Shown here in pieces: positions 1 through 64,000 of a DNA stretch of 64,000 nucleotides; position 1 is the stretch's first letter; every line of letters starts with the position of its first letter. Under the pieces are notes generated by a model. It made no database searches. It had not been told where the DNA came from and saw only the letters and a program-made list of their open reading frames with translations. Location of the stretch: assembly GCF_015207035.1 (NCBI RefSeq), contig NZ_JADEXQ010000003.1:62001-126000 (forward strand). Reading direction: 5' to 3'. Origin of the DNA: Romeriopsis navalis LEGE 11480. GTDB lineage: Bacteria > Cyanobacteriota > Cyanobacteriia > Leptolyngbyales > Leptolyngbyaceae. The translations under genes were made by a program, and so were the position numbers.

Positions 1-923
1 AAGAATGTGGCAAAGAAGACTTGGGAAAGTAAGGTGACTGCTGGTAGCAAAGCAACTTGCTGGGCCATGACCATGGGGGTCAGCACATTTGTTTCAAGCT
101 GTTGCACTACAAAGTAAATGCCGAGGACGACTAAGGATTTCCAGGGGGCATCGAGTAGGGCGATTGCCATCGGTGGCACGACACTGAGCGCCGGACCAAT
201 GGTGGGAATAAAGGTGAGGAGACCGGCAAAAATTCCGTTTGCTAAGGGCAAGCGGATACCGGCAATCAGCAGACCTAATCCACTCAATCCACCGATGACT
301 AACATGTTGAACAAAATGCCTAGGAGCCAGCCCTGCAAGGATTCACCACATTTATCGAGAATTTCCTGGACCCGCCGCCGGTAAAACGATGGAAAGACCC
401 GAATAAATGCCCGCCGATAGGGCGCTGGGTCAAATAGCAGCATCAGGGTCAAGATCACAACTAGCAGCACATCCAAGATGCCGCCCAAGGTACCGGAGAC
501 AAATGTGACGGAGCTGCCCAGTAAACGGTTCGCTAAGGGTTGAAGTTGCTGGACGACATCTTCAACTGTGGGGAGATAAGGCTCCAGAAATGGCGGAGCG
601 ACGTTGCTAAAATCTTTGACCAGTTGATCGAGTCGATCAACCCCTTGTGGCACCAGTTGGGTTAATTCCTGAAACTGATCAACGAAGGGCGGTACGACGA
701 GCCACAGCGCTAGTGCTAAGAGACCCACAATGCCGCAAATTGCCATCATCAGCGAAATTGCCCGATCAAGCTTTAGACGCTGCTGTATTTGCTGACCCAG
801 CGTATTTAACGCCGTTGCCAAAACCACAGCGGCAAAGATGAGCATCAATACACTGCGGATTTGCCACAGAATATATAGCGCTAACGTGAGGGCTAAGATC
901 CCAACCCATTGACCCAGTTTCAC
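1..923 (-). CDS. AI-2E family transporter (PerM/YdiK-like permease), 3' end beyond window
   Basis: Reading the minus strand from a GTG at 923 gives an uninterrupted frame to the window edge (about 307 residues, no stop). It contains repeated hydrophobic segments: one pair near the N-terminus (LALTLALYILW..., LMLIFAAVVLATALN), a long amphipathic stretch typical of this family, then more helices ending in FIPTIGPALSVVPP and VVQQLETNVLTPMVM. The short motifs FIPxxGP and the QxxExxxLxPxxM region are hallmarks of the AI-2E exporter/PerM superfamily, whose members are about 340-370 residues, so only a few tens of residues are missing. The GTG is preceded by GAGG about 6 nt upstream, and an in-frame stop lies just above it. 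Substrate cannot be told from sequence; family members include autoinducer exporters and Na+/H+ antiporters. Confidence 0.88.
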   Translation of the reverse strand, partial: MKLGQWVGILALTLALYILWQIRSVLMLIFAAVVLATALNTLGQQIQQRLKLDRAISLMMAICGIVGLLALALWLVVPPFVDQFQELTQLVPQGVDRLDQLVKDFSNVAPPFLEPYLPTVEDVVQQLQPLANRLLGSSVTFVSGTLGGILDVLLVVILTLMLLFDPAPYRRAFIRVFPSFYRRRVQEILDKCGESLQGWLLGILFNMLVIGGLSGLGLLIAGIRLPLANGIFAGLLTFIPTIGPALSVVPPMAIALLDAPWKSLVVLGIYFVVQQLETNVLTPMVMAQQVALLPAVTLLSQVFFATF

Positions 924-1015
924 ATTCAGACCTCAACTAGCAGGAAATTGGAAGTATTGCTTGGCAAGCCATCATAGCCTTCCTTGGATTTATATAGTTT
1001 GCCCCTTCTTAATTC

Positions 1016-1198
1016 TCAATTCGGCATGCGTAATTTGTAACCCAACCAGACAGCCACAATAATCGTCGGTAGAATCACCAAAAATAATGCAAATGTATTA
1101 TCGTTCGGTATCGTCAACCGTGATAACCCATATTTAATTAGCAGCGAAATGCCGAGGGAAAGTCCGAAAACTTTGGCGATCGTTTGAATTATGTCCAT
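1016..1198 (-). CDS. small membrane protein, about 60 aa
   Basis: Hypothetical small protein. From the ATG at 1198 it reads MDIIQTIAKVFGLSLGIS... and has two hydrophobic stretches separated by a short polar turn (LTIPNDNT), ending in a positively charged tail (YKLRMPN). The frame is open upstream to a TTG at 1294, but the extension has no clear ribosome site, and the layout of an amphipathic N-terminus plus a second helix resembles short cyanobacterial membrane proteins of unknown function. It lies between the muramidase gene and the AI-2E permease on the same strand. I cannot assign a role. Confidence 0.5.
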   Translation of the reverse strand: MDIIQTIAKVFGLSLGISLLIKYGLSRLTIPNDNTFALFLVILPTIIVAVWLGYKLRMPN

Positions 1199-1347
1199 AT
1201 CGTTGAGATTGGAAACACCAGTGGAAATACGGATGAGAATCAGGGTCAATGCTGACACAATTTCACCCAAGCCATTTATTGGTGAGAGTATCAATTTCTA
1301 CAGTTTTCAGCCCGCCAGCGTCAGCTGGGGGGTTTTTTCATGGCGAC

Positions 1348-1399
1348 TTGCCGCAACGCATTTTGCTCCTGGAGTTTGGTGCGGAATGCGTTGCGGCAA
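1348..1399. repeat. perfect 15-bp inverted repeat downstream of the muramidase gene
   Basis: Arms TTGCCGCAACGCATT (1348-1362) and AATGCGTTGCGGCAA (1385-1399) are exact reverse complements, separated by 22 bp. The structure begins 17 bp after the stop codon of the minus-strand muramidase gene, so it probably caps or terminates that transcript. There is no immediate U-run on either strand, although a T6 run lies at 1333-1338 on the plus strand. Confidence 0.65.
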
Positions 1400-1415
1400 T
1401 AACTGGGCTGCGCGA

Positions 1416-3389
1416 TCAAGCGACATTGCGCCAGTAATTGTAAGCCTGGGCGAGCCGCACATCATATTGATTGACCCGGTAGCCTTCCCCGTTATAGCGC
1501 AGTGCAAAGCCCGCCCAGTCGCGCCGGACTAAATAGGGTGCAAGGCCGTTGTAGTTGATGAAATTGAACATGGCCATCAACTGTTTACCTTCGCTGGTGT
1601 GCATGTCTTTAACGAAGTCTTCGACGTTGCTGTAGCCGGCCGCCACATGATTGAAGCCCATGACTTGGCCGAGGCCCCAAGAGGCGGATTTGAGTGCACC
1701 GGCGCGATCGAGACGCACCGCTTTGTAGAGTCGATCCCATTCCCCGACGCCGCCGATATAAAGGCTGCGGTTCCAAACCGGGCTAGAGATGCTGGGATAG
1801 CTGTAGTCGTAGCGGCTATTGGTGAAGGCGGAGAACCAATGTGCCTCAAACAAGATCTTGGGTCGACCATCGGAGAAGTAGCCAGAACCCGCAGCTTCAA
1901 CCTCAACCACGGCACGAATGGTGGCGGTATTGGTGCCGATCATCCGGGCCACTTCAACATAGTCACTGTTATTCAGTTTCTTGGGCGGAGTGATTACTTT
2001 AATCCGTGGGACTTCTGGCTCCAGTAGGAGTTTGGCCACGCGCGGGGAAATCCGATCTTTTTCCGCACCATAGACGCTGGCCATAGCTTCGTAACCGGCT
2101 TTTGTCCGACCGCCCCACACACCATCGATCGGTCCTGGTGAATGTCCCATCGCCGACAGCGCTTGTTGCAGTTCTTTGATAAAGCTGTTGGATTTGGCGA
2201 GCCGATCGAGCGGCCAGCGATATTGACTCCGGCGCAGTTCCGAGAGACTTTTCGGCACAACGACATTTGCCGGTGGGTCGTTTTCGCGGGGTGGCGTTGT
2301 GGGTGGCGTAGGCGGTGACGGTGGAGCACTACTGGCAATCAGTGTGCGCGCGGCTTGCGGTGGCATGCGATCGGTCGGGAAATTATTGGCTGTGGCAAAC
2401 TTGTCGTAGGCGGCTTGGGTACCGCTGCCCCAATCGCCATCGATCGGGCCGGTGTAATAGCCTTTTATCTTTAACTGCTGCTGGACATCCTTCGCAATCA
2501 GCGGGTTGCGCTTGATCGAAAACAGCGTAAAGGTGCTGGACTGGGCCGCAATTTGCGATAGCGAGCGAAATGCCAAGCTGGCAAGATGGGCGGCAGCTTG
2601 AGGCGTCAGTGATTGATTCAGATAACCGTAGTCACGGGCAAAGGTAATAAAGGCCTTTTCGGTGAGCCCACCCCAGTCCCCATCGACTGGCCCTGGTTGG
2701 TAGCCCCAGGAGGAAAGACGGAATTGGATATCCCGGGCGATCTTGACATTGCTGCGAAGCTGGCTCAGTGGATAGGTGACGGTGCCCAGTGCAATATCAC
2801 GCAAGGTTTGGCTATTATCCGGCTCCGTCGGCACGATGACGTCCGTTGGTGGAACGGGTGGTGGTTGGGGTTGGTTGGTGACCGGTGGTGGTGGCACTGG
2901 AATTGGGTCTGCTCCCAGAAGTTTTTGGGCGGCTTTGGGGGAGAGGCGATCGCTCGGGAACTGATTGGCTTGAGCAAATGCTGTAAATGCGGCTTGGGTC
3001 GATTTACCCCAGTCGCCATCGATCGGTCCGGGACTATATCCAAGCACCGTGAGGCGGTCCTGAATGCTACGGGCAAGAATCGGATTGTCCCGCAGGGAAA
3101 ACAGCGTAAAGGTCGACGACTGATTGGCAATCGCTTTGAGGCTACGAAAGGCGAGGCTGACTAAATGTCCGGCTGTTGCCGGCGTGATCGTATTGGTCGA
3201 GTAACTATAGTCTCTGGCAAACGCCACATAGGCATCTTCTGTGCGACTCCCCCAGTCACCATCTGCTGGTCCTGGTTGATAGCCCCAAGAGAGCAAGCGT
3301 GATTGAACATCACGGGTGGTACTTTCATCGGCCCGAATTGCGGCTAAAGGATAGACAACTGTACCGAGGGCAATATCTCTGAGATTCAT
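1416..3389 (-). CDS. N-acetylmuramidase-domain protein with five peptidoglycan-binding-like modules
   Basis: From ATG at 3389 the product is 657 residues. The N-terminal two thirds hold five PG_binding_1-like modules, each with the signature G-x-x-x-GP-x-DG-x-WG-x-x-T; modules 1 and 3, and 2 and 4, are most alike, suggesting duplication of a two-module unit introduced by LRDIALGTV. Proline-rich linkers (VPPPPVTNQPQPPP, SPPTPPTTPP) separate them. The last about 200 residues match the DUF3380/N-acetylmuramidase family of endolysins: conserved VEVEAAG with a probable catalytic Glu, FEAHWFS, SWGLGQVMGFN and NYNGLAPYLVRRDW. No signal peptide or membrane segment is visible, so export route is unclear. 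A TTG start at 3443 is possible but has no ribosome site. Role inferred: cell-wall hydrolysis, remodelling or an interbacterial/phage-derived lysin. Confidence 0.85.
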   Translation of the reverse strand: MNLRDIALGTVVYPLAAIRADESTTRDVQSRLLSWGYQPGPADGDWGSRTEDAYVAFARDYSYSTNTITPATAGHLVSLAFRSLKAIANQSSTFTLFSLRDNPILARSIQDRLTVLGYSPGPIDGDWGKSTQAAFTAFAQANQFPSDRLSPKAAQKLLGADPIPVPPPPVTNQPQPPPVPPTDVIVPTEPDNSQTLRDIALGTVTYPLSQLRSNVKIARDIQFRLSSWGYQPGPVDGDWGGLTEKAFITFARDYGYLNQSLTPQAAAHLASLAFRSLSQIAAQSSTFTLFSIKRNPLIAKDVQQQLKIKGYYTGPIDGDWGSGTQAAYDKFATANNFPTDRMPPQAARTLIASSAPPSPPTPPTTPPRENDPPANVVVPKSLSELRRSQYRWPLDRLAKSNSFIKELQQALSAMGHSPGPIDGVWGGRTKAGYEAMASVYGAEKDRISPRVAKLLLEPEVPRIKVITPPKKLNNSDYVEVARMIGTNTATIRAVVEVEAAGSGYFSDGRPKILFEAHWFSAFTNSRYDYSYPSISSPVWNRSLYIGGVGEWDRLYKAVRLDRAGALKSASWGLGQVMGFNHVAAGYSNVEDFVKDMHTSEGKQLMAMFNFINYNGLAPYLVRRDWAGFALRYNGEGYRVNQYDVRLAQAYNYWRNVA

Positions 3390-3881
3390 AGGGGCTTGAT
3401 TGTAAGAGTGCCAGTTAGCGCTCAACGTTGAGACGTTGATCAACGAATTTACCGCGGTTGATATCGTTGTGTAATTAATTTTGACCGAAAGCTAGATTTA
3501 TTCGCGTCCAGCATCTCATTCTAGGAGAAACTTCAGGATATTGAGGAACTTTTCGTGAAGATAAACCTTCAAAAAATAAAAATATTGTTAGAACTGTACT
3601 GCCGCAAAAAAGTCAGATTGAACCATAACTAATTGACTGGCAAATTCACCGCTGATCAGGTGCAAGTGAAATTGCTGGGATCATGGGGGGTATTTGGTGA
3701 TCCAAAGCACAGACGGTTATTTCAGGCTTCTTTTAAGATTCTTGTATTAATAGCGAAGATTTCCAAAGTACCCGACACATATCTAATTTTTGCGGGGCAC
3801 TATATAGATAGGTCTGACGCTTCTACCGAGTTTTGTGTCAGGTCGCTAATTGGAGTTTTCTTTTAACAAGAGGTAAGTCAG
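3390..3881. other. intergenic region, no supported gene
   Basis: This AT-richer stretch separates the minus-strand muramidase gene from the plus-strand small gene at 3882, so it should hold two divergent promoters. A 77-codon plus-strand frame at 3633-3866 exists but has no recognisable motif or ribosome site, and I do not call it. Confidence 0.5.
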
Positions 3882-4085
3882 ATGGAATCGGTTAAGCAAT
3901 CTACTCAACTGGAATCAGTTAAGCAAGCGACACAGCGTCAATTTACACAGCTGCGGACTTGGTTCCATGGAAATGATGCAACGTTGCAAAAACTACTGAA
4001 TCAGCTCCAAACTGCAAATCCTGAAAAGGACCAGTATTGGTGCATTAATCAGCTGTGGTCAGAGCAGCGAACTTGGCGCTATTAA
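3882..4085 (+). CDS. small hypothetical protein, 67 aa
   Basis: ATG at 3882 is preceded by AAGAGGTAAGTCAG, a good Shine-Dalgarno at normal spacing. The N-terminus repeats a short block (ESVKQSTQL then ESVKQATQR), followed by a helical, Gln/Leu/Trp-rich part (LRTWFHGNDATLQKLL) and a C-terminus with several Trp residues. It is soluble-looking, with one Cys and no membrane segment. I do not recognise the family. The ribosome site and clean stop make translation plausible; the standalone position between long intergenic regions gives no functional clue. Confidence 0.5.
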   Translation: MESVKQSTQLESVKQATQRQFTQLRTWFHGNDATLQKLLNQLQTANPEKDQYWCINQLWSEQRTWRY

Positions 4086-4521
4086 GCCGCCTCAAATTGT
4101 ATGATCTCAATTGATCTAACGGCATTGCCTTAGTTACGCCTGAGCCTGAGCTAGTTTGCGATTCATGTTTGTGACGATAACTGGCGGGCTTTATGCTTGA
4201 CTCTGTGCCGTCCCACGGTTAACTTTTTTTCGCGTGGTTGACGAGGACACAGCCTTTATCTTGTTGTTCAGCCTTCGATCGAATTCATGAACATCATCAT
4301 CACTGCATAGTCTGTTTATTTTGGTGTTTCCCGATTAATCTCGTTCAACTCCGTATTAGACCTTTTGTTTAGGTTCTTCAACGTTTCAACTGAAGAACTG
4401 ATGATTACCCTCGATTTCTGGCCCTCAGTGGCGGTGCTTGCTCGTTTCATGAGCGGGTATCCAGATGGAAGTCGGGGGTTTTATTTTGGTGGTGTTGATT
4501 GTGGCGGATTGTGGCCAAGAT

Positions 4522-4555
4522 AATTTGAGTGAACTCAGAATTTGAGCGAACTCAG
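4522..4555. repeat. 17-bp tandem duplication with internal dyad
   Basis: AATTTGAGTGAACTCAG (4522-4538) is followed immediately by AATTTGAGCGAACTCAG (4539-4555), one mismatch. Each copy contains a TGAG-N4-CTCA dyad, so the pair has the look of a duplicated operator half-site array, though no regulator can be named. Confidence 0.6.
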
Positions 4556-5159
4556 ACGATCGCCGTGGACCCTCAATCCGCTAAAGCTGTGGTTACTGGA
4601 AGCGGTAGGATGCTGGTTGACGATTGAAAACACAGTAAATGAATGAATAGTTGCGATATTTGTATTCAACGTAAACCAGTGTGAACTTCCGTCAGTATTG
4701 GTTCAACTTCGCCAATTTGATTGGTGCTGGGTGCTACATTTAGCTCAGACATGGGGAAGAGGAGTTCTCTTCAAGCCTCTTCAGTTCTATCGATTCACCA
4801 ATCATTTTCTTCAAACAATTTGTCTGCCCTATTTTTCCGTAGACAGATTGTCGATTTGTGACTGCGTTAGAGGCATGTCAGGTTTGTTTCGATAGGTGTT
4901 TACCTAATCGCTTAATTAAAGTTGCCAACCTTGGTGGCTTTAGCCGTGGGATTTTTGCATTGTGCTTGGTGCGCTGCTCTTGGCGTGTTCTGTATAATCG
5001 TCCCTAGTTCCGGTAGCTGTGCTGTTCGAATTTTTAAGCCCCTCAGCATTAGCGGCGTTTTGGTAATTCATCTAACATTTGATGCATTTGTTGGACCAAG
5101 ACTTGAAAGATCATCATGATCCACTGTTAGCTGCACATAAAGATGTAAGGAGGGTTTAA

Positions 5160-5207
5160 TTGATTAACTTGGTTACACCAATTGCAGTTTTCTGTCTGAG
5201 TGATTGA
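5160..5207 (+). CDS. possible 15-codon leader or micro-ORF
   Basis: A TTG at 5160 opens a 15-codon frame (LINLVTPIAVFCLSD, then TGA) five to six bases after AAGGAGGG, the strongest ribosome-site match in this region. It is followed 24 nt later by the hairpin at 5231-5272 and then by the membrane protein gene at 5407. Its size suits a leader peptide or a chance frame; no amino-acid bias typical of attenuators is evident. Low confidence. Confidence 0.2.
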   Translation: MINLVTPIAVFCLSD

Positions 5208-5230
5208 CATTTTTCGCAAACACCTCACGT

Positions 5231-5272
5231 GAGCCTGAGCCATGCTTTTGTATTGGATTCAGGCTCATTTTT
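5231..5272 (+). terminator. terminator-like hairpin
   Basis: GAGCCTGA (5231-5238) pairs with TCAGGCTC (5259-5266) across a 20-nt loop and is followed by ATTTTTA. This suits factor-independent termination of a plus-strand transcript arising in the gene-poor region upstream, or attenuation before the gene at 5407. Confidence 0.5.
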
Positions 5273-5406
5273 AGTATGGCGATGTTGCGCCAAATTGTTA
5301 AGAGAAGTTAGCATCGAGTATTAACTTTATTGATTGATTTGAGTCTTTTCTATAGCAGCTTGTTAGGCTTGTAATATTCCTCTCTCCAGATTTTGGAACG
5401 CTCTCT

Positions 5407-5934
5407 ATGAATACTCATCCGAATATGTTTGATACGGCAGCGCCGCCAGTTTCAGGGCTACAGAAAGCTCTCTGGAGTCACCGTCTTTTGGGGTTTGTTT
5501 TAGCCTTTTGGCTCGGTGGCAGTGCGCTGTTGGATTTCGTTGTGATGCCAACGCTGTACACAGCCGGGATGATGGATTCCACCAGCTTTGCCAGTGCTGG
5601 CGAATCGCTATTTCTTACATTCAATAGTCTGGAGATGATTCTCGGGGCGATCGTTGTTGCCGCAGTTTTGGCCCATCGCCATGAGCCGAATATCGAAGCT
5701 CACCGCAGTTTAGGTGGTTTGGGCCTGCCATTATTGATGCTGTCGATCGCGATGTTGTTTCGTTATCTCTTGACCCCGCAGATGGCGGCAATGGGTGTAC
5801 AACTTGATTGGATGACGAAGCCTGTAATGCCAGATGGCATGATGCTAATGCATATGGGTTATTGGGTATTAGAAACAGTCAAACTAGCGGCATGTGCTGT
5901 TTTGTTGAATCGCTGTTTCCGGATGCCGATCTAA
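5407..5934 (+). CDS. four-helix membrane protein (DUF4149-like)
   Basis: The 175-residue product has four hydrophobic segments: about 27-47 (LLGFVLAFWLGGSALLDFVVMP), 70-90, 100-120 and 150-168. The first carries the FWLGGSALLDFVVMPTL pattern and the region around residue 63-75 (SAGESLFLTFNSLE) is typical of cyanobacterial relatives of DUF4149 proteins; the short name is a best guess from arrangement, not a firm family match. Met residues are abundant in the last third (MPDGMMLMHMGYW). It is a monocistronic gene: it ends just before a strong terminator. Function unknown. Confidence 0.7.
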   Translation: MNTHPNMFDTAAPPVSGLQKALWSHRLLGFVLAFWLGGSALLDFVVMPTLYTAGMMDSTSFASAGESLFLTFNSLEMILGAIVVAAVLAHRHEPNIEAHRSLGGLGLPLLMLSIAMLFRYLLTPQMAAMGVQLDWMTKPVMPDGMMLMHMGYWVLETVKLAACAVLLNRCFRMPI

Positions 5935-5980
5935 GTGATTGATCATTGGATGCGTCATTCCTAAATCCGAATTTTGTTGA

Positions 5981-6017
5981 ACTAGGGTCCCCCAATATAT
6001 TGGGGGACCCTAGTTTT
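5981..6017 (+). terminator. strong factor-independent terminator
   Basis: A perfect 34-nt palindrome (arms 5981-5997 and 5998-6014, starting ACTAGGGTCCCCC) is followed by TTTT. It lies 47 bp after the membrane protein stop codon and isolates that gene from the amidotransferase gene. Confidence 0.9.
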
Positions 6018-6141
6018 AGGAATAATATTTTTCGGAATGAATTGTTTAATGAGTGATTTGGTAATTCGTGTTAGACAATTAATTAAGCAACTAGATAACT
6101 AATCATCTAACATTTGTGATTCTGTTCGAGTCTGGAAATCT

Positions 6142-6852
6142 ATGTCGAATTTGCTGATTGTGAAAACTGGCAGCACAATGCCGGAGTTGTACGCTCAATG
6201 CCAAGATTTTGAACATTGGATTGCTCGTAGTATGGATTGGCCGTTGGCGGAAATCCAAGTTGTGGATGTGAGCTTGGGGGAGACCTTACCGCCCTACGAG
6301 ACGATTGATGGCATTGTGATTACGGGGTCCCATGCTTTAGTCACAGAGCATCAAGACTGGAGTGAAGTGACTGCTGCTTGGTTAGCGATTGCGGCACAGC
6401 AGCAGATTCCGACGATCGGGATTTGTTATGGTCACCAGCTGTTGGCCTATGCGTTGGGTGGCACTGTGGACTTTAACCCAGTGGGCCGGGAAGTGGGCTC
6501 GATCACTGTATCGTTACAATCGGCGGCGCAGGATGACCCACTCTTTGGGAATCTGCCGGCAAATATCTTGGTGAATTTGAGTCACCGTCAAGCTGTTTTA
6601 GCCTTACCAACGGATGTGACGCATTTGGCGTCAAGCGCGATGGCGGAACACCAAGCCTTTCGTTATGGTGAGCAAGTTTGGGGTCTGCAATTCCATCCTG
6701 AGTTTGATGAGCAGATTACCCGCGCTTACATCACCTACGCTAAAGCGGGACTCTCCCAAGAAGGGCAAGATCCAGATGCGATCTATGCAAATGTGCAGCC
6801 GACCCCGATCGGCCTCGAAATTATGCAGCGATTTGCGGCATTGTTACGCTAG
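6142..6852 (+). CDS. class I glutamine amidotransferase-like protein
   Basis: The 236-residue protein is a stand-alone GATase1 domain of the GuaA N-terminal type. The nucleophile elbow GICYGHQ places the catalytic Cys at residue 95, and the His-x-Glu pair is in FHPEFDE (His185, Glu187). The oxyanion strand VITGSHALV (about 60-68) precedes. No synthetase or ligase domain is attached and no partner is next door, so it resembles the GMP synthase-like amidotransferases of unknown substrate (some hydrolyse gamma-glutamyl compounds). Its own promoter probably lies in the AT-rich 6018-6141 interval. Confidence 0.88.
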   Translation: MSNLLIVKTGSTMPELYAQCQDFEHWIARSMDWPLAEIQVVDVSLGETLPPYETIDGIVITGSHALVTEHQDWSEVTAAWLAIAAQQQIPTIGICYGHQLLAYALGGTVDFNPVGREVGSITVSLQSAAQDDPLFGNLPANILVNLSHRQAVLALPTDVTHLASSAMAEHQAFRYGEQVWGLQFHPEFDEQITRAYITYAKAGLSQEGQDPDAIYANVQPTPIGLEIMQRFAALLR

Positions 6853-6915
6853 CTGGATGGCGGGATATTGGGTGTACGGATTGATTGAAAATGCGGATTG
6901 GCTGAAAATGGTGCA

Positions 6916-7215
6916 CTAAGCTGCTTCCTCTTCCTCTTCTGCTTCACCCCCAAAAAACAATAGCTTGACGGCCATGCCCGCAAATCCGATCGCGGCCAGT
7001 AGTTTGGTTAATCGCGTTGGTAAAATCTGTGCGGTCCCTTCGCCAATGAGGACACCAATAAGGCTCGCTAAAATTAAGGCTGTGACGGAGCCGAAAAACA
7101 CCGCTTTGGCCGATTTTGCATTGCCGCTGAGGGCGATCGCGGCGAGTTGGCTCTTGTCCCCCAGTTCAGCCAAAAATACCGTGATGAAGCTTAAACCTAG
7201 TAAATTCCAGTCCAT
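6916..7215 (-). CDS. UPF0016/TMEM165-GDT1 family half-transporter, second subunit
   Basis: From ATG at 7215 (AGGAG nine bases upstream) the product is about 99 residues with three hydrophobic segments and the family motif E-x-G-D-K-S in FLAELGDKSQLAAIAL. It ends with an acidic tail (GGEAEEEEEAA). Proteins of the family export Mn2+ or Ca2+ in exchange for protons; full-length members carry two copies of the ExGDK(T/S) unit, and here the units are on separate genes. An upstream ATG at 7236 would overlap the preceding gene but lies further from the ribosome site. It starts 4 nt after the preceding stop, so translational coupling is likely. Confidence 0.85.
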   Translation of the reverse strand: MDWNLLGLSFITVFLAELGDKSQLAAIALSGNAKSAKAVFFGSVTALILASLIGVLIGEGTAQILPTRLTKLLAAIGFAGMAVKLLFFGGEAEEEEEAA

Positions 7216-7219
7216 CTTG

Positions 7220-7636
7220 CTAGGCTCCTGCGACATCAATAAACAGCAATACTGAAACGACGGCCAGAATTACCCCGGTTACCCGTTCGAGCGTGCGTGG
7301 GGTTAGCACTTTGCTTAACCAGCGGCCCAGTAATACGCCCACTAAGCTCGTGGCGATGAGTGCGGTGGCTGCTCCAATAAATACCGTCAGCGGCTTGTGG
7401 GACTGGGCACTCATCAGGAGCGTGGCAATTTGGGTTTTGTCACCGATTTCAGCGAGGAAAATCGTGACGAAGGTCGAGAGGAAACAGCTCATGACATCCC
7501 GAAACGATGCTTTCTGACTTGCCTGACTAGTATTTTGCTCTAGTGGACTGTCCTTGCTCGGTGCCACTGGAGCTGCGATATCGGCCGATGTGTCGAAGGC
7601 GGCGGCAGGTGAAGGTGTCGTTTCAGGCTGAGCCAT
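7220..7636 (-). CDS. UPF0016/TMEM165-GDT1 family half-transporter, first subunit
   Basis: The 138-residue product begins with a 45-residue Ala/Pro/Ser-rich hydrophilic leader, then three hydrophobic segments carrying E-x-G-D-K-T in FLAEIGDKTQIATLLM. It is the upstream partner of the gene ending at 6916; the two together rebuild the usual six-helix, two-motif transporter, most likely a Mn2+ exporter of the plasma or thylakoid membrane as shown for the Synechocystis Mnx protein. The N-terminal leader is not a standard signal peptide. Heterodimer formation is inferred from motif count and gene coupling. Confidence 0.86.
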   Translation of the reverse strand: MAQPETTPSPAAAFDTSADIAAPVAPSKDSPLEQNTSQASQKASFRDVMSCFLSTFVTIFLAEIGDKTQIATLLMSAQSHKPLTVFIGAATALIATSLVGVLLGRWLSKVLTPRTLERVTGVILAVVSVLLFIDVAGA

Positions 7637-7746
7637 AGAATCCAGGATGTTTCATTTTCTTTTCATTATCGGTGCTGACGGTGGAACTGGCAAGTAGGGC
7701 TCACGTTCTGTTTCCCGACTTGATATTGCGGTTTGACGGACGCGAC

Positions 7747-8097
7747 CTAAATGCCAACGGCCCGATCGAACTTCAGCATTTCCAGGCTGCGATCGCCGTA
7801 GACATCCTCAATTTGCTCGCGGCAGCAGTCGATTGCAAAATCATTCAGATCTGCTGCAGTGATTCCGAACATGCTGTGGAACGTTTCCGCTGTGACACGG
7901 CAAAAGCTCGGTCGCTTTTCGTAGATTGTGCATTCGCGAGTTTCACGATCGAGATTAATACACCAGCCATCTTCCCCGACCATACTCATATAGATATCGA
8001 TTTGCTCGGGGCTGAGATATTCGTCTAGTTCTGGTCGTGCGGTGGGATCAAGATTACAGCAGGCCCCACAGTTTTTTACACATTGCCAAGTTGCCAT
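7747..8097 (-). CDS. YkgJ family cysteine cluster protein
   Basis: A 116-residue protein with the family cysteine pattern: CVKNCGACC near residues 6-14, GWCINLD, CTIYEKRPSFCR and a terminal CC (DCCREQ). These cysteines are thought to bind zinc or an iron-sulfur cluster; the biochemical role of the family is not established. Length matches cyanobacterial YkgJ homologues. The gene is alone, between the transporter pair and the psb30 region, and reads on the minus strand. Confidence 0.9.
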   Translation of the reverse strand: MATWQCVKNCGACCNLDPTARPELDEYLSPEQIDIYMSMVGEDGWCINLDRETRECTIYEKRPSFCRVTAETFHSMFGITAADLNDFAIDCCREQIEDVYGDRSLEMLKFDRAVGI

Positions 8098-8410
8098 TTT
8101 ACGTCCTGTTTTTTCCTAAAGATGTACAAGGGGTGGTTCGTCCGTGGTGTATCGAGGGATATGATTCGCTAAAGCTTGTGGTAGATGGTGGGGTAAGCGG
8201 GCGGAAAATGATGTGTTGCGATCGGCAGTTTATGAGAGACTATCAACTAAGGCAGTTCAACACCAACCGAAGTTTGAGCCAATGTGCAACGGCACCGATT
8301 CAACTTTGTTGCGTTTTGTAAATCACCTTAATGTCGTGACTCAAATCATCTTAAGATATTAAGTCATTGCGGCAGTCGTATTTATAAATAGGGTTAGCTT
8401 TGGAGGAGTA
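8098..8410. other. intergenic region upstream of psb30
   Basis: The region separates the divergent ykgJ-like and psb30 genes and must hold both promoters. The only frame, 8037-8321 on the plus strand, overlaps ykgJ in antisense and has no recognisable content. Confidence 0.5.
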
Positions 8411-8512
8411 ATGGACTTTCAGGTAATTTTCCAATTAGCGTGTTTGGCGATGATTGTGATCGCGGGACCAGTCGTTGTCTTTTTGCTGGTTGCGCGTGGC
8501 GGAGACCTGTAA
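8411..8512 (+). CDS. psb30: photosystem II protein Psb30 (Ycf12)
   Basis: A 33-residue single-helix protein: MDFQVIFQLACLAMIVIAGP followed by VVVFLLVARGGDL. It matches Psb30 of other cyanobacteria in length, in the N-terminal polar stretch, in the helix with the AGP-x4-FLL pattern and in the terminal (A/R)RGG(D/N)L. Psb30 is a thylakoid-membrane subunit at the periphery of the PSII core near cytochrome b559 and PsbJ, and helps stabilise PSII in strong light. GGAGGAG lies immediately before the ATG. The gene has its own downstream terminator, so it is monocistronic. Confidence 0.93.
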   Translation: MDFQVIFQLACLAMIVIAGPVVVFLLVARGGDL

Positions 8513-8561
8513 GTAGGACTTCTTTGATTCAATAATCAAGTTTTGAGAGAGAGTAGCTTCG

Positions 8562-8590
8562 AGCCTAGCCCTAGTGGTTAGGCTTTTTTA
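8562..8590 (+). terminator. psb30 factor-independent terminator
   Basis: AGCCTAGCC (8562-8570) pairs with GGTTAGGCT (8576-8584) through a five-base loop with one G-U pair and is followed by a T6 run. It is 49 bp after the psb30 stop codon. Confidence 0.9.
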
Positions 8591-8834
8591 TTGTGCTGAG
8601 TCGGTTTGACGCTTGGCGCGGCTGACATTTTCTGGGTGGGGACTGATGCTGTTTAGCCTCGGACTATTTAGCATCGGAATTTTTGTGTTTGGATGCGGCA
8701 GAAGCCGATTTACTGCGACTCGATTAGTGCGCATCAAACGACTCGCCAGTTTGTGGTGAGGTAGTTGTTTTGGCAAGCGGGATCAGTACGTTGAGCAGGC
8801 GATCGCGTTTAGACGCACTCAGTTGCAATGCTTT

Positions 8835-9851
8835 TTAGTAGCTGGCTAAAGTTCTTGAGGGCTTTTGAAGGGATTGCCAGTCGTTGTTCTTGAGCATTTT
8901 GAGTTGCTCGATGCGATGCAGGAAGTAGAAGTTGTCAAGTCGGCTGTATTCGTTCATTAATGCATGATTCAGGCTGATGGCCCAGCGCCAGAGGTGTGCG
9001 ACTTGGGTCAGGGGCATGAGTGCGATGATTTCCTCGTGGGTCAGGGGTTGAATATTCTGATAACCGTCAACAAAGGCATCACGGACGGAATAGCGCATGC
9101 CGCTACAAAGTGCCATCTGGAGAAATTTGGCGACGTCGAAAGCCCGCCAGCCATAGCCGCACTGATCAAAATCAAATAAGGTCATCTGCTGATCGCTAGT
9201 GCAGTGGACGTTCCCACTGTGGGGATCGCCCCAGCAGATGACCCAGAAGGGTGATTCTTGAGGCAGCGATCGCAGGGCTTGATGTAACTCGTCGCCAGTT
9301 GCCTGTAGGAGCGATGCGGTGGATGGGTTTTGCACCTGCGGCAGAATAATATTGAGCGATTGATTGAGTAAATGTTCTAGGTCTAAAGGTTGACGATTGG
9401 CTTTTGTTTGAAAGTCAGTGGTGGCAATGTGTAATTTGGCGAGAATCTGACCCAGGCCATGACTTTGAGCCTGATTAAAGTCACCGAGGGCAATTTCTCC
9501 GGGGGCATAGGTCATTAATGTGGCAAATCGGCTCCCTTCCGGGGCATTGATTTCCAGCATTAACTGACCATCACAGGTAGCCAACGGATGGGAGACGGGA
9601 ACGTGACGCTGATGCAGGAAGTCCAGCAATTCCATTTCGAAGTGAATGTCATCGAACGATCGCCAATGGGTGTGGGAAACGCGGAGGACATATTGTTGAT
9701 CAGTCGCATGGACTAAGTAGACATCACTAAGTCCACGTTTCCACAGGCGGCAGTCATGAATATGGCCAATGCCATAGTGCGTCAGGACGTGACTGGCCAA
9801 AATGTCGGCACGCAGGGTTGAATAAGTTACTGGAAAATGTTCATTCAACAT
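8835..9851 (-). CDS. APH-fold phosphotransferase (SrkA/homoserine kinase II-like)
   Basis: The 338-residue protein has the aminoglycoside phosphotransferase/choline kinase fold: a nucleotide-binding lobe with VYLVHATDQQYVLRVS, the catalytic loop WGDPHSGNVH (about residues 220-229) with Asp and Asn, and the metal-binding DFD in LFDFDQCGYGWRAFDVAKF. The length and the aromatic C-terminus resemble the stress-response kinase A/Ser-Thr kinase-like and homoserine kinase type II subfamilies. Substrate (protein, amino acid or small molecule) is not determinable. ATG at 9851 fits the family start. The gene is alone. Confidence 0.85.
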   Translation of the reverse strand: MLNEHFPVTYSTLRADILASHVLTHYGIGHIHDCRLWKRGLSDVYLVHATDQQYVLRVSHTHWRSFDDIHFEMELLDFLHQRHVPVSHPLATCDGQLMLEINAPEGSRFATLMTYAPGEIALGDFNQAQSHGLGQILAKLHIATTDFQTKANRQPLDLEHLLNQSLNIILPQVQNPSTASLLQATGDELHQALRSLPQESPFWVICWGDPHSGNVHCTSDQQMTLFDFDQCGYGWRAFDVAKFLQMALCSGMRYSVRDAFVDGYQNIQPLTHEEIIALMPLTQVAHLWRWAISLNHALMNEYSRLDNFYFLHRIEQLKMLKNNDWQSLQKPSRTLASY

Positions 9852-10127
9852 ATCAACTCATGCGATTCAGGCGTTCGTCTACAGGCATTCAATGAGCGCG
9901 GTTGTAGGTTATTGCACAGCAGGATTCAATCGATTGTTTAGAATGCTGGGTTGCTTAGAATGCTGGGTAAATGCGAGTTTAGCTAGTTTGACTGAACGAG
10001 CGACTGTCCAATCTCGGTTTAAATGGCGTTCGGTTTAAGTCAATTTAATATTATTTAGACTAATGCTCGGCATTGGCTCAGACTGTTTATAGTGAACAAA
10101 TAAATAGCTTCTGATGCGTAAATGTCA

Positions 10128-10943
10128 TCAATTCTTGGCGATTTTGGCCACAAAGTCTTTGATCGCCTGACTGTAGATTATACCGCCAATGTCGCTGACA
10201 TCATTATGTCCGGCGTTGGGAATTGCTTGGAACTGTTTGGGATTGGATGCTGCTTGAAATAAAATTTTTCCATGTTCAAATGGAATTATCTCATCGCGAT
10301 TGCCATGAATAATCAGGACTGGTGCTTTCACTTGAGCAATGCGATCGCGGTTGGGAAATTTGTCGAAGGGCAGTAGTGGAAATGGGATGACGACCCGAAA
10401 AATACTGGTGAAAGTGCTTTCTAAAATCAGACCAGCGATTGGTTTTTGGCTGGCGAGATAGGTGGAAGGGCCACCGCCGATCGAGCGACCAAAGAGAATG
10501 ATGCGGCGGCTGGGGATCTGAAGCTGCTCGGTGGCGTATTTATAAGTGGCTTCGATGTCTTGGTAGGCGTTGGTTTCGGAGGGGGTCCCTTGGCTCAGTC
10601 CATAGCCGCGATAGTCGTAGGCAATCACGTTAAAGCCGAGATCTTTGAGTTTCAGTAGATGGGGATAGATGCTGCCTAGGGTTTCGGCGTTGCCGTGGCT
10701 GTAGAGAATTGTGTGGGTGGCTTGGGGGTGGGTGAGATGGACGAGGGTGATGATTTCGCCATTGGGTGTGGTGATGGCGATCGGCGGTTTGGGCAGGGGC
10801 GCTTGACTGGCGTACTGCGGGATAAACATTTGGCGATCGGCGAAGAAGAACCCGTAGGCGGCGATCGTGCAATAAATCAACACAGGAATCCGAATCAATA
10901 CTTTCCAGTCGGGGATTTGAGTCAGCCAATTACGAAATGACAT
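10128..10943 (-). CDS. alpha/beta hydrolase, membrane-anchored (ABHD17/BEM46-like)
   Basis: The 271-residue protein has an N-terminal hydrophobic anchor (IPVLIYCTIAAYGFFFA), then an alpha/beta hydrolase core: oxyanion region YSHGNAETLGS, YDYRGYGLSQG, nucleophile elbow GRSIGGG (Ser about 152), Asp in HGNRDEIIPF and His in NAGHNDVS. This is the BEM46/ABHD13-17 type serine hydrolase arrangement; substrates are probably esters or thioesters of lipids, but that is inference. Its ATG directly abuts the recJ stop codon (TAAATG), so the two genes are one operon and probably translationally coupled. Confidence 0.9.
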   Translation of the reverse strand: MSFRNWLTQIPDWKVLIRIPVLIYCTIAAYGFFFADRQMFIPQYASQAPLPKPPIAITTPNGEIITLVHLTHPQATHTILYSHGNAETLGSIYPHLLKLKDLGFNVIAYDYRGYGLSQGTPSETNAYQDIEATYKYATEQLQIPSRRIILFGRSIGGGPSTYLASQKPIAGLILESTFTSIFRVVIPFPLLPFDKFPNRDRIAQVKAPVLIIHGNRDEIIPFEHGKILFQAASNPKQFQAIPNAGHNDVSDIGGIIYSQAIKDFVAKIAKN

Positions 10944-12935
10944 TTATGTTTTTTCCTTTGCCCAAACCTGAGCCGCAGTCTTCACTAAATCGTAATATGG
11001 CGCTTCGGTGACATCAATTTCCATTGGCTGTTGCAGCAACTTACTCAAAGTGCCCATGCGCTGACCCTTTTGAATAATCAAAACTTCGCCTTGGGGATTG
11101 CGAATTTGAAGTTCTTGGATTTGGCTGCGTTGAATCAAATTGCAGGTATATTGCTGATCACCGAGGCTAAACGCCACCCCATTTGCTTCACTCGCGGGTC
11201 GGACACCAACAATTTCGAGCTCGATCGATACTTCACCGCGCCATTCATTCGATCGTAGCTTGTAGGCAATATCCAGATTACGCGGCATCGGATAGTATTC
11301 GCCCCAGCGCCAAGCTAACGCATCGACCGTTTTACTGGCTTCTCCCGATTCGTTCCAATCATTTTGTTGCACTGTGAGTTTCAGATGATTTTTACCGATC
11401 AGCTTTTGGCGGCTGACTTTGACATTGGGTGTCCAAAAAACAGGATCGGGATTAGCCATGCCGCAGGGATGCAGTTGATCGATTTGTTGGAATAAATCCA
11501 TGCCAACTTCGTTCAAGTCAAGCTGTGCATCAACTGTCACCAATGGTTTGAGATGTTTTGGTTCGAGGCATTGGTGTGCGAACTCACTCAGGCGATCGCT
11601 AAAACTTGTCAAATCGCTTGCCGCTAACGAAAAGCCCCCCGCGGCTTTATGACCACCATGTTTGATCGTGAAATCCTTCGCATATTCCAATGCCTCAAAT
11701 ACATTAAATTCAGGAATACTGCGGGCCGAACCCCGGACATGGGTTTTTGCTGCATCTTCGTAGGTGCCGATGAAGACAGGGACACCATAACGCTCGACTA
11801 GGCGAGAGGCCACGATGCCAATCACACCGTGATGCCACTCGGGTTGGACGATGACCAAAACGCGGGATTTCTGTGCGTCTAATGTCCCTTGTTCATAGAC
11901 TTCTACGGCATCGATTGCGATTTGTTCACAGAGTTGTTGCCGCTGTTTGTTAATCGATTCACATTGCATTGCTCGTTCTAATGCAATTCCTTCATCTTCT
12001 GTAATCAACATTTCAATCACGATTTGCGGATCGCCGATCCGACCAACGGCATTAATCCGGGGGCCAAGGCGAAAGCCGATTGCCTCAGGCTTAATATTCT
12101 TCTCACCGCCAAGTCCAGAAACTTGAATCAGGGATTGGATACCTTTGATTTTGGATTGGGCCAGCAGTCGCAATCCACGTCTAACCCAGCGCCGGTTTAC
12201 CCCCGTTAATGCGGCGAGATCGGCGATTGTGCCCAGTGTAAATAGTTCCAATAATGGGTCTTTGAGCGCGGCTTCTTTACCTAAAACCTGGGCGACAGAT
12301 AATGCGAGTAGATAGGCTACACCCACCCCAGCCATGGCCCGGTAAGGTGAACCTGGGTCAATTAGTTGGGGATTGAGAATTGCGTTAGCGTTGGGGATTT
12401 CCGGTGGGACTTCGTGATGGTCGGTGATGATGACCGTCAGACCTAATTCCCTGGCCCGCGCCACGGGTGCATGGGCGGCAATGCCGTTATCCACGGTGAG
12501 AATAATCTCGACGCCTTCAGCGTGAAACTCTTCGATGATGCGAGTATTAATCCCATAACCTTCGCTCATTCGACTGGGAATGGCATAGTCAACTTTGGCC
12601 CCGAGAAACTTTAAAGCCCGCATGAGCAATGCTGTACTGGTCATACCGTCAGCATCATAGTCGCCGCAAATAGCAATCTTCTCACCGTTGGCGATCGCGT
12701 TGACTAAAATATCAACGCTAGCTTGCAAGTCGGGAAAATCCACCAGGGGATCGCTCAGGGGGGCGGCATCAGGATCAAGGAAAAACGTGGCTTGCTCGAT
12801 CGTGCTGATGCCCCGGTTCAGCATGACTTGTGTAAGCACTGCGGCAAGGCCAGTATGTGCAGCAAGTTGGCGGGCGGCTTCCGGCTGGGGAGGATGAATA
12901 TACCAGCGTTGTTGGGGAATTTTGGAAGCAGCCAT
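10944..12935 (-). CDS. recJ: single-stranded-DNA-specific exonuclease RecJ
   Basis: From ATG at 12935 the product is 663 residues with RecJ motifs in order: ICGDYDADGMTST (DHH domain motif I), LTVDNGI, VIITDHHEVP (the DHH motif), AGVGVAYLL, and the DHHA1 motif GGHKAAGGFS, then the OB-fold region. RecJ degrades single-stranded DNA 5' to 3' in RecFOR recombination, mismatch and base excision repair. The frame stays open to a start at 13076, but this extension is unlike RecJ N-termini and crosses a long inverted repeat (13043-13085), so the shorter start before WYIHPP is preferred. First gene of an operon with the hydrolase. Confidence 0.95.
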   Translation of the reverse strand: MAASKIPQQRWYIHPPQPEAARQLAAHTGLAAVLTQVMLNRGISTIEQATFFLDPDAAPLSDPLVDFPDLQASVDILVNAIANGEKIAICGDYDADGMTSTALLMRALKFLGAKVDYAIPSRMSEGYGINTRIIEEFHAEGVEIILTVDNGIAAHAPVARARELGLTVIITDHHEVPPEIPNANAILNPQLIDPGSPYRAMAGVGVAYLLALSVAQVLGKEAALKDPLLELFTLGTIADLAALTGVNRRWVRRGLRLLAQSKIKGIQSLIQVSGLGGEKNIKPEAIGFRLGPRINAVGRIGDPQIVIEMLITEDEGIALERAMQCESINKQRQQLCEQIAIDAVEVYEQGTLDAQKSRVLVIVQPEWHHGVIGIVASRLVERYGVPVFIGTYEDAAKTHVRGSARSIPEFNVFEALEYAKDFTIKHGGHKAAGGFSLAASDLTSFSDRLSEFAHQCLEPKHLKPLVTVDAQLDLNEVGMDLFQQIDQLHPCGMANPDPVFWTPNVKVSRQKLIGKNHLKLTVQQNDWNESGEASKTVDALAWRWGEYYPMPRNLDIAYKLRSNEWRGEVSIELEIVGVRPASEANGVAFSLGDQQYTCNLIQRSQIQELQIRNPQGEVLIIQKGQRMGTLSKLLQQPMEIDVTEAPYYDLVKTAAQVWAKEKT

Positions 12936-13042
12936 ATTGCACCGAGATTCTAACTGGACGCGCATCGCCCCGAATACCATCCGGGAAATTGCATTGCTGA
13001 TTCTAACGTACCATGCGAATTTCGGCGATCGTACTTTTGCCT

Positions 13043-13085
13043 TCACAGTTCTTGCGGCCAAAGTAGTGTGTCGCAAGAACTGTGA
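13043..13085. repeat. 14-bp inverted repeat upstream of recJ
   Basis: TCACAGTTCTTGCG (13043-13056) is the exact reverse complement of CGCAAGAACTGTGA (13072-13085), spacer 15 bp. It is 108 bp upstream of the recJ ATG, in its probable leader or promoter. It could be a leader hairpin or an operator; no T-run follows on the recJ strand. Confidence 0.65.
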
Positions 13086-13285
13086 TTTTGCGTAATTAAC
13101 CGTTACACAACTTGTGAATTCGCGCTTAACTTTTACAAAGCATTAAAGGTTTCTATGATTTATGGCTGCTTCCTAAATGTAATTTCTACAATGAATATAT
13201 ATAAGTTTTACCGGAATTCGGTTCTGGCAATTTGGGCCATTTCCTCCTATTCACTTCACGCTTGCTTCCTTCGGAGAAAGATTTT

Positions 13286-13660
13286 ATGCGCGGCGCTGCT
13301 CGTTCGATGGCTCGGTCTGGTTGGTTTACAACGGCTTTGGTGGGAGTGATGACGGTCGGGGTTGCGCTGCCGGTTCAGGCAACCGGATCGCGTCAGTCGA
13401 GTCGCTTCACCTATGAATATCCAGAAAAGGTTGTGCAGGCTTATGTCAGTGCTTGCGGCAATGAAGCGACTGATCGCGTGCCGCAGCCAGTGATGCAGGC
13501 GATCTGTGTCTGTACGATCGAAGAATTTCAAAATGAATTCAGCTTGCCGGAGTTTCGGGCCATTGGCCAGGCGATCCAGGAAGAGCGCGATGTGCCACCG
13601 GAAATGAATCGAATTATGTCTGATTGTGTGCGGCAGGTAATGGTGCGGCCTAACGTTTAG
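13286..13660 (+). CDS. secreted hypothetical protein with conserved cysteines
   Basis: ATG at 13286 has GGAG about ten bases upstream. The 124-residue protein opens with Arg residues and a hydrophobic core (FTTALVGVMTVGVALP) ending in VQATGS, a plausible signal peptidase I site after QA. The mature part is helical with a cysteine set SACGN, AICVCTIEEF and DCV that could form disulfides, and a segment EFSLPEFRAIGQA. I do not recognise a named family. It stands upstream of rimM on the same strand with a 141-bp gap. Confidence 0.75.
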   Translation: MRGAARSMARSGWFTTALVGVMTVGVALPVQATGSRQSSRFTYEYPEKVVQAYVSACGNEATDRVPQPVMQAICVCTIEEFQNEFSLPEFRAIGQAIQEERDVPPEMNRIMSDCVRQVMVRPNV

Positions 13661-13801
13661 GGCGATTCGTCGCACTAAATTGTTGCGCTTCATCCTTGAT
13701 CATCCAACGCGTTTGCAACGTGTAGGAATCGATTTGTGCGGACAGCTGGTCCAAAATTCGCGATAATGATTCATCGTTGATGGCTTTTGTAGGTTTGTTT
13801 T

Positions 13802-14338
13802 ATGCCAGTTCCCGACGGGTTTATCGAAGTTGGCAAGATTGTCGCGGCCCAAGGCATTCGGGGTGAAGTGCGGGTTTATCCCAGTTCCGATTTTCCTGAG
13901 CGCTTTATGGTCAAGGGTGAGCGGTGGCTACAGCGGCCCAATAGTCAGACTGCCGAATCGATCAAATTGCTGAAGGGCTATTACCAAGAAGGCAAAGGCT
14001 TATACATCGTCAAGCTGGAGGGCGTGCAGGATCGCAATCAAGCGGAAAAGTTGCGCAATGCCTTACTGCTGGTGCGGGAAGACGATAAGCCAGAACTGGA
14101 CGAAGGCGAATTTCATATTTCTGATCTAATCGGTTTGCCCGTTTACCAACAAGCTGATCAAGCATTAGTTGGTACAGTGACAAATCTGTTCCACGCTGGG
14201 CATGATTTGCTGGAAGTCGCAGTGGAAGGTCGGGATAACCCGGTCTTGATTCCGTTTGTGGAAGCGATGGTGCCTGTGGTGGATCTCGACGAACAGCGGA
14301 TTGAGATTACGCCACCACCGGGACTTTTGGATTTATAG
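13802..14338 (+). CDS. rimM: ribosome maturation factor RimM
   Basis: The 178-residue protein has the RimM N-terminal beta-barrel motif VGKIVAAQGIRGEVRVYP and the PRC-barrel C-terminal half (DLIGLPVYQ... VLIPFVEAMVPVVDL). RimM binds S19 and assists 16S rRNA processing at the 30S head. Length and motif order match the family. It is not next to trmD, rpsP or rplS, the usual bacterial partners, which is common in cyanobacteria. Confidence 0.95.
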   Translation: MPVPDGFIEVGKIVAAQGIRGEVRVYPSSDFPERFMVKGERWLQRPNSQTAESIKLLKGYYQEGKGLYIVKLEGVQDRNQAEKLRNALLLVREDDKPELDEGEFHISDLIGLPVYQQADQALVGTVTNLFHAGHDLLEVAVEGRDNPVLIPFVEAMVPVVDLDEQRIEITPPPGLLDL

Positions 14339-14465
14339 CGGTGGGTTTTGACGGGTGAACGATCGACGGCGATTGGTAGCATTCGCAGATCGGCTCAGCC
14401 GGTGGCTTATAATGATCAATCGACTGCCGCAGTGCAGCGTTGGTGATATTCCGAGGAACCCCCAA

Positions 14466-15020
14466 ATGGCGAGCTTGCGTTTAGAAAATGGCACAACTCT
14501 GACCGACTTAGCGGCGATCGCGCCTGAACTCGCCCCGCTGAATATTCAGCTGAGCCATTGGGCCGTCGGTGATGATGCAACGGTGCAGGAATTATTGCAA
14601 AAAGCGGCGTTGGGGGACGAGGAGAAAGAGCAGGTTTTGGTCGGGGTCGATCGCTATTTCGAGCAAATGAAAGCCGAAGCTGGCTATACTAGCCGCGATT
14701 TGATCGTGATTCACCCCGAGGTGCCGGGACTCGATGTGATGCTGGCCAAGTTCGATAAAATCCATACCCATGCCGATGACGAAGTGCGCTACATCGTTGA
14801 AGGCGAGGGGATTTTTGGGTTTGTGCGTCCGGATGGTTCGCAGGTGGAGCTGACGGTGCAGGCAGAAGAATACATCAATGTCCCGGCGGGAACGGAGCAC
14901 TGGTTTTATCTGACTGCGGCCAAGCGGATTAAAGCCGTGCGTTACTTTATCGGGACTGATGGTTGGGTGCCGGAGTATACGGGCACGGCGATTGCGTTTC
15001 GCGATTCGGCGGCAGTTTAG
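14466..15020 (+). CDS. mtnD: acireductone dioxygenase (MtnD-like)
   Basis: The 184-residue cupin protein carries the metal ligands HTHADDEVRY (H-x-H-x4-E) and the fourth His in PAGTEHWFYL, with KFDKIHTH and RYFIGTDGWVP as family context. Acireductone dioxygenase converts 1,2-dihydroxy-5-methylthiopent-1-en-3-one to 2-keto-4-methylthiobutyrate in methionine salvage (Fe form). ATG at 14466 (GAGG upstream) is preferred to the 37-codon-longer frame from 14355, which is not conserved in the family. No other salvage genes are adjacent. It follows rimM by 127 bp and may share its transcript. Confidence 0.92.
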   Translation: MASLRLENGTTLTDLAAIAPELAPLNIQLSHWAVGDDATVQELLQKAALGDEEKEQVLVGVDRYFEQMKAEAGYTSRDLIVIHPEVPGLDVMLAKFDKIHTHADDEVRYIVEGEGIFGFVRPDGSQVELTVQAEEYINVPAGTEHWFYLTAAKRIKAVRYFIGTDGWVPEYTGTAIAFRDSAAV

Positions 15021-15029
15021 TGGATTGAT

Positions 15030-15069
15030 GACGCCCATTGACCGAATTATCATCCTGAGGGCGTCTTCG
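15030..15069 (+). terminator. weak terminator between convergent genes
   Basis: GACGCCC (15030-15036) pairs with GGGCGTC (15059-15065), followed by TTCGTT. The loop is long (22 nt), so this is a weak call; its position between convergent mtnD and the lipoprotein gene supports it. Confidence 0.4.
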
Positions 15070-15100
15070 TTATCACACCGTCAGGATTGTCCGGCACATT

Positions 15101-15586
15101 TTATCGGCGCATTTTGTTTTCCATTGGCCCCAGGAGAAATTCCCGTCGCCTTGCTTCTTCGTTGGCACGGATACTATTGGACAGGCGTCGACCGGCGGCG
15201 TTTCTCTCCTTTTCCTCGCGGGCGCGGGCGGCCCATACGAGTTTTGCTTCGGCATCTCTTTGCTGAATGGCAATGAGTCGGCGGCGGGCTGCTTCACGTT
15301 GTGCGGCGGCTCGTCGATCGGCGGCCTGTTCGGCTAAACGTTGTGCGACTGCGATGCGATTGGCTTTGTCTTTAGCGGCTGCGATGCGATCGGCTTCTGC
15401 TTTGGCTTTGGCTTGGGCTTCTGCGGTGGCGACGATCGTCTGTGCTGCGACTTCAACGGTCGCGGTTGTCTGTGGGGTGAGTGACGCGGCCGTATCCCCT
15501 GCAAATGGCGATTGAATCGTGACTTTAACGCAACCAACACTCAAGATGCTGACGGTTGCCGCTGCGACTAAAACTGGTAATTTCAT
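15101..15586 (-). CDS. Ala/Arg-rich lipoprotein, coiled coil
   Basis: The ATG at 15586 gives 161 residues starting MKLPVLVAAATVSILSVGC, a lipoprotein signal with lipobox LSVGC (Cys19). The rest is mostly one Ala/Glu/Arg/Lys-rich helical stretch (AEAQAKAKAEADRIAAAKDK onward), predicted coiled coil, ending in a short block RRLSNSIRANEEARRRE. The signal sequence and this terminal block are both shared with the lipoprotein at 18102-18752, which carries an SH3 domain instead of the long helix. Probably a membrane-anchored periplasmic protein; function unknown. Longer TTG/GTG starts upstream would bury the lipobox. Confidence 0.72.
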   Translation of the reverse strand: MKLPVLVAAATVSILSVGCVKVTIQSPFAGDTAASLTPQTTATVEVAAQTIVATAEAQAKAKAEADRIAAAKDKANRIAVAQRLAEQAADRRAAAQREAARRRLIAIQQRDAEAKLVWAARAREEKERNAAGRRLSNSIRANEEARRREFLLGPMENKMRR

Positions 15587-16269
15587 TTGCTTGAACGTCT
15601 TGGATCTTGTGGAACACAACTTGCTGGAATTTATCCAATTTGCATCGGTCGCCGACGCTTTGATCGGGACTCGATGTAGATTGGACACGCCTTTTCCTCA
15701 GAATGCCCTGACGGTGATGTTTGTTGTTCAGTGATCTTGCTTGAAATGCGACGTTTATATGGAAGATGCGAGGGCAATTTAAGTTGATCGCAGGCCGCTA
15801 GTTGAGACAAAACCACATTATCAACTGTTGCTCAGAACTTCACTCTAAGGGCCACTTGCCTGTGAACTCGCACGGGCATTTCATTCGGACCTCATCGTCA
15901 ACACATCGAGCTTTCGAGCAATTTATGGCTCACAGTTAGCACGGTGAGATCAAACCAAATGTTCGAGTCGAATCTCCGAGCAGAGATGGGATCGAATTAA
16001 TCTGCTTGATATTGAGGATTGGTCGAGCTATTCCAGTATTTCTGATTGATGGTCGAATCGCTTCAGTGATTTTGCCGGAGCTGAATGTTTGATTGGTTGG
16101 ATGCTGTTTGGTTTGGTGCGATCGCCGCGAATTTCTAGGGCCAAATTGCTGATTTTAGCGACAGGTTTTGATATGGGTGGCGGTGTGGCTAATGTGACCT
16201 GTCGATCGGATATGGGGCTTACTAAGAGCAGTTCATCTTGCTCTCGCTCATTTTGCTCAACGCTACATC
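15587..16269. other. intergenic region, no supported gene
   Basis: Frames here on both strands (for example 15631-15816 minus and 16089-16331 plus) lack motifs and ribosome sites. The region must supply the promoter of the lipoprotein gene and of the plus-strand gene starting at 16270. Confidence 0.5.
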
Positions 16270-17121
16270 ATGAGACATCGCATATTAGAATCCAGTCCCC
16301 ACCGGTTATTAATTCGGTTGGAACAGGATAATTTTGAACGACTCCGAGCTGGATGTTTGCTCGGACTGCTGGTGGTGGGGCTGGTGCTGTCGCTGTAATA
16401 TTTGAATACCAAAACCATACTGTTGTGTGAACGGCGGCATGATCTTTGCCTGACTAAACAGGTCGGGCGGGTCTGGCCCATCAAACCCGATACACGGGTG
16501 TTTGCCATTAGTCAGGCCAGTCATATCACGACTCGAATGGTACGTTCGGGACGTTCCAGAACCCGTAAGGCCTTTGTGGTGTTGCGGGATGGGACGGAGA
16601 TCAAGTTTCGATTTAATCGAGACGTGGCGAAAATTAATCGTTATTTAGCGAATCGTCAGCCGGACAAGCTATCTTTGACCTATCACGATCCCACTACGGC
16701 TTGGTTGTTGAGTTTTAGCTGGTTGATTGGGATTGTGATGTCGATGGTGTACGGCTTTTCCTGTGGGCTGTATCAGACGATTCGTTTGGAGCGATCTCGC
16801 CGCATTCTCGAAATCCAGCAGCACCAGAATGTCTGGGGGCGATTTTGTCAGCGGGTGTTTGGGCAATTAGTTTGGATTGGTCAGTCGATTCAGGCGGTGC
16901 CACTGTGCGTTGCTTGGGCCAGGGTTGAGGCAATTCGTACCGATGGTGATAGTTGGTGGCAAGCATTCTGGAACCAGCGACGCAATGGTAAAAAACTGCA
17001 TACGCTCAAGCTCTATTTCGGTGATCATCAGCGACCGATCAAAATTTATCAAACCACTAATTATCAACAATTGATGAGCGTCGCCGAGAGACTGGAATCG
17101 TTTATGCGATCGCCGCATTAA
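16270..17121 (+). pseudogene. membrane protein gene split by an in-frame TAA stop; paralogue of the next gene
   Basis: ATG at 16270 reads 42 codons (MRHRILESSPHRLLIRLEQD ... VVGLVLSL), then TAA at 16396-16398, and then continues in the same frame as YLNTKTILLCERRHDLC... to a stop at 17121. The neighbouring gene (17186-18034) encodes the same architecture without interruption: MRYRIFQ start, hydrophobic helix, CDRATNQC pair aligned with CERRHDLC, a second helix pair, and a C-terminal domain with NVWGRFCQRVFGQ matching NGVGRFCSRILGQ. So a single base change has truncated the protein in its first membrane helix. The remaining 239 codons look intact, which fits a recent mutation, a sequence error, or reinitiation (a TTG at 16402). 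Confidence 0.8.
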
Positions 17122-17185
17122 ACCGCTCCAGGCAATTTTTGCAGAAGTTAATCTGTGACACCAGTTAATCCGCTGAGGACATCGG

Positions 17186-18034
17186 ATGCGTTACCGGATC
17201 TTTCAACCTGACGATCGGACTTTGCGCTTGGAGACTCATCCGAGTTTGGGGCAATGGGCTTTAGTGGTGAGTTTTGCGCTGTTATCCTGCGTGATGACGG
17301 CAGTGACGGTTAATGGCATTAATGCGCGGCAGGTATTTCAGTGTGATCGTGCCACGAATCAATGTCAGCTACAGGAAGTCGGGTTGCTATTCCGCGATGC
17401 ATTGCCACCGAAAACATTGTCGTTGAATCACATTGTGGCTGTTTATCAACGGACGGAGCGACGATCGAGCCGCAATTCCAAAACTTATTTGGTGTTTGCC
17501 CTGCGGGATACTGCTGGGCGAGAATACTCGACGAGTTTACCCGCTGCTCACAATGTTGAACCGATTCGGCAGTTTCTGAACCAACCGCAGCGGCAACAGC
17601 TCAATCTGGTGGATTATCAGGTGGGTCGCAAACTGTTGCTGGGCTTTCTGACTGGTTTTGGATGGCTGAGTGCGGTTTGTTGGGGGGCGCTCTGTGGCAA
17701 GCAGCAGCGCGTGCTACTTCAACGTGATCAGCAGACCTTAGAGATTCGCCACCACTACAACGGGGTGGGGCGATTTTGTTCACGGATCTTGGGGCAGCGG
17801 GTTTTCCCGAGGGTTGAAGATTCCCAAATTTTTGCTTGGTCGGATATTCGCGATGTCGAGGTCTATACGCGCGATCGTCGCGCCCTCACGCGCCGCGAAA
17901 AGTCATTGCCGAAGCATACGCTGCGATTGTGTTTGAATGATCCGGAAACGCCGATCGACCTGTTGCATCTCGATGATCAGCGCAAATTAATTGATGTCGC
18001 GGACACCGTCAATGCTTTTAGGCAGATCAATTAG
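17186..18034 (+). CDS. membrane protein with two helical hairpins, function unknown
   Basis: The 282-residue protein has a first membrane helix at about 27-48 (LVVSFALLSCVMTAVTVNGI), a soluble stretch with a Cys pair (CDRATNQC) and a beta-like section (TYLVFALRDTAGREYS), a second hydrophobic region at about 152-175 (LLLGFLTGFGWLSAVCWGAL), and a C-terminal cytosolic domain that looks like a small PH-like fold (VLLQRDQQTLEIRHH ... WSDIRDVEVYTRD). The start has GAGG nearby. It is the intact paralogue of the broken gene just upstream, 64 bp away. No named family is recognised. Confidence 0.78.
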   Translation: MRYRIFQPDDRTLRLETHPSLGQWALVVSFALLSCVMTAVTVNGINARQVFQCDRATNQCQLQEVGLLFRDALPPKTLSLNHIVAVYQRTERRSSRNSKTYLVFALRDTAGREYSTSLPAAHNVEPIRQFLNQPQRQQLNLVDYQVGRKLLLGFLTGFGWLSAVCWGALCGKQQRVLLQRDQQTLEIRHHYNGVGRFCSRILGQRVFPRVEDSQIFAWSDIRDVEVYTRDRRALTRREKSLPKHTLRLCLNDPETPIDLLHLDDQRKLIDVADTVNAFRQIN

Positions 18035-18064
18035 CGATAAGCATCTTAAAAGGCTTATCGCTAA
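18031..18064. terminator. perfect 12-bp hairpin overlapping the stop codon
   Basis: TTAGCGATAAGC (18031-18042) and GCTTATCGCTAA (18053-18064) form a perfect stem with a 10-nt loop. The left arm includes the stop codon of the membrane protein gene. It sits between convergent genes and is symmetrical, so it may end transcripts from both sides, although a T-run is missing. Confidence 0.6.
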
Positions 18065-18101
18065 ACTGATGCGCGGATTCTGTCGTTAATTTCGTCCTGC
18101 T

Positions 18102-18752
18102 TTATTGGCTATTACGAACGCTATTGGATAAGCGTTCTGCCGCGGCTGCGCGTTCATTTGCTTCTATAGTATTGGCAAGTCTTTGTCCTGCAGCTGCGCG
18201 TTCATTTGCTTCTATAGTATTGGCAAGTCTTTGTGCTGCTGCGCTTCGGGCTGCTTCTTGCTGGGCAATTGCATTTGCCTGTCGGGCAGCAGCGGCGCGT
18301 GCGGCGTTTTGCTGGGCAATTGCATTTGCCTGCCGGGCGGCGGCGGCTCCGGCTGGAGAGACATCTTGACCGTTGCTACCGACTAAGAAGGATGTGGATA
18401 CCCAGCCACGAATGTTGCCCGATGTGACTTCGAACCACTCACCATTACGATCGCTAGTGTGGAATGTCACGGGTGAACCGTGGGGGGCAGAACCGACGAT
18501 CGCGGCGCCTGTTGAATTGCTAGCTCGAATATTTAATGTACTACCATCATTGGTTTTGACGAAGTAGTTGACCGGCGTTGGAGCGGGTGCGGGCGCTTGT
18601 GGTGCGGGTGCGGCCGTGGCGGTATTATTGGCGGCAACGGGTGCGGCTGTAGGTTGTGGCGCGGCCGCATTGTTTGAACCAAAGGAAACTTTCATACAGC
18701 CGATGCTCAAAAGGCTGAGAGCGGCTGCGGTCAGAAAAACTGGTAATTTCAT
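18102..18752 (-). CDS. SH3-domain lipoprotein with C-terminal 16-residue repeats
   Basis: The 216-residue product starts MKLPVFLTAAALSLLSIGC, a lipoprotein signal with lipobox LSIGC. A Pro/Ala-rich linker leads to a bacterial SH3 (SH3_3-like) domain at about 63-125 (STLNIRASNSTGAAIVGSAP ... GWVSTSFLV), which in secreted proteins often binds peptidoglycan. The tail is Ala/Gln-rich with two nearly identical 16-residue units (RLANTIEANERAAAGQ) and a degenerate third (RLSNSVRNSQ). The signal and the RL(S/A)N(S/T)I motif are shared with the lipoprotein at 15101-15586. Likely anchored in a membrane facing the periplasm. Confidence 0.85.
   Translation of the reverse strand: MKLPVFLTAAALSLLSIGCMKVSFGSNNAAAPQPTAAPVAANNTATAAPAPQAPAPAPTPVNYFVKTNDGSTLNIRASNSTGAAIVGSAPHGSPVTFHTSDRNGEWFEVTSGNIRGWVSTSFLVGSNGQDVSPAGAAAARQANAIAQQNAARAAAARQANAIAQQEAARSAAAQRLANTIEANERAAAGQRLANTIEANERAAAAERLSNSVRNSQ
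18145..18240. repeat. 48-bp in-gene tandem duplication
   Basis: Two consecutive 48-bp units (18145-18192 and 18193-18240) differ at only a few positions and encode the 16-residue repeat near the C-terminus of the SH3 lipoprotein. The period keeps the frame, so copy number can change without breaking the gene. Confidence 0.8.
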
Positions 18753-19224
18753 AGGAAATTCTGCTTGAGAACACGTTGGATGAATTAATCAATTCTCAAG
18801 CCCACAGCGAAATGTCGATCGCTGCTACGTTTCGTCACATCGGTGATGCCTAAGAATCTTATGTCTGAGTATGCCCATGCAGTGAGAGTCGGTTATTGGT
18901 GATATTGCCTATGCGATCGTCATCGCGCTCAGGACTTGTAGTTTCGCTGCGATTTAAAGCCGCGATCGTCACGGTCGCAATGTTCAAATATCTGATAATT
19001 GAACAGAAATGATGTCAGCGTTTTCTGATTAAAGGTGGCGCGATCGAGCGCATTATCAGACGTAATCGTCAATTCCTTGAGTGAAATCGCTGATGCCAGT
19101 CTAATGGCATCAATTTAGCTATGAGTTGAGATCCGTAAATCCTCCATTCACGCATTTTTCACCCTTGTTAGAACTAAACAAGAAATGCGTTTGCTATAAA
19201 TTATCCGCCTAAGGGAGTTGGCCG
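18753..19224. other. intergenic region between divergent genes
   Basis: No frame with a ribosome site or motif was found. The stretch carries several CGATCG palindromes and supplies promoters for the SH3 lipoprotein gene (minus) and the gene at 19225 (plus). Confidence 0.5.
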
Positions 19225-19737
19225 ATGACTGTCAGTCAAGATTTCTTTGCCACACTTGCTAGTATGTACCAGTCCGAGCAGTCTGGTGCGATTTTCGGGA
19301 TTACCGATAACGATCGCATGTTAGTTGTGGCTTTTGATGCCGGGACAATCAAAGGCATGCGGTTTGGGCGTTTAACGGGAATTGATGTTCTCGCTGAGCT
19401 ACAGCACGTTGAGTTCAAGAGTTTTGCCGTCAAGCTCGACAAGTCGCTGCCGCTCCAGCCTGGGTTGCCAGCAACCGTCGAGATTTTTACACAACTTGTA
19501 TCCAGGATGCCCACTGAGGTACTCGCAGAAGTGCTCGTGAGTTCTGCTACGCAGGAGCAAGGCACTAGTGCAAACTCCAAAATAGCTGACGGTCAAGCCG
19601 TACCGGCAGAGGATACACCCGCCCAGCCGCAACCACAGCGGAAAATGATGTACCGTGGCCAGGTGGTCGAAGCTCCGCCACAAGCGCCGGCTCGCCGGAG
19701 TCGGATGATGTATCGTGGTCAACCAATTGGCGAATAG
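19225..19737 (+). CDS. hypothetical protein with two C-terminal YRG motifs (DUF4278-like)
   Basis: ATG at 19225 follows GGGAG at good spacing. The 170-residue protein has an N-terminal globular domain (to about residue 110) with a beta-rich, DUF4388-like look (GAIFGITDNDRMLVVAFDAG, GRLTGIDVLAELQH), a Gln/Pro/Ala-rich linker, and a tail in which KMMYRGQVVE and RMMYRGQPIG repeat. The MxYRG pattern is reminiscent of DUF4278, a short cyanobacterial element of unknown role, here duplicated. Domain names are tentative. Monocistronic, ending before a symmetrical hairpin. Confidence 0.65.
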   Translation: MTVSQDFFATLASMYQSEQSGAIFGITDNDRMLVVAFDAGTIKGMRFGRLTGIDVLAELQHVEFKSFAVKLDKSLPLQPGLPATVEIFTQLVSRMPTEVLAEVLVSSATQEQGTSANSKIADGQAVPAEDTPAQPQPQRKMMYRGQVVEAPPQAPARRSRMMYRGQPIGE

Positions 19738-19763
19738 CCAGAATTCTAGGAAAAAGCAGAACT

Positions 19764-19792
19764 TCATCAAATTGATGAAATCAATTTGATGA
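19764..19792. terminator. 13-bp inverted repeat between convergent genes
   Basis: TCATCAAATTGAT (19764-19776) and ATCAATTTGATGA (19780-19792) are exact reverse complements around a 3-bp centre. Placed between the convergent YRG-motif gene and pyrG, it is probably a bidirectional terminator, although it is AT-rich and lacks a clear T-tail. Confidence 0.5.
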
Positions 19793-19866
19793 GGATGTCT
19801 CCTCGATCTAGCCGTTCCGCACCACCATTTCTCGCATGATCAATCGGTAATGCCCATAATGTTGGC

Positions 19867-21856
<1,990 letters not shown>

Positions 21857-22009
21857 ATGTATCAATCAGACTCTCAAAAAGACTTAAAACTGCTTTTAGC
21901 ATTTGTGATGACGGCGAGTTTGCTGCTACTGGGGATTGGCTTGAATTCGGTGGTACAAGTCAGTACCCGTGATACCGGCCTCTGGACGCAGAATTTGGCG
22001 AGTTGGTAA
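21857..22009 (+). CDS. small single-helix membrane protein, 50 aa
   Basis: ATG at 21857 follows TGGAG at good spacing. The product MYQSDSQKDLKLLLAF... has a charged N-terminus, one hydrophobic segment (LLLAFVMTASLLLLGIGL) and a short polar tail (STRDTGLWTQNLASW). The size and layout fit a small membrane-associated protein; no family is recognised. Upstream codons to a TTG-type start at 21800 have no ribosome site. Confidence 0.55.
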   Translation: MYQSDSQKDLKLLLAFVMTASLLLLGIGLNSVVQVSTRDTGLWTQNLASW

Positions 22010-22092
22010 AAACGCTCGTTGGACTGATTCTGACTGTGACAAATCGCGACTGTGGTTGATTTAAGACTTTGGTTGACTAGGGCTGTAGTTGA

Positions 22093-23763
22093 CTAAGACT
22101 GTGGTTGATTGGGCGATGCAGCGGGTGTTGGTTTTGCTTCGACGATCGCCCATCCTTCGATTTGTGCAATCGGCTTAAATGATTTTGATGTGATCGTTTT
22201 GGCGATCGCTAAATCCGATTGCGGAACGAGAACAGTCAAAGTGGTTTGAGGCGTTTTGGTCGCCTCTAGCCACTGCCAATTTGTGGGGATAATCCGGCGA
22301 TCGCTATAGAATTCCAGCGATGGCCGGGATTCTGGTGCGGTGGTATAGACGGGTTGTTTGGCCGGTGTATGGCGTTTGACTAAAGCGGCGATCGGTTTGA
22401 CGGCAGGACGTTCCGCCAGTTCCCAGACCCAATGCTCGGAGCTGACGAAGCCCAGCAAGGTAAGATAGCTGCCCCAAATCAGCACCAAGATAAACTGCCG
22501 TGACTGTTGGAGAGCGGTAATGCCAGCGACCATTAGGGTCATCGCCAAAGTGCCACAGATCAGCACCAAATCCGGTTCGGAGCCTTGGAGTAAATAGTAA
22601 ATTAAGGCACTGAGCACCAGGCCGCTGAGCGTGAAGAACGTCCCAGCCCAAAGCCGATGGGCCGGGATACGGATGCCCGCCATTAAGTTTTGCTGCGCGG
22701 GTTCCCAAAGATCGGTCAAACTGGCGCCAACGAGCAGGGCGATCGCTGGGTATAACGGCATGGCGTACCAAGGTAATTTGGTTTGCATGACCGAAATAAT
22801 CAAGAAATAGCTGCCAAACCAGAGGCTGAGCATCTTGGCCCAGCTCAAGTGCCAATCGCGCCACAGCAAGCGGATTCCGAGGGGAATAAAGACTAACCAA
22901 ATGCTGCCGTACTTGAGAATTTCCAGCAGATAAAACCAAACTGAACCGGCATTGCGCTCAACCGCTTGACCCACGCGATTGAGGGATTGTTCGAGGAAAT
23001 GTGCCTGGATAAACGGCAGGCCGTAATGTTCATATTGGGCGCTATACCAGCCGATAACGGGCATCATTCCGAGCAGCAGTCCCAGCCAAAAATAGCCACT
23101 GCGAAAAATTCTCGGTGTATCCCATAGCAAAAAAGCGAGCCCGATCGCGCCCAGCACAATCCCGAGTAAACCTTTCGTCAGGCACATCAGACCAATGCTA
23201 GCGCCGATGCCAAGGCTCCAGCGAAAGTCGCGCCGGGAACGTAGCAAACAGCCCCACATTAAAATTAAGAAGCAGAGAATCGCGCCATCAAGCATTGCCA
23301 GTCGCCCTTGCCGCACGACGGGTAAATAAGTCAGATAGACGCCAGCCGCGAAAATGGCTGGTAGCCGGCGATAAAACATTTCGCGCCCGACCCAATACAG
23401 TAAGGGCACGGAAATCGCGCTGAGCAGGGCCCCAGGCAGACGCGCCATAGATTCATTCACGCCACCCATCAGATAGGCAATACTGACGAGCCAGTGCATC
23501 AGGGGGGGCTTGTTAATGTAGGGCGCCCCATCGATATATTGCGGAAATAGCCAAACTGATTGATCAAAGCGCGATCGCCAAATTTCCCGCGCGACAGTGG
23601 CCACAATGCCTTCATCCCAGTCCCGCAATGGTAAGTCGCCCAATTGCCAGGTATAGAGCAAGAGCGCGGCGATCGTCCAAAGGAGCATCCAGAGTAAGTC
23701 GATACGTCGGTCTTCTGCCGCAATGCCGAGCTGCCGATAGATTGTGGATGAAGAACGTTCCAT
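22093..23763 (-). CDS. GT39/ArnT-like membrane glycosyltransferase
   Basis: The 556-residue protein has about eleven to twelve hydrophobic segments and the catalytic first-loop motif LRDWDEGIVATVAREIW, with the D-x-[DE] signature of the GT-C superfamily (dolichyl-phosphate-mannose mannosyltransferase/ArnT type). INKPPLMHWL follows as the second conserved loop, and LPWYAMPLYPA is a family pattern. It should transfer a sugar from a polyprenyl-phosphate donor to a periplasmic acceptor. The C-terminal about 110 residues form a soluble domain (KRHTPAKQPVYTTAPESRPS). ATG at 23763 is chosen over a TTG at 23790. Confidence 0.88.
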   Translation of the reverse strand: MERSSSTIYRQLGIAAEDRRIDLLWMLLWTIAALLLYTWQLGDLPLRDWDEGIVATVAREIWRSRFDQSVWLFPQYIDGAPYINKPPLMHWLVSIAYLMGGVNESMARLPGALLSAISVPLLYWVGREMFYRRLPAIFAAGVYLTYLPVVRQGRLAMLDGAILCFLILMWGCLLRSRRDFRWSLGIGASIGLMCLTKGLLGIVLGAIGLAFLLWDTPRIFRSGYFWLGLLLGMMPVIGWYSAQYEHYGLPFIQAHFLEQSLNRVGQAVERNAGSVWFYLLEILKYGSIWLVFIPLGIRLLWRDWHLSWAKMLSLWFGSYFLIISVMQTKLPWYAMPLYPAIALLVGASLTDLWEPAQQNLMAGIRIPAHRLWAGTFFTLSGLVLSALIYYLLQGSEPDLVLICGTLAMTLMVAGITALQQSRQFILVLIWGSYLTLLGFVSSEHWVWELAERPAVKPIAALVKRHTPAKQPVYTTAPESRPSLEFYSDRRIIPTNWQWLEATKTPQTTLTVLVPQSDLAIAKTITSKSFKPIAQIEGWAIVEAKPTPAASPNQPQS

Positions 23764-23940
23764 GCACCTTGGGGATGACTGATTCGTCAAGTTGACTGAT
23801 CAGCGGATAATTACCCAGTGTAATTGGGGAATTTAACCACTGCGGGAAACCGATTGTCATATCTACGATCGATATTTAGCAACGTACCCTGTTTTGCGAT
23901 GCGTGTCGGCGTTTTATTAAACTGATTTTAGGAATTGATC

Positions 23941-24222
23941 ATGGCCCATTGTCCCAGCTGCGATCGTGCATTGGTTTTATGTATCCGCAATCATTATCAA
24001 TACTGGTTTTGTCCGCATTGTTGGACGGAAATGCCACAAAACCACATCAATTCGCCTCATTCAATTAAGATCCCGGTGAATCTGTCGAGCCCGATCGTGG
24101 TTGATCCATTTGATGCGATGGAATTGGATAGTGCGATGGCGGCACCCGCTGCTTCGTCCAATCTGGCGTTACCGAATGCCACATTGGACGAAGTGACTAC
24201 TCAACCGATGTTTCAGAATTGA
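23941..24222 (+). CDS. small zinc-ribbon protein
   Basis: ATG at 23941 (AGGA seven bases upstream) gives 93 residues. The N-terminus has a CPSC-x17-CPHCW arrangement (CPSCDRALVLC, WFCPHCWTEMP) typical of a zinc ribbon; the rest is low-complexity and polar. The last 26 bp overlap the 3' end of the convergent histidine kinase gene. Related short cyanobacterial proteins are uncharacterised. Role unknown. Confidence 0.7.
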   Translation: MAHCPSCDRALVLCIRNHYQYWFCPHCWTEMPQNHINSPHSIKIPVNLSSPIVVDPFDAMELDSAMAAPAASSNLALPNATLDEVTTQPMFQN

Positions 24223-27200
24223 CACTGGGTGGGTGATCGAGCACGAATTGACGCGGCAGAATTACGGTAATGATCGTGCCTTGGTTGGCTGCACTTTGAA
24301 TCTTAATGGAGCCTTGGTGCAGTTCGACGGAATGTTTAACGATCGCCAGTCCCAGCCCTGTGCCGGAAATTGCTCCAACGTTAGTCCCCCGGTGGAAGGG
24401 TTCAAATAAACGAGTTTGGTCGGCGATCGGGACGCCAATCCCTTGATCGCGAATTTTGACAATGATTTGTTCGCTAGAGCAATGTAGATGGACATTCACC
24501 GTGGAATCGACTGGCGAGTACTTTAAGGCGTTGGAAAGGAGATTGTTGAAAATCTGTCGGAGTAGCCGTTCATCGAGGAAGGCCTTAATCGTTGCTTTTT
24601 GGTCGAGGACGCCATCGGATCGCTGGATTTGGAAGGCTAGATGATGCTGGTCTTGGTCATTAAATAGCATTTCGTCAATCAAATGCTGGAAAAATTCCCG
24701 CAGATCCAACTCAACGGGATCGACCTGCCAACGATTCGCTTCGGCTTTTTCAATCACCAAAATGTCGTTGAGCAGATTGTTCATATTCAGTGCGGCATTC
24801 TGAATTCGCTTTGTGTGCTCAAAGTAGCGCGATAGATCGGCGCTCTCAATGCAGCGCTCGGCATAATATTCCAACAAATCAACCGACGAAAGGATGGTGC
24901 TTAAGGGCGTACGGAATTCGTGGGAGGTGGTCGAGACAAAGCGCGATTTGAGTTCGCTTAGTTCCCGTTCTTTTAGCAGGGTTTTTTCGAGATCCGACTC
25001 GGCCCGTTTGCGTTGGGTCACATCACGCTGGATCCCAACCCAATAGTTGTAATGTCCCCGGGTGCCAGCGACGGGGAAGAGGCTCAGCTCAATCCAGACC
25101 TCCGAACCATCTTTGCGATAGTTGATGATTTCTACCATGACTGGTTCCCATCGCTTGAGGGCGGCCCGGACGGATTTGAGTTTGGTGAGGTCAGTTTTGG
25201 GGCCTTGGAGGATACGGGGTGTCTTACCGATCACTTCTTCGCGGCTATAGCCCATCATTTTGGTGAAGGCATCGTTGACAAAAACGATGTGTGGGCCAGG
25301 CAGTTCAACGGGCTCTGCCTCGGTAATTAAGACCGCATCGTTGGCGTTCAGAATCACGGACTCCAGTAGGGTGAGCCAGTTCTCCTTTTGTTGACGATCA
25401 GAAATATCTTCTACCATGCCAGCAATGCGGTATACCTTACCCTCGGCATTGCGCACGGGGAAGGCCCGGCCGAGGAGCCATTGGGTAACACCATCGGGTC
25501 GCATAAATCGATAGGTGATTTCGCCCGATCGTCCGCCAAAGGGACGTTTGCTGGCTTTGTGCACGGCGGCGAGATCATCGGGGTGAACGCGGGTCAGCCA
25601 TTCATTCCAATTTTTCTGTTGGGCGCGTTCGGGGGCGACGCCGAGGACGGTTTTGCAGGCGCGGCTGATGTAAATGATGCGCTGTTCCTGGAGGTCATAC
25701 ATCCAGAATACGTGGGGAATATTTTCGGTGAGTTGGGGGAGACGCTCTTGGCTTTCTTGCAGATCCGCCTCGACTTGATTGCGCTCGTAGACATGCTTGA
25801 ACATATCTGTCATATCGCGGAAATAAATGGCGATTCCGTCTGCCGACGGGTTGATGCGGAGGGAATACCAGCGATCGCAGGGTGCATAATATTCAACGGC
25901 TTCACTGGTCTGCACTTTCCGCACACTTTGTTTGAGGAAAGTCGCAATGCTGCTGTGGGCAAATTCGGGAAATTCTTCCCAGAGAACTTTGCCGAGCAGA
26001 CTTTTTCCCGATCGGCCAATGGTGCGGGCTGCTTCGTGATTGACGTAGGTAAAGCGCCAATGGCGATCGCAGGCAATGAAGCTATCGGTGACGCTCTCGA
26101 GGATTTGCTCGATCTGTTCTTGGGCGAGGGCGACTTTGGATTGGGCCCCCCGTTCGCGGCGACGCAGCGCTTGGCGATCGGCCTCAGCCTGACGGCGTTG
26201 GGTAATATCGGAGAGAGTGAGAACGACTTCATAGGGCAACATCTCGCCCTCACGAAACATCGGTTGAGCGTTGACTGCCAGCCATAGCCGCATGTTGTTG
26301 GGCCGATGGAGGCCGACGATGACATTGATACAGGGAATCCCGGTGCGGAGTGTCAGTTGGGCCGGGTGATCAACCATTTCCAGGGCCATGCCATTTTCAT
26401 GTAACCACTGCCAGCGGGTGTCAAATAAGCTGCTGCGGGCTAACTCGGGTACGGTTAAGCCCATGGTTTGGGCGGCGCTGGCATTGCAGGTTTGGACTTT
26501 ACCAACGGGATTTACAACGAGTACACCTTCATGCAGGGTGGCGACGATCGAGCGGTGGCGGGCTTCACTGCGCTGGAGGTTGACTTGCAGTTGATGGCGG
26601 CGATTTAGTTCGAGGTTGAGTGCTTGATTACGTTCGGTGAGTTGGAGGATCTCTTCGGCCAGATCGGGCTGGCGGACGACGGTTTGATCGAGATGTTTGC
26701 GATCGCTAATATTTTGAGCAATCAGCTGGATTTCCAGGAGTTGGCTGTGGCGATTGTAGATCCCGGTCAGAATCCAATGCTGCCAATGGAGACTACCGGC
26801 CCGGACTAAGCGATGTTCAAATTGAACAGCCCGTCGGGATGCACTGGCCTGATGGAGCTCTTCGATCCCATGTTGAAATTGTTCACGTAGGTCGAGATCA
26901 CTTTGGGCCAGATCCCACAACGAATCGCCAACCACCGGTTGCTCAAACTGGCCGAAGGCGTGGGCAAAGGCGACGTTGGCGGCGGTAATAGTGCCGTCGC
27001 TCATACAGCGGGCGATCGGATCGGGGTGGTGTTGCAGGAGGTTTTTGTAGCGAGCCTCACTGCGCTGTAGGGCGATGATTGCCCGTTGGAGTAATGTTTT
27101 ATTTTGTGCTGCATTAGGCGAGGCTGGCTGCGGCTCGGTGGCTGGATCGCTCGGGGTGCTGAGTCGTTGTTTCGCGGTGCTGGCCGAATTGGTCGTGGAT

Positions 27201-27307
27201 TGGGCATTTGCTGGAGAGTGTTGGGCTAAAGCGGCTTGGAGCTTCTGCACCTGCTGCTCTAACGCCGCATTCCGATGTTGTAATTGGATCCAATCTTGAT
27301 CCGACAT
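24197..27307 (-). CDS. multi-PAS sensor histidine kinase
   Basis: A 1036-residue soluble kinase without visible membrane segments. After an N-terminal coiled coil and a low-complexity Ser/Thr/Ala stretch come five PAS domains at roughly 82-205, 245-375, 395-505, 515-640 (with a PAC segment ending MVEDISDRQ) and 645-770. The fifth has GYSREEVIGKTPRILQGP, the LOV-like helix but without the flavin-adduct Cys (Pro instead). HisKA H-box SHEFRTPLS follows at about 800, and the ATPase has NLLSNALKYSP, RDQGIGVP and GTGLGLAIVKHS. It lies just downstream of the response regulator-kinase gene, possibly one transcript. Confidence 0.93.
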   Translation of the reverse strand: MSDQDWIQLQHRNAALEQQVQKLQAALAQHSPANAQSTTNSASTAKQRLSTPSDPATEPQPASPNAAQNKTLLQRAIIALQRSEARYKNLLQHHPDPIARCMSDGTITAANVAFAHAFGQFEQPVVGDSLWDLAQSDLDLREQFQHGIEELHQASASRRAVQFEHRLVRAGSLHWQHWILTGIYNRHSQLLEIQLIAQNISDRKHLDQTVVRQPDLAEEILQLTERNQALNLELNRRHQLQVNLQRSEARHRSIVATLHEGVLVVNPVGKVQTCNASAAQTMGLTVPELARSSLFDTRWQWLHENGMALEMVDHPAQLTLRTGIPCINVIVGLHRPNNMRLWLAVNAQPMFREGEMLPYEVVLTLSDITQRRQAEADRQALRRRERGAQSKVALAQEQIEQILESVTDSFIACDRHWRFTYVNHEAARTIGRSGKSLLGKVLWEEFPEFAHSSIATFLKQSVRKVQTSEAVEYYAPCDRWYSLRINPSADGIAIYFRDMTDMFKHVYERNQVEADLQESQERLPQLTENIPHVFWMYDLQEQRIIYISRACKTVLGVAPERAQQKNWNEWLTRVHPDDLAAVHKASKRPFGGRSGEITYRFMRPDGVTQWLLGRAFPVRNAEGKVYRIAGMVEDISDRQQKENWLTLLESVILNANDAVLITEAEPVELPGPHIVFVNDAFTKMMGYSREEVIGKTPRILQGPKTDLTKLKSVRAALKRWEPVMVEIINYRKDGSEVWIELSLFPVAGTRGHYNYWVGIQRDVTQRKRAESDLEKTLLKERELSELKSRFVSTTSHEFRTPLSTILSSVDLLEYYAERCIESADLSRYFEHTKRIQNAALNMNNLLNDILVIEKAEANRWQVDPVELDLREFFQHLIDEMLFNDQDQHHLAFQIQRSDGVLDQKATIKAFLDERLLRQIFNNLLSNALKYSPVDSTVNVHLHCSSEQIIVKIRDQGIGVPIADQTRLFEPFHRGTNVGAISGTGLGLAIVKHSVELHQGSIKIQSAANQGTIITVILPRQFVLDHPPSVNSETSVE

Positions 27308-27428
27308 TCTGATTCCACCAAAACTTAACTAAGCAATTTTATTGAGGGCCGCGATTTGATTGGTTACAAGCGCTACGCCTGCATCAATCGGATCAGGGAT
27401 AACTACTGTTTAAATCTTCAGTTGCGCA

Positions 27429-28526
27429 CTACTGCATTTCGCAGGGAAGCGTAATTTTGAACTTGGTCCAACCCTGATCGCTACTTACGGTAATGCGGCC
27501 CTGCAGTTGTTCAACTAATCGATGCACCAATGTTAACCCAAGACCTGTGCCCCCATGTTTATGGCGATCGCCCCCTGGGACACGGTAGAACTTTTCAAAT
27601 AACCGCGGTAATGCATCGGCGGCAATTTCGCCTTGGTTCTGAACTTGGATAATCAAGCGGGGAACGGTTTCTTGGGCGTCGGACTCGCGCACTTTAACGG
27701 CGATCGTGGCGTCGGTGGGGGTGTATTTGCTGGCATTTGTCAGCAGTTCGACCAGCACTCGCTGAATGCTGATGCCGTCAGAAATCATGGGTGGTAGCAC
27801 TTCTGGGACATCCCATTTGAGCTGTTGCTGTTGATTTTCGGTGCGGATTTTGAAGGAATAGTAGAGGTTGCGGAAGGTTTCTTGTAGATCGAGGGGGCGG
27901 GGCTCAATTTTCATTTCGCCTGCTTCGAGTTGGTATAAATCCAACAGGTTTTGAATCAGTTCATCGCCCTGGGCACAGGCGTTAAACGCAATATCCATAT
28001 ATTGCGGCCGATTGTCCGGTAAGGTTTCCATCATTTGCAAGGCCACTTTAATTGTGGTCAGGGGGGCGCGCAAATCGTGGGTGATGGTATTCAGAACATC
28101 ACTGCGGTGAGAATTGTTTTCCTGGAGTTCGCCAATTTGCAGTTCGAGCTGCCGTAGACCTTCGTGTTTGCGTAGGCGGGCGGCGATCGTTTCTAATAGT
28201 TCGATGCGGCGAAATGGTTTGGTTAGGTAGTCATCAGCCCCCAGATTCATTCCCTGGCGCAGTTCCCGGAGATCGGTTTTGGCCGTTAAGAAGATAAATG
28301 GCAGGGTAGCAGTGGAGGGATTGTTGCGAATTGCTTCGAGCACTTCATAGCCGTCGAGATCCGGCATTTTGATGTCACAGATGATTAAATCCGGGTGCTG
28401 TGATTGGGCGATCGCCAAGCCGACCCGACCATCGGCCGCGTCGATCGGTTGAAATCCACCGGATTCCAAGATCTCCACAATATTAAGCCTGACATCGGCC
28501 TCGTCTTCAATCACCAAAACCTGCAT
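27429..28526 (-). CDS. response regulator-histidine kinase hybrid (REC-HisKA-HATPase)
   Basis: The 365-residue protein starts with a receiver domain (VLVIEDEADVR acidic pocket; phospho-acceptor Asp in LIICDIKMPDLDGYE; Lys in YLTKPF), then a HisKA dimerisation helix with H-box NTITHDLRAPLTT and an HATPase domain (LLTNASKYTPT, GGTGLGLTLVHRLVEQ). Such REC-first kinases relay phosphate from an upstream partner. ATG at 28526 has GAAGGG seven bases upstream; an ATG at 28559 is also possible. Gap to the multi-PAS kinase downstream is 121 bp. Confidence 0.92.
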   Translation of the reverse strand: MQVLVIEDEADVRLNIVEILESGGFQPIDAADGRVGLAIAQSQHPDLIICDIKMPDLDGYEVLEAIRNNPSTATLPFIFLTAKTDLRELRQGMNLGADDYLTKPFRRIELLETIAARLRKHEGLRQLELQIGELQENNSHRSDVLNTITHDLRAPLTTIKVALQMMETLPDNRPQYMDIAFNACAQGDELIQNLLDLYQLEAGEMKIEPRPLDLQETFRNLYYSFKIRTENQQQQLKWDVPEVLPPMISDGISIQRVLVELLTNASKYTPTDATIAVKVRESDAQETVPRLIIQVQNQGEIAADALPRLFEKFYRVPGGDRHKHGGTGLGLTLVHRLVEQLQGRITVSSDQGWTKFKITLPCEMQ

Positions 28527-29108
28527 CGGATGCCCTTCGAACTTGCATGGTTTACGCATTGAGTGCGGTAAACCCGTGAACGTACAATTCCAATCGATTG
28601 CTGCACGGATACAACCCTAACACCGACTGGATATTGCAATTCTAAGCAGAATGATTCTTGAGGGACATGGCCTTTATCAAGTAATCATCACTTTACTATT
28701 CTCGCAGACAATTGCCTCACAAATGTGTTACAGAATGTTTTCTGATTTTAGTGAGGTTCTGTACCTCTGGGTAGAGTTAGAAACTGGGTTGATTCAGACC
28801 ATGGCAATGTCACCACGAAGTCATCAATAATTTTTCATCGAGGGTGTCTGAGTTACTTCTCCAACGACTGGTCGGGATACTGGCGTTGTAGCGCTTGTGG
28901 CAAATTGGCAAACTGCGATGACGAGAAACCGACTGTTTTTCATTCGACGCCCGATTTTCTTTAATCTCGTTGTATGCGATCGGTCTTTTTCCGCTGCACG
29001 ACCCACAAAGAACGCCGGTATAATAGCTCTGCTATCCGCTAGGCTACCAAATCTCCAATTCTGGCAGGGTTGGTTCATTGTCATCAGAAGGTAATTTGCG
29101 CAGTGGAT

Positions 29109-29151
29109 GATCCCCCCTAGCCCCCCTTAAAAAGGGGAATTTAGGGGGATC
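29109..29151. repeat. dispersed cyanobacterial hairpin repeat
   Basis: GATCCCCCCTAGCCCCCCTT, an AAAA centre, then AAGGGGAATTTAGGGGGATC: the two halves are nearly reverse complementary. Hairpins of this CCCCCTAGCCCCC type occur in intergenic DNA of many filamentous cyanobacteria. Confidence 0.75.
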
Positions 29152-29237
29152 GCAGCGTCGGCAAGTACCGACAACTTCCAAACTCGCTAATGCTTCCTTA
29201 ACAATGAACCGAACCGACAAATCCTAGGAGCTTCAAT

Positions 29238-29270
29238 CCGGCTCCCCCAGAATTGGGGGCTGGGGGGCAC
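29238..29270. repeat. second dispersed repeat, CCCCCAGAATTGGGGG type
   Basis: GGCTCCCCCAGAATTGGGGG followed by CTGGGGGGCAC. CCCCCAGAATTGGGGG has a self-complementary core (CCCCCA-GAAT-TGGGGG), and the flanking GGCT and GCTGGGGGGC echo it. This is the usual companion of the preceding repeat. Confidence 0.65.
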
Positions 29271-29323
29271 GATCAAATCTCTTGCTCCCCCTCAACTTGT
29301 CCCCGTACCATTCCTGACATTTC

Positions 29324-30586
29324 ATGACTAATCCTGCTTCTACCCCGACTGCCTCCGTTGCCCAATACGACGTTATCGTCTGCGGTAGTGGCCCTTCCGG
29401 TGCGATGGCCGCCGCTACCGCCGCCAAAGCTGGACTCAAAGTTGCCTTGCTCGAAAAGCAATTTCTCCCCCGCCATAAAACCTGCGGCGGCGGTATGCCA
29501 ATGGTGATGCAGGATTATCTCTGGGATATGTCCCCCGATGCTTTCGTTGAGTCAAACGTTTCCTACATGCGCCACACCTGGAACTTTGACGAAGACAGTT
29601 ATCTCGGCGAAATCAATCCCGCCGGTTCCAGCCACAAATTAGAACTCTGGATGGTGCAGCGCCCAATTTTTGATAACGCTTTAGCCGAGCGGGCCGCCCG
29701 TGCTGGAGCTGAATTGCGCGATGGTTTAGCCGTGCGCTCCCTCGATATTGCCGAGGATGGCATCACCGTCAACGCCCAGGAAGTTAAAACCGGTGCAAAT
29801 TGGACTGCCAAAGCCCGCTACGTGATTGGGGCTGATGGTGCGAATGGCGTTGTGGTGAAATCGACAAAATTGCGTAAGGAACGATCGATCGCCGTCGCTT
29901 TAGAGGTCGAGCTACCGCATGAATGGGGCAATGGCCACGAATCTCTCAAACCCGAGATTGCCCACTTAGAATATGGTGCCGTTAAGCGTGGCTACGGCTG
30001 GATCTTCCCCAAAGCCGATCACTTGAATATTGGTGCGGGCCTGTTTCGACCGGATAAAAAAGATGCCCGCAAAGACAAAACTGTGCGAGCCGAACTGCAA
30101 GCGGCGATCTTTGCCTATATGGACAAGATGGAACTGAAATATGACCCGGATAATCTCCAGTTCCACGGTCATCCCTTGCCCACATGGTCTGGCAAAGAAC
30201 CCTTGCAGGAAGGCCGGATCTTACTCGTTGGGGATGCGGCGGGGTTGATTAATCCGCTGTTTGGAGATGGTCTGCTCCATGCCGTCAAGAGTGGCAAGAT
30301 TGCGGGGGAGGCGATCGCCCAGGATGCCGCAACGGAATATACCCAACGGATTCATGCGGAATTTGCGACGGACTTTGATGCGGCTTTACAGCTATCGCGG
30401 ATTTTTTATAACTTCACGGGCATCTGTTTTAAGTACGGTGTGAAGTACGACAAAGGTACGCGCTATGCGACTGAGTTGCTGGCGGGTCAGCTGCGGTTTG
30501 ATGAAATGCAACAGCGGGCAATTAATCGTTTGAAGCGATCAGCGGGTGCCAAGTTTGCCCCGGCGCTGAAATTGCTGAATGGTTGA
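29324..30586 (+). CDS. geranylgeranyl reductase family FAD-dependent oxidoreductase
   Basis: The 420-residue flavoprotein has the Rossmann motif GSGPSGAMAAATAAKAGL, CGGGMPMVM near residue 50 as in geranylgeranyl reductases, the mid-domain YVIGADGANG, GYGWIFPKADHLNIG and the second FAD motif LLVGDAAGLINPLFGDGL. It differs from ChlP (which opens VAVVGSGPAG and CGGAIP), so I assign only the family: reduction of prenyl chains of quinones, carotenoid-like lipids or chlorophyll precursors, probably with ferredoxin or NADPH as donor. The ATG is a plain start, no strong ribosome site upstream. Monocistronic. Confidence 0.85.
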   Translation: MTNPASTPTASVAQYDVIVCGSGPSGAMAAATAAKAGLKVALLEKQFLPRHKTCGGGMPMVMQDYLWDMSPDAFVESNVSYMRHTWNFDEDSYLGEINPAGSSHKLELWMVQRPIFDNALAERAARAGAELRDGLAVRSLDIAEDGITVNAQEVKTGANWTAKARYVIGADGANGVVVKSTKLRKERSIAVALEVELPHEWGNGHESLKPEIAHLEYGAVKRGYGWIFPKADHLNIGAGLFRPDKKDARKDKTVRAELQAAIFAYMDKMELKYDPDNLQFHGHPLPTWSGKEPLQEGRILLVGDAAGLINPLFGDGLLHAVKSGKIAGEAIAQDAATEYTQRIHAEFATDFDAALQLSRIFYNFTGICFKYGVKYDKGTRYATELLAGQLRFDEMQQRAINRLKRSAGAKFAPALKLLNG

Positions 30587-30622
30587 TGTTGGGATGTGGG
30601 CTGTTTGACGATGTTGGGTGAT

Positions 30623-30641
30623 GGGTGGGGGATGCCCACCC
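30623..30641. terminator. short GC-rich hairpin between convergent genes
   Basis: GGGTGGG (30623-30629) pairs with CCCACCC (30635-30641) around GGATG. It separates the flavoprotein gene from the convergent DOMON gene, touching the latter's stop codon. The GGGTGGGxxATGCCCACCC form is common in cyanobacterial intergenic DNA. Confidence 0.5.
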
Positions 30642-31184
30642 CTACAGTTGGATGGTGAAACTATTGCGTTGGTGGAAGTCGGCTTCTGGACTGCAATGTT
30701 TGGTGGCCCAGAAGCTAATGTTTTTTTCCTGGGTTTCAATCACTGCTGTGATGGATAGTTCGATCGATTGATCGGCGGGAACGATCGGTTCAAGGGGGAT
30801 CGTCGTTTCTAGCTGAAATCCTGCACTATCATTTCTAGCAATCGTATTAACTTGCTCAATCTGACTTTCCTCACGAATGCCTTTCCGATAATTTTCTAAG
30901 GCAAAAGCATTCCAATTACCATTTGGTGAAAAATTAAATTCCCAATAATTTAGCGTCTCCGGACAGCCGATAAATAGTTCAAAACAGGTTGTTTCCCAGA
31001 GCTCCCAGCGCCTCAAAGGTTCGGGGTTCGGCGATGGAAGTTGGATTTGGTTGACTGCGCCTTCGAGCTTGTAGTCGATAGTCAGTTGATTATTGGCCGA
31101 TCGCGCCACCGTACCGCTAATTTGAATCGCGGGAAGGCCCGTCGCATCGGGGAAAGGCTGAAGTTGGTAGGATTGGGCAGTCAT
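30642..31184 (-). CDS. DOMON-like domain protein
   Basis: A 180-residue protein of mostly beta strands with the sequence RRWELWETTCFELFIG, YWEFNFSPNGNWNAFAL and ISFWATKHCSPEADFHQRNSF; these match the DOMON-like/CBM9-type beta sandwich that binds sugars or heme. It has no signal peptide. Its start codon overlaps the stop of the kinase gene by 4 bp (ATGA), so the pair is translationally coupled. Confidence 0.88.
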   Translation of the reverse strand: MTAQSYQLQPFPDATGLPAIQISGTVARSANNQLTIDYKLEGAVNQIQLPSPNPEPLRRWELWETTCFELFIGCPETLNYWEFNFSPNGNWNAFALENYRKGIREESQIEQVNTIARNDSAGFQLETTIPLEPIVPADQSIELSITAVIETQEKNISFWATKHCSPEADFHQRNSFTIQL

Positions 31185-32344
31185 CGCAGCTCCTGAATGA
31201 GGTTTTCGATCGTCGCTTGCTGGGCTTCGATGCTCTCCGTGAGTTTGAATTGGACCAGTGCCCGTGCCAGATTATGTTCGGGGTATTTGGTTTTGAAGTA
31301 AACGTCGCCGGCAAGATAGTCGGTGAAAAATCGCAAACCCAGTTCAAAGGCAATCAGCCGCGCTGCATCAAAGATATAGGCGTAGTCATTATCGGTCATA
31401 AACCCCCTGGCTTCACTCAGGTAGCCTTGCAGAATACTCCGGCAAAGCTGCGGTTCAAACTGGACTTGTTCCCACTCTGTGGTTTCTTCGCCGAGGGGAT
31501 TGCAGCCCGATCGCAGGCAGTCGCCAATATCGTAATGCACCAGCCCCGGCTTGACGGTATCGAGGTCCACCAGGCTGATCGCTTTTTGGGTCGTACTATC
31601 CACCATGACGTTATTCACTTTGGGATCGCCATGCATCAGGCGCAGTGGGAGTTTGCCGTTGGTTTTTGCTGTTTCGAGGACGCTGGCCCATTTGCGGCGA
31701 TCGTCCACAAATTTCAGACAGTAGGCGACTTCGGGTCGGGCATTTTCGCGCGATTTTTTCGTGGTGCGGTTGGCTAAGATCTCGTTGTACTTTTGTAGGT
31801 AGCGGGGGGTGATGTGAAATCCTTCGAGGGTATCGGCGAGCTGTTTGGCCGGGAGGTTGCTAATCAGGTCATGGAAGGTGCCGAGGGCATGACCGACTTC
31901 TTGGGCGTGGGCCGGGTCTTGAATCGATTCCAGCACTTCGGAGCCGTCAATAAAACTAATTGCTCGCCAAAATGCCCCGTCTTCAGCATTCCAGTGATCC
32001 TGGAGGCTTTTGGTCAGAATCACGAGAGGCGTTTTCCAGCGGCGATCGCGGGGCTGCTTTTGTAGTTTGGCGTGGATATGTTCGGTCAGGGTCCGCATAT
32101 TGCGCATCACGAGCTGCGGCTGCTGGAACACCTGGGTATTGATCCGTTGCAGGACGAACTGGTGATCGATCAGCGAATCGACGGTGATCAAAAAGGTGTC
32201 GTTGATATTGCCGTTGCCCAGGGGCGCGATGTCCGTCACGGTACCCCGATGGGCGAATTGGTCGGCGATTGAGCGCAGCCAGTTCAGCGGTGGATTGGCG
32301 GTAGATTGCGACATGAGCGATCCAAGCACATCAGAAGACAACAT
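31181..32344 (-). CDS. APH-fold kinase (phosphotransferase family)
   Basis: The 387-residue product has the phosphotransferase catalytic loop LMHGDPKVNNVM (Asp and Asn) and metal loop VDLDTVKPGLVHYDIGDCLR, resembling the N-acetylhexosamine 1-kinase/LacNAc kinase subfamily and other sugar kinases. The start ATG at 32344 has AGGA eight bases upstream; an internal ATG at 32314 lacks a ribosome site. It shares a 4-bp overlap with the DOMON-like gene. Because DOMON-like sandwiches bind carbohydrate, the pair may act on a sugar; this is inference. Confidence 0.87.
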   Translation of the reverse strand: MLSSDVLGSLMSQSTANPPLNWLRSIADQFAHRGTVTDIAPLGNGNINDTFLITVDSLIDHQFVLQRINTQVFQQPQLVMRNMRTLTEHIHAKLQKQPRDRRWKTPLVILTKSLQDHWNAEDGAFWRAISFIDGSEVLESIQDPAHAQEVGHALGTFHDLISNLPAKQLADTLEGFHITPRYLQKYNEILANRTTKKSRENARPEVAYCLKFVDDRRKWASVLETAKTNGKLPLRLMHGDPKVNNVMVDSTTQKAISLVDLDTVKPGLVHYDIGDCLRSGCNPLGEETTEWEQVQFEPQLCRSILQGYLSEARGFMTDNDYAYIFDAARLIAFELGLRFFTDYLAGDVYFKTKYPEHNLARALVQFKLTESIEAQQATIENLIQELR

Positions 32345-32434
32345 CTGATTATCCTGCGATCGGGCGTTTGAGGGAAGGTTTATGATTTTATATATGCGTT
32401 TTGGGTCGGCTCAAAATGAGGCAAAAGAATTGGT

Positions 32435-32905
32435 ATGAAACTTTTACTGCGAATCTTGATGCTCCCGGTGGCGGGTGTTTTGCTCTTTGTGGGTTTGGTA
32501 TTGCTGATATACGTTCGGGCGCATTTTGAGCACAATCGAATTTTGCAGGTTCAGGTGGAGTCACTGGCTACGGAAGTATCGCATCCAGAGCCGACAGTTA
32601 TATTGGCCAGTCGGGCGCAAGTGACAAAGTCGCGGGGTAATGGGGGAAATTGCTTCTACTTTGCCGGTCAAGTGCGCCGACATAATGGTATTTCCCAAGT
32701 GGATGTGATCAAGTTTTACCAAAATCAACCTGTAGAATTACGCTTTATCCGTCGTGGTCAGTTTGATGGTGCGATTCCAGATAACTTGAAACTACCGACT
32801 CGCTGGGGATTGTCTAGTGAGATGGCGCAGGAAAAACTTTATATGGTGTATACATGGGCCCCAAATGGCTTTGAGGATGCAACGTTTGATCTGCGTTGTG
32901 CGTAA
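32435..32905 (+). CDS. membrane-anchored hypothetical protein
   Basis: A 156-residue protein with one N-terminal hydrophobic segment (ILMLPVAGVLLFVGLVLLIY) and a soluble remainder that is beta-rich (VTKSRGNGGNCFYFAG, VDVIKFYQNQPVELRFI) and ends YTWAPNGFEDATFDLRCA. The single Cys pair could form a disulfide if the domain faces outward. No family recognised. It is next to a GNAT gene on the same strand (gap 29 bp). Confidence 0.68.
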   Translation: MKLLLRILMLPVAGVLLFVGLVLLIYVRAHFEHNRILQVQVESLATEVSHPEPTVILASRAQVTKSRGNGGNCFYFAGQVRRHNGISQVDVIKFYQNQPVELRFIRRGQFDGAIPDNLKLPTRWGLSSEMAQEKLYMVYTWAPNGFEDATFDLRCA

Positions 32906-32934
32906 ACCAAGGACTTCGTAATGATGGCGACTTT

Positions 32935-33405
32935 ATGACTATGCTGATTCGACTATTTCAGCCCCAAGATGCTACCCCAATTGCGCAGCTATTTCACGAT
33001 ACGGTGCGCAATGTGAATATTTGCGACTACTCCCCGTCGCAGGTGGCCGCTTGGGCACCCGAAAATATTCACTTCACCGATTGGGCCGCGCGATGTCAGG
33101 CTTGCTGGACCTATGTGGCCGATGATCAGGGAACGATCGCTGGGTTTGGTCAACTCGAATCAACCGGACATATTGACTGCTTTTATATCCACACGGCCTA
33201 TCAACGCCAAGGTGTGGGGCGGCAGATTTACCAAGCGATCGAAGCTCAAGCACGTGCACTGGACTGCGATCGCTTATTCACCGAAGCCAGCATCACTGCG
33301 AAACCCTTTTTTCAACATTTGGGATTTACGGTGGTGCGATCGCAGTTAGTATCCTGTCGCGGTGAGCAACTCACAAACTATGTGATGGAAAAATCACTGC
33401 GATAA
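32935..33405 (+). CDS. GNAT family N-acetyltransferase
   Basis: About 156 residues with GNAT features: a start MTMLIRLFQPQDATPIAQLF, the acetyl-CoA motif A region FYIHTAYQRQGVGRQIYQAI (R-x-x-G-x-G/A), and a C-terminal FFQHLGFTVV. Similar to YafP/ElaA-type acetyltransferases; substrate unknown. ATG at 32935 chosen because the preceding codons from 32896 overlap the upstream gene and are not family-like; ATG 32941 is an alternative. Confidence 0.9.
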   Translation: MTMLIRLFQPQDATPIAQLFHDTVRNVNICDYSPSQVAAWAPENIHFTDWAARCQACWTYVADDQGTIAGFGQLESTGHIDCFYIHTAYQRQGVGRQIYQAIEAQARALDCDRLFTEASITAKPFFQHLGFTVVRSQLVSCRGEQLTNYVMEKSLR

Positions 33406-33441
33406 ATCAATCACTGCGATCAACAGCCACGACGATCCTCG

Positions 33442-35163
33442 CTAGACTGCACTTGCCGATTTCCGATGAAGGACAGCAGTCACGCCATTCGCTTCTAGCA
33501 CCTCACCCTGATCGACGACGGCATACAAGAGCCAGTGATCATTACAGTCGAGGCGGCTTTGGACTGTGCATTCTAGGTAGGAGAGTGCTTCCTTCAGGTA
33601 GGGGTTGTCATTGCTGGCCGTATCGATTTCCACGCCTTCTAGCGGGTCTTTACCCGGTTGAATTTTCTGGAAGTACTTCTGGATATTGCTGCCTTCTTTG
33701 ACGACATTGATCACAAATCGATCGCCCGGATGATCGAGAATGCCCTCTGTCTTATCCTTTGGTAAAGCCACGGTGACACCCGGCGGATTAAAGGTGGCTT
33801 GGGAAACCCACGAGGTGAGAAAGACCAGTTTGGTATTGCCGCGCTGTAAAGTAATTACACAGAGCGATCCCACGACGCGACCGATTGCTTGCTCGGTGCG
33901 ATCGACCTGGGCTTCGCTGGTAATCTTGGGGGTGCGGGCTTTCTTTTGTTTCTTCAGTGCCTGGGCAAATTCCTTGCCCGAATCCTCGCACTGTTGCAGC
34001 ATGTCCGGTGTGGGCTTGAACTTAACCCGCAGTGAGTCAAAGCCGAGGGCATAACCCGCGTTGAGCAGCTTTGATTCGAGCAGGTCGATCGCCTCACCAC
34101 TCCAGCCGTAGGAACCGAAGACTCCAGCCATTTTGGTTTTCGATGCATTTGCCAGAATTAAACCTAATGCCGTCTGAATCTGGGTTGGCGCATGGCCACC
34201 GAGGGTTGGCGAACCAATTACAAAGCCATCGCAGCGTTCCACGGCTTCCACGACTTCTTCGGTTTTCGCATATTCGCAGTTGATTGCTTCGACGAAGATG
34301 TTGTTGTTGCTTAAGCCATTGCCGATCGCGTTAGCCATCATGCCAGTGTTGCCGTAGGCCGATGTGTAGAGCAATGCTACAGACAGCGACTTTTGCTTCT
34401 GCTCATTACACCAATCACGATAGTCCATCATCAAGCGGCTAACGCTGAAGCGGACGATCGGCCCATGACCCGGTGCATAGATCTTCGCCTTAAAGCGCGA
34501 AAACTTATCGAGAATGTCCTCGACCTGTTTGGCGTGGGTGGCGTGAATCGTGGTGAAGTAATGCTGTCGATCTTCCTGCACCGCTTTCCAGTCTTCATCA
34601 AAGATCTCATCGCCACACAGATGTGCGCCAAATAGCTTATCGCTAAATAAGATGCGCGTCGCCGTGTCAAAAGCCGCAATGCCGTCCGGATGGCGTGGCG
34701 TGGGCTTCGAGATGATTTTCAGTTCATGATCTTCACCAAGATCAATTACATCGCCCGCTCGAACAATCAGCAACGGTAGCTCTGTATCGGGAAAAGCTGC
34801 TTTAAGCGTGATGGCTGCTGGCTTTGAACAGACGATCTGGGCGCGATAAGCCAAGGGCAGTAATGTCTTCAGCGTGGCAATCCGGTTGGCATTGGCATGG
34901 GTTAAGACGATGTAGTCAATTTGTTGGTAATACTCATGGTCTTGCAGCTCTTCGATAAAAATATCGCTGAACGACTGCCCCGGTGGGTCAATCAGCGCCA
35001 CATCACGGGCTTGGATTAAATAGGAATTAACCGTCGTGCCTTTTTGCCGAGAATATTCTGCCTCAAACTTCAACTGGTCCCAGGTCCGCGACCGAAATAC
35101 CGTTGTCCCTGTGGCAATTTCAGCAACCTGAACATCTCTAGGGCGGGTTGTGGTGGCAGACAT
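33442..35163 (-). CDS. flv1: flavodiiron protein Flv1
   Basis: 573 residues with the three-domain cyanobacterial layout: metallo-beta-lactamase-like domain (about 1-260), flavodoxin (about 265-410, VALLYTSAYGNTGMMAN FMN loop) and flavin reductase-like domain (about 430-573, VVGSLCVITLQRG). The diiron ligand motif is degenerate (LTHANANRIATL instead of H-x-E-x-D-H), as known for Flv1. Flv1 and Flv3 form a heteromer that reduces O2 to water with electrons from photosystem I. GGAG lies about nine bases upstream of the ATG at 35163. Second gene of a pair with flv3 upstream. Confidence 0.93.
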   Translation of the reverse strand: MSATTTRPRDVQVAEIATGTTVFRSRTWDQLKFEAEYSRQKGTTVNSYLIQARDVALIDPPGQSFSDIFIEELQDHEYYQQIDYIVLTHANANRIATLKTLLPLAYRAQIVCSKPAAITLKAAFPDTELPLLIVRAGDVIDLGEDHELKIISKPTPRHPDGIAAFDTATRILFSDKLFGAHLCGDEIFDEDWKAVQEDRQHYFTTIHATHAKQVEDILDKFSRFKAKIYAPGHGPIVRFSVSRLMMDYRDWCNEQKQKSLSVALLYTSAYGNTGMMANAIGNGLSNNNIFVEAINCEYAKTEEVVEAVERCDGFVIGSPTLGGHAPTQIQTALGLILANASKTKMAGVFGSYGWSGEAIDLLESKLLNAGYALGFDSLRVKFKPTPDMLQQCEDSGKEFAQALKKQKKARTPKITSEAQVDRTEQAIGRVVGSLCVITLQRGNTKLVFLTSWVSQATFNPPGVTVALPKDKTEGILDHPGDRFVINVVKEGSNIQKYFQKIQPGKDPLEGVEIDTASNDNPYLKEALSYLECTVQSRLDCNDHWLLYAVVDQGEVLEANGVTAVLHRKSASAV

Positions 35164-35222
35164 GAGTCAATCTCCGGTAAAGCAGGACGACGGGCGAGCA
35201 GGGCACGGTCGGATAAAACCAT

Positions 35223-35249
35223 CAGTTCTCAAGTGGGGCTTGAGAACTG
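35223..35249 (-). terminator. perfect hairpin between flv3 and flv1
   Basis: CAGTTCTCAAG and CTTGAGAACTG form an 11-bp stem (35223-35233 with 35239-35249) around a 5-nt loop. On the flv strand it is followed by ATGGTTTTATCC. It may end or attenuate the flv3 transcript, or stabilise its 3' end. Confidence 0.6.
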
Positions 35250-35273
35250 CAAGATCATAACGCGAAGCGGCAA

Positions 35274-37022
35274 TTAGTAGTGGTTGCCGACTTTACGGTG
35301 GTGTACAGCGGTGAGACTGTCGAGATTTGAGACCCGACCAATATCCACGGTGGAATAGACCAACCAGTGGTCGCTACATTCCATCCGAGTGACAACCTCA
35401 CATTCGAGGTAAGCCAGGGAATCGGCCAAAATTGGTGAGCCATTTGCCGCTGGATAGGTTTTCACCTCAGCGAAGCGATCGGCCCCCGGTGCAAACCGCT
35501 TCAGGAAGTGCTTCATCAATGGCTGGTAGTTGCCTTCTTCCAGGATATTCAGCACGAATCGATCGCCAATTTGCATCAGGGATTCGATCGCTCGGTCTTT
35601 GGCCACGGCGATGGTCAAACCAAGGGGCGTTATGCTAGCTTGGGAGACCCAGGAGGCGAGCATCGCACTTTGTATATCGCCTTTCTTCGCGGTGATGATA
35701 TATAGACCCCCACTCAGGCGGCCCAGGGCTTTATCGAGATCGGCATCCAAAGATTTCATCTGCTTCACCGATTTATCACGGGTGAGCCATTGGCCCATAT
35801 CCGTACCGGCTTCCTCACACAGTTGATAGGTCTGCTCATTCGGTAGATCGTCAATGCGAATTGGCGCAAAGGCTTCCTTCAGATCCGTTTCCCGGAAGCG
35901 GTTGCGGAGGGTATCAACGGGTTCATCATCACCACCGGCGGATTCCAGTAGGCCGAATGCCTGCTTCTTCGAGTTGACCGTGGCCAGAATTGTACTGAGC
36001 GCCGTTTGGGCATTGGCGCTAAATTCACCCGACTGTGGCGGCATCAGGATAATCACGCCGCTGGCCAAACCGACAAATTCCCGCACTTCCGATTGTTCCG
36101 CCGTGCGTAGGTCGATTTCCTCGACGATCACTTCCGTTTTGCGCACCCCTTGGGCGATCGCCGCTGCCAGATTATCTGCATCCCCATATTCCGAGACATA
36201 GAACAGGGCGACGTTGGTGGCGACTTTGACCTGGGATTTACTCCAATCAGCGTAGCGGCTGACGAGTTCTTCGAGGTTGTGCCGAATCAATGGACCGTGC
36301 CCCGTGGCGATCGTATTAATCCCCGGGAGCTTATCCATCCGCTTGATGGCGGCGAGCACCGATCGGGCATTTGGCCCCATGAGGCAATCGTAGTAGATCT
36401 TGTAGTCTTTGTTTAATAACTCCAAGTCTTCATCAAACGTGGAGTCATCGCAATAATGCATCCCAAAGGCATCACAGGTAAATAGATGCTGGGTTTTGTG
36501 GTCGTAGGTGAAGATCGTATCCGGCCAGTGCAGGTTGGGCGCGGTACAGAACTCCAGCTCATGACCATTACCCAGGTCGAGCTTATCGCCACTCTTGACC
36601 TGGACTTTGTTGTAAGGCTGGTGGACGAGTTCGGCTAAGAATTGGTGTGCCACTTTGGCGGCGTAGACCGTGATGTCAGGATTTAAGGCCAGAACGTCTT
36701 TGACCAAACCACTATGGTCCGGCTCGGTATGACTGACAATTAGATAGTCGATATCCTTCGGGTCAATTAGATTTTTGAGTTCTGCTAAGTAAAGATCGTG
36801 GAACTTCGCGTGAGACGTATCCACCAACGCTGTCTTTTCGCCGCGAATCAAAAAAGAATTATAGGTTGTGCCGTTTTGGAGGGCGAACTCGATATCGAAG
36901 CGATCGCGATCCCAGTCCAGGGAGCGAATAGCCGTCGTATTCTCGGTGATATCTTCATGCGCAATGGTGAGACGACTGGGCTTGTTTGATGTTTGGCCAG
37001 CTCGCTGCATTGATGAAACCAT
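35274..37022 (-). CDS. flv3: flavodiiron protein Flv3
   Basis: From ATG at 37022 (AGGAGGT five bases upstream) 582 residues. The diiron domain keeps the canonical ligands (IVSHTEPDHSGL, then FGMHYCDDSTFDED and ATGHGPLIRHN), followed by the flavodoxin domain (FYVSEYGDADNLAAAI) and flavin reductase domain (LGRLSGGLYIITAKKG). The N-terminal ENTTAIRSLDWDRDRFDIEF is typical of Flv3. Flv3 is the active partner of Flv1 in light-dependent O2 photoreduction protecting photosystem I. A GTG at 37037 would overlap the ribosome site. First of two genes with flv1 110 bp downstream. Confidence 0.95.
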   Translation of the reverse strand: MVSSMQRAGQTSNKPSRLTIAHEDITENTTAIRSLDWDRDRFDIEFALQNGTTYNSFLIRGEKTALVDTSHAKFHDLYLAELKNLIDPKDIDYLIVSHTEPDHSGLVKDVLALNPDITVYAAKVAHQFLAELVHQPYNKVQVKSGDKLDLGNGHELEFCTAPNLHWPDTIFTYDHKTQHLFTCDAFGMHYCDDSTFDEDLELLNKDYKIYYDCLMGPNARSVLAAIKRMDKLPGINTIATGHGPLIRHNLEELVSRYADWSKSQVKVATNVALFYVSEYGDADNLAAAIAQGVRKTEVIVEEIDLRTAEQSEVREFVGLASGVIILMPPQSGEFSANAQTALSTILATVNSKKQAFGLLESAGGDDEPVDTLRNRFRETDLKEAFAPIRIDDLPNEQTYQLCEEAGTDMGQWLTRDKSVKQMKSLDADLDKALGRLSGGLYIITAKKGDIQSAMLASWVSQASITPLGLTIAVAKDRAIESLMQIGDRFVLNILEEGNYQPLMKHFLKRFAPGADRFAEVKTYPAANGSPILADSLAYLECEVVTRMECSDHWLVYSTVDIGRVSNLDSLTAVHHRKVGNHY

Positions 37023-37351
37023 CACTACCTCCTGCACAAGTATTTGCTTCTCTTATTATGCCTTGTTATTTGCGAACATTGAGTTTTGTAACGTTGCTAT
37101 AACTTAAGCTAACTATCAGTCTAGCCTATGAATTGCTGATTATATATCGGTTTAAGTCTATGGATTGGTTTGTTGTCCGGTGATTATTGGCAAGAATTTG
37201 GATGTTTGGCTCCGACTGTAGTGGCAGAATTTTGCTAACGGTGAGGTGCTGAGGGCGATCTCTGACTGTTATGGGCTGATGTTGGAATCGGCAAAGATGT
37301 TAGGCCAAACGTTCTATCCTCCTATATACTCAAATCACTTTTGTTGCTTGA
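37023..37351. other. divergent intergenic region
   Basis: Carries the promoter of flv3 (minus) and of the methyltransferase gene (plus). No coding or repeat content was seen. Confidence 0.5.
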
Positions 37352-38077
37352 ATGGTCATCAACTCTGACGACGCCATGAATCAAACGGTAAGTTTCTCGA
37401 CGAATCAATCGGACGCCGTTGAATGGCTGAATACGCTGGGTGATGCTTCTGTTGATCTCGTAATTACTGATCCACCCTATGAATCGCTGGAAAAACACCG
37501 GGCGATTGGGACGACGACGCGCCTAAAACAAAGCAAGTCTTCCAGTAATAATTGGTTCCAAATTTTTCCGAACGATCGCTTCGAAGATTTATTCATCGAG
37601 ATCTATCGTGTCTTGAAAAAAGACCGGCATTTTTATTTGTTTTGTGATGCCGAGACGATGTTTGTGGCCAAGCCGATCGCTGAGGCTGTGGGTTTCAAGT
37701 TGTGGAAACCACTGGTTTGGGATAAGCAAAAGATTGGCATGGGCTATCACTATCGATCGCGCCATGAGTTCATTCTGTTTTTTGAAAAAGGGAAGCGCAA
37801 GCTGAATAACTTGGGGACGCCGGATGTGTTGGAATTTCCTCGGGTGCATGGGGGCTATCCGACCGAGAAGCCGGTAGGCGTTTCTGAGGTATTGGTAACG
37901 CAAAGTACGCAGCCCGGTGAATTGGTGATCGATCCGTTTATGGGGTCGGGCAGCGTCGGTGTGGCTACGGTCAAAAATCAGCGACATTTTTTAGGCAATG
38001 ATATTTCCGATGAAGCGCTGATCATTGCACAGCCGCGTTTGACGGCCTATAGCGGTGGTATGGTAGTTAACTCGTGA
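37352..38077 (+). CDS. DNA amino-methyltransferase of a restriction-modification pair
   Basis: A 241-residue beta-class methyltransferase: motif IV DPPYESL comes near the N-terminus (about 40-46) and motif I (FMGSGSVGVAT) at the C-terminus, preceded by TEKPVGVSEVL. Such enzymes methylate exocyclic amino groups of adenine or cytosine (N6 or N4); the DPPY form is used for N6-adenine in most members and S/NPPY for N4. The target sequence is not deducible. Two ATGs (37352 and 37376) are both without a clear ribosome site. The nuclease gene follows 41 bp later. Confidence 0.88.
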   Translation: MVINSDDAMNQTVSFSTNQSDAVEWLNTLGDASVDLVITDPPYESLEKHRAIGTTTRLKQSKSSSNNWFQIFPNDRFEDLFIEIYRVLKKDRHFYLFCDAETMFVAKPIAEAVGFKLWKPLVWDKQKIGMGYHYRSRHEFILFFEKGKRKLNNLGTPDVLEFPRVHGGYPTEKPVGVSEVLVTQSTQPGELVIDPFMGSGSVGVATVKNQRHFLGNDISDEALIIAQPRLTAYSGGMVVNS

Positions 38078-38118
38078 TGACGATTGGACAATTGCAGATG
38101 CATCGGTGATGACAGGGC

Positions 38119-38628
38119 ATGAATATGACTGGACATGAATATGCCAATGTAATTGCGGATTATGTCTATGAGCATTTCAGCGATCGCGGCATTACGGTTT
38201 ACCGCGAAGTGAATATCGGCAAGTCGATCATCGGCAAGAATCGCCGGGTGGATTTGATGCTGTTGCATGAAGCAGACCAAACCGCTTTTGCCCTGGAATG
38301 TAAGTATCAGGATTCTTCGGGGACAGCAGATGAGAAGATTCCCTATGCGTTAGAGAATATGCGGGCGCTGCCGATGGCGGGTTGTATTGTCTATGCTGGG
38401 AGTGGGTTTTCGGTCGGCGTGTTGCATATGTTGCAGGCTTCGGAGATTGCGGCTTATTGTTTACCGGATTTGCAACAGCTCAAATCCAATAAGCATACGC
38501 GGGAACTCGATCACCTGTTGGCGATGCATTTCGGTTGGTGGGATGTTTTGGTCGCGGGCAAGAAGCCTTGGGTGAAGCGATCGATCAAGCAGCAAGTGAT
38601 CGAACTCAAGATGGATGGCGGTGTTTGA
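38119..38628 (+). CDS. PD-(D/E)XK nuclease-superfamily protein, probable restriction endonuclease
   Basis: A 169-residue protein. The segment RRVDLMLLHEADQTAFALECKYQ holds the nuclease core pattern D-(x)n-E-x-K (Asp in RVDLML, Glu-Cys-Lys in LECKYQ), with a conserved preceding ITVYREVNIGKS. The downstream gene position next to an amino-methyltransferase makes a Type II restriction-modification role most likely. It could also be a Holliday-junction or single nuclease. ATG at 38119 chosen; ATG 38125 is also possible. Confidence 0.75.
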   Translation: MNMTGHEYANVIADYVYEHFSDRGITVYREVNIGKSIIGKNRRVDLMLLHEADQTAFALECKYQDSSGTADEKIPYALENMRALPMAGCIVYAGSGFSVGVLHMLQASEIAAYCLPDLQQLKSNKHTRELDHLLAMHFGWWDVLVAGKKPWVKRSIKQQVIELKMDGGV

Positions 38629-38670
38629 ATGATCGATGGGAGTGTTTGAACGATCGATGAGAGTGTTTGA
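38621..38670. repeat. 21-bp tandem repeat over the nuclease stop codon
   Basis: Units starting GTGTTTGAATGATCGATGGGA (38621) and GTGTTTGAACGATCGATGAGA (38642), then GTGTTTGA (38663). Period 21 bp, two and a third copies; the stop codon is inside the first unit, so slippage could alter the C-terminus. Confidence 0.7.
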
Positions 38671-38697
38671 TTGGGACTATCTTCAATAAATACAAAT

Positions 38698-38725
38698 CGG
38701 GGTGTGGCAATGCTGCCATACCCCG
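38698..38725 (-). terminator. hairpin between convergent nuclease and glgA genes
   Basis: CGGGGTGTGGCA (38698-38709) pairs with TGCCATACCCCG (38714-38725), one G-U pair, four-base loop. On the minus strand the stem is followed by ATTTGTATTTATTG, a moderately T-rich tail, so it probably ends glgA transcription. Confidence 0.7.
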
Positions 38726-38791
38726 AAGATATTTATGCTCAATAGCTTGTCGTGACTAATAACCACCCTGAGTGACTAATCAACTCAGAAA

Positions 38792-40267
38792 CTAAGCCTT
38801 GATGTATTCGTAGATGCCAGTGTATTGCTCCGCTGGTTTCTTCCAAGAATAATCACATTCCATACCTTGCTTTTGCAGCTTGGCAAAGAGGGTCGGATTC
38901 TCATAGTAGAGATCAAAGGCGCGGCACATTGCCGATTCCAGGGCCGCAGGGTCAGACTGATAGAACAAGAAACCGTTGCGCTCTTCCTGAGGCTTGTCTT
39001 GGTCGTAATCCCAATCGAAGACCGTATTGACCAAGCCACCAACGCCGCGTACCACCGGTACAGCACCGTATTTCAAGCCAATCACCTGCGTCAAACCGCA
39101 AGGCTCGTAGTTACTCGGCACCACGATCATGTCCGCTGCCGCGTAGATCAGGTGCGATAGCTCTTCGTTAAACCCAAGCTCCAAGTGACAGTTGGGATTA
39201 TCGCTGAGGTAGCTCTTTTCATGGTGGAAGTAGTCGTTGATTCCCGACTCAGTTGCTGAACCCAAAAGCACATACTGACCACCGCGATGCAGCGTGTAAT
39301 AGATCGAATGGTGAACCAAATGCACACCCTTTTGATCATCTAGGCGACCAATAAAGGCAACCAAGGGACGCTCGTCATTGTGTTCGAGGTTGAGCCGATC
39401 GCGCAGGGCTCTCTTGGCTGCTGCTTTCCCCGTCATATCCTTCGCACTGTAAGGCTCGGGCATGTAGGTATCGGTTTCGGGATTCCAGAAGTTGTAGTTA
39501 ATCCCGTTTAAGACACCGCCGAACTTACCTTGGTTAACTTCGAGGGTGTGACCCAGACCGCAGCTAATCGGTGTATAGCGCGCTTCCCAGGCATGGTGCG
39601 GGGAAACCGTGTTGACATGGTTGGAGTAGACAATCCCGGCCTTCATCATATTGATGGCAAAGGGATTGAAGTTGTCCTGGAGCTTGTCGTACTGGAAGTA
39701 ATATGGCTCGTTGTTCAAGCCGGTTTCGCGCAGGACATTGGCCCCAGTGATGCCTTGGTGCTTGAAGTTGTGCACGGTGTAGCAAACTCGGGGATGGTCC
39801 ATGCCGTGGAACTTGTACATTTCGTACAGCATCACGGGCAATAGGCCAGTCTGCCAGTCGTGGCAGTGGATAATTTCTGGCTTCTTATTCGCCTGTTGGA
39901 GGAATTCGAGTGCCGCCTTACTGAAAAAGGCAAACCGCATTTGATCGTCATCACAGCCGTAGTAGCAGCCCCGATCGAAATAATCCTGGAAAGAGTGGGG
40001 GCGAATAAAGAAACAGAGCTGGCTGTGGACCCAACCACAGAACACTGAGCAGTGGACGCGACCGCCATCCCAGGGCACCCAAAGATTGGCGTAGGCTTCA
40101 TGCAGACCCCAAATATGGTCGTAGCGCATGCAGTCGTACATCGGCAGAATCACTTCCACACAGTGGCCCTGGGCGGCCAATTCACGGCTCAAGCCGTAGA
40201 CAACATCACCTAAGCCACCGGCTTTGATGACTGGAGCGCACTCGGAAGCAACTTGGATGACGTACAT
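38792..40267 (-). CDS. glgA: glycogen synthase (starch synthase GT5)
   Basis: From ATG at 40267 (GAGGAG five bases upstream) 491 residues, starting MYVIQVASECAPVIKAGGLG with the ADP-glucose-binding KAGGLGDV motif; later GRLDDQKG and the EPCGLTQV... active-site region are family signatures. It transfers glucose from ADP-glucose to glycogen. The start sequence resembles the cyanobacterial GlgA2-type rather than the GlgA1 type that opens MKILFVAAE; this subtype call is from memory of the Synechocystis proteins. It diverges from a GH57 gene 233 bp away, and a hairpin follows. Confidence 0.95.
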   Translation of the reverse strand: MYVIQVASECAPVIKAGGLGDVVYGLSRELAAQGHCVEVILPMYDCMRYDHIWGLHEAYANLWVPWDGGRVHCSVFCGWVHSQLCFFIRPHSFQDYFDRGCYYGCDDDQMRFAFFSKAALEFLQQANKKPEIIHCHDWQTGLLPVMLYEMYKFHGMDHPRVCYTVHNFKHQGITGANVLRETGLNNEPYYFQYDKLQDNFNPFAINMMKAGIVYSNHVNTVSPHHAWEARYTPISCGLGHTLEVNQGKFGGVLNGINYNFWNPETDTYMPEPYSAKDMTGKAAAKRALRDRLNLEHNDERPLVAFIGRLDDQKGVHLVHHSIYYTLHRGGQYVLLGSATESGINDYFHHEKSYLSDNPNCHLELGFNEELSHLIYAAADMIVVPSNYEPCGLTQVIGLKYGAVPVVRGVGGLVNTVFDWDYDQDKPQEERNGFLFYQSDPAALESAMCRAFDLYYENPTLFAKLQKQGMECDYSWKKPAEQYTGIYEYIKA

Positions 40268-40500
40268 GACACTCCTCGACGGCAAGAAAAATTCGTATCT
40301 TAATGACTCTATTTAAGCAGGAGTTTTGCGTTTTATTTCGGAATGTTTCGGAGCATTAGAAAAATTAATCGGTTAAGCGTGAAATATATTGCTAGGCGGG
40401 CGATCAGCGGTCCCCTCGTTTGTCACAATTGATCGATAACACTAGCTAATACAACACATCAGCTTAGCTAGTCACACTCGCTACAATTGAGGTTCAGTTT

Positions 40501-41955
40501 ATGGGCGCGATCGCTACAGTGCCACGGGTTACGGTTCCCCCCATTTGTGGGGGTGAAGCAGCGGTTTCCGCGATTACGGATCATCAAGATGCGATCTTTG
40601 CGCCAACGAGCAATTTGGCTCTTGGTCAGATGCAAGCGGGATTTGCCTGCGCGTTGCATATGCACCAGCCCAGCATTCCAGCCGGGCACGATGGCGGGGT
40701 GATTTGCAATTTGCAGCATATGTTTGAGCATGCCAGCGATGGCGATAACCACAATGCCAGTGTGTTTGCCTGGTGTTACAGCCGCATGGGGGACTTTATC
40801 CCTGAGCTAGTCGAAAAAGGCTGCAATCCCCGCATCATGCTCGACTACTCCGGCAATCTGCTGTGGGGCTTAGAGCAGATGGGGCGGCATGACATTCTGG
40901 ACAATCTCAAAAAGCTGGCCTGCGATCCGCGCTATACCCCCCATGTCGAATGGTTGGGCACCATGTGGAGTCATGCTGTGGCTCCATCGACGCCGATTCC
41001 CGATTTGAAATTGCAGATTGTGGCTTGGCAGAAGCATTTCGCGGCGATTTTTGGCACCGAGGCATTGCGCCGCGTGCGCGGATTTTCACCCCCCGAAATG
41101 CACCTGCCGAATCACCCCGATACGCTCTATGAATATGTCAAAGCCTTGAAAGAGTGTGGCTATAAATGGCTGCTGGTGCAGGAGGATTCGATCGAAACCC
41201 TCGAAGGTCATGGCCTGCCCCAGGATCAAAAGTACCTGCCGAATCAACTCGTGGCCCGCAATTCCCACGGAGAGGAAATTAGCATCACGATCTTGATCAA
41301 GACTCAAGGTTCAGATACGAAGCTTGTGGCCCAGATGCAGCCTTACCACGAAGCCAAAGGTAAAGGCCGACAGGAAATTGGTGGTGTGGCGCTTCCATCA
41401 TTGGTTTCCCAGATTGCCGATGGGGAAAATGGCGGCGTGATGATGAATGAGTTCCCCCGCGATTTTAGTCCGGCCTGGGAGCAGGTGCGGGATAGTGGTA
41501 ATGCCATTGCCGGGATGAATGGTACGGAATATCTGGAACTGGTTGAAGCCGCAGGGGTAAATCCGGCGGATTATCCCAAAGTCCAGGCAGTACAGCAGCA
41601 TCGGATCTGGCAGCGGATTGATCAGGTGATGCCGGAAGCCGTGGAAGGGGCGATCGCTGACCTGACTCAAGCCGGTGGCTTCCATATGGATGGTGCTTCT
41701 TGGACAAATGACCTGAGTTGGGTTTCGGGATATGAAAATGTCCTAGAACCGATGAATCAGCTGAGTGCGAAGTTCCACGCCAAGTACGATGCGTTGGTCG
41801 CCGCCGATCCATCTGTGACGGAGCAAGCCGATTACCAAGAAGCCTTGCTATACAACTTGTTGTTGCAAACCAGTTGTTTCCGCTACTGGGGCCAGGGGGC
41901 TTGGACCGACTATGCGCGGGAGCTGTATCGTCGGGGTGAAGCCGCCCTGCGCTAG
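40501..41955 (+). CDS. GH57-family glycoside hydrolase/glucanotransferase
   Basis: A 484-residue protein. ALHMHQPSIPAG, RVRGFSPPEMHLPNHPDTLYEYV and FRYWGQGAWTDYARELYRR fit the GH57 (alpha-amylase/branching) fold: the first conserved block has H-x-H-Q-P and the fourth is the E-containing region. Likely acts on glycogen or malto-oligosaccharides; neighbouring glgA (divergent, shared promoter region) supports that. Which of the amylase, branching or transferase activities it has cannot be told. Confidence 0.85.
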   Translation: MGAIATVPRVTVPPICGGEAAVSAITDHQDAIFAPTSNLALGQMQAGFACALHMHQPSIPAGHDGGVICNLQHMFEHASDGDNHNASVFAWCYSRMGDFIPELVEKGCNPRIMLDYSGNLLWGLEQMGRHDILDNLKKLACDPRYTPHVEWLGTMWSHAVAPSTPIPDLKLQIVAWQKHFAAIFGTEALRRVRGFSPPEMHLPNHPDTLYEYVKALKECGYKWLLVQEDSIETLEGHGLPQDQKYLPNQLVARNSHGEEISITILIKTQGSDTKLVAQMQPYHEAKGKGRQEIGGVALPSLVSQIADGENGGVMMNEFPRDFSPAWEQVRDSGNAIAGMNGTEYLELVEAAGVNPADYPKVQAVQQHRIWQRIDQVMPEAVEGAIADLTQAGGFHMDGASWTNDLSWVSGYENVLEPMNQLSAKFHAKYDALVAADPSVTEQADYQEALLYNLLLQTSCFRYWGQGAWTDYARELYRRGEAALR

Positions 41956-42005
41956 CAACTCGTTTCGTGCGATAGCAAACCGTCTCGATCGCTGAATAAT
42001 TTTTA

Positions 42006-42046
42006 GTGCGGCCTTGATCAATCATGAAAGGGGCCGCATTATTTTT
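42006..42046 (+). terminator. terminator after the GH57 gene
   Basis: GTGCGGCC (42006-42013) and GGCCGCAT (42032-42039) form a stem with one G-U pair and an 18-nt loop, followed by TATTTTT. It overlaps the 3' end of the convergent CHAT gene. Confidence 0.6.
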
Positions 42047-45000
42047 GGAGGGTTCTCCAGTCCCCGGAGGGAATGAAGGCCGCCCAGAAGAAGGGATGAC
42101 GGTATTTTGATGATTTTCGGAATGCGAGTTGGACCTGACGTAAGGCTTGGCTGCGGCTGGATTGCTGTTTGATTAATTGGTTGTAGTACTGCGTCATTAA
42201 GTCTTTGGTGCCTTGGTCATCGACTTTCCACAGGCTGATCAACTGGCTATCGGCCCCGGCCAGCACTAAGGCCCGGCGTAGGCCATAGACGCCTTCGCCA
42301 TTGGCCACATCGCCAATGCCGGTTTCGCAGGCCGAAAGTACCACTAATTGCGTGCCTTGAAGATTCAAATTAGCAACTTCTAACGCCGTGAGGACACCGT
42401 CTTCCTGACCACTTTGGCGATCGTTGAATCCAGCCAGTGCCAGACCGGATCGCAAGAGCGCATTTTCGGTATTCATCCGGCTGGTTCGGGGTTGTTTGGG
42501 GGATGTCGCGATCGGTAAAATATCGCTGCGCCGCCTCGCTACGTTAGCACCACGACGCTTGGATGTGGTGAATTGCGGTTGATCGTCGAAGAAGAATCCG
42601 TGGGTGGCAATGTGGAGAATGCGCGGTGATGCAGCTTGCTTCAGGGCATTCTCTGTGGCTTGCTTGCCGGTGAGGACGATTGCTTGGGTCAGTTGGGGCG
42701 CGATCGCCTTGGCCTCGGCGGCAGTTCCAGGTAAGGGGCCGAATTGGATGTGGTGTAAGTTTTGGGTGCGTTGCGATCGCGTTTGGCTAATGGGACTTTG
42801 AGTAATGGGAGGCTGACTAATGGGACGCTGACTGGTACGACGCTTAGCGGTGATGGGTGAGTCGGCTTCACCGGGTTGATCGTAGCGTGGATCGGCGAGT
42901 AATAAAGCAGCTTTGGGACTGGGGGGCGATTGATTCAGCCGTAGCAAATCGCGACCGGATGTGAGATAGCTAATCTCGTACGTTTCGATCAGGTAGCGTT
43001 GATGCTCATCCACTAGGGCCGCGAAGGGTATGAGGTTGAGTTGGCTATCCGGTGCGATGAGTAGGTGTTGTGGCTGGGTTTGGTTGCTGACCGATAGTTG
43101 CTGCCGGATGGGGGCCATCAGCTTCGCATCCAGGTTGCGGGCAATTTGTTTAATCTCACCATTGCGCGATCGCAGCGCCCGGCGAAATTCCTCGGCCAGT
43201 TGATCGATCGGCTTCGCCGCACCCAAATCAACGGTGGTAATTTTGCCCTTGCGGTTGAGGATGTAAGCCGCGTAGCGTGCTGGCCCAAACCGTTTGCCAG
43301 CTTTGGCCCGCAGCTGATGGGGTTGGTAGCGGATAATCTCGATCAGTGCGCTATTGGTTGGTAGCTGTTGTTGAACAGCGGCGATCGTTACGGGTTGGAT
43401 TTGTTGCCGAAATTGCTTGCTGCTTGCGGCCAGGCGAGTTTGTAGGGTTTTGACTTGTTGAGTGAGTTGCTTCAGTTGGGTGCGATATTGTTTGGGGTCT
43501 GTTTGGGGCAGTGGGCCATAGGGAAGGGCGGCGAGTTGGGTAGTGCGACTGGTGAGTTGGTCGAGCAGGGTTTGGTTCGCGGGGGTGAGGTTTTTGTGCA
43601 GGATTTGGCGATCGTGACTCGTCACATCGAGGATACGGCCTTTGCGTCGGAGAATTGTGGTGAGTGCGAGGGCGGTGGCCTGAGGATGGTTGGGGGCATG
43701 TTGGAGATGCAGCGAAATCGTCCCGTTGGTGGAGTTTTGCAGTTGGGCAATGTAGTCGCGTTTTTGGGCTTCGGTGCCGAGTGCCAGATTTTGGGCTAGG
43801 TTGGTTTCTTCGATCGCCAATCCCTGGGCAAGCAAATCTGTGGCGGTGTCATAGCGTGCTTGGGGAATGTAAATCCCCGCCAAACTAATTAGATTATTGG
43901 CGATACTGGGATGTTCTGGGCCAAGCCGTGACTGATTAATTCGCAGACTGCGTTGGTAGTGAGATTCGGCTTCACCGTAGCGACCTTGGACTTTATATAG
44001 ATGCGCGAGGCTATGGAGGCTGGCGGCGACATCGGGGTGATTTTTTCCCAGTTTGGTTTCGCGGATTTTGAGGCTGCGTTGATAGCGGGGTAAAGCGGCT
44101 TGATAACGGCCTTGCACCATATGCAACGTGGCTAAACTATGGAGACTGGCGGCAACATCGGGGTGATTTTTTCCCAGTTTGGTTTCGCGAATTTTGAGGC
44201 TGCGTCGGTAGAGTGATGCGGCTTGATGCGGTGGTGATACGCTCGCCAAGTTATTCAGATTGGTGGCGGTTAAGGGATGGCTTTTGCCGAGCTGGGCTTC
44301 GCTGATTTTGAGGCTACGTTGGTAGAGCGATCGCGCCGCTTTATCCCGGCCTTGAGCGGTGTAGAGTGAGGCTAAGTTAATTAGACTTTTAACCAGATCG
44401 GGATGGGCTTTTCCGAGTCTGGTTTGATAAATTTTGAGGCTGCGTTCGTAGAGCGGTGCGGCCTCTGTATAGTTGCCTTGGCTGGTGTGGAGTAAGGCGA
44501 AGTTGTTTAGATTTGCGGCAACGAGTGGGTGGGCTTGGCCGAGTTGGGTTTGATAAATTTTGAGGCTGCGCTGGTAGAGCGGTTTGGCTGGTTCATAAAG
44601 ACCTTGGACACGGTACAGTTCGGCCAAACTCATCAGGCTGGTGGCCACGTCGAGATGTGTTTCACCTAAGTGCGATCGACGAATTTTGAGACTGCGTTGG
44701 TAGAGCGGTTTGGCTTTGTCGTATTGTCCTTGAGCTGTGTAGAAGATCGCCAGGTTATTCAGGCTACGTGCGACATCGGGATGGCTGCGCCCGTGATGGG
44801 TTTCATAGATGGCGAGGCTGCGTTGATGCAGTGGCTCGGCTTGTCTGTATTGACCTTGGGCTTGGTAGTTGATGGCGAGGCCACTTAGGCTGCGGGCGAC
44901 GTTGGGATGGGTTTTCCCGAGGTGGATTTCGTAGATCTTGAGACTGCGCTGATAAAACGGTGTCGCCGCCGCATATTGTCCTTGCAACCGGTGAAGTTCC

Positions 45001-45314
45001 GCTAAGTTACTCAGGGTTGTGGCGACTTCTGGATGGTTGGGGCCGAGATATTGTTGGCGCAGTTTGAGTTCGGCCTTGGCGGCGATCGCGGCGGCTTGAT
45101 AGTTTCCCGCACTGGCGAGCTGCATGACTTTGCGGTTGAGTGTTTGGGCCTGGCTGATTAAGGCTTGTCGCTGCGGCGTAATCTTTGCGGTGGTGGGTGT
45201 TGGCGGATTTGTGGCGGGCGGTTTTGCTGAAGCAATTTTAGGATTGCCGATCGGACTACCCAGTAGTAGTAGGGCAAACCCGATGTGAACATTCCGTGCT
45301 GCAAAGCTAATCAT
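42039..45314 (-). CDS. secreted TPR-CHAT domain protein
   Basis: From ATG at 45314 about 1091 residues. The start MISFAARNVHIGFALLLLGS ... ASAK reads as a signal peptide; a hairpin with a T-run at 45496-45527 lies upstream of this ATG and inside the longer open frame from 45509, which favours the shorter start. Next come about ten TPR repeats of 42 residues (pattern YQRSLKI...LGxxHPxVAxxLNNLAxLY), then a CHAT domain (about 700-1090) with the caspase-like dyad His in RILHIATHGFF and Cys in VVLSACETG. A low-complexity Gln/Pro/Ser/Ile/Thr insert precedes the catalytic His. CHAT proteins are proteases in defence or signalling; substrate unknown. Confidence 0.87.
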   Translation of the reverse strand: MISFAARNVHIGFALLLLGSPIGNPKIASAKPPATNPPTPTTAKITPQRQALISQAQTLNRKVMQLASAGNYQAAAIAAKAELKLRQQYLGPNHPEVATTLSNLAELHRLQGQYAAATPFYQRSLKIYEIHLGKTHPNVARSLSGLAINYQAQGQYRQAEPLHQRSLAIYETHHGRSHPDVARSLNNLAIFYTAQGQYDKAKPLYQRSLKIRRSHLGETHLDVATSLMSLAELYRVQGLYEPAKPLYQRSLKIYQTQLGQAHPLVAANLNNFALLHTSQGNYTEAAPLYERSLKIYQTRLGKAHPDLVKSLINLASLYTAQGRDKAARSLYQRSLKISEAQLGKSHPLTATNLNNLASVSPPHQAASLYRRSLKIRETKLGKNHPDVAASLHSLATLHMVQGRYQAALPRYQRSLKIRETKLGKNHPDVAASLHSLAHLYKVQGRYGEAESHYQRSLRINQSRLGPEHPSIANNLISLAGIYIPQARYDTATDLLAQGLAIEETNLAQNLALGTEAQKRDYIAQLQNSTNGTISLHLQHAPNHPQATALALTTILRRKGRILDVTSHDRQILHKNLTPANQTLLDQLTSRTTQLAALPYGPLPQTDPKQYRTQLKQLTQQVKTLQTRLAASSKQFRQQIQPVTIAAVQQQLPTNSALIEIIRYQPHQLRAKAGKRFGPARYAAYILNRKGKITTVDLGAAKPIDQLAEEFRRALRSRNGEIKQIARNLDAKLMAPIRQQLSVSNQTQPQHLLIAPDSQLNLIPFAALVDEHQRYLIETYEISYLTSGRDLLRLNQSPPSPKAALLLADPRYDQPGEADSPITAKRRTSQRPISQPPITQSPISQTRSQRTQNLHHIQFGPLPGTAAEAKAIAPQLTQAIVLTGKQATENALKQAASPRILHIATHGFFFDDQPQFTTSKRRGANVARRRSDILPIATSPKQPRTSRMNTENALLRSGLALAGFNDRQSGQEDGVLTALEVANLNLQGTQLVVLSACETGIGDVANGEGVYGLRRALVLAGADSQLISLWKVDDQGTKDLMTQYYNQLIKQQSSRSQALRQVQLAFRKSSKYRHPFFWAAFIPSGDWRTLQK

Positions 45315-45495
45315 TATGTCGAAGGTCTCACTTGAATTCACCACATCACCCAGAGTCATGGGCGAACATATTGCCATTAGTCTCTGCCTCAATGCGATCG
45401 TAATATTGATCGGGTTCTTGAGCTTGCGTAGGATTCGCCAAAAGGTTTTGTGATGTGACCGATTGGCGGACTGATCTGTGGGGTTAGATTCAAGC

Positions 45496-45527
45496 AAAAA
45501 TCGCCCCACTCGATCAATTCAAGTGGG
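45496..45527 (-). terminator. terminator for the ppnP-like gene
   Basis: On the minus strand CCCACT pairs with AGTGGG (45505-45510 with 45522-45527) and is followed within three bases by a T5 run. It lies 74 bp after the ppnP stop. Confidence 0.6.
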
Positions 45528-45600
45528 ACGATCGTTGCAGACCGGCTTGTCGAAGACCGGCTTGTTGCAGTCAGAGATGATGCCAGTCGGATTTAAGGCA

Positions 45601-45927
45601 TTACTGAATAAATGAGCAGCAGTAGTCGGTTACGGTATTCGCCTTGATTTTGAATGAGGAATTGGCCGCGACTTCAAAACTCTCACCGCCTTTTACCGCT
45701 TGCCAACTGCTTTCGCCCGGTAGCTGAATCGTGGCATCCCCAGACAGAATTTCCATCAATTCTTTCGCGCCAGTATTAAATTCGTACTCACCGGGCAGCA
45801 TAATGCCGAGGGTTTTGCTGCTGCCATCGGCGAACTTGACGGTGCGGCTGGTGACGTTGCCATCGAAGTAGACGTTGGCCGCTTTGACGATCGAGACGTT
45901 GCTGAATTCCGACGTATTTTCCGACAT
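45601..45927 (-). CDS. ppnP: pyrimidine/purine nucleoside phosphorylase (PpnP, DUF1255)
   Basis: A 108-residue cupin-like protein: [57 protein letters not shown] and a terminal DYCCSF match the DUF1255/PpnP family, which phosphorolytically splits several nucleosides. It is slightly longer than E. coli PpnP (94). ATG at 45927 is preferred to an upstream ATG at 45942. A terminator follows. Confidence 0.9.
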
Positions 45928-46056
45928 ATTGAGTGGTTCCACACTTAGATGATGTATGCAGCAAGATTGACGCAGTTCAAATCATAGGCCACAAGCGAAC
46001 TAGAACTGAACTCAGGAACGCGGTAGAATTATTAAAAAGTGTAACGTCCTACTCTC

Positions 46057-47046
46057 ATGAGCTTATTCCTTCTCCTCAAACTGTTCCTTGGTTTATCGAT
46101 CGTCGGTATTGCCGTTTACCTGCTGACCCCACGGCGTTACGAGTCAGCGGATTCGGTGGCCAATTCCTACGATGAGTGGACGGATGACGGGATTTTGGAA
46201 TTCTACTGGGGTGAGCATATTCATCTGGGGCACTATGGCAATCCGCCGCGTCGTAAGGAGTTTCTGAAATCGAAGATCGATTTTGTGCATGAGATGGTTA
46301 AGTGGGGCGGTTTGGAGAAGTTGCCGAAGGGAACGACTCTAATTGACGTGGGTTGTGGGATTGGTGGCAGTAGTCGGATTTTGGCGAAGGACTATGGCTT
46401 TGATGTAACGGGTGTGACGATTAGCCCGCAGCAGGTGGCACGGGCGCAGGAATTGACGCCGGAAGGTGTGGATGCCAAGTTCAAAGTCGATGATGCGTTG
46501 GCTTTGTCTTTCCCGGATGCCAGCTTTGATATTGTTTGGTCCGTGGAAGCAGGGCCGCATATGCCGGATAAGGCGCAGTTTGCCCGGGAGCTATTACGGG
46601 TGCTGAAGCCCGGTGGGATTTTAGTTGTGGCGGACTGGAACCAGCGGGACGATCGGCAAGTCCCCTTGAATTTTTGGGAAAAGCCAGTGATGCAGCAGTT
46701 GCTTGATCAGTGGGCGCACCCGAAGTTTTCCAGTATTGAGGGCTTTTCGGAGTTGTTGGAAGCGACGGGCATGGTCGAAGGCACGGTGACGACGGGTGAC
46801 TGGACTCAGGAAACGCTCCCAGCCTGGCTCGATTCGATCTGGCAGGGAATTGCCCGGCCCCAGGGATTGGTGAAGTTTGGAGTTTCTGGTTTTATCAAGT
46901 CATTGCGTGAGGTGCCGACGCTGATCCTAATGCGCATCGCCTTTGGTGCGGGATTATGTCGGTTTGGCATGTTTAAGGCGGAGCGAGCAGATGTGCTACC
47001 GGCGGCAAATAGTGCGGCAGCTGTTGGCGCAGCAGCCAAAATTTAG
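46057..47046 (+). CDS. MPBQ/MSBQ methyltransferase (plastoquinone/tocopherol synthesis)
   Basis: The 329-residue protein has an N-terminal membrane anchor (about 4-25), then a SAM-binding fold: IDVGCGIGGSSRILAKDYGF motif I, ISPQQVARA, and SVEAGPHMPDKAQFARELLR; RDDRQVPLNFWEKPVM and a C-terminal FGAGLCRFGMFKA are nearly the same as I recall for the Synechocystis Sll0418 enzyme. It methylates 2-methyl-6-phytyl- and solanesyl-benzoquinols on the thylakoid side. The Ala-rich tail is not conserved. Confidence 0.93.
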   Translation: MSLFLLLKLFLGLSIVGIAVYLLTPRRYESADSVANSYDEWTDDGILEFYWGEHIHLGHYGNPPRRKEFLKSKIDFVHEMVKWGGLEKLPKGTTLIDVGCGIGGSSRILAKDYGFDVTGVTISPQQVARAQELTPEGVDAKFKVDDALALSFPDASFDIVWSVEAGPHMPDKAQFARELLRVLKPGGILVVADWNQRDDRQVPLNFWEKPVMQQLLDQWAHPKFSSIEGFSELLEATGMVEGTVTTGDWTQETLPAWLDSIWQGIARPQGLVKFGVSGFIKSLREVPTLILMRIAFGAGLCRFGMFKAERADVLPAANSAAAVGAAAKI

Positions 47047-47190
47047 ATCTAGAAAGTTTCGATCTAGTTTGTGTGCGCTAGGCCAGATCACGAGTCGGAT
47101 GCTCAAGATGCAGAGGACAATAGTTTTGTTTGTCTGCAGTTTTGTTGTTCGTCCCGATGTTCTGGCGTCTAATTTGTCTGACGGGCATGA

Positions 47191-47219
47191 TTGCAGTTGA
47201 TCAACTTGATCAACTGCAA
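47191..47219. repeat. perfect 14-bp palindrome with single-base centre
   Basis: TTGCAGTTGATCAA (47191-47204), C, TTGATCAACTGCAA (47206-47219). Between convergent genes, so a bidirectional terminator or protein-binding dyad is possible. The tail to the right has CGCAATTGTTTT. Confidence 0.6.
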
Positions 47220-47246
47220 CGCAATTGTTTTACTGGCTGGAACGTT

Positions 47247-47468
47247 TTATTGGTTGGGATTTTCTGAGACGCGATCAGCTTGACCCTCTAACCGCCAAGC
47301 GGCAATTAATGCTGGAGTCCCCGCGAATAATCCCAGGGGTAGCCAAATGGTAAAATTCCGGCCTTTATTTTTGGCGACGATTGCCGCGACCGTTCCAATC
47401 GCGAAATGCAATATACCGGCCCCAATCACAATGGGCCAAAACGGTAAGTTAAACGGCAAATTTAGCAC
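47247..47468 (-). CDS. small membrane protein, 73 aa
   Basis: From GTG at 47468 the product has two hydrophobic segments (FWPIVIGAGILHFAIGTVAA and WLPLGLFAGTPALIAAW) linked by KNKGRN, and a short hydrophilic tail (EGQADRVSENPNQ). The hairpin layout is common in small cyanobacterial proteins of unknown role. No ribosome site is clear. Confidence 0.55.
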   Translation of the reverse strand: MLNLPFNLPFWPIVIGAGILHFAIGTVAAIVAKNKGRNFTIWLPLGLFAGTPALIAAWRLEGQADRVSENPNQ

Positions 47469-47583
47469 GGGTAGTTCGCGGAATTAATCGCGTTCAATAG
47501 CTGTGGCTCTATGGTATCGTAATGCCCGACTAGTTTGTCTGACGAAGTCGTCGATCGATTCACTGTCCTGCGAGGAAAGTCGG

Positions 47584-48171
47584 GTGTCATCAGAAGAACA
47601 AATTCCGTTATTCCGAGCGAAGGACCTTGCGGGTTCCTATGGCACAGCGCGCCGCGCGACTTTGGTGATTGCGCCAGATACGTTACAGGTGTGGAAGCAA
47701 AAGGTCTTAAAGTTTCAGCAAAATGTCAGCATCAGTCCGGCCACTGCCCAAGCGAGTCTGTTTGATACGGCATTAACGGCACCGACGATTGATGCGGATA
47801 GTATTGATCCCTTGGCGCTGCCCCAGCAGAACACCCAATTCTGGCGCTGGAAAGCTGAGGATGCAGGTGTTTCCGCCATATATTTTGTGTTTGACTATGA
47901 ACTTAATCTACTGCTATACGTGGGTGAAACTGTTAAATCAAACCAACGCTGGAAGGGTGAGCATGATTGCAAACGCTACTTGCTGAATTATCAGCAGGCG
48001 CACTATCAGTTCAATCTGCCGACCAAGCTCGGCATTGCCTTCTGGCGAGACGCTCCCCAGGGGATGCGCGATCGCCAGAAACAGGAATCAGCCTTAATCA
48101 ACAAATGGCGATCGCCCTTCAACAAAGAAAATTGGGTGTTTTGGGGCACCCCATTTGTGGCGGCAAAATAA
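47584..48171 (+). CDS. GIY-YIG-like nuclease-domain protein
   Basis: From GTG at 47584 (GAGGAAA upstream) 195 residues. The second half has AIYFVFDYELNLLLYVGET and RWKGEHDCKRYL, a degenerate GIY-YIG pattern (IYFVFD ~ GIY, LYVGET ~ YIG, Arg and His following), and a C-terminal Asn/Trp-rich WRSPFNKENWVFWG. Such cyanobacterial proteins are uncharacterised. The catalytic tyrosine and arginine appear present. The N-terminus (SEEQIPLFRAKDLAGSYG) is unlike known nucleases. Confidence 0.6.
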   Translation: MSSEEQIPLFRAKDLAGSYGTARRATLVIAPDTLQVWKQKVLKFQQNVSISPATAQASLFDTALTAPTIDADSIDPLALPQQNTQFWRWKAEDAGVSAIYFVFDYELNLLLYVGETVKSNQRWKGEHDCKRYLLNYQQAHYQFNLPTKLGIAFWRDAPQGMRDRQKQESALINKWRSPFNKENWVFWGTPFVAAK

Positions 48172-48197
48172 GCTCGCGGCTCAAGCTGAAGCATTTA

Positions 48198-48839
48198 CTA
48201 GGCTTGGCAGGCTCCGAGATTCCGGAACTGCTGAGTCACAAAACCGTTTGAAGTCCAGCCATTGACTGGGCTTGTGATTTTGACCCAAACGCGACCATCG
48301 TTCAGTTGGCGGGAGGCGATGGGATTGCTCAGGGTCACCTTTTGGTTGAACTTGAGCCCACCGACGATCGGCGCCGAATTTCCTGGAATGCTGCGGACCA
48401 CCATGCCGCGCTGCTGTAGGACTTGACGACATAAACCGGCCTTAGTCGTCGTTGGGGGTTCTGGCTTGGCGGCGCACAGTTTGAGGTTAGCCGTATGTAC
48501 GTAGCCTTTGCGGGGGCGGTTGACGCTGATCATGCCATTGCTGCCACCGTTCTCACCTAAAATCACCGCATTATCGCGTTGTAGCAAGACCAGTGCTTCC
48601 GAAACCGGATTGCGGTTGCTATAGATTGGTGTGCGTTTATTCACTGCCCGACATTGCCCCACTAATGTCGCGGCTTGGGGCGCGGCTTTGACGGGTTGAC
48701 TGGGTGTGGCCTCGGTGGGTGTGGTTGGGGTTGGCGGGACTGGCGCATCCTGAGCCCAACTTCTGGCGTTGCCCCCCAGCGTACATACGCCAACGGCAAC
48801 TGCCACACTCGTCGCGAACCATCGACAAACATTCATCAT
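48198..48839 (-). CDS. secreted protein with two SH3-type domains
   Basis: About 213 residues. N-terminal signal peptide (FATSVAVAVGVCTLGGNARSWAQ, cut after SWA or AQ), Pro/Thr-rich linker, and two SH3-like domains: about 60-125 (GQCRAVNKRTPIYSN ... GYVHTANLKLCA) and 135-213 (GLCRQVLQQRGMVVRS ... GWTSNGFVTQQF). Each contains two conserved Cys. The architecture suits a periplasmic, peptidoglycan-associated protein. ATG 48839 or 48836. Confidence 0.85.
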   Translation of the reverse strand: MMNVCRWFATSVAVAVGVCTLGGNARSWAQDAPVPPTPTTPTEATPSQPVKAAPQAATLVGQCRAVNKRTPIYSNRNPVSEALVLLQRDNAVILGENGGSNGMISVNRPRKGYVHTANLKLCAAKPEPPTTTKAGLCRQVLQQRGMVVRSIPGNSAPIVGGLKFNQKVTLSNPIASRQLNDGRVWVKITSPVNGWTSNGFVTQQFRNLGACQA

Positions 48840-48990
48840 AATCAAGCGACCTAAACTTCAACAGGGAAATTCGATCGAGAAGCCTATGCCTCATTATGGT
48901 TTACCCCTGTCCTCTGGCTAGCCTTCGGCTTAGAAAGCTTAAGAATCTTAATTCTGCGGTTTTTTACGGATTTGCAGGCAGCTAATCGAT

Positions 48991-50664
48991 TTACGGTTTC
49001 AGCCCGTGGCTCTTGCCAATCACCCACGATCGCCGGAAAAACTTCGACAGCGACGACTCCTCCAGGGATAGATAGATTGGCCGACCATGGGGGCAAGTAT
49101 GGGGATTTTGCGTTTGTTGCCATTGGTCAAGTAAGTGCTGCATTTCTAAATGGCTCATGGGGGTACCATTCCGAATGGCGCTGCGACAAGCGATCGCCAC
49201 CTGAGCCGATTGTAAATCACCGCCTTGGCTCAGCTCCAAAATGGCGGCGGCTTTTTCGGGATGCTCACTCAGGAGTTTGGGCAATGAGCGGATGGCCCAA
49301 AGGTGGTTCCCAAACTCACTCACCTCGAGGCCAATGCGTTCGAGCTGTTCCACCTGTGCCCCGGATAAATTTTGCACAATTAGCGGGACGGTCAGCGGAA
49401 TGACTTCCCAGCGATCGCGAATTTGTTCATACAGCACCCGTTCATGGGCGATATGCTGTTCGACTAACCAAATTCCGGCGGCATGTTCCGCCACGATATA
49501 CATCTGACTGGCTTGGGCAATCGCCCGGAGTGGCAGCAATGGTTTATGTGCAACGGTCGAATTTGCCGGGTTGACTTGTCGATCGGCATAGTAGCCGGCC
49601 TCCGATTCCGCGACTTTTAGTAATTCTTGGGTTCGACTATTGCCGTAGCTATCAGCCAATCGATCGACTGTTAGCTTAAGAATTTCGTCGAGACCAAATT
49701 TGACTTGATTTTGCCATACTTCTAACTGTTGGAGATATAGCTCTGCCTTGGCCGGATGTCGATTCCAATCAACCGCTTCTGGGTTGACTTTGAGATGCAC
49801 AATGCAAATGGGAAAACGATCGCGCGGTATCGTGCGGCGCAAATGCTGTAAGACTGTTTGTTCTAATTCGGGGAGCACTACAAATCGCCCATTGACGGCA
49901 ATCTTGACCCAGTCGGGGCGATGACGGTGGGCCCGATCGGGTAGCCCTAATAGCAGTGAGAGTTCACCTCCGGTGACTTGATTGTGCAACTCGACTAAAT
50001 CGTTGGCTTGCAGATCGCGAATAAACTGTGGCAATACTTGCTTGGCTGTACTGCCGGGCCAGATGTGTATCCAGGGGCGATGATTTTGTTCAATCAGCCA
50101 AGTCACCTGGGGATGGGCTAACGCCATTTCTTGAATAATTGCCTGGACGGCTTTGAGCTGTTGTGGCAGGGGTGGGAGGCTTTGCCGCCGGGATTCCCAA
50201 GTACTAAATAAATTTTCGACAATGACCGTGGTGCCCGGAGCGATCGGCGCCACTTCTGTGCGAATCGCCTCCCCCCGCGAATCGTAATTCACCTGCCAAC
50301 CGGTTTCACCGCCAACACAACTCAGCAGCGTTAAGTCCGCGAGTTGGGCAATACTCTGGAGCGCTTCCCCCCGAAATCCCAGACTTTCAACGGCGAGTAA
50401 ATCCTGTCGATCGCGAATTTTGCTAGTTGTGTGGGCGATGGCGGCTTGGAGCAGATCATCCAAGGCCATCCCACGGCCATTATCGGTGACATGGATACGC
50501 CATTGATCGGGCCATAGCCGCATGGTGATACGGGTAGCGCCAGCATCTAGCGCATTTTCGGCCAATTCACGCACGACTGCAGCCAAGGAGTCAATCACTT
50601 CTCCAGCGGCAATCAGGTTAATTACCTCGATGGGTAGGGGTTGAATGGCAGTCTGCATGAGCAT
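48991..50664 (-). CDS. mutL: DNA mismatch repair protein MutL
   Basis: About 557 residues. The ATPase part has IAAGEVIDSLAAVVRELAENALDAG, TDNGRGM, HTTSKI and ESLGFRGEAL. The C-terminal dimerisation region carries WLVEQHIAHERVLYEQI, related to the metal-binding endonuclease motif (D/E)QHA-x2-E-x4-E, and CPHGRPIY. So it is the nicking-type MutL, working with MutS. ATG 50664 is used; ATG 50658 or a GTG at 50682 are also possible. Confidence 0.95.
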   Translation of the reverse strand: MLMQTAIQPLPIEVINLIAAGEVIDSLAAVVRELAENALDAGATRITMRLWPDQWRIHVTDNGRGMALDDLLQAAIAHTTSKIRDRQDLLAVESLGFRGEALQSIAQLADLTLLSCVGGETGWQVNYDSRGEAIRTEVAPIAPGTTVIVENLFSTWESRRQSLPPLPQQLKAVQAIIQEMALAHPQVTWLIEQNHRPWIHIWPGSTAKQVLPQFIRDLQANDLVELHNQVTGGELSLLLGLPDRAHRHRPDWVKIAVNGRFVVLPELEQTVLQHLRRTIPRDRFPICIVHLKVNPEAVDWNRHPAKAELYLQQLEVWQNQVKFGLDEILKLTVDRLADSYGNSRTQELLKVAESEAGYYADRQVNPANSTVAHKPLLPLRAIAQASQMYIVAEHAAGIWLVEQHIAHERVLYEQIRDRWEVIPLTVPLIVQNLSGAQVEQLERIGLEVSEFGNHLWAIRSLPKLLSEHPEKAAAILELSQGGDLQSAQVAIACRSAIRNGTPMSHLEMQHLLDQWQQTQNPHTCPHGRPIYLSLEESSLSKFFRRSWVIGKSHGLKP

Positions 50665-50734
50665 TAGTTTAACATCGATCACTTAAACGCATGTGGCTGT
50701 ACCAATCGGCTGAATGCAACGGCCAAAACTCAAA

Positions 50735-52012
50735 CTAAGCAGCCGCGAGGCGTTCTTGGCGATAGCGCCAGGCAATTAATGACCAGAGAATCAGCATGAG
50801 TAAACCATCGGAAATCAGGGTGGAAATCACCGCGCCATGCCAAGAGAAACGGGGAATCAGCCAGAGATTCAACAGCACATTCAACACGGCAATGCTGATT
50901 TGCACCACACTACGCTGAAACTGTAAATCAGCGCCGGAAAGGGCATCCGCCGCGATGTAGTGTAATCCCTTTAAGAAGACTAATGGCGCTAACCATTGCA
51001 GCACTTGCACCGATGCTGCGTATTTTTCACCTAAAATCCAGGGCACGATCGGTGAGCAAAACAGTAATCCGACGCCAGCAATAAATCCATAGCCCGCCAT
51101 GATTGGGAATAACCCCTTTGCCACTTTGACACTACCGCGAATTCCCGTCGCACCCTGCTTAAAGAACTTGGCATAGGCCACGGTGAGAATTGATTTGAGT
51201 GGCACAAAGGCCATATCAATTAACCGGTAGGCGGCGGCATACATCCCGGTTGCTTCTAAGGTCGATAGCCTTGCCAGCATGGTTTTATCAATGTCGTTGT
51301 AGACCGTTTGGGCGGAGTAGCCAACGGCAAAGTAACTGCCCTCTTGGACTTCACCTTTGAGCCGTTTCAGGGCAAGTTGGGGTTTGCCGAGTTCGTAGCT
51401 GACGCAGAGAATGGCGATTAATCCGGCTGAACCAATACTCAACAGGCTAACTAACGCCCAATCGATGGCGGTTGGTTGGGCAATGAGTTTGACCATCATC
51501 AATGCCGCTACTGCCCGAATAATGTGGGGTAGCAGGGTGAACTGCGCGGTCCGTTGAATTTTTTGGACGGATTGGTAGGCGTTCGCCGTTAAGTCGAGGG
51601 CGCGGCCCCCGAGTAAGTTGGTCATGGCCGCAAACAACAGCAGCCAAGGAGAAATTGTTTTGGGTAAAATCCATGCCCCCACGATTTCGAGGCCGATAAT
51701 CAAAAGGCTGGCTGAGACAATCATCAGCCATAGACCATTGCCCCAATAGGTCGAAAATGTTGAACGATCGCGGGCGACATTTTTGACGAGGAGATTCCCC
51801 GCCCCCAGGGTGGAGAAGGGGGCCACAATATCCACAAATGCTGCGGCACCGACAAATGCCCCATATTCCTTGGGGCCTAGCGCTTGGGTGACGGTGATAA
51901 AGTAGACCCCTTGTAAAACTAAGCGCAATCCATGACTGGACATCATCCACAGGGTTTGGCGGAGTTCGGGACGTTTCCAGAAAGGCAATTTGGGGGCGTG
52001 CGGATCGCTCAT
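50735..52012 (-). CDS. polysaccharide flippase (Wzx/MOP superfamily)
   Basis: A 425-residue protein with about twelve hydrophobic segments, starting after a short basic lead with GLRLVLQGVYFITVTQALGPKEYG, a motif of Wzx/RfbX-type lipid-linked oligosaccharide flippases, and later FVPLKSILTVAYAKFFK. Downstream of the GT2 gene by 49 bp on the same strand, so part of the exopolysaccharide cluster. Confidence 0.88.
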   Translation of the reverse strand: MSDPHAPKLPFWKRPELRQTLWMMSSHGLRLVLQGVYFITVTQALGPKEYGAFVGAAAFVDIVAPFSTLGAGNLLVKNVARDRSTFSTYWGNGLWLMIVSASLLIIGLEIVGAWILPKTISPWLLLFAAMTNLLGGRALDLTANAYQSVQKIQRTAQFTLLPHIIRAVAALMMVKLIAQPTAIDWALVSLLSIGSAGLIAILCVSYELGKPQLALKRLKGEVQEGSYFAVGYSAQTVYNDIDKTMLARLSTLEATGMYAAAYRLIDMAFVPLKSILTVAYAKFFKQGATGIRGSVKVAKGLFPIMAGYGFIAGVGLLFCSPIVPWILGEKYAASVQVLQWLAPLVFLKGLHYIAADALSGADLQFQRSVVQISIAVLNVLLNLWLIPRFSWHGAVISTLISDGLLMLILWSLIAWRYRQERLAAA

Positions 52013-52061
52013 AGTCGGTGATGTGAATGATGAATCATATGTTTGGTCGCAAGATTATCCC

Positions 52062-53000
52062 CTAGCGGGCTGTTCCCAAGGCGCGGCGAATTGCGAATTG
52101 GGCCACTGGTGCGAGCTTAATTGATAATAAAGTGACGAGGGATTTGGGATCTTGGCCGAAAATTCGCCAGTCTTGCTGCCATGCCTGATCAAGAAATTGG
52201 TTGGCTTGGTCGGCATTGCCCATGGTGACTGCCATACGCCCGAGGTAGCGGTACATATAGGCCCGCGCTGTGGGCATGATCATCGCCGTTGCGGCGGGCG
52301 ATCGTTGTTGTGCCATTTGCAAGACCTGCTCGTGCGTCTGTTGCATTTGTGCGAGGTTAAACGAGAGCCCGGAAGGGCGGACGCGATAGTAACTGAGAAT
52401 CCGTCGATCGCGGTGGAACTGCCAGGTTTGGGCGCTGGCGATCCGCAACCACAGATCTAAATCTTCAACACTGGGTAATGCTTCGTCAAATTGTCCCACT
52501 TCGTCAAATACGAGGCGACGTAGCATTGCATTGGAGCCGTGCACAATAAAGTTTTTGCACATCAGCGCTGGCAATGGATCAGGGTGGACGGGTTTACCGC
52601 TGATCTTGAGCCACGTCGGCGTGCCATCATCGCGCATGGCTTGGGAGGCACCGTAGACAATTCCAACAGCGGGGTTGGCTTCTAATGTCGCAACATGTGC
52701 CGCTAATTTATGGGGTAGATAAACATCATCGCCATCAAGTAAAGCAATATATTCGCTGTTACTATAATTGATGCCAAAGTTACGGGCGGAGGATAGGCCA
52801 CCGTTCGGTTTCTGTAAAAGCTGAAATCGACTGTCCCGTTTGACGAATTGCTCGGCGATTGCCGCTGTATCGTCGGTCGAACCATCATCGACGATCAACG
52901 CCTCAAAGTCATGATAAGTCTGCAGAATCAGAGACTCTAGGGCCGCCGTCAAATAATCACGGACATTGTAGGCAGGAATAACAACGCTAACTTTTGGCAT
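52062..53000 (-). CDS. family 2 glycosyltransferase
   Basis: From ATG at 53000 about 312 residues: VSVVIPAYNVRDYLTAALES, LIVDDGSTDDTA, GGLSSARNFGI, LLDGDDVYLPHK (the D-x-D motif) and ED-like EDLDLWLRIA; a typical GT2 inverting transferase. A hydrophobic C-terminal segment is not evident, so it is cytosolic or peripheral. Cluster neighbours are the WecG-type transferase upstream (59-bp gap) and the flippase downstream. Confidence 0.93.
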   Translation of the reverse strand: MPKVSVVIPAYNVRDYLTAALESLILQTYHDFEALIVDDGSTDDTAAIAEQFVKRDSRFQLLQKPNGGLSSARNFGINYSNSEYIALLDGDDVYLPHKLAAHVATLEANPAVGIVYGASQAMRDDGTPTWLKISGKPVHPDPLPALMCKNFIVHGSNAMLRRLVFDEVGQFDEALPSVEDLDLWLRIASAQTWQFHRDRRILSYYRVRPSGLSFNLAQMQQTHEQVLQMAQQRSPAATAMIMPTARAYMYRYLGRMAVTMGNADQANQFLDQAWQQDWRIFGQDPKSLVTLLSIKLAPVAQFAIRRALGTAR

Positions 53001-53059
53001 ATTAAATCGGGATTGATGATATGGGCTGAGGCCAAGGCATGATGACGAATGCAAAAGGA

Positions 53060-54391
53060 TTATGACTGCGGCCGATTGTTGCTAATGCTGGTGACTTGTT
53101 CCACTAGGAAGTCAACGGTCTGTTGCCCGATTAGGCCCCGGCCCGCCAGGATTGACCCGAGTCGCATGCCGGTTAATTGCTGCTCGGCGAGGGCGGCTTG
53201 GACATCATCTTCCGTGACTAAGCCCGCTTCTACTAGGTATTCGCCAAACTTACGATAGGCCCGGCTATGCTGTTGGCTAATCCGCTGCTGGATTTGCTGC
53301 ACGAGGAAGTCAACGGTTTGCTGCTGTACCCACCCTTTTCCGGCCAAGATACTACCCAAGCGAATACCGCTTTCACCTTGTTCAATTAAAGCCGCGTCAA
53401 CCTGGGCTTGGGTGACGAGGCCCGCTTCGATTAAGTATCGTCCAATCAACTGTGGCCGTTCGGTTTCGAGGGATTGTTGGCCATCTAGGTAAGCCGCATT
53501 CATCAATAAATCAGCCTGATTAATTTTGGTCGCCCAAAACAGGTGATTCGAAGCGGAGTTGGCAAATTTAGCGAGGCCCACCTGCAATAGGAATGCGGGG
53601 TTGCCGAGCAAATAGCGCGAGGCTAGCCGTTTGGGTTCTTTGACTAAGCGATAGGCCCATTCCAATTCCCGATCCGCAATCCATTGCGGACAATCTTGAA
53701 CCATCCCGGCCATTCGATCGATCACGGCCCCCCCGACCAGAATTGCATTGACATGCAATCGATCACGGTAGCGTTGGACCCAGCTTTCCTGGATCGGCAT
53801 CCCCATCCCCACAATTAAGATATGGGGCTTAAATTCGTTAATTGTGGCGACGATTTCGTCGTTTAGTGCTAAGTCGTTACGATCGAAGTAGCCATGCTGT
53901 CCCGCGAAAGTGCTATTGGGATACTGTTGCTGCAGTTGAGCAATCGCACCGTCGAGATATTCGGGTTTAGCACCGAGTAGAAAAACGCGCCGAGATTCTT
54001 GGTTGCAGGTGGCTAGGAGCCTTGGCATCAGTTCGGTGTAGGAGACGCGATACTCGCGGGGAATCGTTAATCCTAACCAGCGTAGGCCCCGCAGGATGCC
54101 AGCGCCATCACAATGGACCAGTTCTGACTGCTGTAAAAACGAATAAAACCACGGCAGTTGCATCGAGAGATTGAACGCGTGGGTGTTGTAATTGGCAACG
54201 GTAATACGGCGATTTTGTGCGCAAGCGAGATCAATGCTCTTGAGGATCTCGAGCGTTGTCATCAGGGTGATACGCCGGCCAAATAAGTGAATACATAGAT
54301 TGGATAAATGCTGATCCGGTGCTTTTTGGTCATCGGCAATGAGTTCGGGCAGCGGCCCAAACGTTCCCGATAAATTATTTGTACTTTGCAT
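53060..54391 (-). CDS. WecG/TagA/CpsF glycosyltransferase fused to two MshEN-like modules
   Basis: 443 residues; ATG at 54391 follows GGGAG. Residues to about 280 are a WecG/TagA-type transferase: TVANYNTHAFNLSMQ, LVHCDGAGILRGLRWLG, RVFLLGAKPEYLDGA and GMGMPIQESWVQRYRD, then REYR-like AVIDRMAGMV. The C-terminus (315-443) has two copies of a module: LIGRYLIEAGLVTQAQVDAA..EQ, five residues, RLGSILAGKGW..., then KFGEYLVEAGLVTEDDVQAA..EQ, five residues, RLGSILAGRGL. This fits the c-di-GMP-binding MshEN pattern (tandem 24-residue motifs with 5-residue spacer) known from type II secretion/pilus ATPases. In its cluster, this suggests second-messenger control of exopolysaccharide synthesis, by inference. 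Confidence 0.85.
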   Translation of the reverse strand: MQSTNNLSGTFGPLPELIADDQKAPDQHLSNLCIHLFGRRITLMTTLEILKSIDLACAQNRRITVANYNTHAFNLSMQLPWFYSFLQQSELVHCDGAGILRGLRWLGLTIPREYRVSYTELMPRLLATCNQESRRVFLLGAKPEYLDGAIAQLQQQYPNSTFAGQHGYFDRNDLALNDEIVATINEFKPHILIVGMGMPIQESWVQRYRDRLHVNAILVGGAVIDRMAGMVQDCPQWIADRELEWAYRLVKEPKRLASRYLLGNPAFLLQVGLAKFANSASNHLFWATKINQADLLMNAAYLDGQQSLETERPQLIGRYLIEAGLVTQAQVDAALIEQGESGIRLGSILAGKGWVQQQTVDFLVQQIQQRISQQHSRAYRKFGEYLVEAGLVTEDDVQAALAEQQLTGMRLGSILAGRGLIGQQTVDFLVEQVTSISNNRPQS

Positions 54392-54717
54392 CAATGGCGC
54401 TCCCCTGACATTGAAAATAGCAGTTAGACGCTGACAACTTGCCCGCCATAGGCAGGTGTTGTCGAGGATTGGCTGCTAAGTTGGTAGAACTGACGTGCGT
54501 CTCTCAAAAGCGGCGAATAAATTTCGATTAAACGAAATTAACGATTTTGAGATTAGTTCTAGAATGCCCGCAAACTGATTGTCCAACACAATCAAAGCTC
54601 GGTAATTGTGATGATTAATTGCCTCAAAATTAACTCTTTTCACAAAAAAACTGCGTTATATCGGCGAGCCAATTACGCATCCATTTTCATCCGGCTAACG
54701 CTCCGGGGATGGTCGCC
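54392..54717. other. intergenic region inside the exopolysaccharide cluster
   Basis: Contains a small hairpin AATTTCG...CGAAATT (54520-54526 with 54533-54539) and no coding frame. The WecG gene probably has its own promoter here. Confidence 0.5.
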
Positions 54718-56769
54718 CTAACTGACCTGGGAATTTTGCGGTGAGGATGTTGTGGCGACCGTAATAATCTCGTCGGACATGGCTTTTTCTACGGGACTTT
54801 CGGTGCCATTGAGCACGAGGCCGGCCCATGCGATATTTTGATGTCGGGCCACTTGGGCGATCGCTTTATTCACCATAAAACGTTCACTGCGTCCCGGTCG
54901 AACCACCCAGAGAATGTGCTTAGCGATCGTCGCTAACAGAATGGATTCGCCGGAGCTACAAATCCCTGGACCATCAATCAATACATAATCGTAATGCTGT
55001 TCCATTTGGGCTTGGTTGAGCGCATGTTCGAAGCCCCCGCGCAGCACAAATTCCATGCCTTGAGTGGCGGACGTGGTGAATGCGAGTAAATCAATTCCAG
55101 GCATGACCGGAACGGCGACATGTGCTGGGTTGGGAGTGGGTTGTTCCAGCTTTTTACTAAGCGTATGCTGGCGCACATCGGCATCAACGACCAGCACTTG
55201 AAAGCCTAAGGTTTTGAGCGCGATGGCTAAGCCAATTGTCACAGTCGTTTTGCCTTCGTGACGATTGGCACTGCTGATGAACAGACGTTTGTTTTCGAGT
55301 CGCATCATACTAATGCTTGATGCCAGACTTTGCAGTTCCATGCCGTTGAAGAAGTCGCTCCAGAGCATCGACCAAGTGGATTTCATGACCGGCAGACTGC
55401 CAATTACGGGGATCTTTGACATTTGGACATCGGTCGGACTGAGCAGTGGATTACGGCTTTCGCGCAGGAGCGTAAGGGCTACACTGCCAAGGACTGACGC
55501 TAAAACGGCACCCATTAAAATGGGGATTTTTTTCGAGCCAGTGGGTTTCGGATTGACTTTTGGGCGATCGAGCACCTGGACACTTGGGTAGTTGCTGAAG
55601 GTATTGACCCGCGTCTCTTGCACTTTGGCGACCAAACCGTTGTAGACCCCTTCCGAAATTTCGTACTGGCGCTGTAATTCTTGGAGCGTCGCTTGTTGTT
55701 GGGGGAGCGCTTGGAGGCTACGATTGAGCTGCTGGACACGGTTTTGGAGCTGGCGGGCTTGCTGTTGACTCGCATTGGCTTGGCTTTCGGCCACAACGAG
55801 CTGTTGCATCAGTTCGCCTAAGTTCAGCCCAGTGGCGGGATTCACCCCTGGGGCGTTGGCCCCGGCCGCTGCGACATATTGTTGGATCTGGGCCGTAATT
55901 TCAGCTCGTTCGGTCAGGAGGCTTTGGACATTGGGGGTATTGTCTTGGTAGAGGCTGCGGGCTTGGGCCAGTTGAAATTCGACCTCGGCTAATTTTTGGC
56001 GCGCATAAACATAATCCGATCGCTCATTCAGCCGGAGTGATTGAATCGCTTGGGTCGGCGTCATGCCGAGACGGCCGGCAAGCACGCGGACCTGGGCCAT
56101 TTGGGCTTTGGCTTTGGCTAAGATGTCAGCTTGGGTGACGGTTAAGCTGTTGATGCCAACGACGAGTTGTTTTGTTTGCTCTTCGCTTTGAACGATGCCA
56201 TTGGCTTTTTTAAACGTAGTGAGTTTCGCTTGGGCAATTTCGAGGTTGCGCTTGGCTTTATCCATTTCGATTTGGACAAACATGGCTCGCTGGGTCGCAT
56301 CGTCTTGACGCAGATAATTGAGTCGCTGCTGGAAAACTTGAACGAGCGCTTCAGCCCGCTTTTGGGCGATTTTCTGATTGCGGCCAGTCACCTTGACTGA
56401 AAAGATGGTGGATGATTCCTCGGGCATTACCTTGAAGAACCCTTTGAAGCGGCTCAGACTAAAATCGGCATCTTTTTCGGGGTCCACGGCTTTTAACGCC
56501 CCCATCGTGTCATCGCTTGTGACAATCGACGCGAGGACATTAAGCGGATTCACCTGCTGGCTAAAAAAGGCATTGCTATCACTGACTTGACCGAGGTCAC
56601 CGAGGTTGGCGCTGAGTTTGCCGGTGTTGGCCGACAGGATAAACGAGGCATTGGCCATCCATATTGGTTTGCTCCGCGCTAAAGCGCCGGCGGCGAGAAT
56701 CGTTAGACTCAGATTCCATGCAAGGAGCGGCTTCCAGTGCCTCAAAATAATGGTCAGCGATCGATTCAT
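54718..56769 (-). CDS. Wzc-type polysaccharide co-polymerase/BY-kinase-like protein
   Basis: From ATG at 56769 about 683 residues. An N-terminal Wzz domain with membrane helix (LLAWNLSLTILAAGALARSK), a long coiled coil (about 200-420), a second membrane helix (IPILMGAVLASVLGSVALTLL) after a Pro-containing linker, then a cytosolic BY-kinase ATPase: Walker A HEGKTTVT, A' VLVVDADVR, Walker B YVLIDGPG. The C-terminal tail (TESPVEKAMSDEIITVATT) has no tyrosine cluster. The frame continues to a GTG at 57075, but this extension looks unlike the family. Exopolysaccharide export control. Confidence 0.88.
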   Translation of the reverse strand: MNRSLTIILRHWKPLLAWNLSLTILAAGALARSKPIWMANASFILSANTGKLSANLGDLGQVSDSNAFFSQQVNPLNVLASIVTSDDTMGALKAVDPEKDADFSLSRFKGFFKVMPEESSTIFSVKVTGRNQKIAQKRAEALVQVFQQRLNYLRQDDATQRAMFVQIEMDKAKRNLEIAQAKLTTFKKANGIVQSEEQTKQLVVGINSLTVTQADILAKAKAQMAQVRVLAGRLGMTPTQAIQSLRLNERSDYVYARQKLAEVEFQLAQARSLYQDNTPNVQSLLTERAEITAQIQQYVAAAGANAPGVNPATGLNLGELMQQLVVAESQANASQQQARQLQNRVQQLNRSLQALPQQQATLQELQRQYEISEGVYNGLVAKVQETRVNTFSNYPSVQVLDRPKVNPKPTGSKKIPILMGAVLASVLGSVALTLLRESRNPLLSPTDVQMSKIPVIGSLPVMKSTWSMLWSDFFNGMELQSLASSISMMRLENKRLFISSANRHEGKTTVTIGLAIALKTLGFQVLVVDADVRQHTLSKKLEQPTPNPAHVAVPVMPGIDLLAFTTSATQGMEFVLRGGFEHALNQAQMEQHYDYVLIDGPGICSSGESILLATIAKHILWVVRPGRSERFMVNKAIAQVARHQNIAWAGLVLNGTESPVEKAMSDEIITVATTSSPQNSQVS

Positions 56770-57169
56770 GGGGGATGCTTGGTAAAGATGCCTGAACAGC
56801 TTTAATAGATGATCGGGAGTTGTAAAATCATCGTTGGGAGCCGATGATTGATGCGTTGTAGGTGTTTCACTTAGCTTGCCCAGACCCTTCACAAAGTAAC
56901 GAATCCGGGGCTTGAATCGGAAGAAAAGGGATTTAATTCTCCCAAGCCCATGATTGCTGCGATATTCTAATCCCTGATGACAAGAAGCAACTGCGTGGTT
57001 TCCCTGGATCAACGGCGTGATTTTGGCTAACGCCGATGGTGGAGTTGTGTATTTATCGCTATAAAATCTCGACACACGAGGAAATCCGACGTAGACTGAT
57101 TTTTTACATATATTGCATCCGCGAATACAACAGGTATTCCACTTAGCAGCATCTGAGAGGTTATTGAGC
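56770..57169. other. divergent region between the Wzc-type gene and ilvB
   Basis: Holds the promoters of both genes. The upstream extension of the Wzc frame (to GTG 57075) lies in it; I read it as non-coding but cannot exclude it. Confidence 0.45.
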
Positions 57170-59014
57170 GTGCAACTTCAGCAGCAGCCACCGGCAGTTC
57201 AAGAGCAAAAGGTTTCCGGCGCGTACGCCCTGCTTGATAGCCTCAAGCGCCACGGAGTCGAGCACATCTTTGGTTATCCGGGTGGGGCGATTCTGCCGAT
57301 TTACGATGAGCTCTACAAATTTGAAGAGCGGGGCGAGTTGCAGCATTTCTTAGTCCGTCATGAGCAAGGTGCGGTGCATGCCGCGGATGGCTATGCGCGG
57401 GCCACGGGTAAAGTGGGCGTCTGTTTTGGTACGTCGGGTCCGGGTGCAACGAATTTGGTCACGGGAATTGCGACTGCGCATATGGATTCGATTCCATTGG
57501 TGGTGATTACCGGTCAGGTTCCACGGGTGATGATTGGGACGGATGGTTTCCAAGAGACGGATATTTGGGGCATTACCCTGCCGGTGGTGAAGCATTCCTA
57601 TGTGGTGCGCGATCCTAAGGAAATTCCGCGCATTGTGGCGGAAGCGTTTTATATTGCGGCCACGGGTCGACCCGGGCCGGTGTTGATCGATATTCCCAAG
57701 GACGTGGGACTCGAAGAAATTGACTATTTGCCGATCGCGCCTGGTTCGGTCAAGTTGCCTGGCTATCGTCCGACGGTCAAGGGTAATCCGCGCAAAATCA
57801 CCCAGGCAATTGACCTGATTAAGTCGGCCCAAAAACCCTTGCTCTATGTTGGGGGTGGGGCCATTTCGGCGGCGGCCCAGGACCAGGTGCATCAGTTGGC
57901 GGAGCGATTCCAAATTCCGGTGACCACGACATTGATGGGGATTGGTGCGTTTGATGAGCATCACCCATTGGCCGTGGGCATGTTGGGGATGCATGGTACG
58001 GCCTATGCCAACTTCGCGGTGACTGAATGTGACTTGTTGATTGCGGTGGGTGCGCGGTTTGACGATCGTGTTGTCGGCAAACTGGATAAATTTGCGGCCC
58101 ATGCGCAGGTGATTCATATCGATATTGACCCGGCGGAAGTTTCCAAGGTGCGTAAACCGGATGTGCCGATCGTTGGGGATGTGAAAGAGGTGCTGGTTGA
58201 TCTCCTGTCTCGCTGTGCGAATGCGGGGGAGAACGCCGCGGCCCAGACGGAAGATTGGCGCAATCGGGTGGCGCGTTGGAAGCAGGATTATCCTTTAGAT
58301 GTGCCACTCTATGACGATATGATGTCGCCGCAGCAGGTGATTGCAGAAGTTGGCCGTCAGGCCCCGGATGCCTGCTATGCCACGGATGTGGGACAACATC
58401 AGATGTGGTCGGCGCAATTGCTAAAAAATGGTCCTCGGCGTTGGCTTTCCAGTGCGGGGCTGGGGACGATGGGCTATGGGATGCCGGCAGCGATGGGGGC
58501 AAAGGTCGGTGTGGGTGATGAGCAAGTGATCTGTATTAGTGGTGATGCCAGTATTCAGATGAATATTCAGGAGCTCGGGACGCTGAGTCAGTATGGGATT
58601 GCCGCGAAGACGGTGATTATCAACAATGGTTGGCAGGGGATGGTGCGTCAGTGGCAGCAGTCATTCTACGGAGAGCGTTATTCTTCCTCCCATATGGCGC
58701 CATCGATGCCCGATTTTGTGAAGCTGGCGGAGGCGTACGGCGTTAAGGGTATGGTCGTGACCAAGCAGGAAGACTTGACCCAGGCGATCGCCGAAATGTT
58801 GGCCCACGATGGCCCGGTCTTAATGGATGTGCATGTGCGCAAGGATGAGAACTGCTATCCGATGGTGGCACCTGGTAAAGCTAATTCGGAAATGCTGGGT
58901 TTGCCACAGCATAAGCAGCTTGAGCGGGCGATGGAAACAGTGACTTGTGGGAGTTGTGGGGCCGATAACGAACAGACCCATAAATTCTGTTCCGACTGCG
59001 GCGCTAAACTCTAG
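57170..59014 (+). CDS. ilvB: acetolactate synthase large subunit with C-terminal zinc ribbon
   Basis: From GTG at 57170 (GAGG about ten bases upstream) 614 residues. The thiamine-diphosphate enzyme is complete: [14 protein letters not shown], the catalytic Glu in [45 protein letters not shown], the metal-binding [12 protein letters not shown] and [13 protein letters not shown]. It condenses pyruvate (or 2-ketobutyrate) for Val, Leu and Ile. The last 22 residues (CGSCGADN ... [10 protein letters not shown], Cys 593, 596, 607, 610) form a zinc ribbon not seen in standard IlvB. The longer frame to 57113 begins at a TTG. Confidence 0.96.
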
Positions 59015-59124
59015 CGGAGATTAACTCCGTAGTCAGACATCACCCTTAGGGCGTTTGGCGGTGATCAGGTGCGACGCCTTCAGGTGCAACGCCTAGTGAA
59101 GCAGTTGATTAAGCAGGGATTGAG

Positions 59125-59160
59125 CGTGTGGGTTTGAATCCGAACCCGCACGTTTGTTTG
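59125..59160 (+). terminator. ilvB terminator
   Basis: CGTGTGGGTT (59125-59134) pairs with AACCCGCACG (59143-59152), one G-U pair, and is followed by TTTGTTTG. It lies 110 bp after the ilvB stop. Confidence 0.75.
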
Positions 59161-59367
59161 TATACGAGTTAAGCCTTGTATGAGTTGAGCCTTGGCGCCT
59201 GATTGAAGGTTTCAGGCGCGTCCCCCGAGGCTGGATTTGCCGTTCGACTATCGGAATGAACTGATGCAAGTGCATAGTTGAAATTTGGGTATCCGGCGGG
59301 AGTCGCGCTACGATCAGAAAACGCTGAATCAGTTTTGATCACAGCACACACCATCTCACCCTTTATC

Positions 59368-59916
59368 ATGGATAGAAGACAAGTACTACAGCTTGGTATT
59401 GGACTGGCAAGTAGCGCTTGGATTATCAAGACGTTGCTTGATCAGCGTAGCTTTGCTGACACGATGACAATGACAAGCGAGGAGAACGCTGGCACTATGG
59501 CAACTAATAAAGCCGATAAGACATTCCCGGTCACGAAGACGGATGCCGAATGGCAGGCGCAGCTTGATGCGGAGCAATATCGTGTGCTGCGGACGGAAGG
59601 CACGGAGCGGGCTGGAACCAGCCCCCTGGATAAGCAGTATGATCCGGGTACTTACTATTGTGCCGGTTGTGATCAGGCCCTATTTACCTCCGAAACGAAG
59701 TTCAATAGCGGGACGGGGTGGCCGAGTTTCTATCAGCCGATCGATGGCGCCGTCGGCACGACGACGGATAAGTCGTTGTTTATGACACGCGTAGAAGTCC
59801 ATTGCAGTAATTGTGGTGGTCATCTGGGTCATGTGTTTAAGGATGGGCCCAAGCCGACGGGTTTGCGCTATTGCATGAACGGTGTATCGATGCGGTTTGA
59901 GCCAGCGTCGGCGTAA
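59368..59916 (+). CDS. msrB: peptide-methionine (R)-S-oxide reductase with Tat-like signal
   Basis: 182 residues from ATG at 59368. The N-terminus MDRRQVLQLGIGLASSAW has the twin-arginine pattern RR-x-V-L followed by a hydrophobic stretch, so export by the Tat route is likely. The catalytic domain has both zinc CXXC pairs (CAGCDQ, CSNCGG), GTGWPSFYQP, HLGHVFKDGP and the catalytic Cys in RYCMNGVSMRF. It repairs methionine-R-sulfoxide. Overlapping long frame to 59278 is not a family start. Confidence 0.93.
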   Translation: MDRRQVLQLGIGLASSAWIIKTLLDQRSFADTMTMTSEENAGTMATNKADKTFPVTKTDAEWQAQLDAEQYRVLRTEGTERAGTSPLDKQYDPGTYYCAGCDQALFTSETKFNSGTGWPSFYQPIDGAVGTTTDKSLFMTRVEVHCSNCGGHLGHVFKDGPKPTGLRYCMNGVSMRFEPASA

Positions 59917-59936
59917 GGCAATCAGGATGAAATCGC

Positions 59937-60611
59937 ATGTTGCGTCCGGTCTTGGAATATCGTCACCCCGAAAACGCGAAAGCCGCGATCGCCCTGCAGG
60001 AAGAACTGCGACAGCAGATATCACTGCAGGATGACTTTGGTGATGTGCAGTTAGTTGCCGGGGTTGATGTCGGCTTTGAAGATCAGGGCGCAACGGTCCG
60101 AGCGGCGGTGGTCGTATTGCAGTTGCCGGGGCTGGCGGTGGTCGAATCCGCTATCGCTCGGCGCCCAACGGCATTTCCTTATATTCCGGGGTTGTTGTCG
60201 TTTCGCGAAATTCCGGTGCTACTGGACGTTTTGGCCAAGCTAAAAACGACCCCGGATTTGATCCTCTGTGATGGAAACGGCTATATTCATCCGCGGCGTT
60301 TTGGGTTGGCTTGTCATTTGGGGCTGCTGCTTGATCATCCGACGATCGGTGTGGCAAAAAGTCGGTTTCTTGGTGAACATCCAGCCCTAGGTGAGGTGGC
60401 CGGTGACTGGCAACCGATTACGCATCAGGGCGAAACGATTGGGGCGATTGTCCGTAACCGGACGAATGTGCGACCGATCTACGTGTCTTCAGGACATCGC
60501 GTTGGTTTAGCGAGTGCGATCAAGTTTGTGCGGCAATGTTCAACGAAATATCGTCTGCCGGAAACGACGCGGCTAGCCGATCGACTCTCGAAGCAAGACG
60601 GTGTGCTCTAG
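59937..60611 (+). CDS. nfi: endonuclease V
   Basis: The 224-residue protein has QLVAGVDVGFEDQGATVRAA (catalytic Asp), RRPTAFPYIPGLLSFREIP, LILCDGNGYIHPRRFGLACH and HPTIGVAKSRFLG: all motifs of Nfi, which cleaves next to deaminated bases (hypoxanthine). ATG at 59937 follows AGGATG. It is 20 bp after msrB, so they may be co-transcribed. Confidence 0.95.
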   Translation: MLRPVLEYRHPENAKAAIALQEELRQQISLQDDFGDVQLVAGVDVGFEDQGATVRAAVVVLQLPGLAVVESAIARRPTAFPYIPGLLSFREIPVLLDVLAKLKTTPDLILCDGNGYIHPRRFGLACHLGLLLDHPTIGVAKSRFLGEHPALGEVAGDWQPITHQGETIGAIVRNRTNVRPIYVSSGHRVGLASAIKFVRQCSTKYRLPETTRLADRLSKQDGVL

Positions 60612-60750
60612 TTGATGCTGTGATCAATTCGTAATCGATCGAAGGTCTCGCTACAATAAGAGTGAGTCCTGCCTGCGACCTCCAGATGGTCTGGTGTCGT
60701 TCCAGTGCGCGCTAATTTACCCGTCTATATCCTTCAGCCGATTCTTTCCC

Positions 60751-61521
60751 ATGTATCTAACTTGGTTTGACAGCAATTCTTGGCTTATTGAACTCGCTGA
60801 TCAGCGAATTTTGCTAGATCCCTGGTTAGTGGATGATTTGGCATTCGGCAATGCCAAGTGGTTCTTCCGGGGGTATCGTCAGCAGGATCGTGCAATCCCA
60901 GAAAATATTGATCTGATTCTGTTGTCCCAGGGGCTAGAAGATCATGCCCACCCCCCGACCTTAAAAGCCCTAGACAAGTCGATCCCGGTGGTGGGTTCAC
61001 CCGCAGCGGCGAAAGTGGTTCGGGCCTTAGGGTTCCAAAACGTGACGGCCCTTGATCACGGTGAAACCAATCTGTTTGGTGAGCGGCTGGAGATCCAGGC
61101 CACGGTTGGCTCACCAGTTGGGCCAACGGCAAAGGAAAATGGTTATGTGCTGAAGGATGTGCGGCAGGGAACTTCGCTGTACTATGAACCCCACGGTTAT
61201 CATCCCACTGACTTGTCGCCGGGGACGATCGATGTCGTATTGACCCCGATGATGGATTTATCGATTCCACCGGGATTGCCGGTAATTAAAGGTATGCAAT
61301 CGGCGGCTGATCTGGCTGAGGCAGTTCAGCCACAGGTGATGGTGCCGACTTCGGCGGGTGGTGACATTGAATTTTCCGGGCTGCTTGCTAAGGTGTTGCG
61401 GGCTACGGGGAGTCCTGTAGAACTACAAGCAAAGTTAGTGGCAGCGGGGCTGGCGACCCAAATCATTGAGCCAAAACCGGGCGATCGTTGTAATGTTCCA
61501 TTGAAGTTACCCGTCCGTTGA
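60751..61521 (+). CDS. MBL-fold hydrolase-like protein with degenerate metal motif
   Basis: The 256-residue protein has the metallo-beta-lactamase fold order: TWFDSNSWLIELADQRILLDPWLV, LLSQGLEDHAHPPTLKAL, VTALDHGET and a C-terminal VMVPTSAGGDIEFSG. The H-x-H-x-D-H motif is replaced by SQGLEDH, keeping only the last D-H. Such cyanobacterial and plastid relatives are called beta-lactamase-like; activity is doubtful. ATG 60751 is the second start in frame, nearer the family N-terminus. Confidence 0.85.
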   Translation: MYLTWFDSNSWLIELADQRILLDPWLVDDLAFGNAKWFFRGYRQQDRAIPENIDLILLSQGLEDHAHPPTLKALDKSIPVVGSPAAAKVVRALGFQNVTALDHGETNLFGERLEIQATVGSPVGPTAKENGYVLKDVRQGTSLYYEPHGYHPTDLSPGTIDVVLTPMMDLSIPPGLPVIKGMQSAADLAEAVQPQVMVPTSAGGDIEFSGLLAKVLRATGSPVELQAKLVAAGLATQIIEPKPGDRCNVPLKLPVR

Positions 61522-61633
61522 TTTGCCAACATTTTTATTCCCAACAGAAAAGTTTGTGCTAGAGCGAATTAGTCGCGAAATTTAAACATTCTTTTATCCT
61601 GAATTTGTTCTCTTGAAGGTGAAGGTCAAACAT

Positions 61634-61921
61634 ATGAGCGCTAATGTTCTTTCGACTGCTGAAATCACACAATGTCTGACTCAAATTCCGGGTTGGGATG
61701 TGAAAGATGGCAAGCTACAGCGTCAATTTCAGTTTGATGATTTCGTTACGGCATTCGGTTTCATGTCAAGTATGGCAATCGTTTCTGAGTCTATGGGCCA
61801 CCATCCAGAATGGTTCAATGTCTATAACAAAGTGATTGTTGATCTAACTAGCCATGATGCGGGTGGAATTACACAGAAAGATTTTGATTGGGCGAAGCAA
61901 GCGAATAAAATTGCTGCTTAA
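61634..61921 (+). CDS. pterin-4a-carbinolamine dehydratase-like protein
   Basis: A 95-residue protein of the PCD/DCoH family: [49 protein letters not shown] and [16 protein letters not shown], with the HHPEW active-site block. It dehydrates 4a-hydroxytetrahydrobiopterin; in cyanobacteria without aromatic hydroxylase another substrate is possible. ATG 61634 has AAGGT upstream. Confidence 0.93.
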
Positions 61922-62110
61922 CAATTGTTTTTTCAAATGTCATCCCATAAGTCACGTAATTTTTCAAATTTGGGTGATTTTTCCTCCGGAATTTAACTGA
62001 ATTGGCCGAAAGAGAGAACAGAGGCATTCCGCAAACCTAGAGTTGTGCTCTTCGGGTACCTAGAGATTGCGGTTTCGGCCACTTTCATTGAATTTGTGAG
62101 GACGGGGACG

Positions 62111-63232
62111 ATGTTTGCAGAGGAGTTCGGGGTTAAAGGAAGTGATGTGGCTTCCGCCGTTTTAGCATCAACAGCCCAAGATGCTAATTCATTGACTGAA
62201 AGTTTATCCAGTAATCTAGAATTGCTCAGCACAGTTGAAACACAACTGGGTCAAAGCCCGGTTTATCAGCGTGCCGTTGCAAGTCTGCAGCAATTGACGG
62301 CGGAGCAAGGCATTGATGGTCAAATTTTGTTGAAGGCCGTCAGTTTGGAAGCCGTCCGTTTGACCCTGCAAGTGGTGAAACCCCAAGCACCCGATCAGTC
62401 TGAAGCGACTGATTGGTCTGATGCTACCCATGCCTCAAGTGAACCGGCGGTCATGCCGGTGGCGACAGATGTGGCCGATGTCAGTGAAATCACGGCTGAT
62501 GCAGAATTGCCTCAGTCGAATTTGGCGGATGATGAGCTATTGGATAATGACGTGTTTACGGCGATCGAATCCGTGGTACATGCTGAATCGCCAACGATCC
62601 CAAACCCCCTAGCGAGTTTGTTGAGCCGCTATCAAGCGAAGCGTCAGACAGCGGTTGAGGAGGTGAAAGTCTTTACCCGGGCGGAAATGCTGACTCAGAT
62701 TGGCGCACAGATTCAGTTAGAGCGGGAGCAGAAAGGGTTAACGATCGCCCAATTGCATGCCCGGACGTTTATTCCGATGTATCACCTGCAGGCCTTGGAA
62801 GGTGGACATGTTGAGCAATTGCCGGAAGACGTTTATCTCCGGGGCTTCCTGCGGCGGATTGAAAATGCGCTGGGTCTAGAAGTGAGTAGTTTGATCGATA
62901 AGCTGCCGATGGATGTGGATAAATCCATCGTGCCTTGCTGGTCGGGTCATGCTTCCAAGGGCAGTCGCCGTGGGTTTGCCGGTCTAGATATTAATCCGAA
63001 CCATCTCTATGTCACCTACGCGGCGATTATGGCCGGAGGCGTTTGTTGGCTATCGAATCAGACCGCTCCGACCGCCGCAAATTTGCCGGATTTGAGCAAC
63101 TATGAGCCCCGAGCCGCAGTCCCGGCAGCCCGGCAGCCCAAGGCGAATCTGACAGCGAACCGCAAGTCGGCATCGCCCTCAGTGAAGGTGGGTGCCGCGC
63201 CGAATATGGCACCGCCAGAGGTGTTGCGTTAA
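62111..63232 (+). CDS. RodZ-like helix-turn-helix membrane protein
   Basis: From ATG at 62111 the protein is 373 residues: an N-terminal soluble domain, an acidic linker, then about 186-265 a RodZ-type HTH (MLTQIGAQIQLEREQKGLTI, YHLQALEGGHVEQLPEDVYL, GFLRRIENALGLEVSSL), and at about 297-315 a membrane helix (VTYAAIMAGGVCWLS) with a short Pro/Ala-rich periplasmic tail. RodZ anchors MreB in cell-shape control. The tail is shorter than in E. coli RodZ. Confidence 0.83.
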   Translation: MFAEEFGVKGSDVASAVLASTAQDANSLTESLSSNLELLSTVETQLGQSPVYQRAVASLQQLTAEQGIDGQILLKAVSLEAVRLTLQVVKPQAPDQSEATDWSDATHASSEPAVMPVATDVADVSEITADAELPQSNLADDELLDNDVFTAIESVVHAESPTIPNPLASLLSRYQAKRQTAVEEVKVFTRAEMLTQIGAQIQLEREQKGLTIAQLHARTFIPMYHLQALEGGHVEQLPEDVYLRGFLRRIENALGLEVSSLIDKLPMDVDKSIVPCWSGHASKGSRRGFAGLDINPNHLYVTYAAIMAGGVCWLSNQTAPTAANLPDLSNYEPRAAVPAARQPKANLTANRKSASPSVKVGAAPNMAPPEVLR

Positions 63233-63288
63233 CGCTGGAAGAATCACCCGTGGAGGCATTTCGATTGGCGGCGGCGTTGACTAAATAT

Positions 63289-63320
63289 TGCGGGAGTCTT
63301 GGTTGATCAAGGCTCCCGCA
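63289..63320. terminator. terminator-like hairpin
   Basis: TGCGGGAGTCTTG (63289-63301) pairs with CAAGGCTCCCGCA (63308-63320), one G-U pair and a 6-nt loop. No long T-run follows, but the position 56 bp after the HTH gene fits. Confidence 0.55.
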
Positions 63321-63516
63321 GTTGGTTTAAACGCGATCGTCAAATATTGCTGGATGGTGCTGCCAATGGAGAAATAATTGGGAATAGTCGGGCCGTAGCT
63401 GTTCTTTTAAATCGTTAATTTGGGCACATTCCCACTGTTAGAGTTAGCCCTCAAATTACGATTTGTGATTTAGCAATAATGGTGGCGTGATTTGCAGCGT
63501 TGTGGGAAGTAGGGTG

Positions 63517-64000
63517 ATGTCGTCGAGCGAAACAAAACCGATCCGTATTTTACTGATTGACGATAATTCGACGAATCTGCAAGTGATGTCGTCGGTGTTA
63601 GAGGGGTATGGCTGGCAGACTGCGGTGGTGACGGATGGGGAGTCGGCCATTGCCCACATTGACTTAATGCCGCCCGATTTGATTTTGCTGGATGTGATGA
63701 TGCCGGGGATCGATGGATTTGAGACTTGTCGCCGCTTAAAAGCGAATCCAGCGACTGCGGTGATTCCCGTGATTTTTATGACAGCGTTGGTGAGTTCGGC
63801 GGAAAAGCTGAAAGGGTTATCCTTAGGCGCCGTGGACTATATTACGAAGCCATTTGATCAAGATGAAGTCGTGGCGCGGGTGAAGTTGCATTTACGGCTG
63901 TCGCAGTTGACCCATCGGCTTGAAGAAGAAGTGGCCGATCGCACTCAGGCGTTGGAGCAATCGATGCAACAACTCCAAAGGGCGCAATTACAACTGATCC
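63517..64000 (+). CDS. response regulator, 3' part beyond the window
   Basis: The frame from ATG at 63517 (GTG at 63514 also possible) runs to the window edge: receiver domain with LLIDDNSTNLQ, phospho-acceptor Asp in LILLDVMMPGIDGFE, MTALVSS and Lys in YITKPFDQDE, then a coiled coil (LEEEVADRTQALEQSMQQLQ), the usual link to a histidine kinase or GGDEF output. The 5' half only is visible. Confidence 0.92.
   Translation, partial: MSSSETKPIRILLIDDNSTNLQVMSSVLEGYGWQTAVVTDGESAIAHIDLMPPDLILLDVMMPGIDGFETCRRLKANPATAVIPVIFMTALVSSAEKLKGLSLGAVDYITKPFDQDEVVARVKLHLRLSQLTHRLEEEVADRTQALEQSMQQLQRAQLQLI

Follow-up and report, generated by a model that had tools for sequence, protein, structure and literature searches.

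The window analysed here (the whole stretch of DNA, 64,000 nt) carries on its forward strand a tandem pair of genes for EROS-like, double-PH membrane proteins, one of which is interrupted by an in-frame stop codon. The interrupted copy (16270..17121, +) consists of 283 codons plus a final stop, with the internal stop counted among the 283. Its pre-stop part (16270..16395, +) comprises 42 codons and encodes an MRxRI start, the N-terminal strands and a first transmembrane helix (TM1), the latter placed according to the structure model of the intact copy; the TAA (16396..16398, +) falls between TM1 and a conserved C-x-R...C motif; and the post-stop frame, taken from a TTG (16402..17121, +), provides 239 codons for a PH-like domain, a second transmembrane helix (TM2) and a second PH-like domain. 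The intact paralogue follows at 17186..18034 (+), encodes 282 amino acids and has a Shine-Dalgarno-like site before its ATG, which is absent at the broken copy. At the end of the intact gene lies a terminator-like inverted repeat (18031..18064) with 17-nt arms that are 88% complementary and have no spacer, and which presumably acts as a terminator.

An earlier note on this DNA had described an in-frame TAA that splits one of two paralogous membrane-protein genes and leaves the frame the same on either side, and our data bear this out. The ATG at 16270, the TAA and the terminal TAA (17119-17121) share one frame, the TAA at 16396-16398 is the sole internal stop of 16270-17121, and there are no frameshifts. 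The further statement that only one codon is changed stands insofar as no other stop or frameshift is present; in its literal form it cannot be shown, as no close orthologue was found for comparison. The post-stop part can be aligned along its full extent with the intact neighbour (61/242 identical, 24-25%, E 3e-20), and when the stop is written as X, the interrupted and intact proteins are collinear from end to end. Both parts of the interrupted frame thus show homology to the neighbour, with the MRxRI start, the Cys pair with its Arg (the C-x-R...C of the family, kept in both window copies), the second hydrophobic stretch and a GRFC motif common to the two proteins; apart from the Arg and the family assignment, these features had been noticed before.

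The open post-stop frame exceeds what chance would give: of 20,000 dinucleotide-random frames of 239 codons, 2 were without a stop. Other results place the pre-stop and post-stop parts in one gene. A profile built from five relatives of other genomes, with the window sequences excluded (A3), matches 16279-16827 through the stop (E 3.8e-6, 27.9 bits), and a 22-row profile that includes the member on contig C134 and leaves out both window copies (A4) scores the interrupted protein at 30.2 bits when its first 44 residues are kept and at 25.7 bits when they are removed. Shuffled versions of the first 42 residues reached the observed score of 30.2 in 3 of 1,000 trials, and therefore the pre-stop stretch belongs to the gene. 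Codon usage of the 239-codon frame lies below that of all 43 same-size pieces of the window's other long open reading frames (ORFs), with the first 42 codons at rank 11 of 332; since codon usage of the intact copy is likewise low and both copies are atypical, it is uninformative as a test of decay.

The pair is flanked on either side by one of two lipoprotein-like paralogues (15101-15592, −, and 18102-18752, −; E 3e-9) that share a signal of the type MKLP...GC, the second of which carries an SH3_3 domain; thus, two gene pairs are duplicated side by side at this locus. A promoter scan returned 1 site against a mean of 2.8 in shuffles, that is, fewer than expected by chance, and the window holds 41 sites of GCGATCGC, a sequence linked to cyanobacteria. 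Together with a true Ycf4 gene elsewhere in the genome, these sites mark the organism as a cyanobacterium.

A family of two-domain membrane proteins in cyanobacteria

Close orthologues of the pair were found neither in 57 other relatives nor in 41 other genomes of the same family or order, none of which is of the same genus. Searches with the single proteins matched only their own genome (1/58 and 1/42 genomes), a search of the same family and order with the pair profile brought up no orthologue, and scans of genome contigs, viral contigs and PLSDB plasmids for relatives of the pair found nothing. The two window proteins have no Pfam or NCBIfam assignment; one NCBIfam row (E 0.031) fell far short of its cut-off and was disregarded. 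Profiles reached further. The profile of the pair (A1) finds distant members in 10 of 388 genomes, its own included, and with the five-row A3 profile at E 0.01, the count of genomes with a match rises to 183 out of 388 in this cyanobacterial class. An hhalign comparison of the pair with this family gave a probability of 98.4 (E 4.8e-15), and in their own genome A3 identifies three members, namely, the intact copy (45.2 bits), the member on contig C134 (43.5 bits) and the interrupted copy. The family, which has no name, is thus widespread among cyanobacteria.

Its members follow a common plan of a transmembrane helix, a PH-like domain that opens with the invariant C-x-R...C, another transmembrane helix and a second PH-like domain; the invariant residues of A4 are M1, C50, R52, C60 and F131. 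The protein is built of two related domains, as the two halves of the family profile align with one another (probability 99, E 2.9e-18). A structure model of the intact copy, built from the two window sequences at a moderate mean pLDDT of 64, predicts two strands followed by TM1 at residues 21-45, a PH-like domain to about residue 132 and, after TM2 at 148-169, a second strand-rich domain with a terminal helix; a model from a single sequence had a mean pLDDT of 44 and was too poor for use. These results confirm the description of the pair as paralogous membrane proteins and sharpen it to an EROS-like, double-PH family with two transmembrane helices.

The family-type domain also occurs in another setting. 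In one genome (L010:1366-3321, G194:C31), a domain with the transmembrane helix, the C-x-R...C and the PH-like fold is fused in-frame, through a proline-rich linker, to a cysteinyl-tRNA synthetase (PF01406, 438 bits). The product may be a membrane-anchored CysRS, whose anchor would differ from the CAAD anchors found on other synthetases of cyanobacteria.

Age of the stop and its possible origins

The window copies are old duplicates. In a tree of 33 rows, in which long rows were trimmed at 285 residues and from which the fused L010 and a truncated frame (L016) were left out, they are sisters (99/94), a grouping that unites two long branches and that, as the tree tool warns, may be false. Their end branches measure 1.58 changes per column for the intact and 1.75 for the broken copy, so the broken copy was not evolving much faster. 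Under neutral evolution, the probability of finding no further stop is down to 0.05 once 0.08 changes per site have accumulated, and when frameshifts are counted at an assumed indel rate, the probability of neither stop nor frameshift is 0.05 already at 0.03 changes per site. Given that no second lesion is present, the stop is hence either recent or a sequence error, and as a lesion it is young compared with the pair itself. Two points count against a recent nonsense lesion: the atypical codon usage of both copies, and the weaker family match of the broken copy (27.9 against 45.2 bits with A3), which could reflect a longer period of relaxed selection.

We consider it probable that one copy of this old tandem pair recently suffered a nonsense mutation just after TM1. 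Among the three readings put forward in the earlier note, a recent pseudogene fits best, with no second lesion, key residues kept and a branch that is not notably long; reinitiation fares worse, with weak ribosome pairing and a product that would lack TM1 and the N-terminal strands. In the proposed course of events, the old pair would encode a two-TM, double-PH-domain EROS-like membrane protein, and one copy would recently have gained a nonsense mutation just past TM1, the TAA being genuine and not due to a wrong base call. Translation would then stop after 42 residues, the remainder of the broken copy would not be made as a working protein, and the function would be carried by the intact copy together with the third, distant copy on contig C134. 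A single-stop lesion in a duplicated gene is ordinary. A TAA produced by a base-call or assembly error, with the gene intact in the organism, is a less probable reading that we nevertheless take seriously: the draft genome comprises 251 contigs, and one affected codon in an otherwise clean frame that keeps its conserved residues is equally expected from an error. Against it stand the 33 other ORFs of at least 200 amino acids picked in the window, which extend up to 1,156 amino acids, so the sequence is not generally poor.

Stops are also seen elsewhere in the family. Among the 150 best-scoring matches of the A3 profile, four have an internal stop (G229, G333, G335 and G040), compared to none among the 150 best-scoring matches of a Ycf4 control, a difference that by our own Fisher estimate (~0.12) is suggestive and not significant. 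In G229, a TAG lies just after TM1; G333 (L055, contig C1) and G335 (L056, contig C83) each have one in-frame TAA, near profile positions 88 and 203, respectively; and the stop in G040 is merely an early C-terminal end. The near coincidence of the window TAA and the G229 TAG is not taken as a pattern, since by our own arithmetic one of the three other stop-bearing members would lie no more than 4 profile positions from the window stop by chance with a probability of about 0.1. At the G229 stop, all four congeners fetched have a sense codon (83-86% DNA identity). Private changes of G229 after the stop amount to 18 nonsynonymous and 37 synonymous over 215 codons, where the neutral opportunity is about 1550/680, and the four intact congeners sum to 20 and 37; the G229 gene was hence also under selection until lately. 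A separate set of family fragments (L049-L053) is found in genus g46 (G170, G083, G145 and G136), with a lone N-terminal part, frameshifted pairs and, in G136, an N-terminal part located elsewhere that continues into unrelated sequence, which suggests frequent duplication and decay.

These members bear on whether the locus could be a split working gene, in which a 42-residue TM1 peptide is followed by a restart at TTG 16402 (or at a GTG or ATG farther downstream) to give a PH-TM-PH protein. The TTG lies three bases past the stop, and the pairing energies with an assumed anti-Shine-Dalgarno sequence include a weak site of −2.8 kcal/mol at TTG 16402 and none at ATG 16270 (+1.9 kcal/mol), compared to −5.6 kcal/mol for the intact gene. 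The closely similar position of the stop in a second family member, G229, would also accord with a restart. However, the G229 gene shows ordinary purifying selection and has intact congeners, as expected for a recent lesion or an error; those other members without the N-terminal part whose loci were inspected in detail are frameshifted (G083 and G145), rearranged (G136) or start near the beginning of a contig (G010:C36); and by homology to the model, the restarted product would be without TM1 and the N-terminal strands and could adopt another topology. On this model, a working restarted protein is unlikely, and we regard the split gene as an improbable account of the locus.

Readthrough of the TAA at a useful level, by leakiness or recoding, is in our judgment hardly to be expected. 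Neither selenocysteine nor pyrrolysine is encoded by TAA, as recoding to them requires TGA or TAG, and TAA also ends 12 of the 34 long ORFs of the window, the interrupted frame included. What speaks for readthrough is the good folding of the RNA between 16350 and about 16680 compared with most of the locus: over 274 windows of 13800-22000, 7 of the 12 lowest folding z-scores start within 16350-16680, with the lowest (−5.3) at 16530. This RNA has no match in Rfam, which speaks against readthrough. We can name no reason for the good folding and count it against the recent nonsense mutation that we prefer. Conserved in-frame stops with dN/dS below 1 have moreover been reported in bacteria by Belinky et al. 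2021 (PMC7918605). A stop that is tolerated or used, with both the TM1 micropeptide and the restarted PH-TM-PH protein made as an on/off or topology switch that arose in two separate family members at almost matching positions (this TAA and the G229 TAG), is very unlikely.

Belinky et al. 2021 (PMC7918605) also argue that many bacterial in-frame stops are not pseudogenes and distinguish annotation artefacts, sequencing errors, pseudogenes and functional premature stops as their sources. The present locus resembles their cases in having a single in-frame stop with conserved sequence on either side; it differs in that their stops were required in at least two genomes, whereas the present case concerns a single genome.

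Comparison with EROS and Ycf4

The family is linked to EROS/CYBC1, the chaperone of the NADPH oxidase subunit NOX2, by both sequence and fold. One relative (L027) passes the Pfam model Cybc1_Eros (PF15169) with 35.3 bits against a cut-off of 27, the only one of ten relatives scanned to do so; neither window copy matches this model. Two EROS-sized, single-PH frames of another genome, L066 (G010:C62:129284-129727) and L059 (G010:C60), of 171 and 181 amino acids, respectively, match PF15169 as well, L066 over the cut-off, and both one-PH and two-PH forms seem to occur in the family. The sole match of the A4 profile in the PDB is EROS (8kei_D, E 6.5e-6). In the two fold searches this structure again ranks first (Foldseek E 0.064; VIA Z 7.3, rmsd 5.0, 109 residues). 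Both scores are low enough that they may reflect no more than a common fold, as VIA itself cautions for Z under 8, and the VIA match list for residues 46-137 is dominated by PH folds.

In EROS, as PMC9767466 describes it, the two transmembrane helices are inserted between PH strands 2 and 3. The intact-copy model, at its moderate mean pLDDT of 64, likewise combines a PH fold with two transmembrane helices and also opens with two strands ahead of TM1. It differs in that the cyanobacterial protein has an extra PH-like domain between the transmembrane helices, which bears the invariant Cys pair. To judge from this model, the family may be built on the EROS plan, with one more PH-like domain set between the helices, and, by analogy, the pair is probably a membrane-protein assembly or stability factor. 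No title on a cyanobacterial EROS family appeared in the literature searched, which was a partial library.

The family context is more useful than the lesion itself. PF15169 is over its cut-off in 1 of 194 genomes, compared to 183 of 388 with the five-row profile; the family thus lies mostly beyond the Pfam EROS model. Through the profiles, a family with members in close to half of the cyanobacterial genomes covered is connected to membrane assembly factors of the EROS/Ycf4 type, to which the cyanobacterial form adds a Cys-bearing PH-like domain. If the family acts as a chaperone, its cyanobacterial clients become a testable question. Ycf4 (PF02392) is a photosystem I assembly factor and, according to a review (PMC13296129), the plant orthologue of EROS. 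The window proteins are distinct from it: neither matches PF02392, and the true Ycf4 of this genome sits at a separate locus (E 1.9e-72).

Follow-up and report, generated by a model that had tools for sequence, protein, structure and literature searches.

Identity of the fused protein

Does cyclic di-GMP (c-di-GMP) act directly on a glycosyltransferase of exopolysaccharide assembly in Romeriopsis navalis LEGE 11480? The question is raised by one gene in the window analyzed here (the whole 64,000-nt stretch, from contig NZ_JADEXQ010000003.1), which a sequence-only reading had taken to encode a WecG/TagA glycosyltransferase fused to two MshEN-like modules, with possible tuning of the enzyme by c-di-GMP. 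The gene and its parts are as follows.

53060..54391, minus strand: WecG/TagA (GT26) glycosyltransferase with two MshEN-type modules, 443 aa, ATG start
53573..54286, minus strand: GT26 catalytic region and appendage, residues 36-273; D95 corresponds to TagA D65 and N67 to TagA T37
53558..53671, minus strand: C-terminal appendage equivalent, residues 241-278; R248/R255/R259 align with TagA R214/R221/R224
53450..53557, minus strand: linker from appendage to module 1, residues 279-314 (36 residues); pLDDT below 50 at 306-311
53294..53449, minus strand: MshEN-type module 1, residues 315-366, with motif I at 315-338, spacer GESGI and motif II at 344-366; 49.3 bits
53252..53293, minus strand: inter-module stretch, residues 367-380, modelled within one continuous helix 357-388
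53096..53251, minus strand: MshEN-type module 2, residues 381-432, with motif I at 381-404, spacer QLTGM and motif II at 410-432; 54.5 bits

The minus-strand frame runs from an ATG at 54391 to a stop at 53060-53062, and the plus strand over 53060-54391 is stop-rich. The ATG, with GGGGAG upstream, looks like the start; a TTG at 54392-54394 (minus strand), directly before it, also opens the frame. A search for RNA elements and riboswitches in window positions 50000-58000 returned none, and a promoter and terminator scan gave no signal above that of shuffled sequences.

The WecG/TagA assignment was borne out by both profile and fold. The 443-aa protein matched PF03808 (171 bits against a cut-off of 27.4, E = 2e-50) and TIGR00696 (121.8 bits against a cut-off of 69), residues 36-273 matched the sequence of TagA 7mpk (E = 1.6e-22), and the predicted model matched the GT-E fold of the same structure (Foldseek, E = 1.5e-13, TMt = 0.92), TagA being the only protein matched in the whole-protein Foldseek search. 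By alignment, D95 corresponds to the TagA catalytic base D65 and is invariant across the aligned relatives, and the likewise conserved R248, R255 and R259 correspond to TagA R214, R221 and R224. Given this conservation of the base and the appendage arginines, the enzyme looks catalytically competent. Thr37 of the TagA donor pocket is replaced by N67, an Asn common to the cyanobacterial clade with few exceptions; we did not take it to exclude GT26 because profile, fold, catalytic base and appendage all agree with that family. The TagA appendage consists of three helices that must fold onto the active site to complete it, contributing an arginine that is essential, and the same appendage provides membrane docking; dimeric TagA is inactive and the membrane-bound monomer is the active form, with appendage folding and membrane insertion as the proposed switch (PMC6493773). 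The window protein shares the fold, the catalytic Asp and the appendage with its three Arg with TagA/TarA and WecG. In contrast to TagA, which ends at the appendage, it continues for about 165 further residues that hold the two MshEN modules.

Two MshEN-type modules in the C-terminal tail

The tail contains four related motifs in two pairs (residues 315-338 with 344-366, and 381-404 with 410-432), as had been read from the sequence; in both pairs, the first motif is 24 residues long, ends in EQ and is followed by exactly five residues and then RLGSILAG(K/R)G. A loose motif pattern matched the protein exactly four times, at these four motifs, and 20,000 shuffles of the protein yielded a mean of 0.003 matches and a maximum of 1. 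Chance repetition was ruled out by these shuffles and by the profile scores. The MshEN-profile search suggested for the tail gave two matches to NCBIfam NF053729 ('cyclic di-GMP-binding domain, MshE-related'; protein E = 1.1e-25), and at the DNA level each copy alone exceeded the curated cut-off of 38 bits (49.3 for module 1 and 54.5 for module 2). The Pfam search of the 443-aa protein returned no MshEN match, which is uninformative because the canonical V. cholerae MshE motif is also without a Pfam match. Weak Pfam matches to Phage_holin_10, DUF4388 and DeaD_dimer overlap the MshEN helices and were judged to be cross-matches.

The full AlphaFold2 model (33-row alignment, mean pLDDT 86, tail 74-92) has four helices per module (311-322, 328-341, 345-351 and one starting at 357, and their repeat), and helix 357-388 is continuous, ending module 1 and opening module 2. 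For the tail modelled alone (pLDDT 75), the best solved match was MshE with c-di-GMP (5htl; Foldseek probability 1.00, 1.4 A over 53 columns), and c-di-GMP-bound PilF-GSPIIB was also among the best. These MshE and PilF-GSPIIB matches covered 51-54 columns at 1.2-2.2 A, with probabilities of 0.87-1.0 and E-values of 0.2-2.5. With so short an aligned unit, the E-values of the best matches (0.2-0.8) are weak, and confidence in the tail model is intermediate. The MshEN assignment is thus upheld by two profile matches above cut-off and by the fold match to 5htl. The unit resembles the MshE N-domain (5htl; PMC5013675) in its two motifs, five-residue spacer and four helices, and differs from it in lacking MshEN_C, in the tandem arrangement of two units, in the replaced leading Arg and in the altered motif II.

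Genomic context of the fused gene

Three neighbouring genes bear on the pathway.

54718..57075, minus strand: Wzc-like polysaccharide co-polymerase with a P-loop kinase-like domain; upstream neighbour, in the same position in relatives
52062..53000, minus strand: GT2 glycosyltransferase; downstream neighbour, 55-60% identical in relatives and adjoining the gene in all compact fused loci
50735..52012, minus strand: Wzx-like flippase (Polysacc_synt); after the GT2 gene in reading order

The gene thus stands in an operon with the reading order Wzc-like, WecG-MshEN, GT2 and Wzx-like flippase. The order Wzc-like/WecG-MshEN/GT2 is kept in the relatives L004, L005, L006, L009, L048, L167 and L172, with Wzx also present in the L009 and L172 loci, and gene order is looser in relatives without modules. 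No MshEN-like module was found in the Wzc-like neighbour itself. Its C-terminus is without an obvious tyrosine cluster and its P-loop region is present, so that it is perhaps a co-polymerase without classical autophosphorylation. A plus-strand gene at 57113-59014 encodes an acetolactate synthase-like protein with a C-terminal zinc-ribbon (13240, E = 4.8e-5), a tail that is apparently unusual for such an enzyme.

Potential of the modules to bind c-di-GMP

The key c-di-GMP contacts of MshE are R9, L10, G11, L25, L29 and Q32, together with R38, L39, G40, L54, L58 and Q61; binding is lost when a Gly is changed, weakened more than 10-fold by a single change at a conserved hydrophobic residue, and weakened at most about fivefold by changes of Arg or Gln (PMC5013675). 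Both window modules retain G11, G18, Q32, R38, L39, G40 and G47. The leading triplets of motif I are LIG in module 1 and KFG in module 2, with R9 replaced by Leu or Lys and L10 by Ile or Phe, and L25 is Val in the window modules. Motif I has 24 residues with VxxxLxxQ. Motif II, read without gaps, has V/V at L54/L58 and Ile or Val at Q61; read as one residue shorter, it has 23 residues with TxxxLxxQ (T/L/Q) in the PilF register, exactly the length found in PilF-GSPIIB. Module 2 and PilF-GSPIIB align in phmmer with no gap, their terminal Gln residues paired.

The LIG and KFG triplets in place of a leading RLG, and a second motif one residue short of the consensus (23 residues if its Gln is kept), had been raised as caveats in the sequence-only reading, and both descriptions are correct. 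Their weight is reduced by Thermus PilF GSPIIB (8pdk; mutants 8pe0, 8pfa, 9gl5 and 9glg), because its entries titled as c-di-GMP-bound include one with Leu at the leading position and its motif II has 23 residues, although this domain belongs to a pilus ATPase. According to the PDB titles, K167L, K167R, Q190E and Q218E are all c-di-GMP-bound; the R9 equivalent in bound PilF-GSPIIB is therefore Lys (wild type) or Leu (K167L), and Gln is changed to Glu at either motif end. Because wild-type PilF has Lys and K167L is titled as bound, we did not take Leu or Lys at this position to exclude MshEN, and on the same precedents the altered R9 and the short motif II do not exclude binding. These sequence comparisons make it rather probable that the two tail modules bind c-di-GMP, and an affinity lower than that of canonical modules is quite possible. 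The ligand is probably made in the host, since the genome encodes 26 GGDEF domains.

MshEN-type domains also serve docking, as in the N-domain of PilB with PilZ, and the N-domain of XpsE has lost nucleotide binding. The modules might accordingly have lost c-di-GMP binding and now dock the enzyme to the Wzc-like co-polymerase, the GT2 partner or a PilZ-type adaptor. The altered R9 and LxxxLxxQ positions would fit such a role, as would the tight linkage to the Wzc-like and GT2 genes and the tail's match to a solved structure of the PilB N-terminal domain with PilZ (7lkm). However, the c-di-GMP-contacting G11 and G40 are all kept in the window protein, in the two-module relative G470 and in L005/L063, and drift is not expected to spare exactly these residues; G470 moreover keeps RLG in all four motifs.

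Distribution and selection of the modules

We surveyed 390 sampled genomes of the class with a profile of the WecG tail plus module, scoring ten candidates per genome, and found full-span WecG-MshEN fusions in at least 12 genomes from 7 families. The strict whole-protein search of the phylum gave 6 genomes, because window-like sequence is rare, and a further survey with NF053729 contributed little more. The spread of the fusion, for which a survey had been proposed, is thus recurrent across families within the cyanobacteria, the group covered. Among plasmid records, the best matches were all WecG cores, at 28-36%, and no record covered 80% of the query; the nearest WecG-core relatives, on genome contigs, are cyanobacterial proteins at 42-60% identity with zero, one or two modules. 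NCBIfam recognized both domains in all ten fusion proteins checked, with the module above cut-off in eight; it scored below the NF053729 cut-off in L168 (28 bits) and L008 (27 bits).

On the tree, module-carrying proteins occur in the window's clade, in the clade of L162, L163, L164 and L171, and in L170, which makes at least three WecG lineages, and the carrier and non-carrier labels change seven times, at least five of these changes being forced by starred branches. Early-branching rows of the window's clade carry modules, with the root uncertain. Modules are degenerate, truncated or absent in Nostocales and some Leptolyngbya-like rows, and within the window's WecG clade in L007, L008, L010, L011, L025, L027 and L030; since many members of the clade are without a module, the enzyme itself can do without it. 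The two copies in the window protein are 64% identical, as are the two copies in G470 (64%); between the window copies, synonymous sites are saturated. Neither protein's modules exceed 57% identity to the other compared modules, suggesting that the two doublings arose by separate tandem duplications.

Several further proteins came to light in these comparisons. L162, L163 and L171, from a WecG lineage other than the window's, each have two modules with the canonical Gln at the motif ends. The reading frame is altered in L009 and L048/L166, perhaps through assembly errors in metagenome bins. In two Calothrix genomes, the window-type WecG gene is directly preceded by another WecG paralogue of divergent sequence (L026:3615- and L029:6186-), and the roughly 550-aa open frames of L078, L084 and L085, with the WecG domain at the C-terminal end, represent another WecG fusion. 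A single MshEN-type module also occurs in a small stand-alone protein of cyanobacteria (about 140-190 aa), where it lies close to the N-terminus and is followed by a Pro/Gln-rich middle; in L002:532-1023 (G000:C41) and L124 this protein has a C-terminal WVG ending; matches of this size occur in the window's family and in many other sampled families, and it is a possible general c-di-GMP receptor.

Between species, the modules evolve under purifying selection (dN/dS 0.04-0.11 in five module pairs of relatives; 0.04-0.07 in single-module relatives). The modules of L004/L006 and L168/L169 have a dN/dS of about 0.05 despite replacement of c-di-GMP-contacting glycines (KLS, PLS or PLR in L004/L006; G to R in motif II, PFR, in L168/L169). 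This shows that module function is kept under selection, which need not be nucleotide binding in every lineage. In these four proteins, constraint without the binding glycines argues for a nucleotide-independent role, and it is the main support for docking; with the glycines retained as described above, we consider docking with lost binding a rather unlikely account of the window protein. The frequency of degenerate, truncated or missing modules in the same clade could also mean that the window modules are vestigial, decaying remains of a former sensor with no present role. This is very improbable, given that both modules score far above cut-off with the signature glycines kept, that the two copies remain as similar as they are though synonymous sites are saturated, and that single-module relatives are so strongly constrained.

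Proposed control of the transferase

Our preferred reading, which draws on sequence, the predicted model and analogy and which we hold to be reasonably likely, is that the protein is a peripheral membrane GT26 of exopolysaccharide assembly tuned by c-di-GMP through the modules behind its appendage. The enzyme would be a cytoplasmic protein attached to the membrane surface, adding a sugar to a polyprenol-linked intermediate of a putative Wzx/Wzc-dependent exopolysaccharide. Its tail would bind c-di-GMP, up to one molecule per MshEN module. Because the modules hang directly behind the appendage, on the 36-residue linker, a ligand-induced change in them would be well placed to bias a TagA-type switch: binding may shift the appendage's balance between monomer and dimer or its docking on the membrane, which would switch the transferase on, as in NfrB. 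NfrB of E. coli, a GT2-MshEN protein for which control by c-di-GMP is established, binds the nucleotide with a Kd of 1 uM, both domains being needed (PMC8669469).

By this analogy, activation is the likelier direction. The modules could conversely bind c-di-GMP and localize or oligomerize the enzyme (at the pole, at the pilus or in an inactive dimer), in which case c-di-GMP would repress it. The inactivity of dimeric TagA (PMC6493773) would suit repression, and the two four-helix modules, with helix 357-388 as their connection, could link one chain to another. However, in the known cases c-di-GMP activates exopolysaccharide synthases (NfrB, PMC8669469; cellulose synthase), and we regard repression as improbable.

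More tentatively than c-di-GMP control of this one enzyme, we suggest that such proteins form a GT-E (GT26) effector class, in which one or two c-di-GMP-binding MshEN_N modules gate the appendage that completes the active site and docks on the membrane, with direct and possibly cooperative control of an early exopolysaccharide step. As part of this suggestion, and equally tentatively, the modules may have been acquired or retained by several WecG lineages of cyanobacteria, with repeated losses. The hypothesis of c-di-GMP input at the transferase is directly testable, because modules occur naturally in intact, glycine-less and truncated forms and are absent from some relatives.

Relation to known systems and significance

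Glycosyltransferase-MshEN fusions were already noted by Wang et al. 2016 (PMC5013675). Like the window protein, NfrB combines a glycosyltransferase with a C-terminal MshEN module in an exopolysaccharide setting, and its NCBIfam model picks up the window tail (E = 9e-8), far below the model cut-off. It differs in being a processive GT2 held by transmembrane helices, whereas the window protein lacks a GT2 catalytic domain and is a GT26 WecG with two short MshEN_N modules in a Wzx/Wzc-type cluster. An EpsG-type tyrosine kinase (TIGR03029) likewise has an MshEN-like piece on an exopolysaccharide-assembly protein; it is a weak cross-match only, to a different enzyme in which the MshEN-like stretch is N-terminal. 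The earlier view of the glycosyltransferase as an unusual carrier therefore holds in part: a GT26/WecG carrier appears undescribed, but glycosyltransferase carriers are known (PMC5013675; NfrB, PMC8669469) and the fusion recurs across cyanobacterial families. In the openly accessible papers searched, the single one to mention WecG together with MshEN was that on NfrB, and we found no earlier description of a GT26 MshEN carrier or of the doubling. What thus appears to be new is that the carrier is a GT26 enzyme, that the module is doubled and that the fusion recurs in cyanobacteria; the MshEN domain and c-di-GMP-controlled glycosyltransferases were already known.

To our knowledge, cyanobacteria have many c-di-GMP enzymes and few proven receptors, and regulation of the GT-E fold has so far been known only through membrane docking. 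Two of the proven cyanobacterial receptors are the PilZ domain of cellulose synthase (PMC5871770) and CdgR (PMC13075795). If the proposed mechanism is true, it would provide an allosteric handle on the GT-E fold, and c-di-GMP, the signal for biofilm settling, may directly throttle one sugar-adding step. Light- and surface-driven c-di-GMP signalling would then be tied to exopolysaccharide and to mat and sheath formation at a glycosyltransferase of the Wzx/Wzc pathway.
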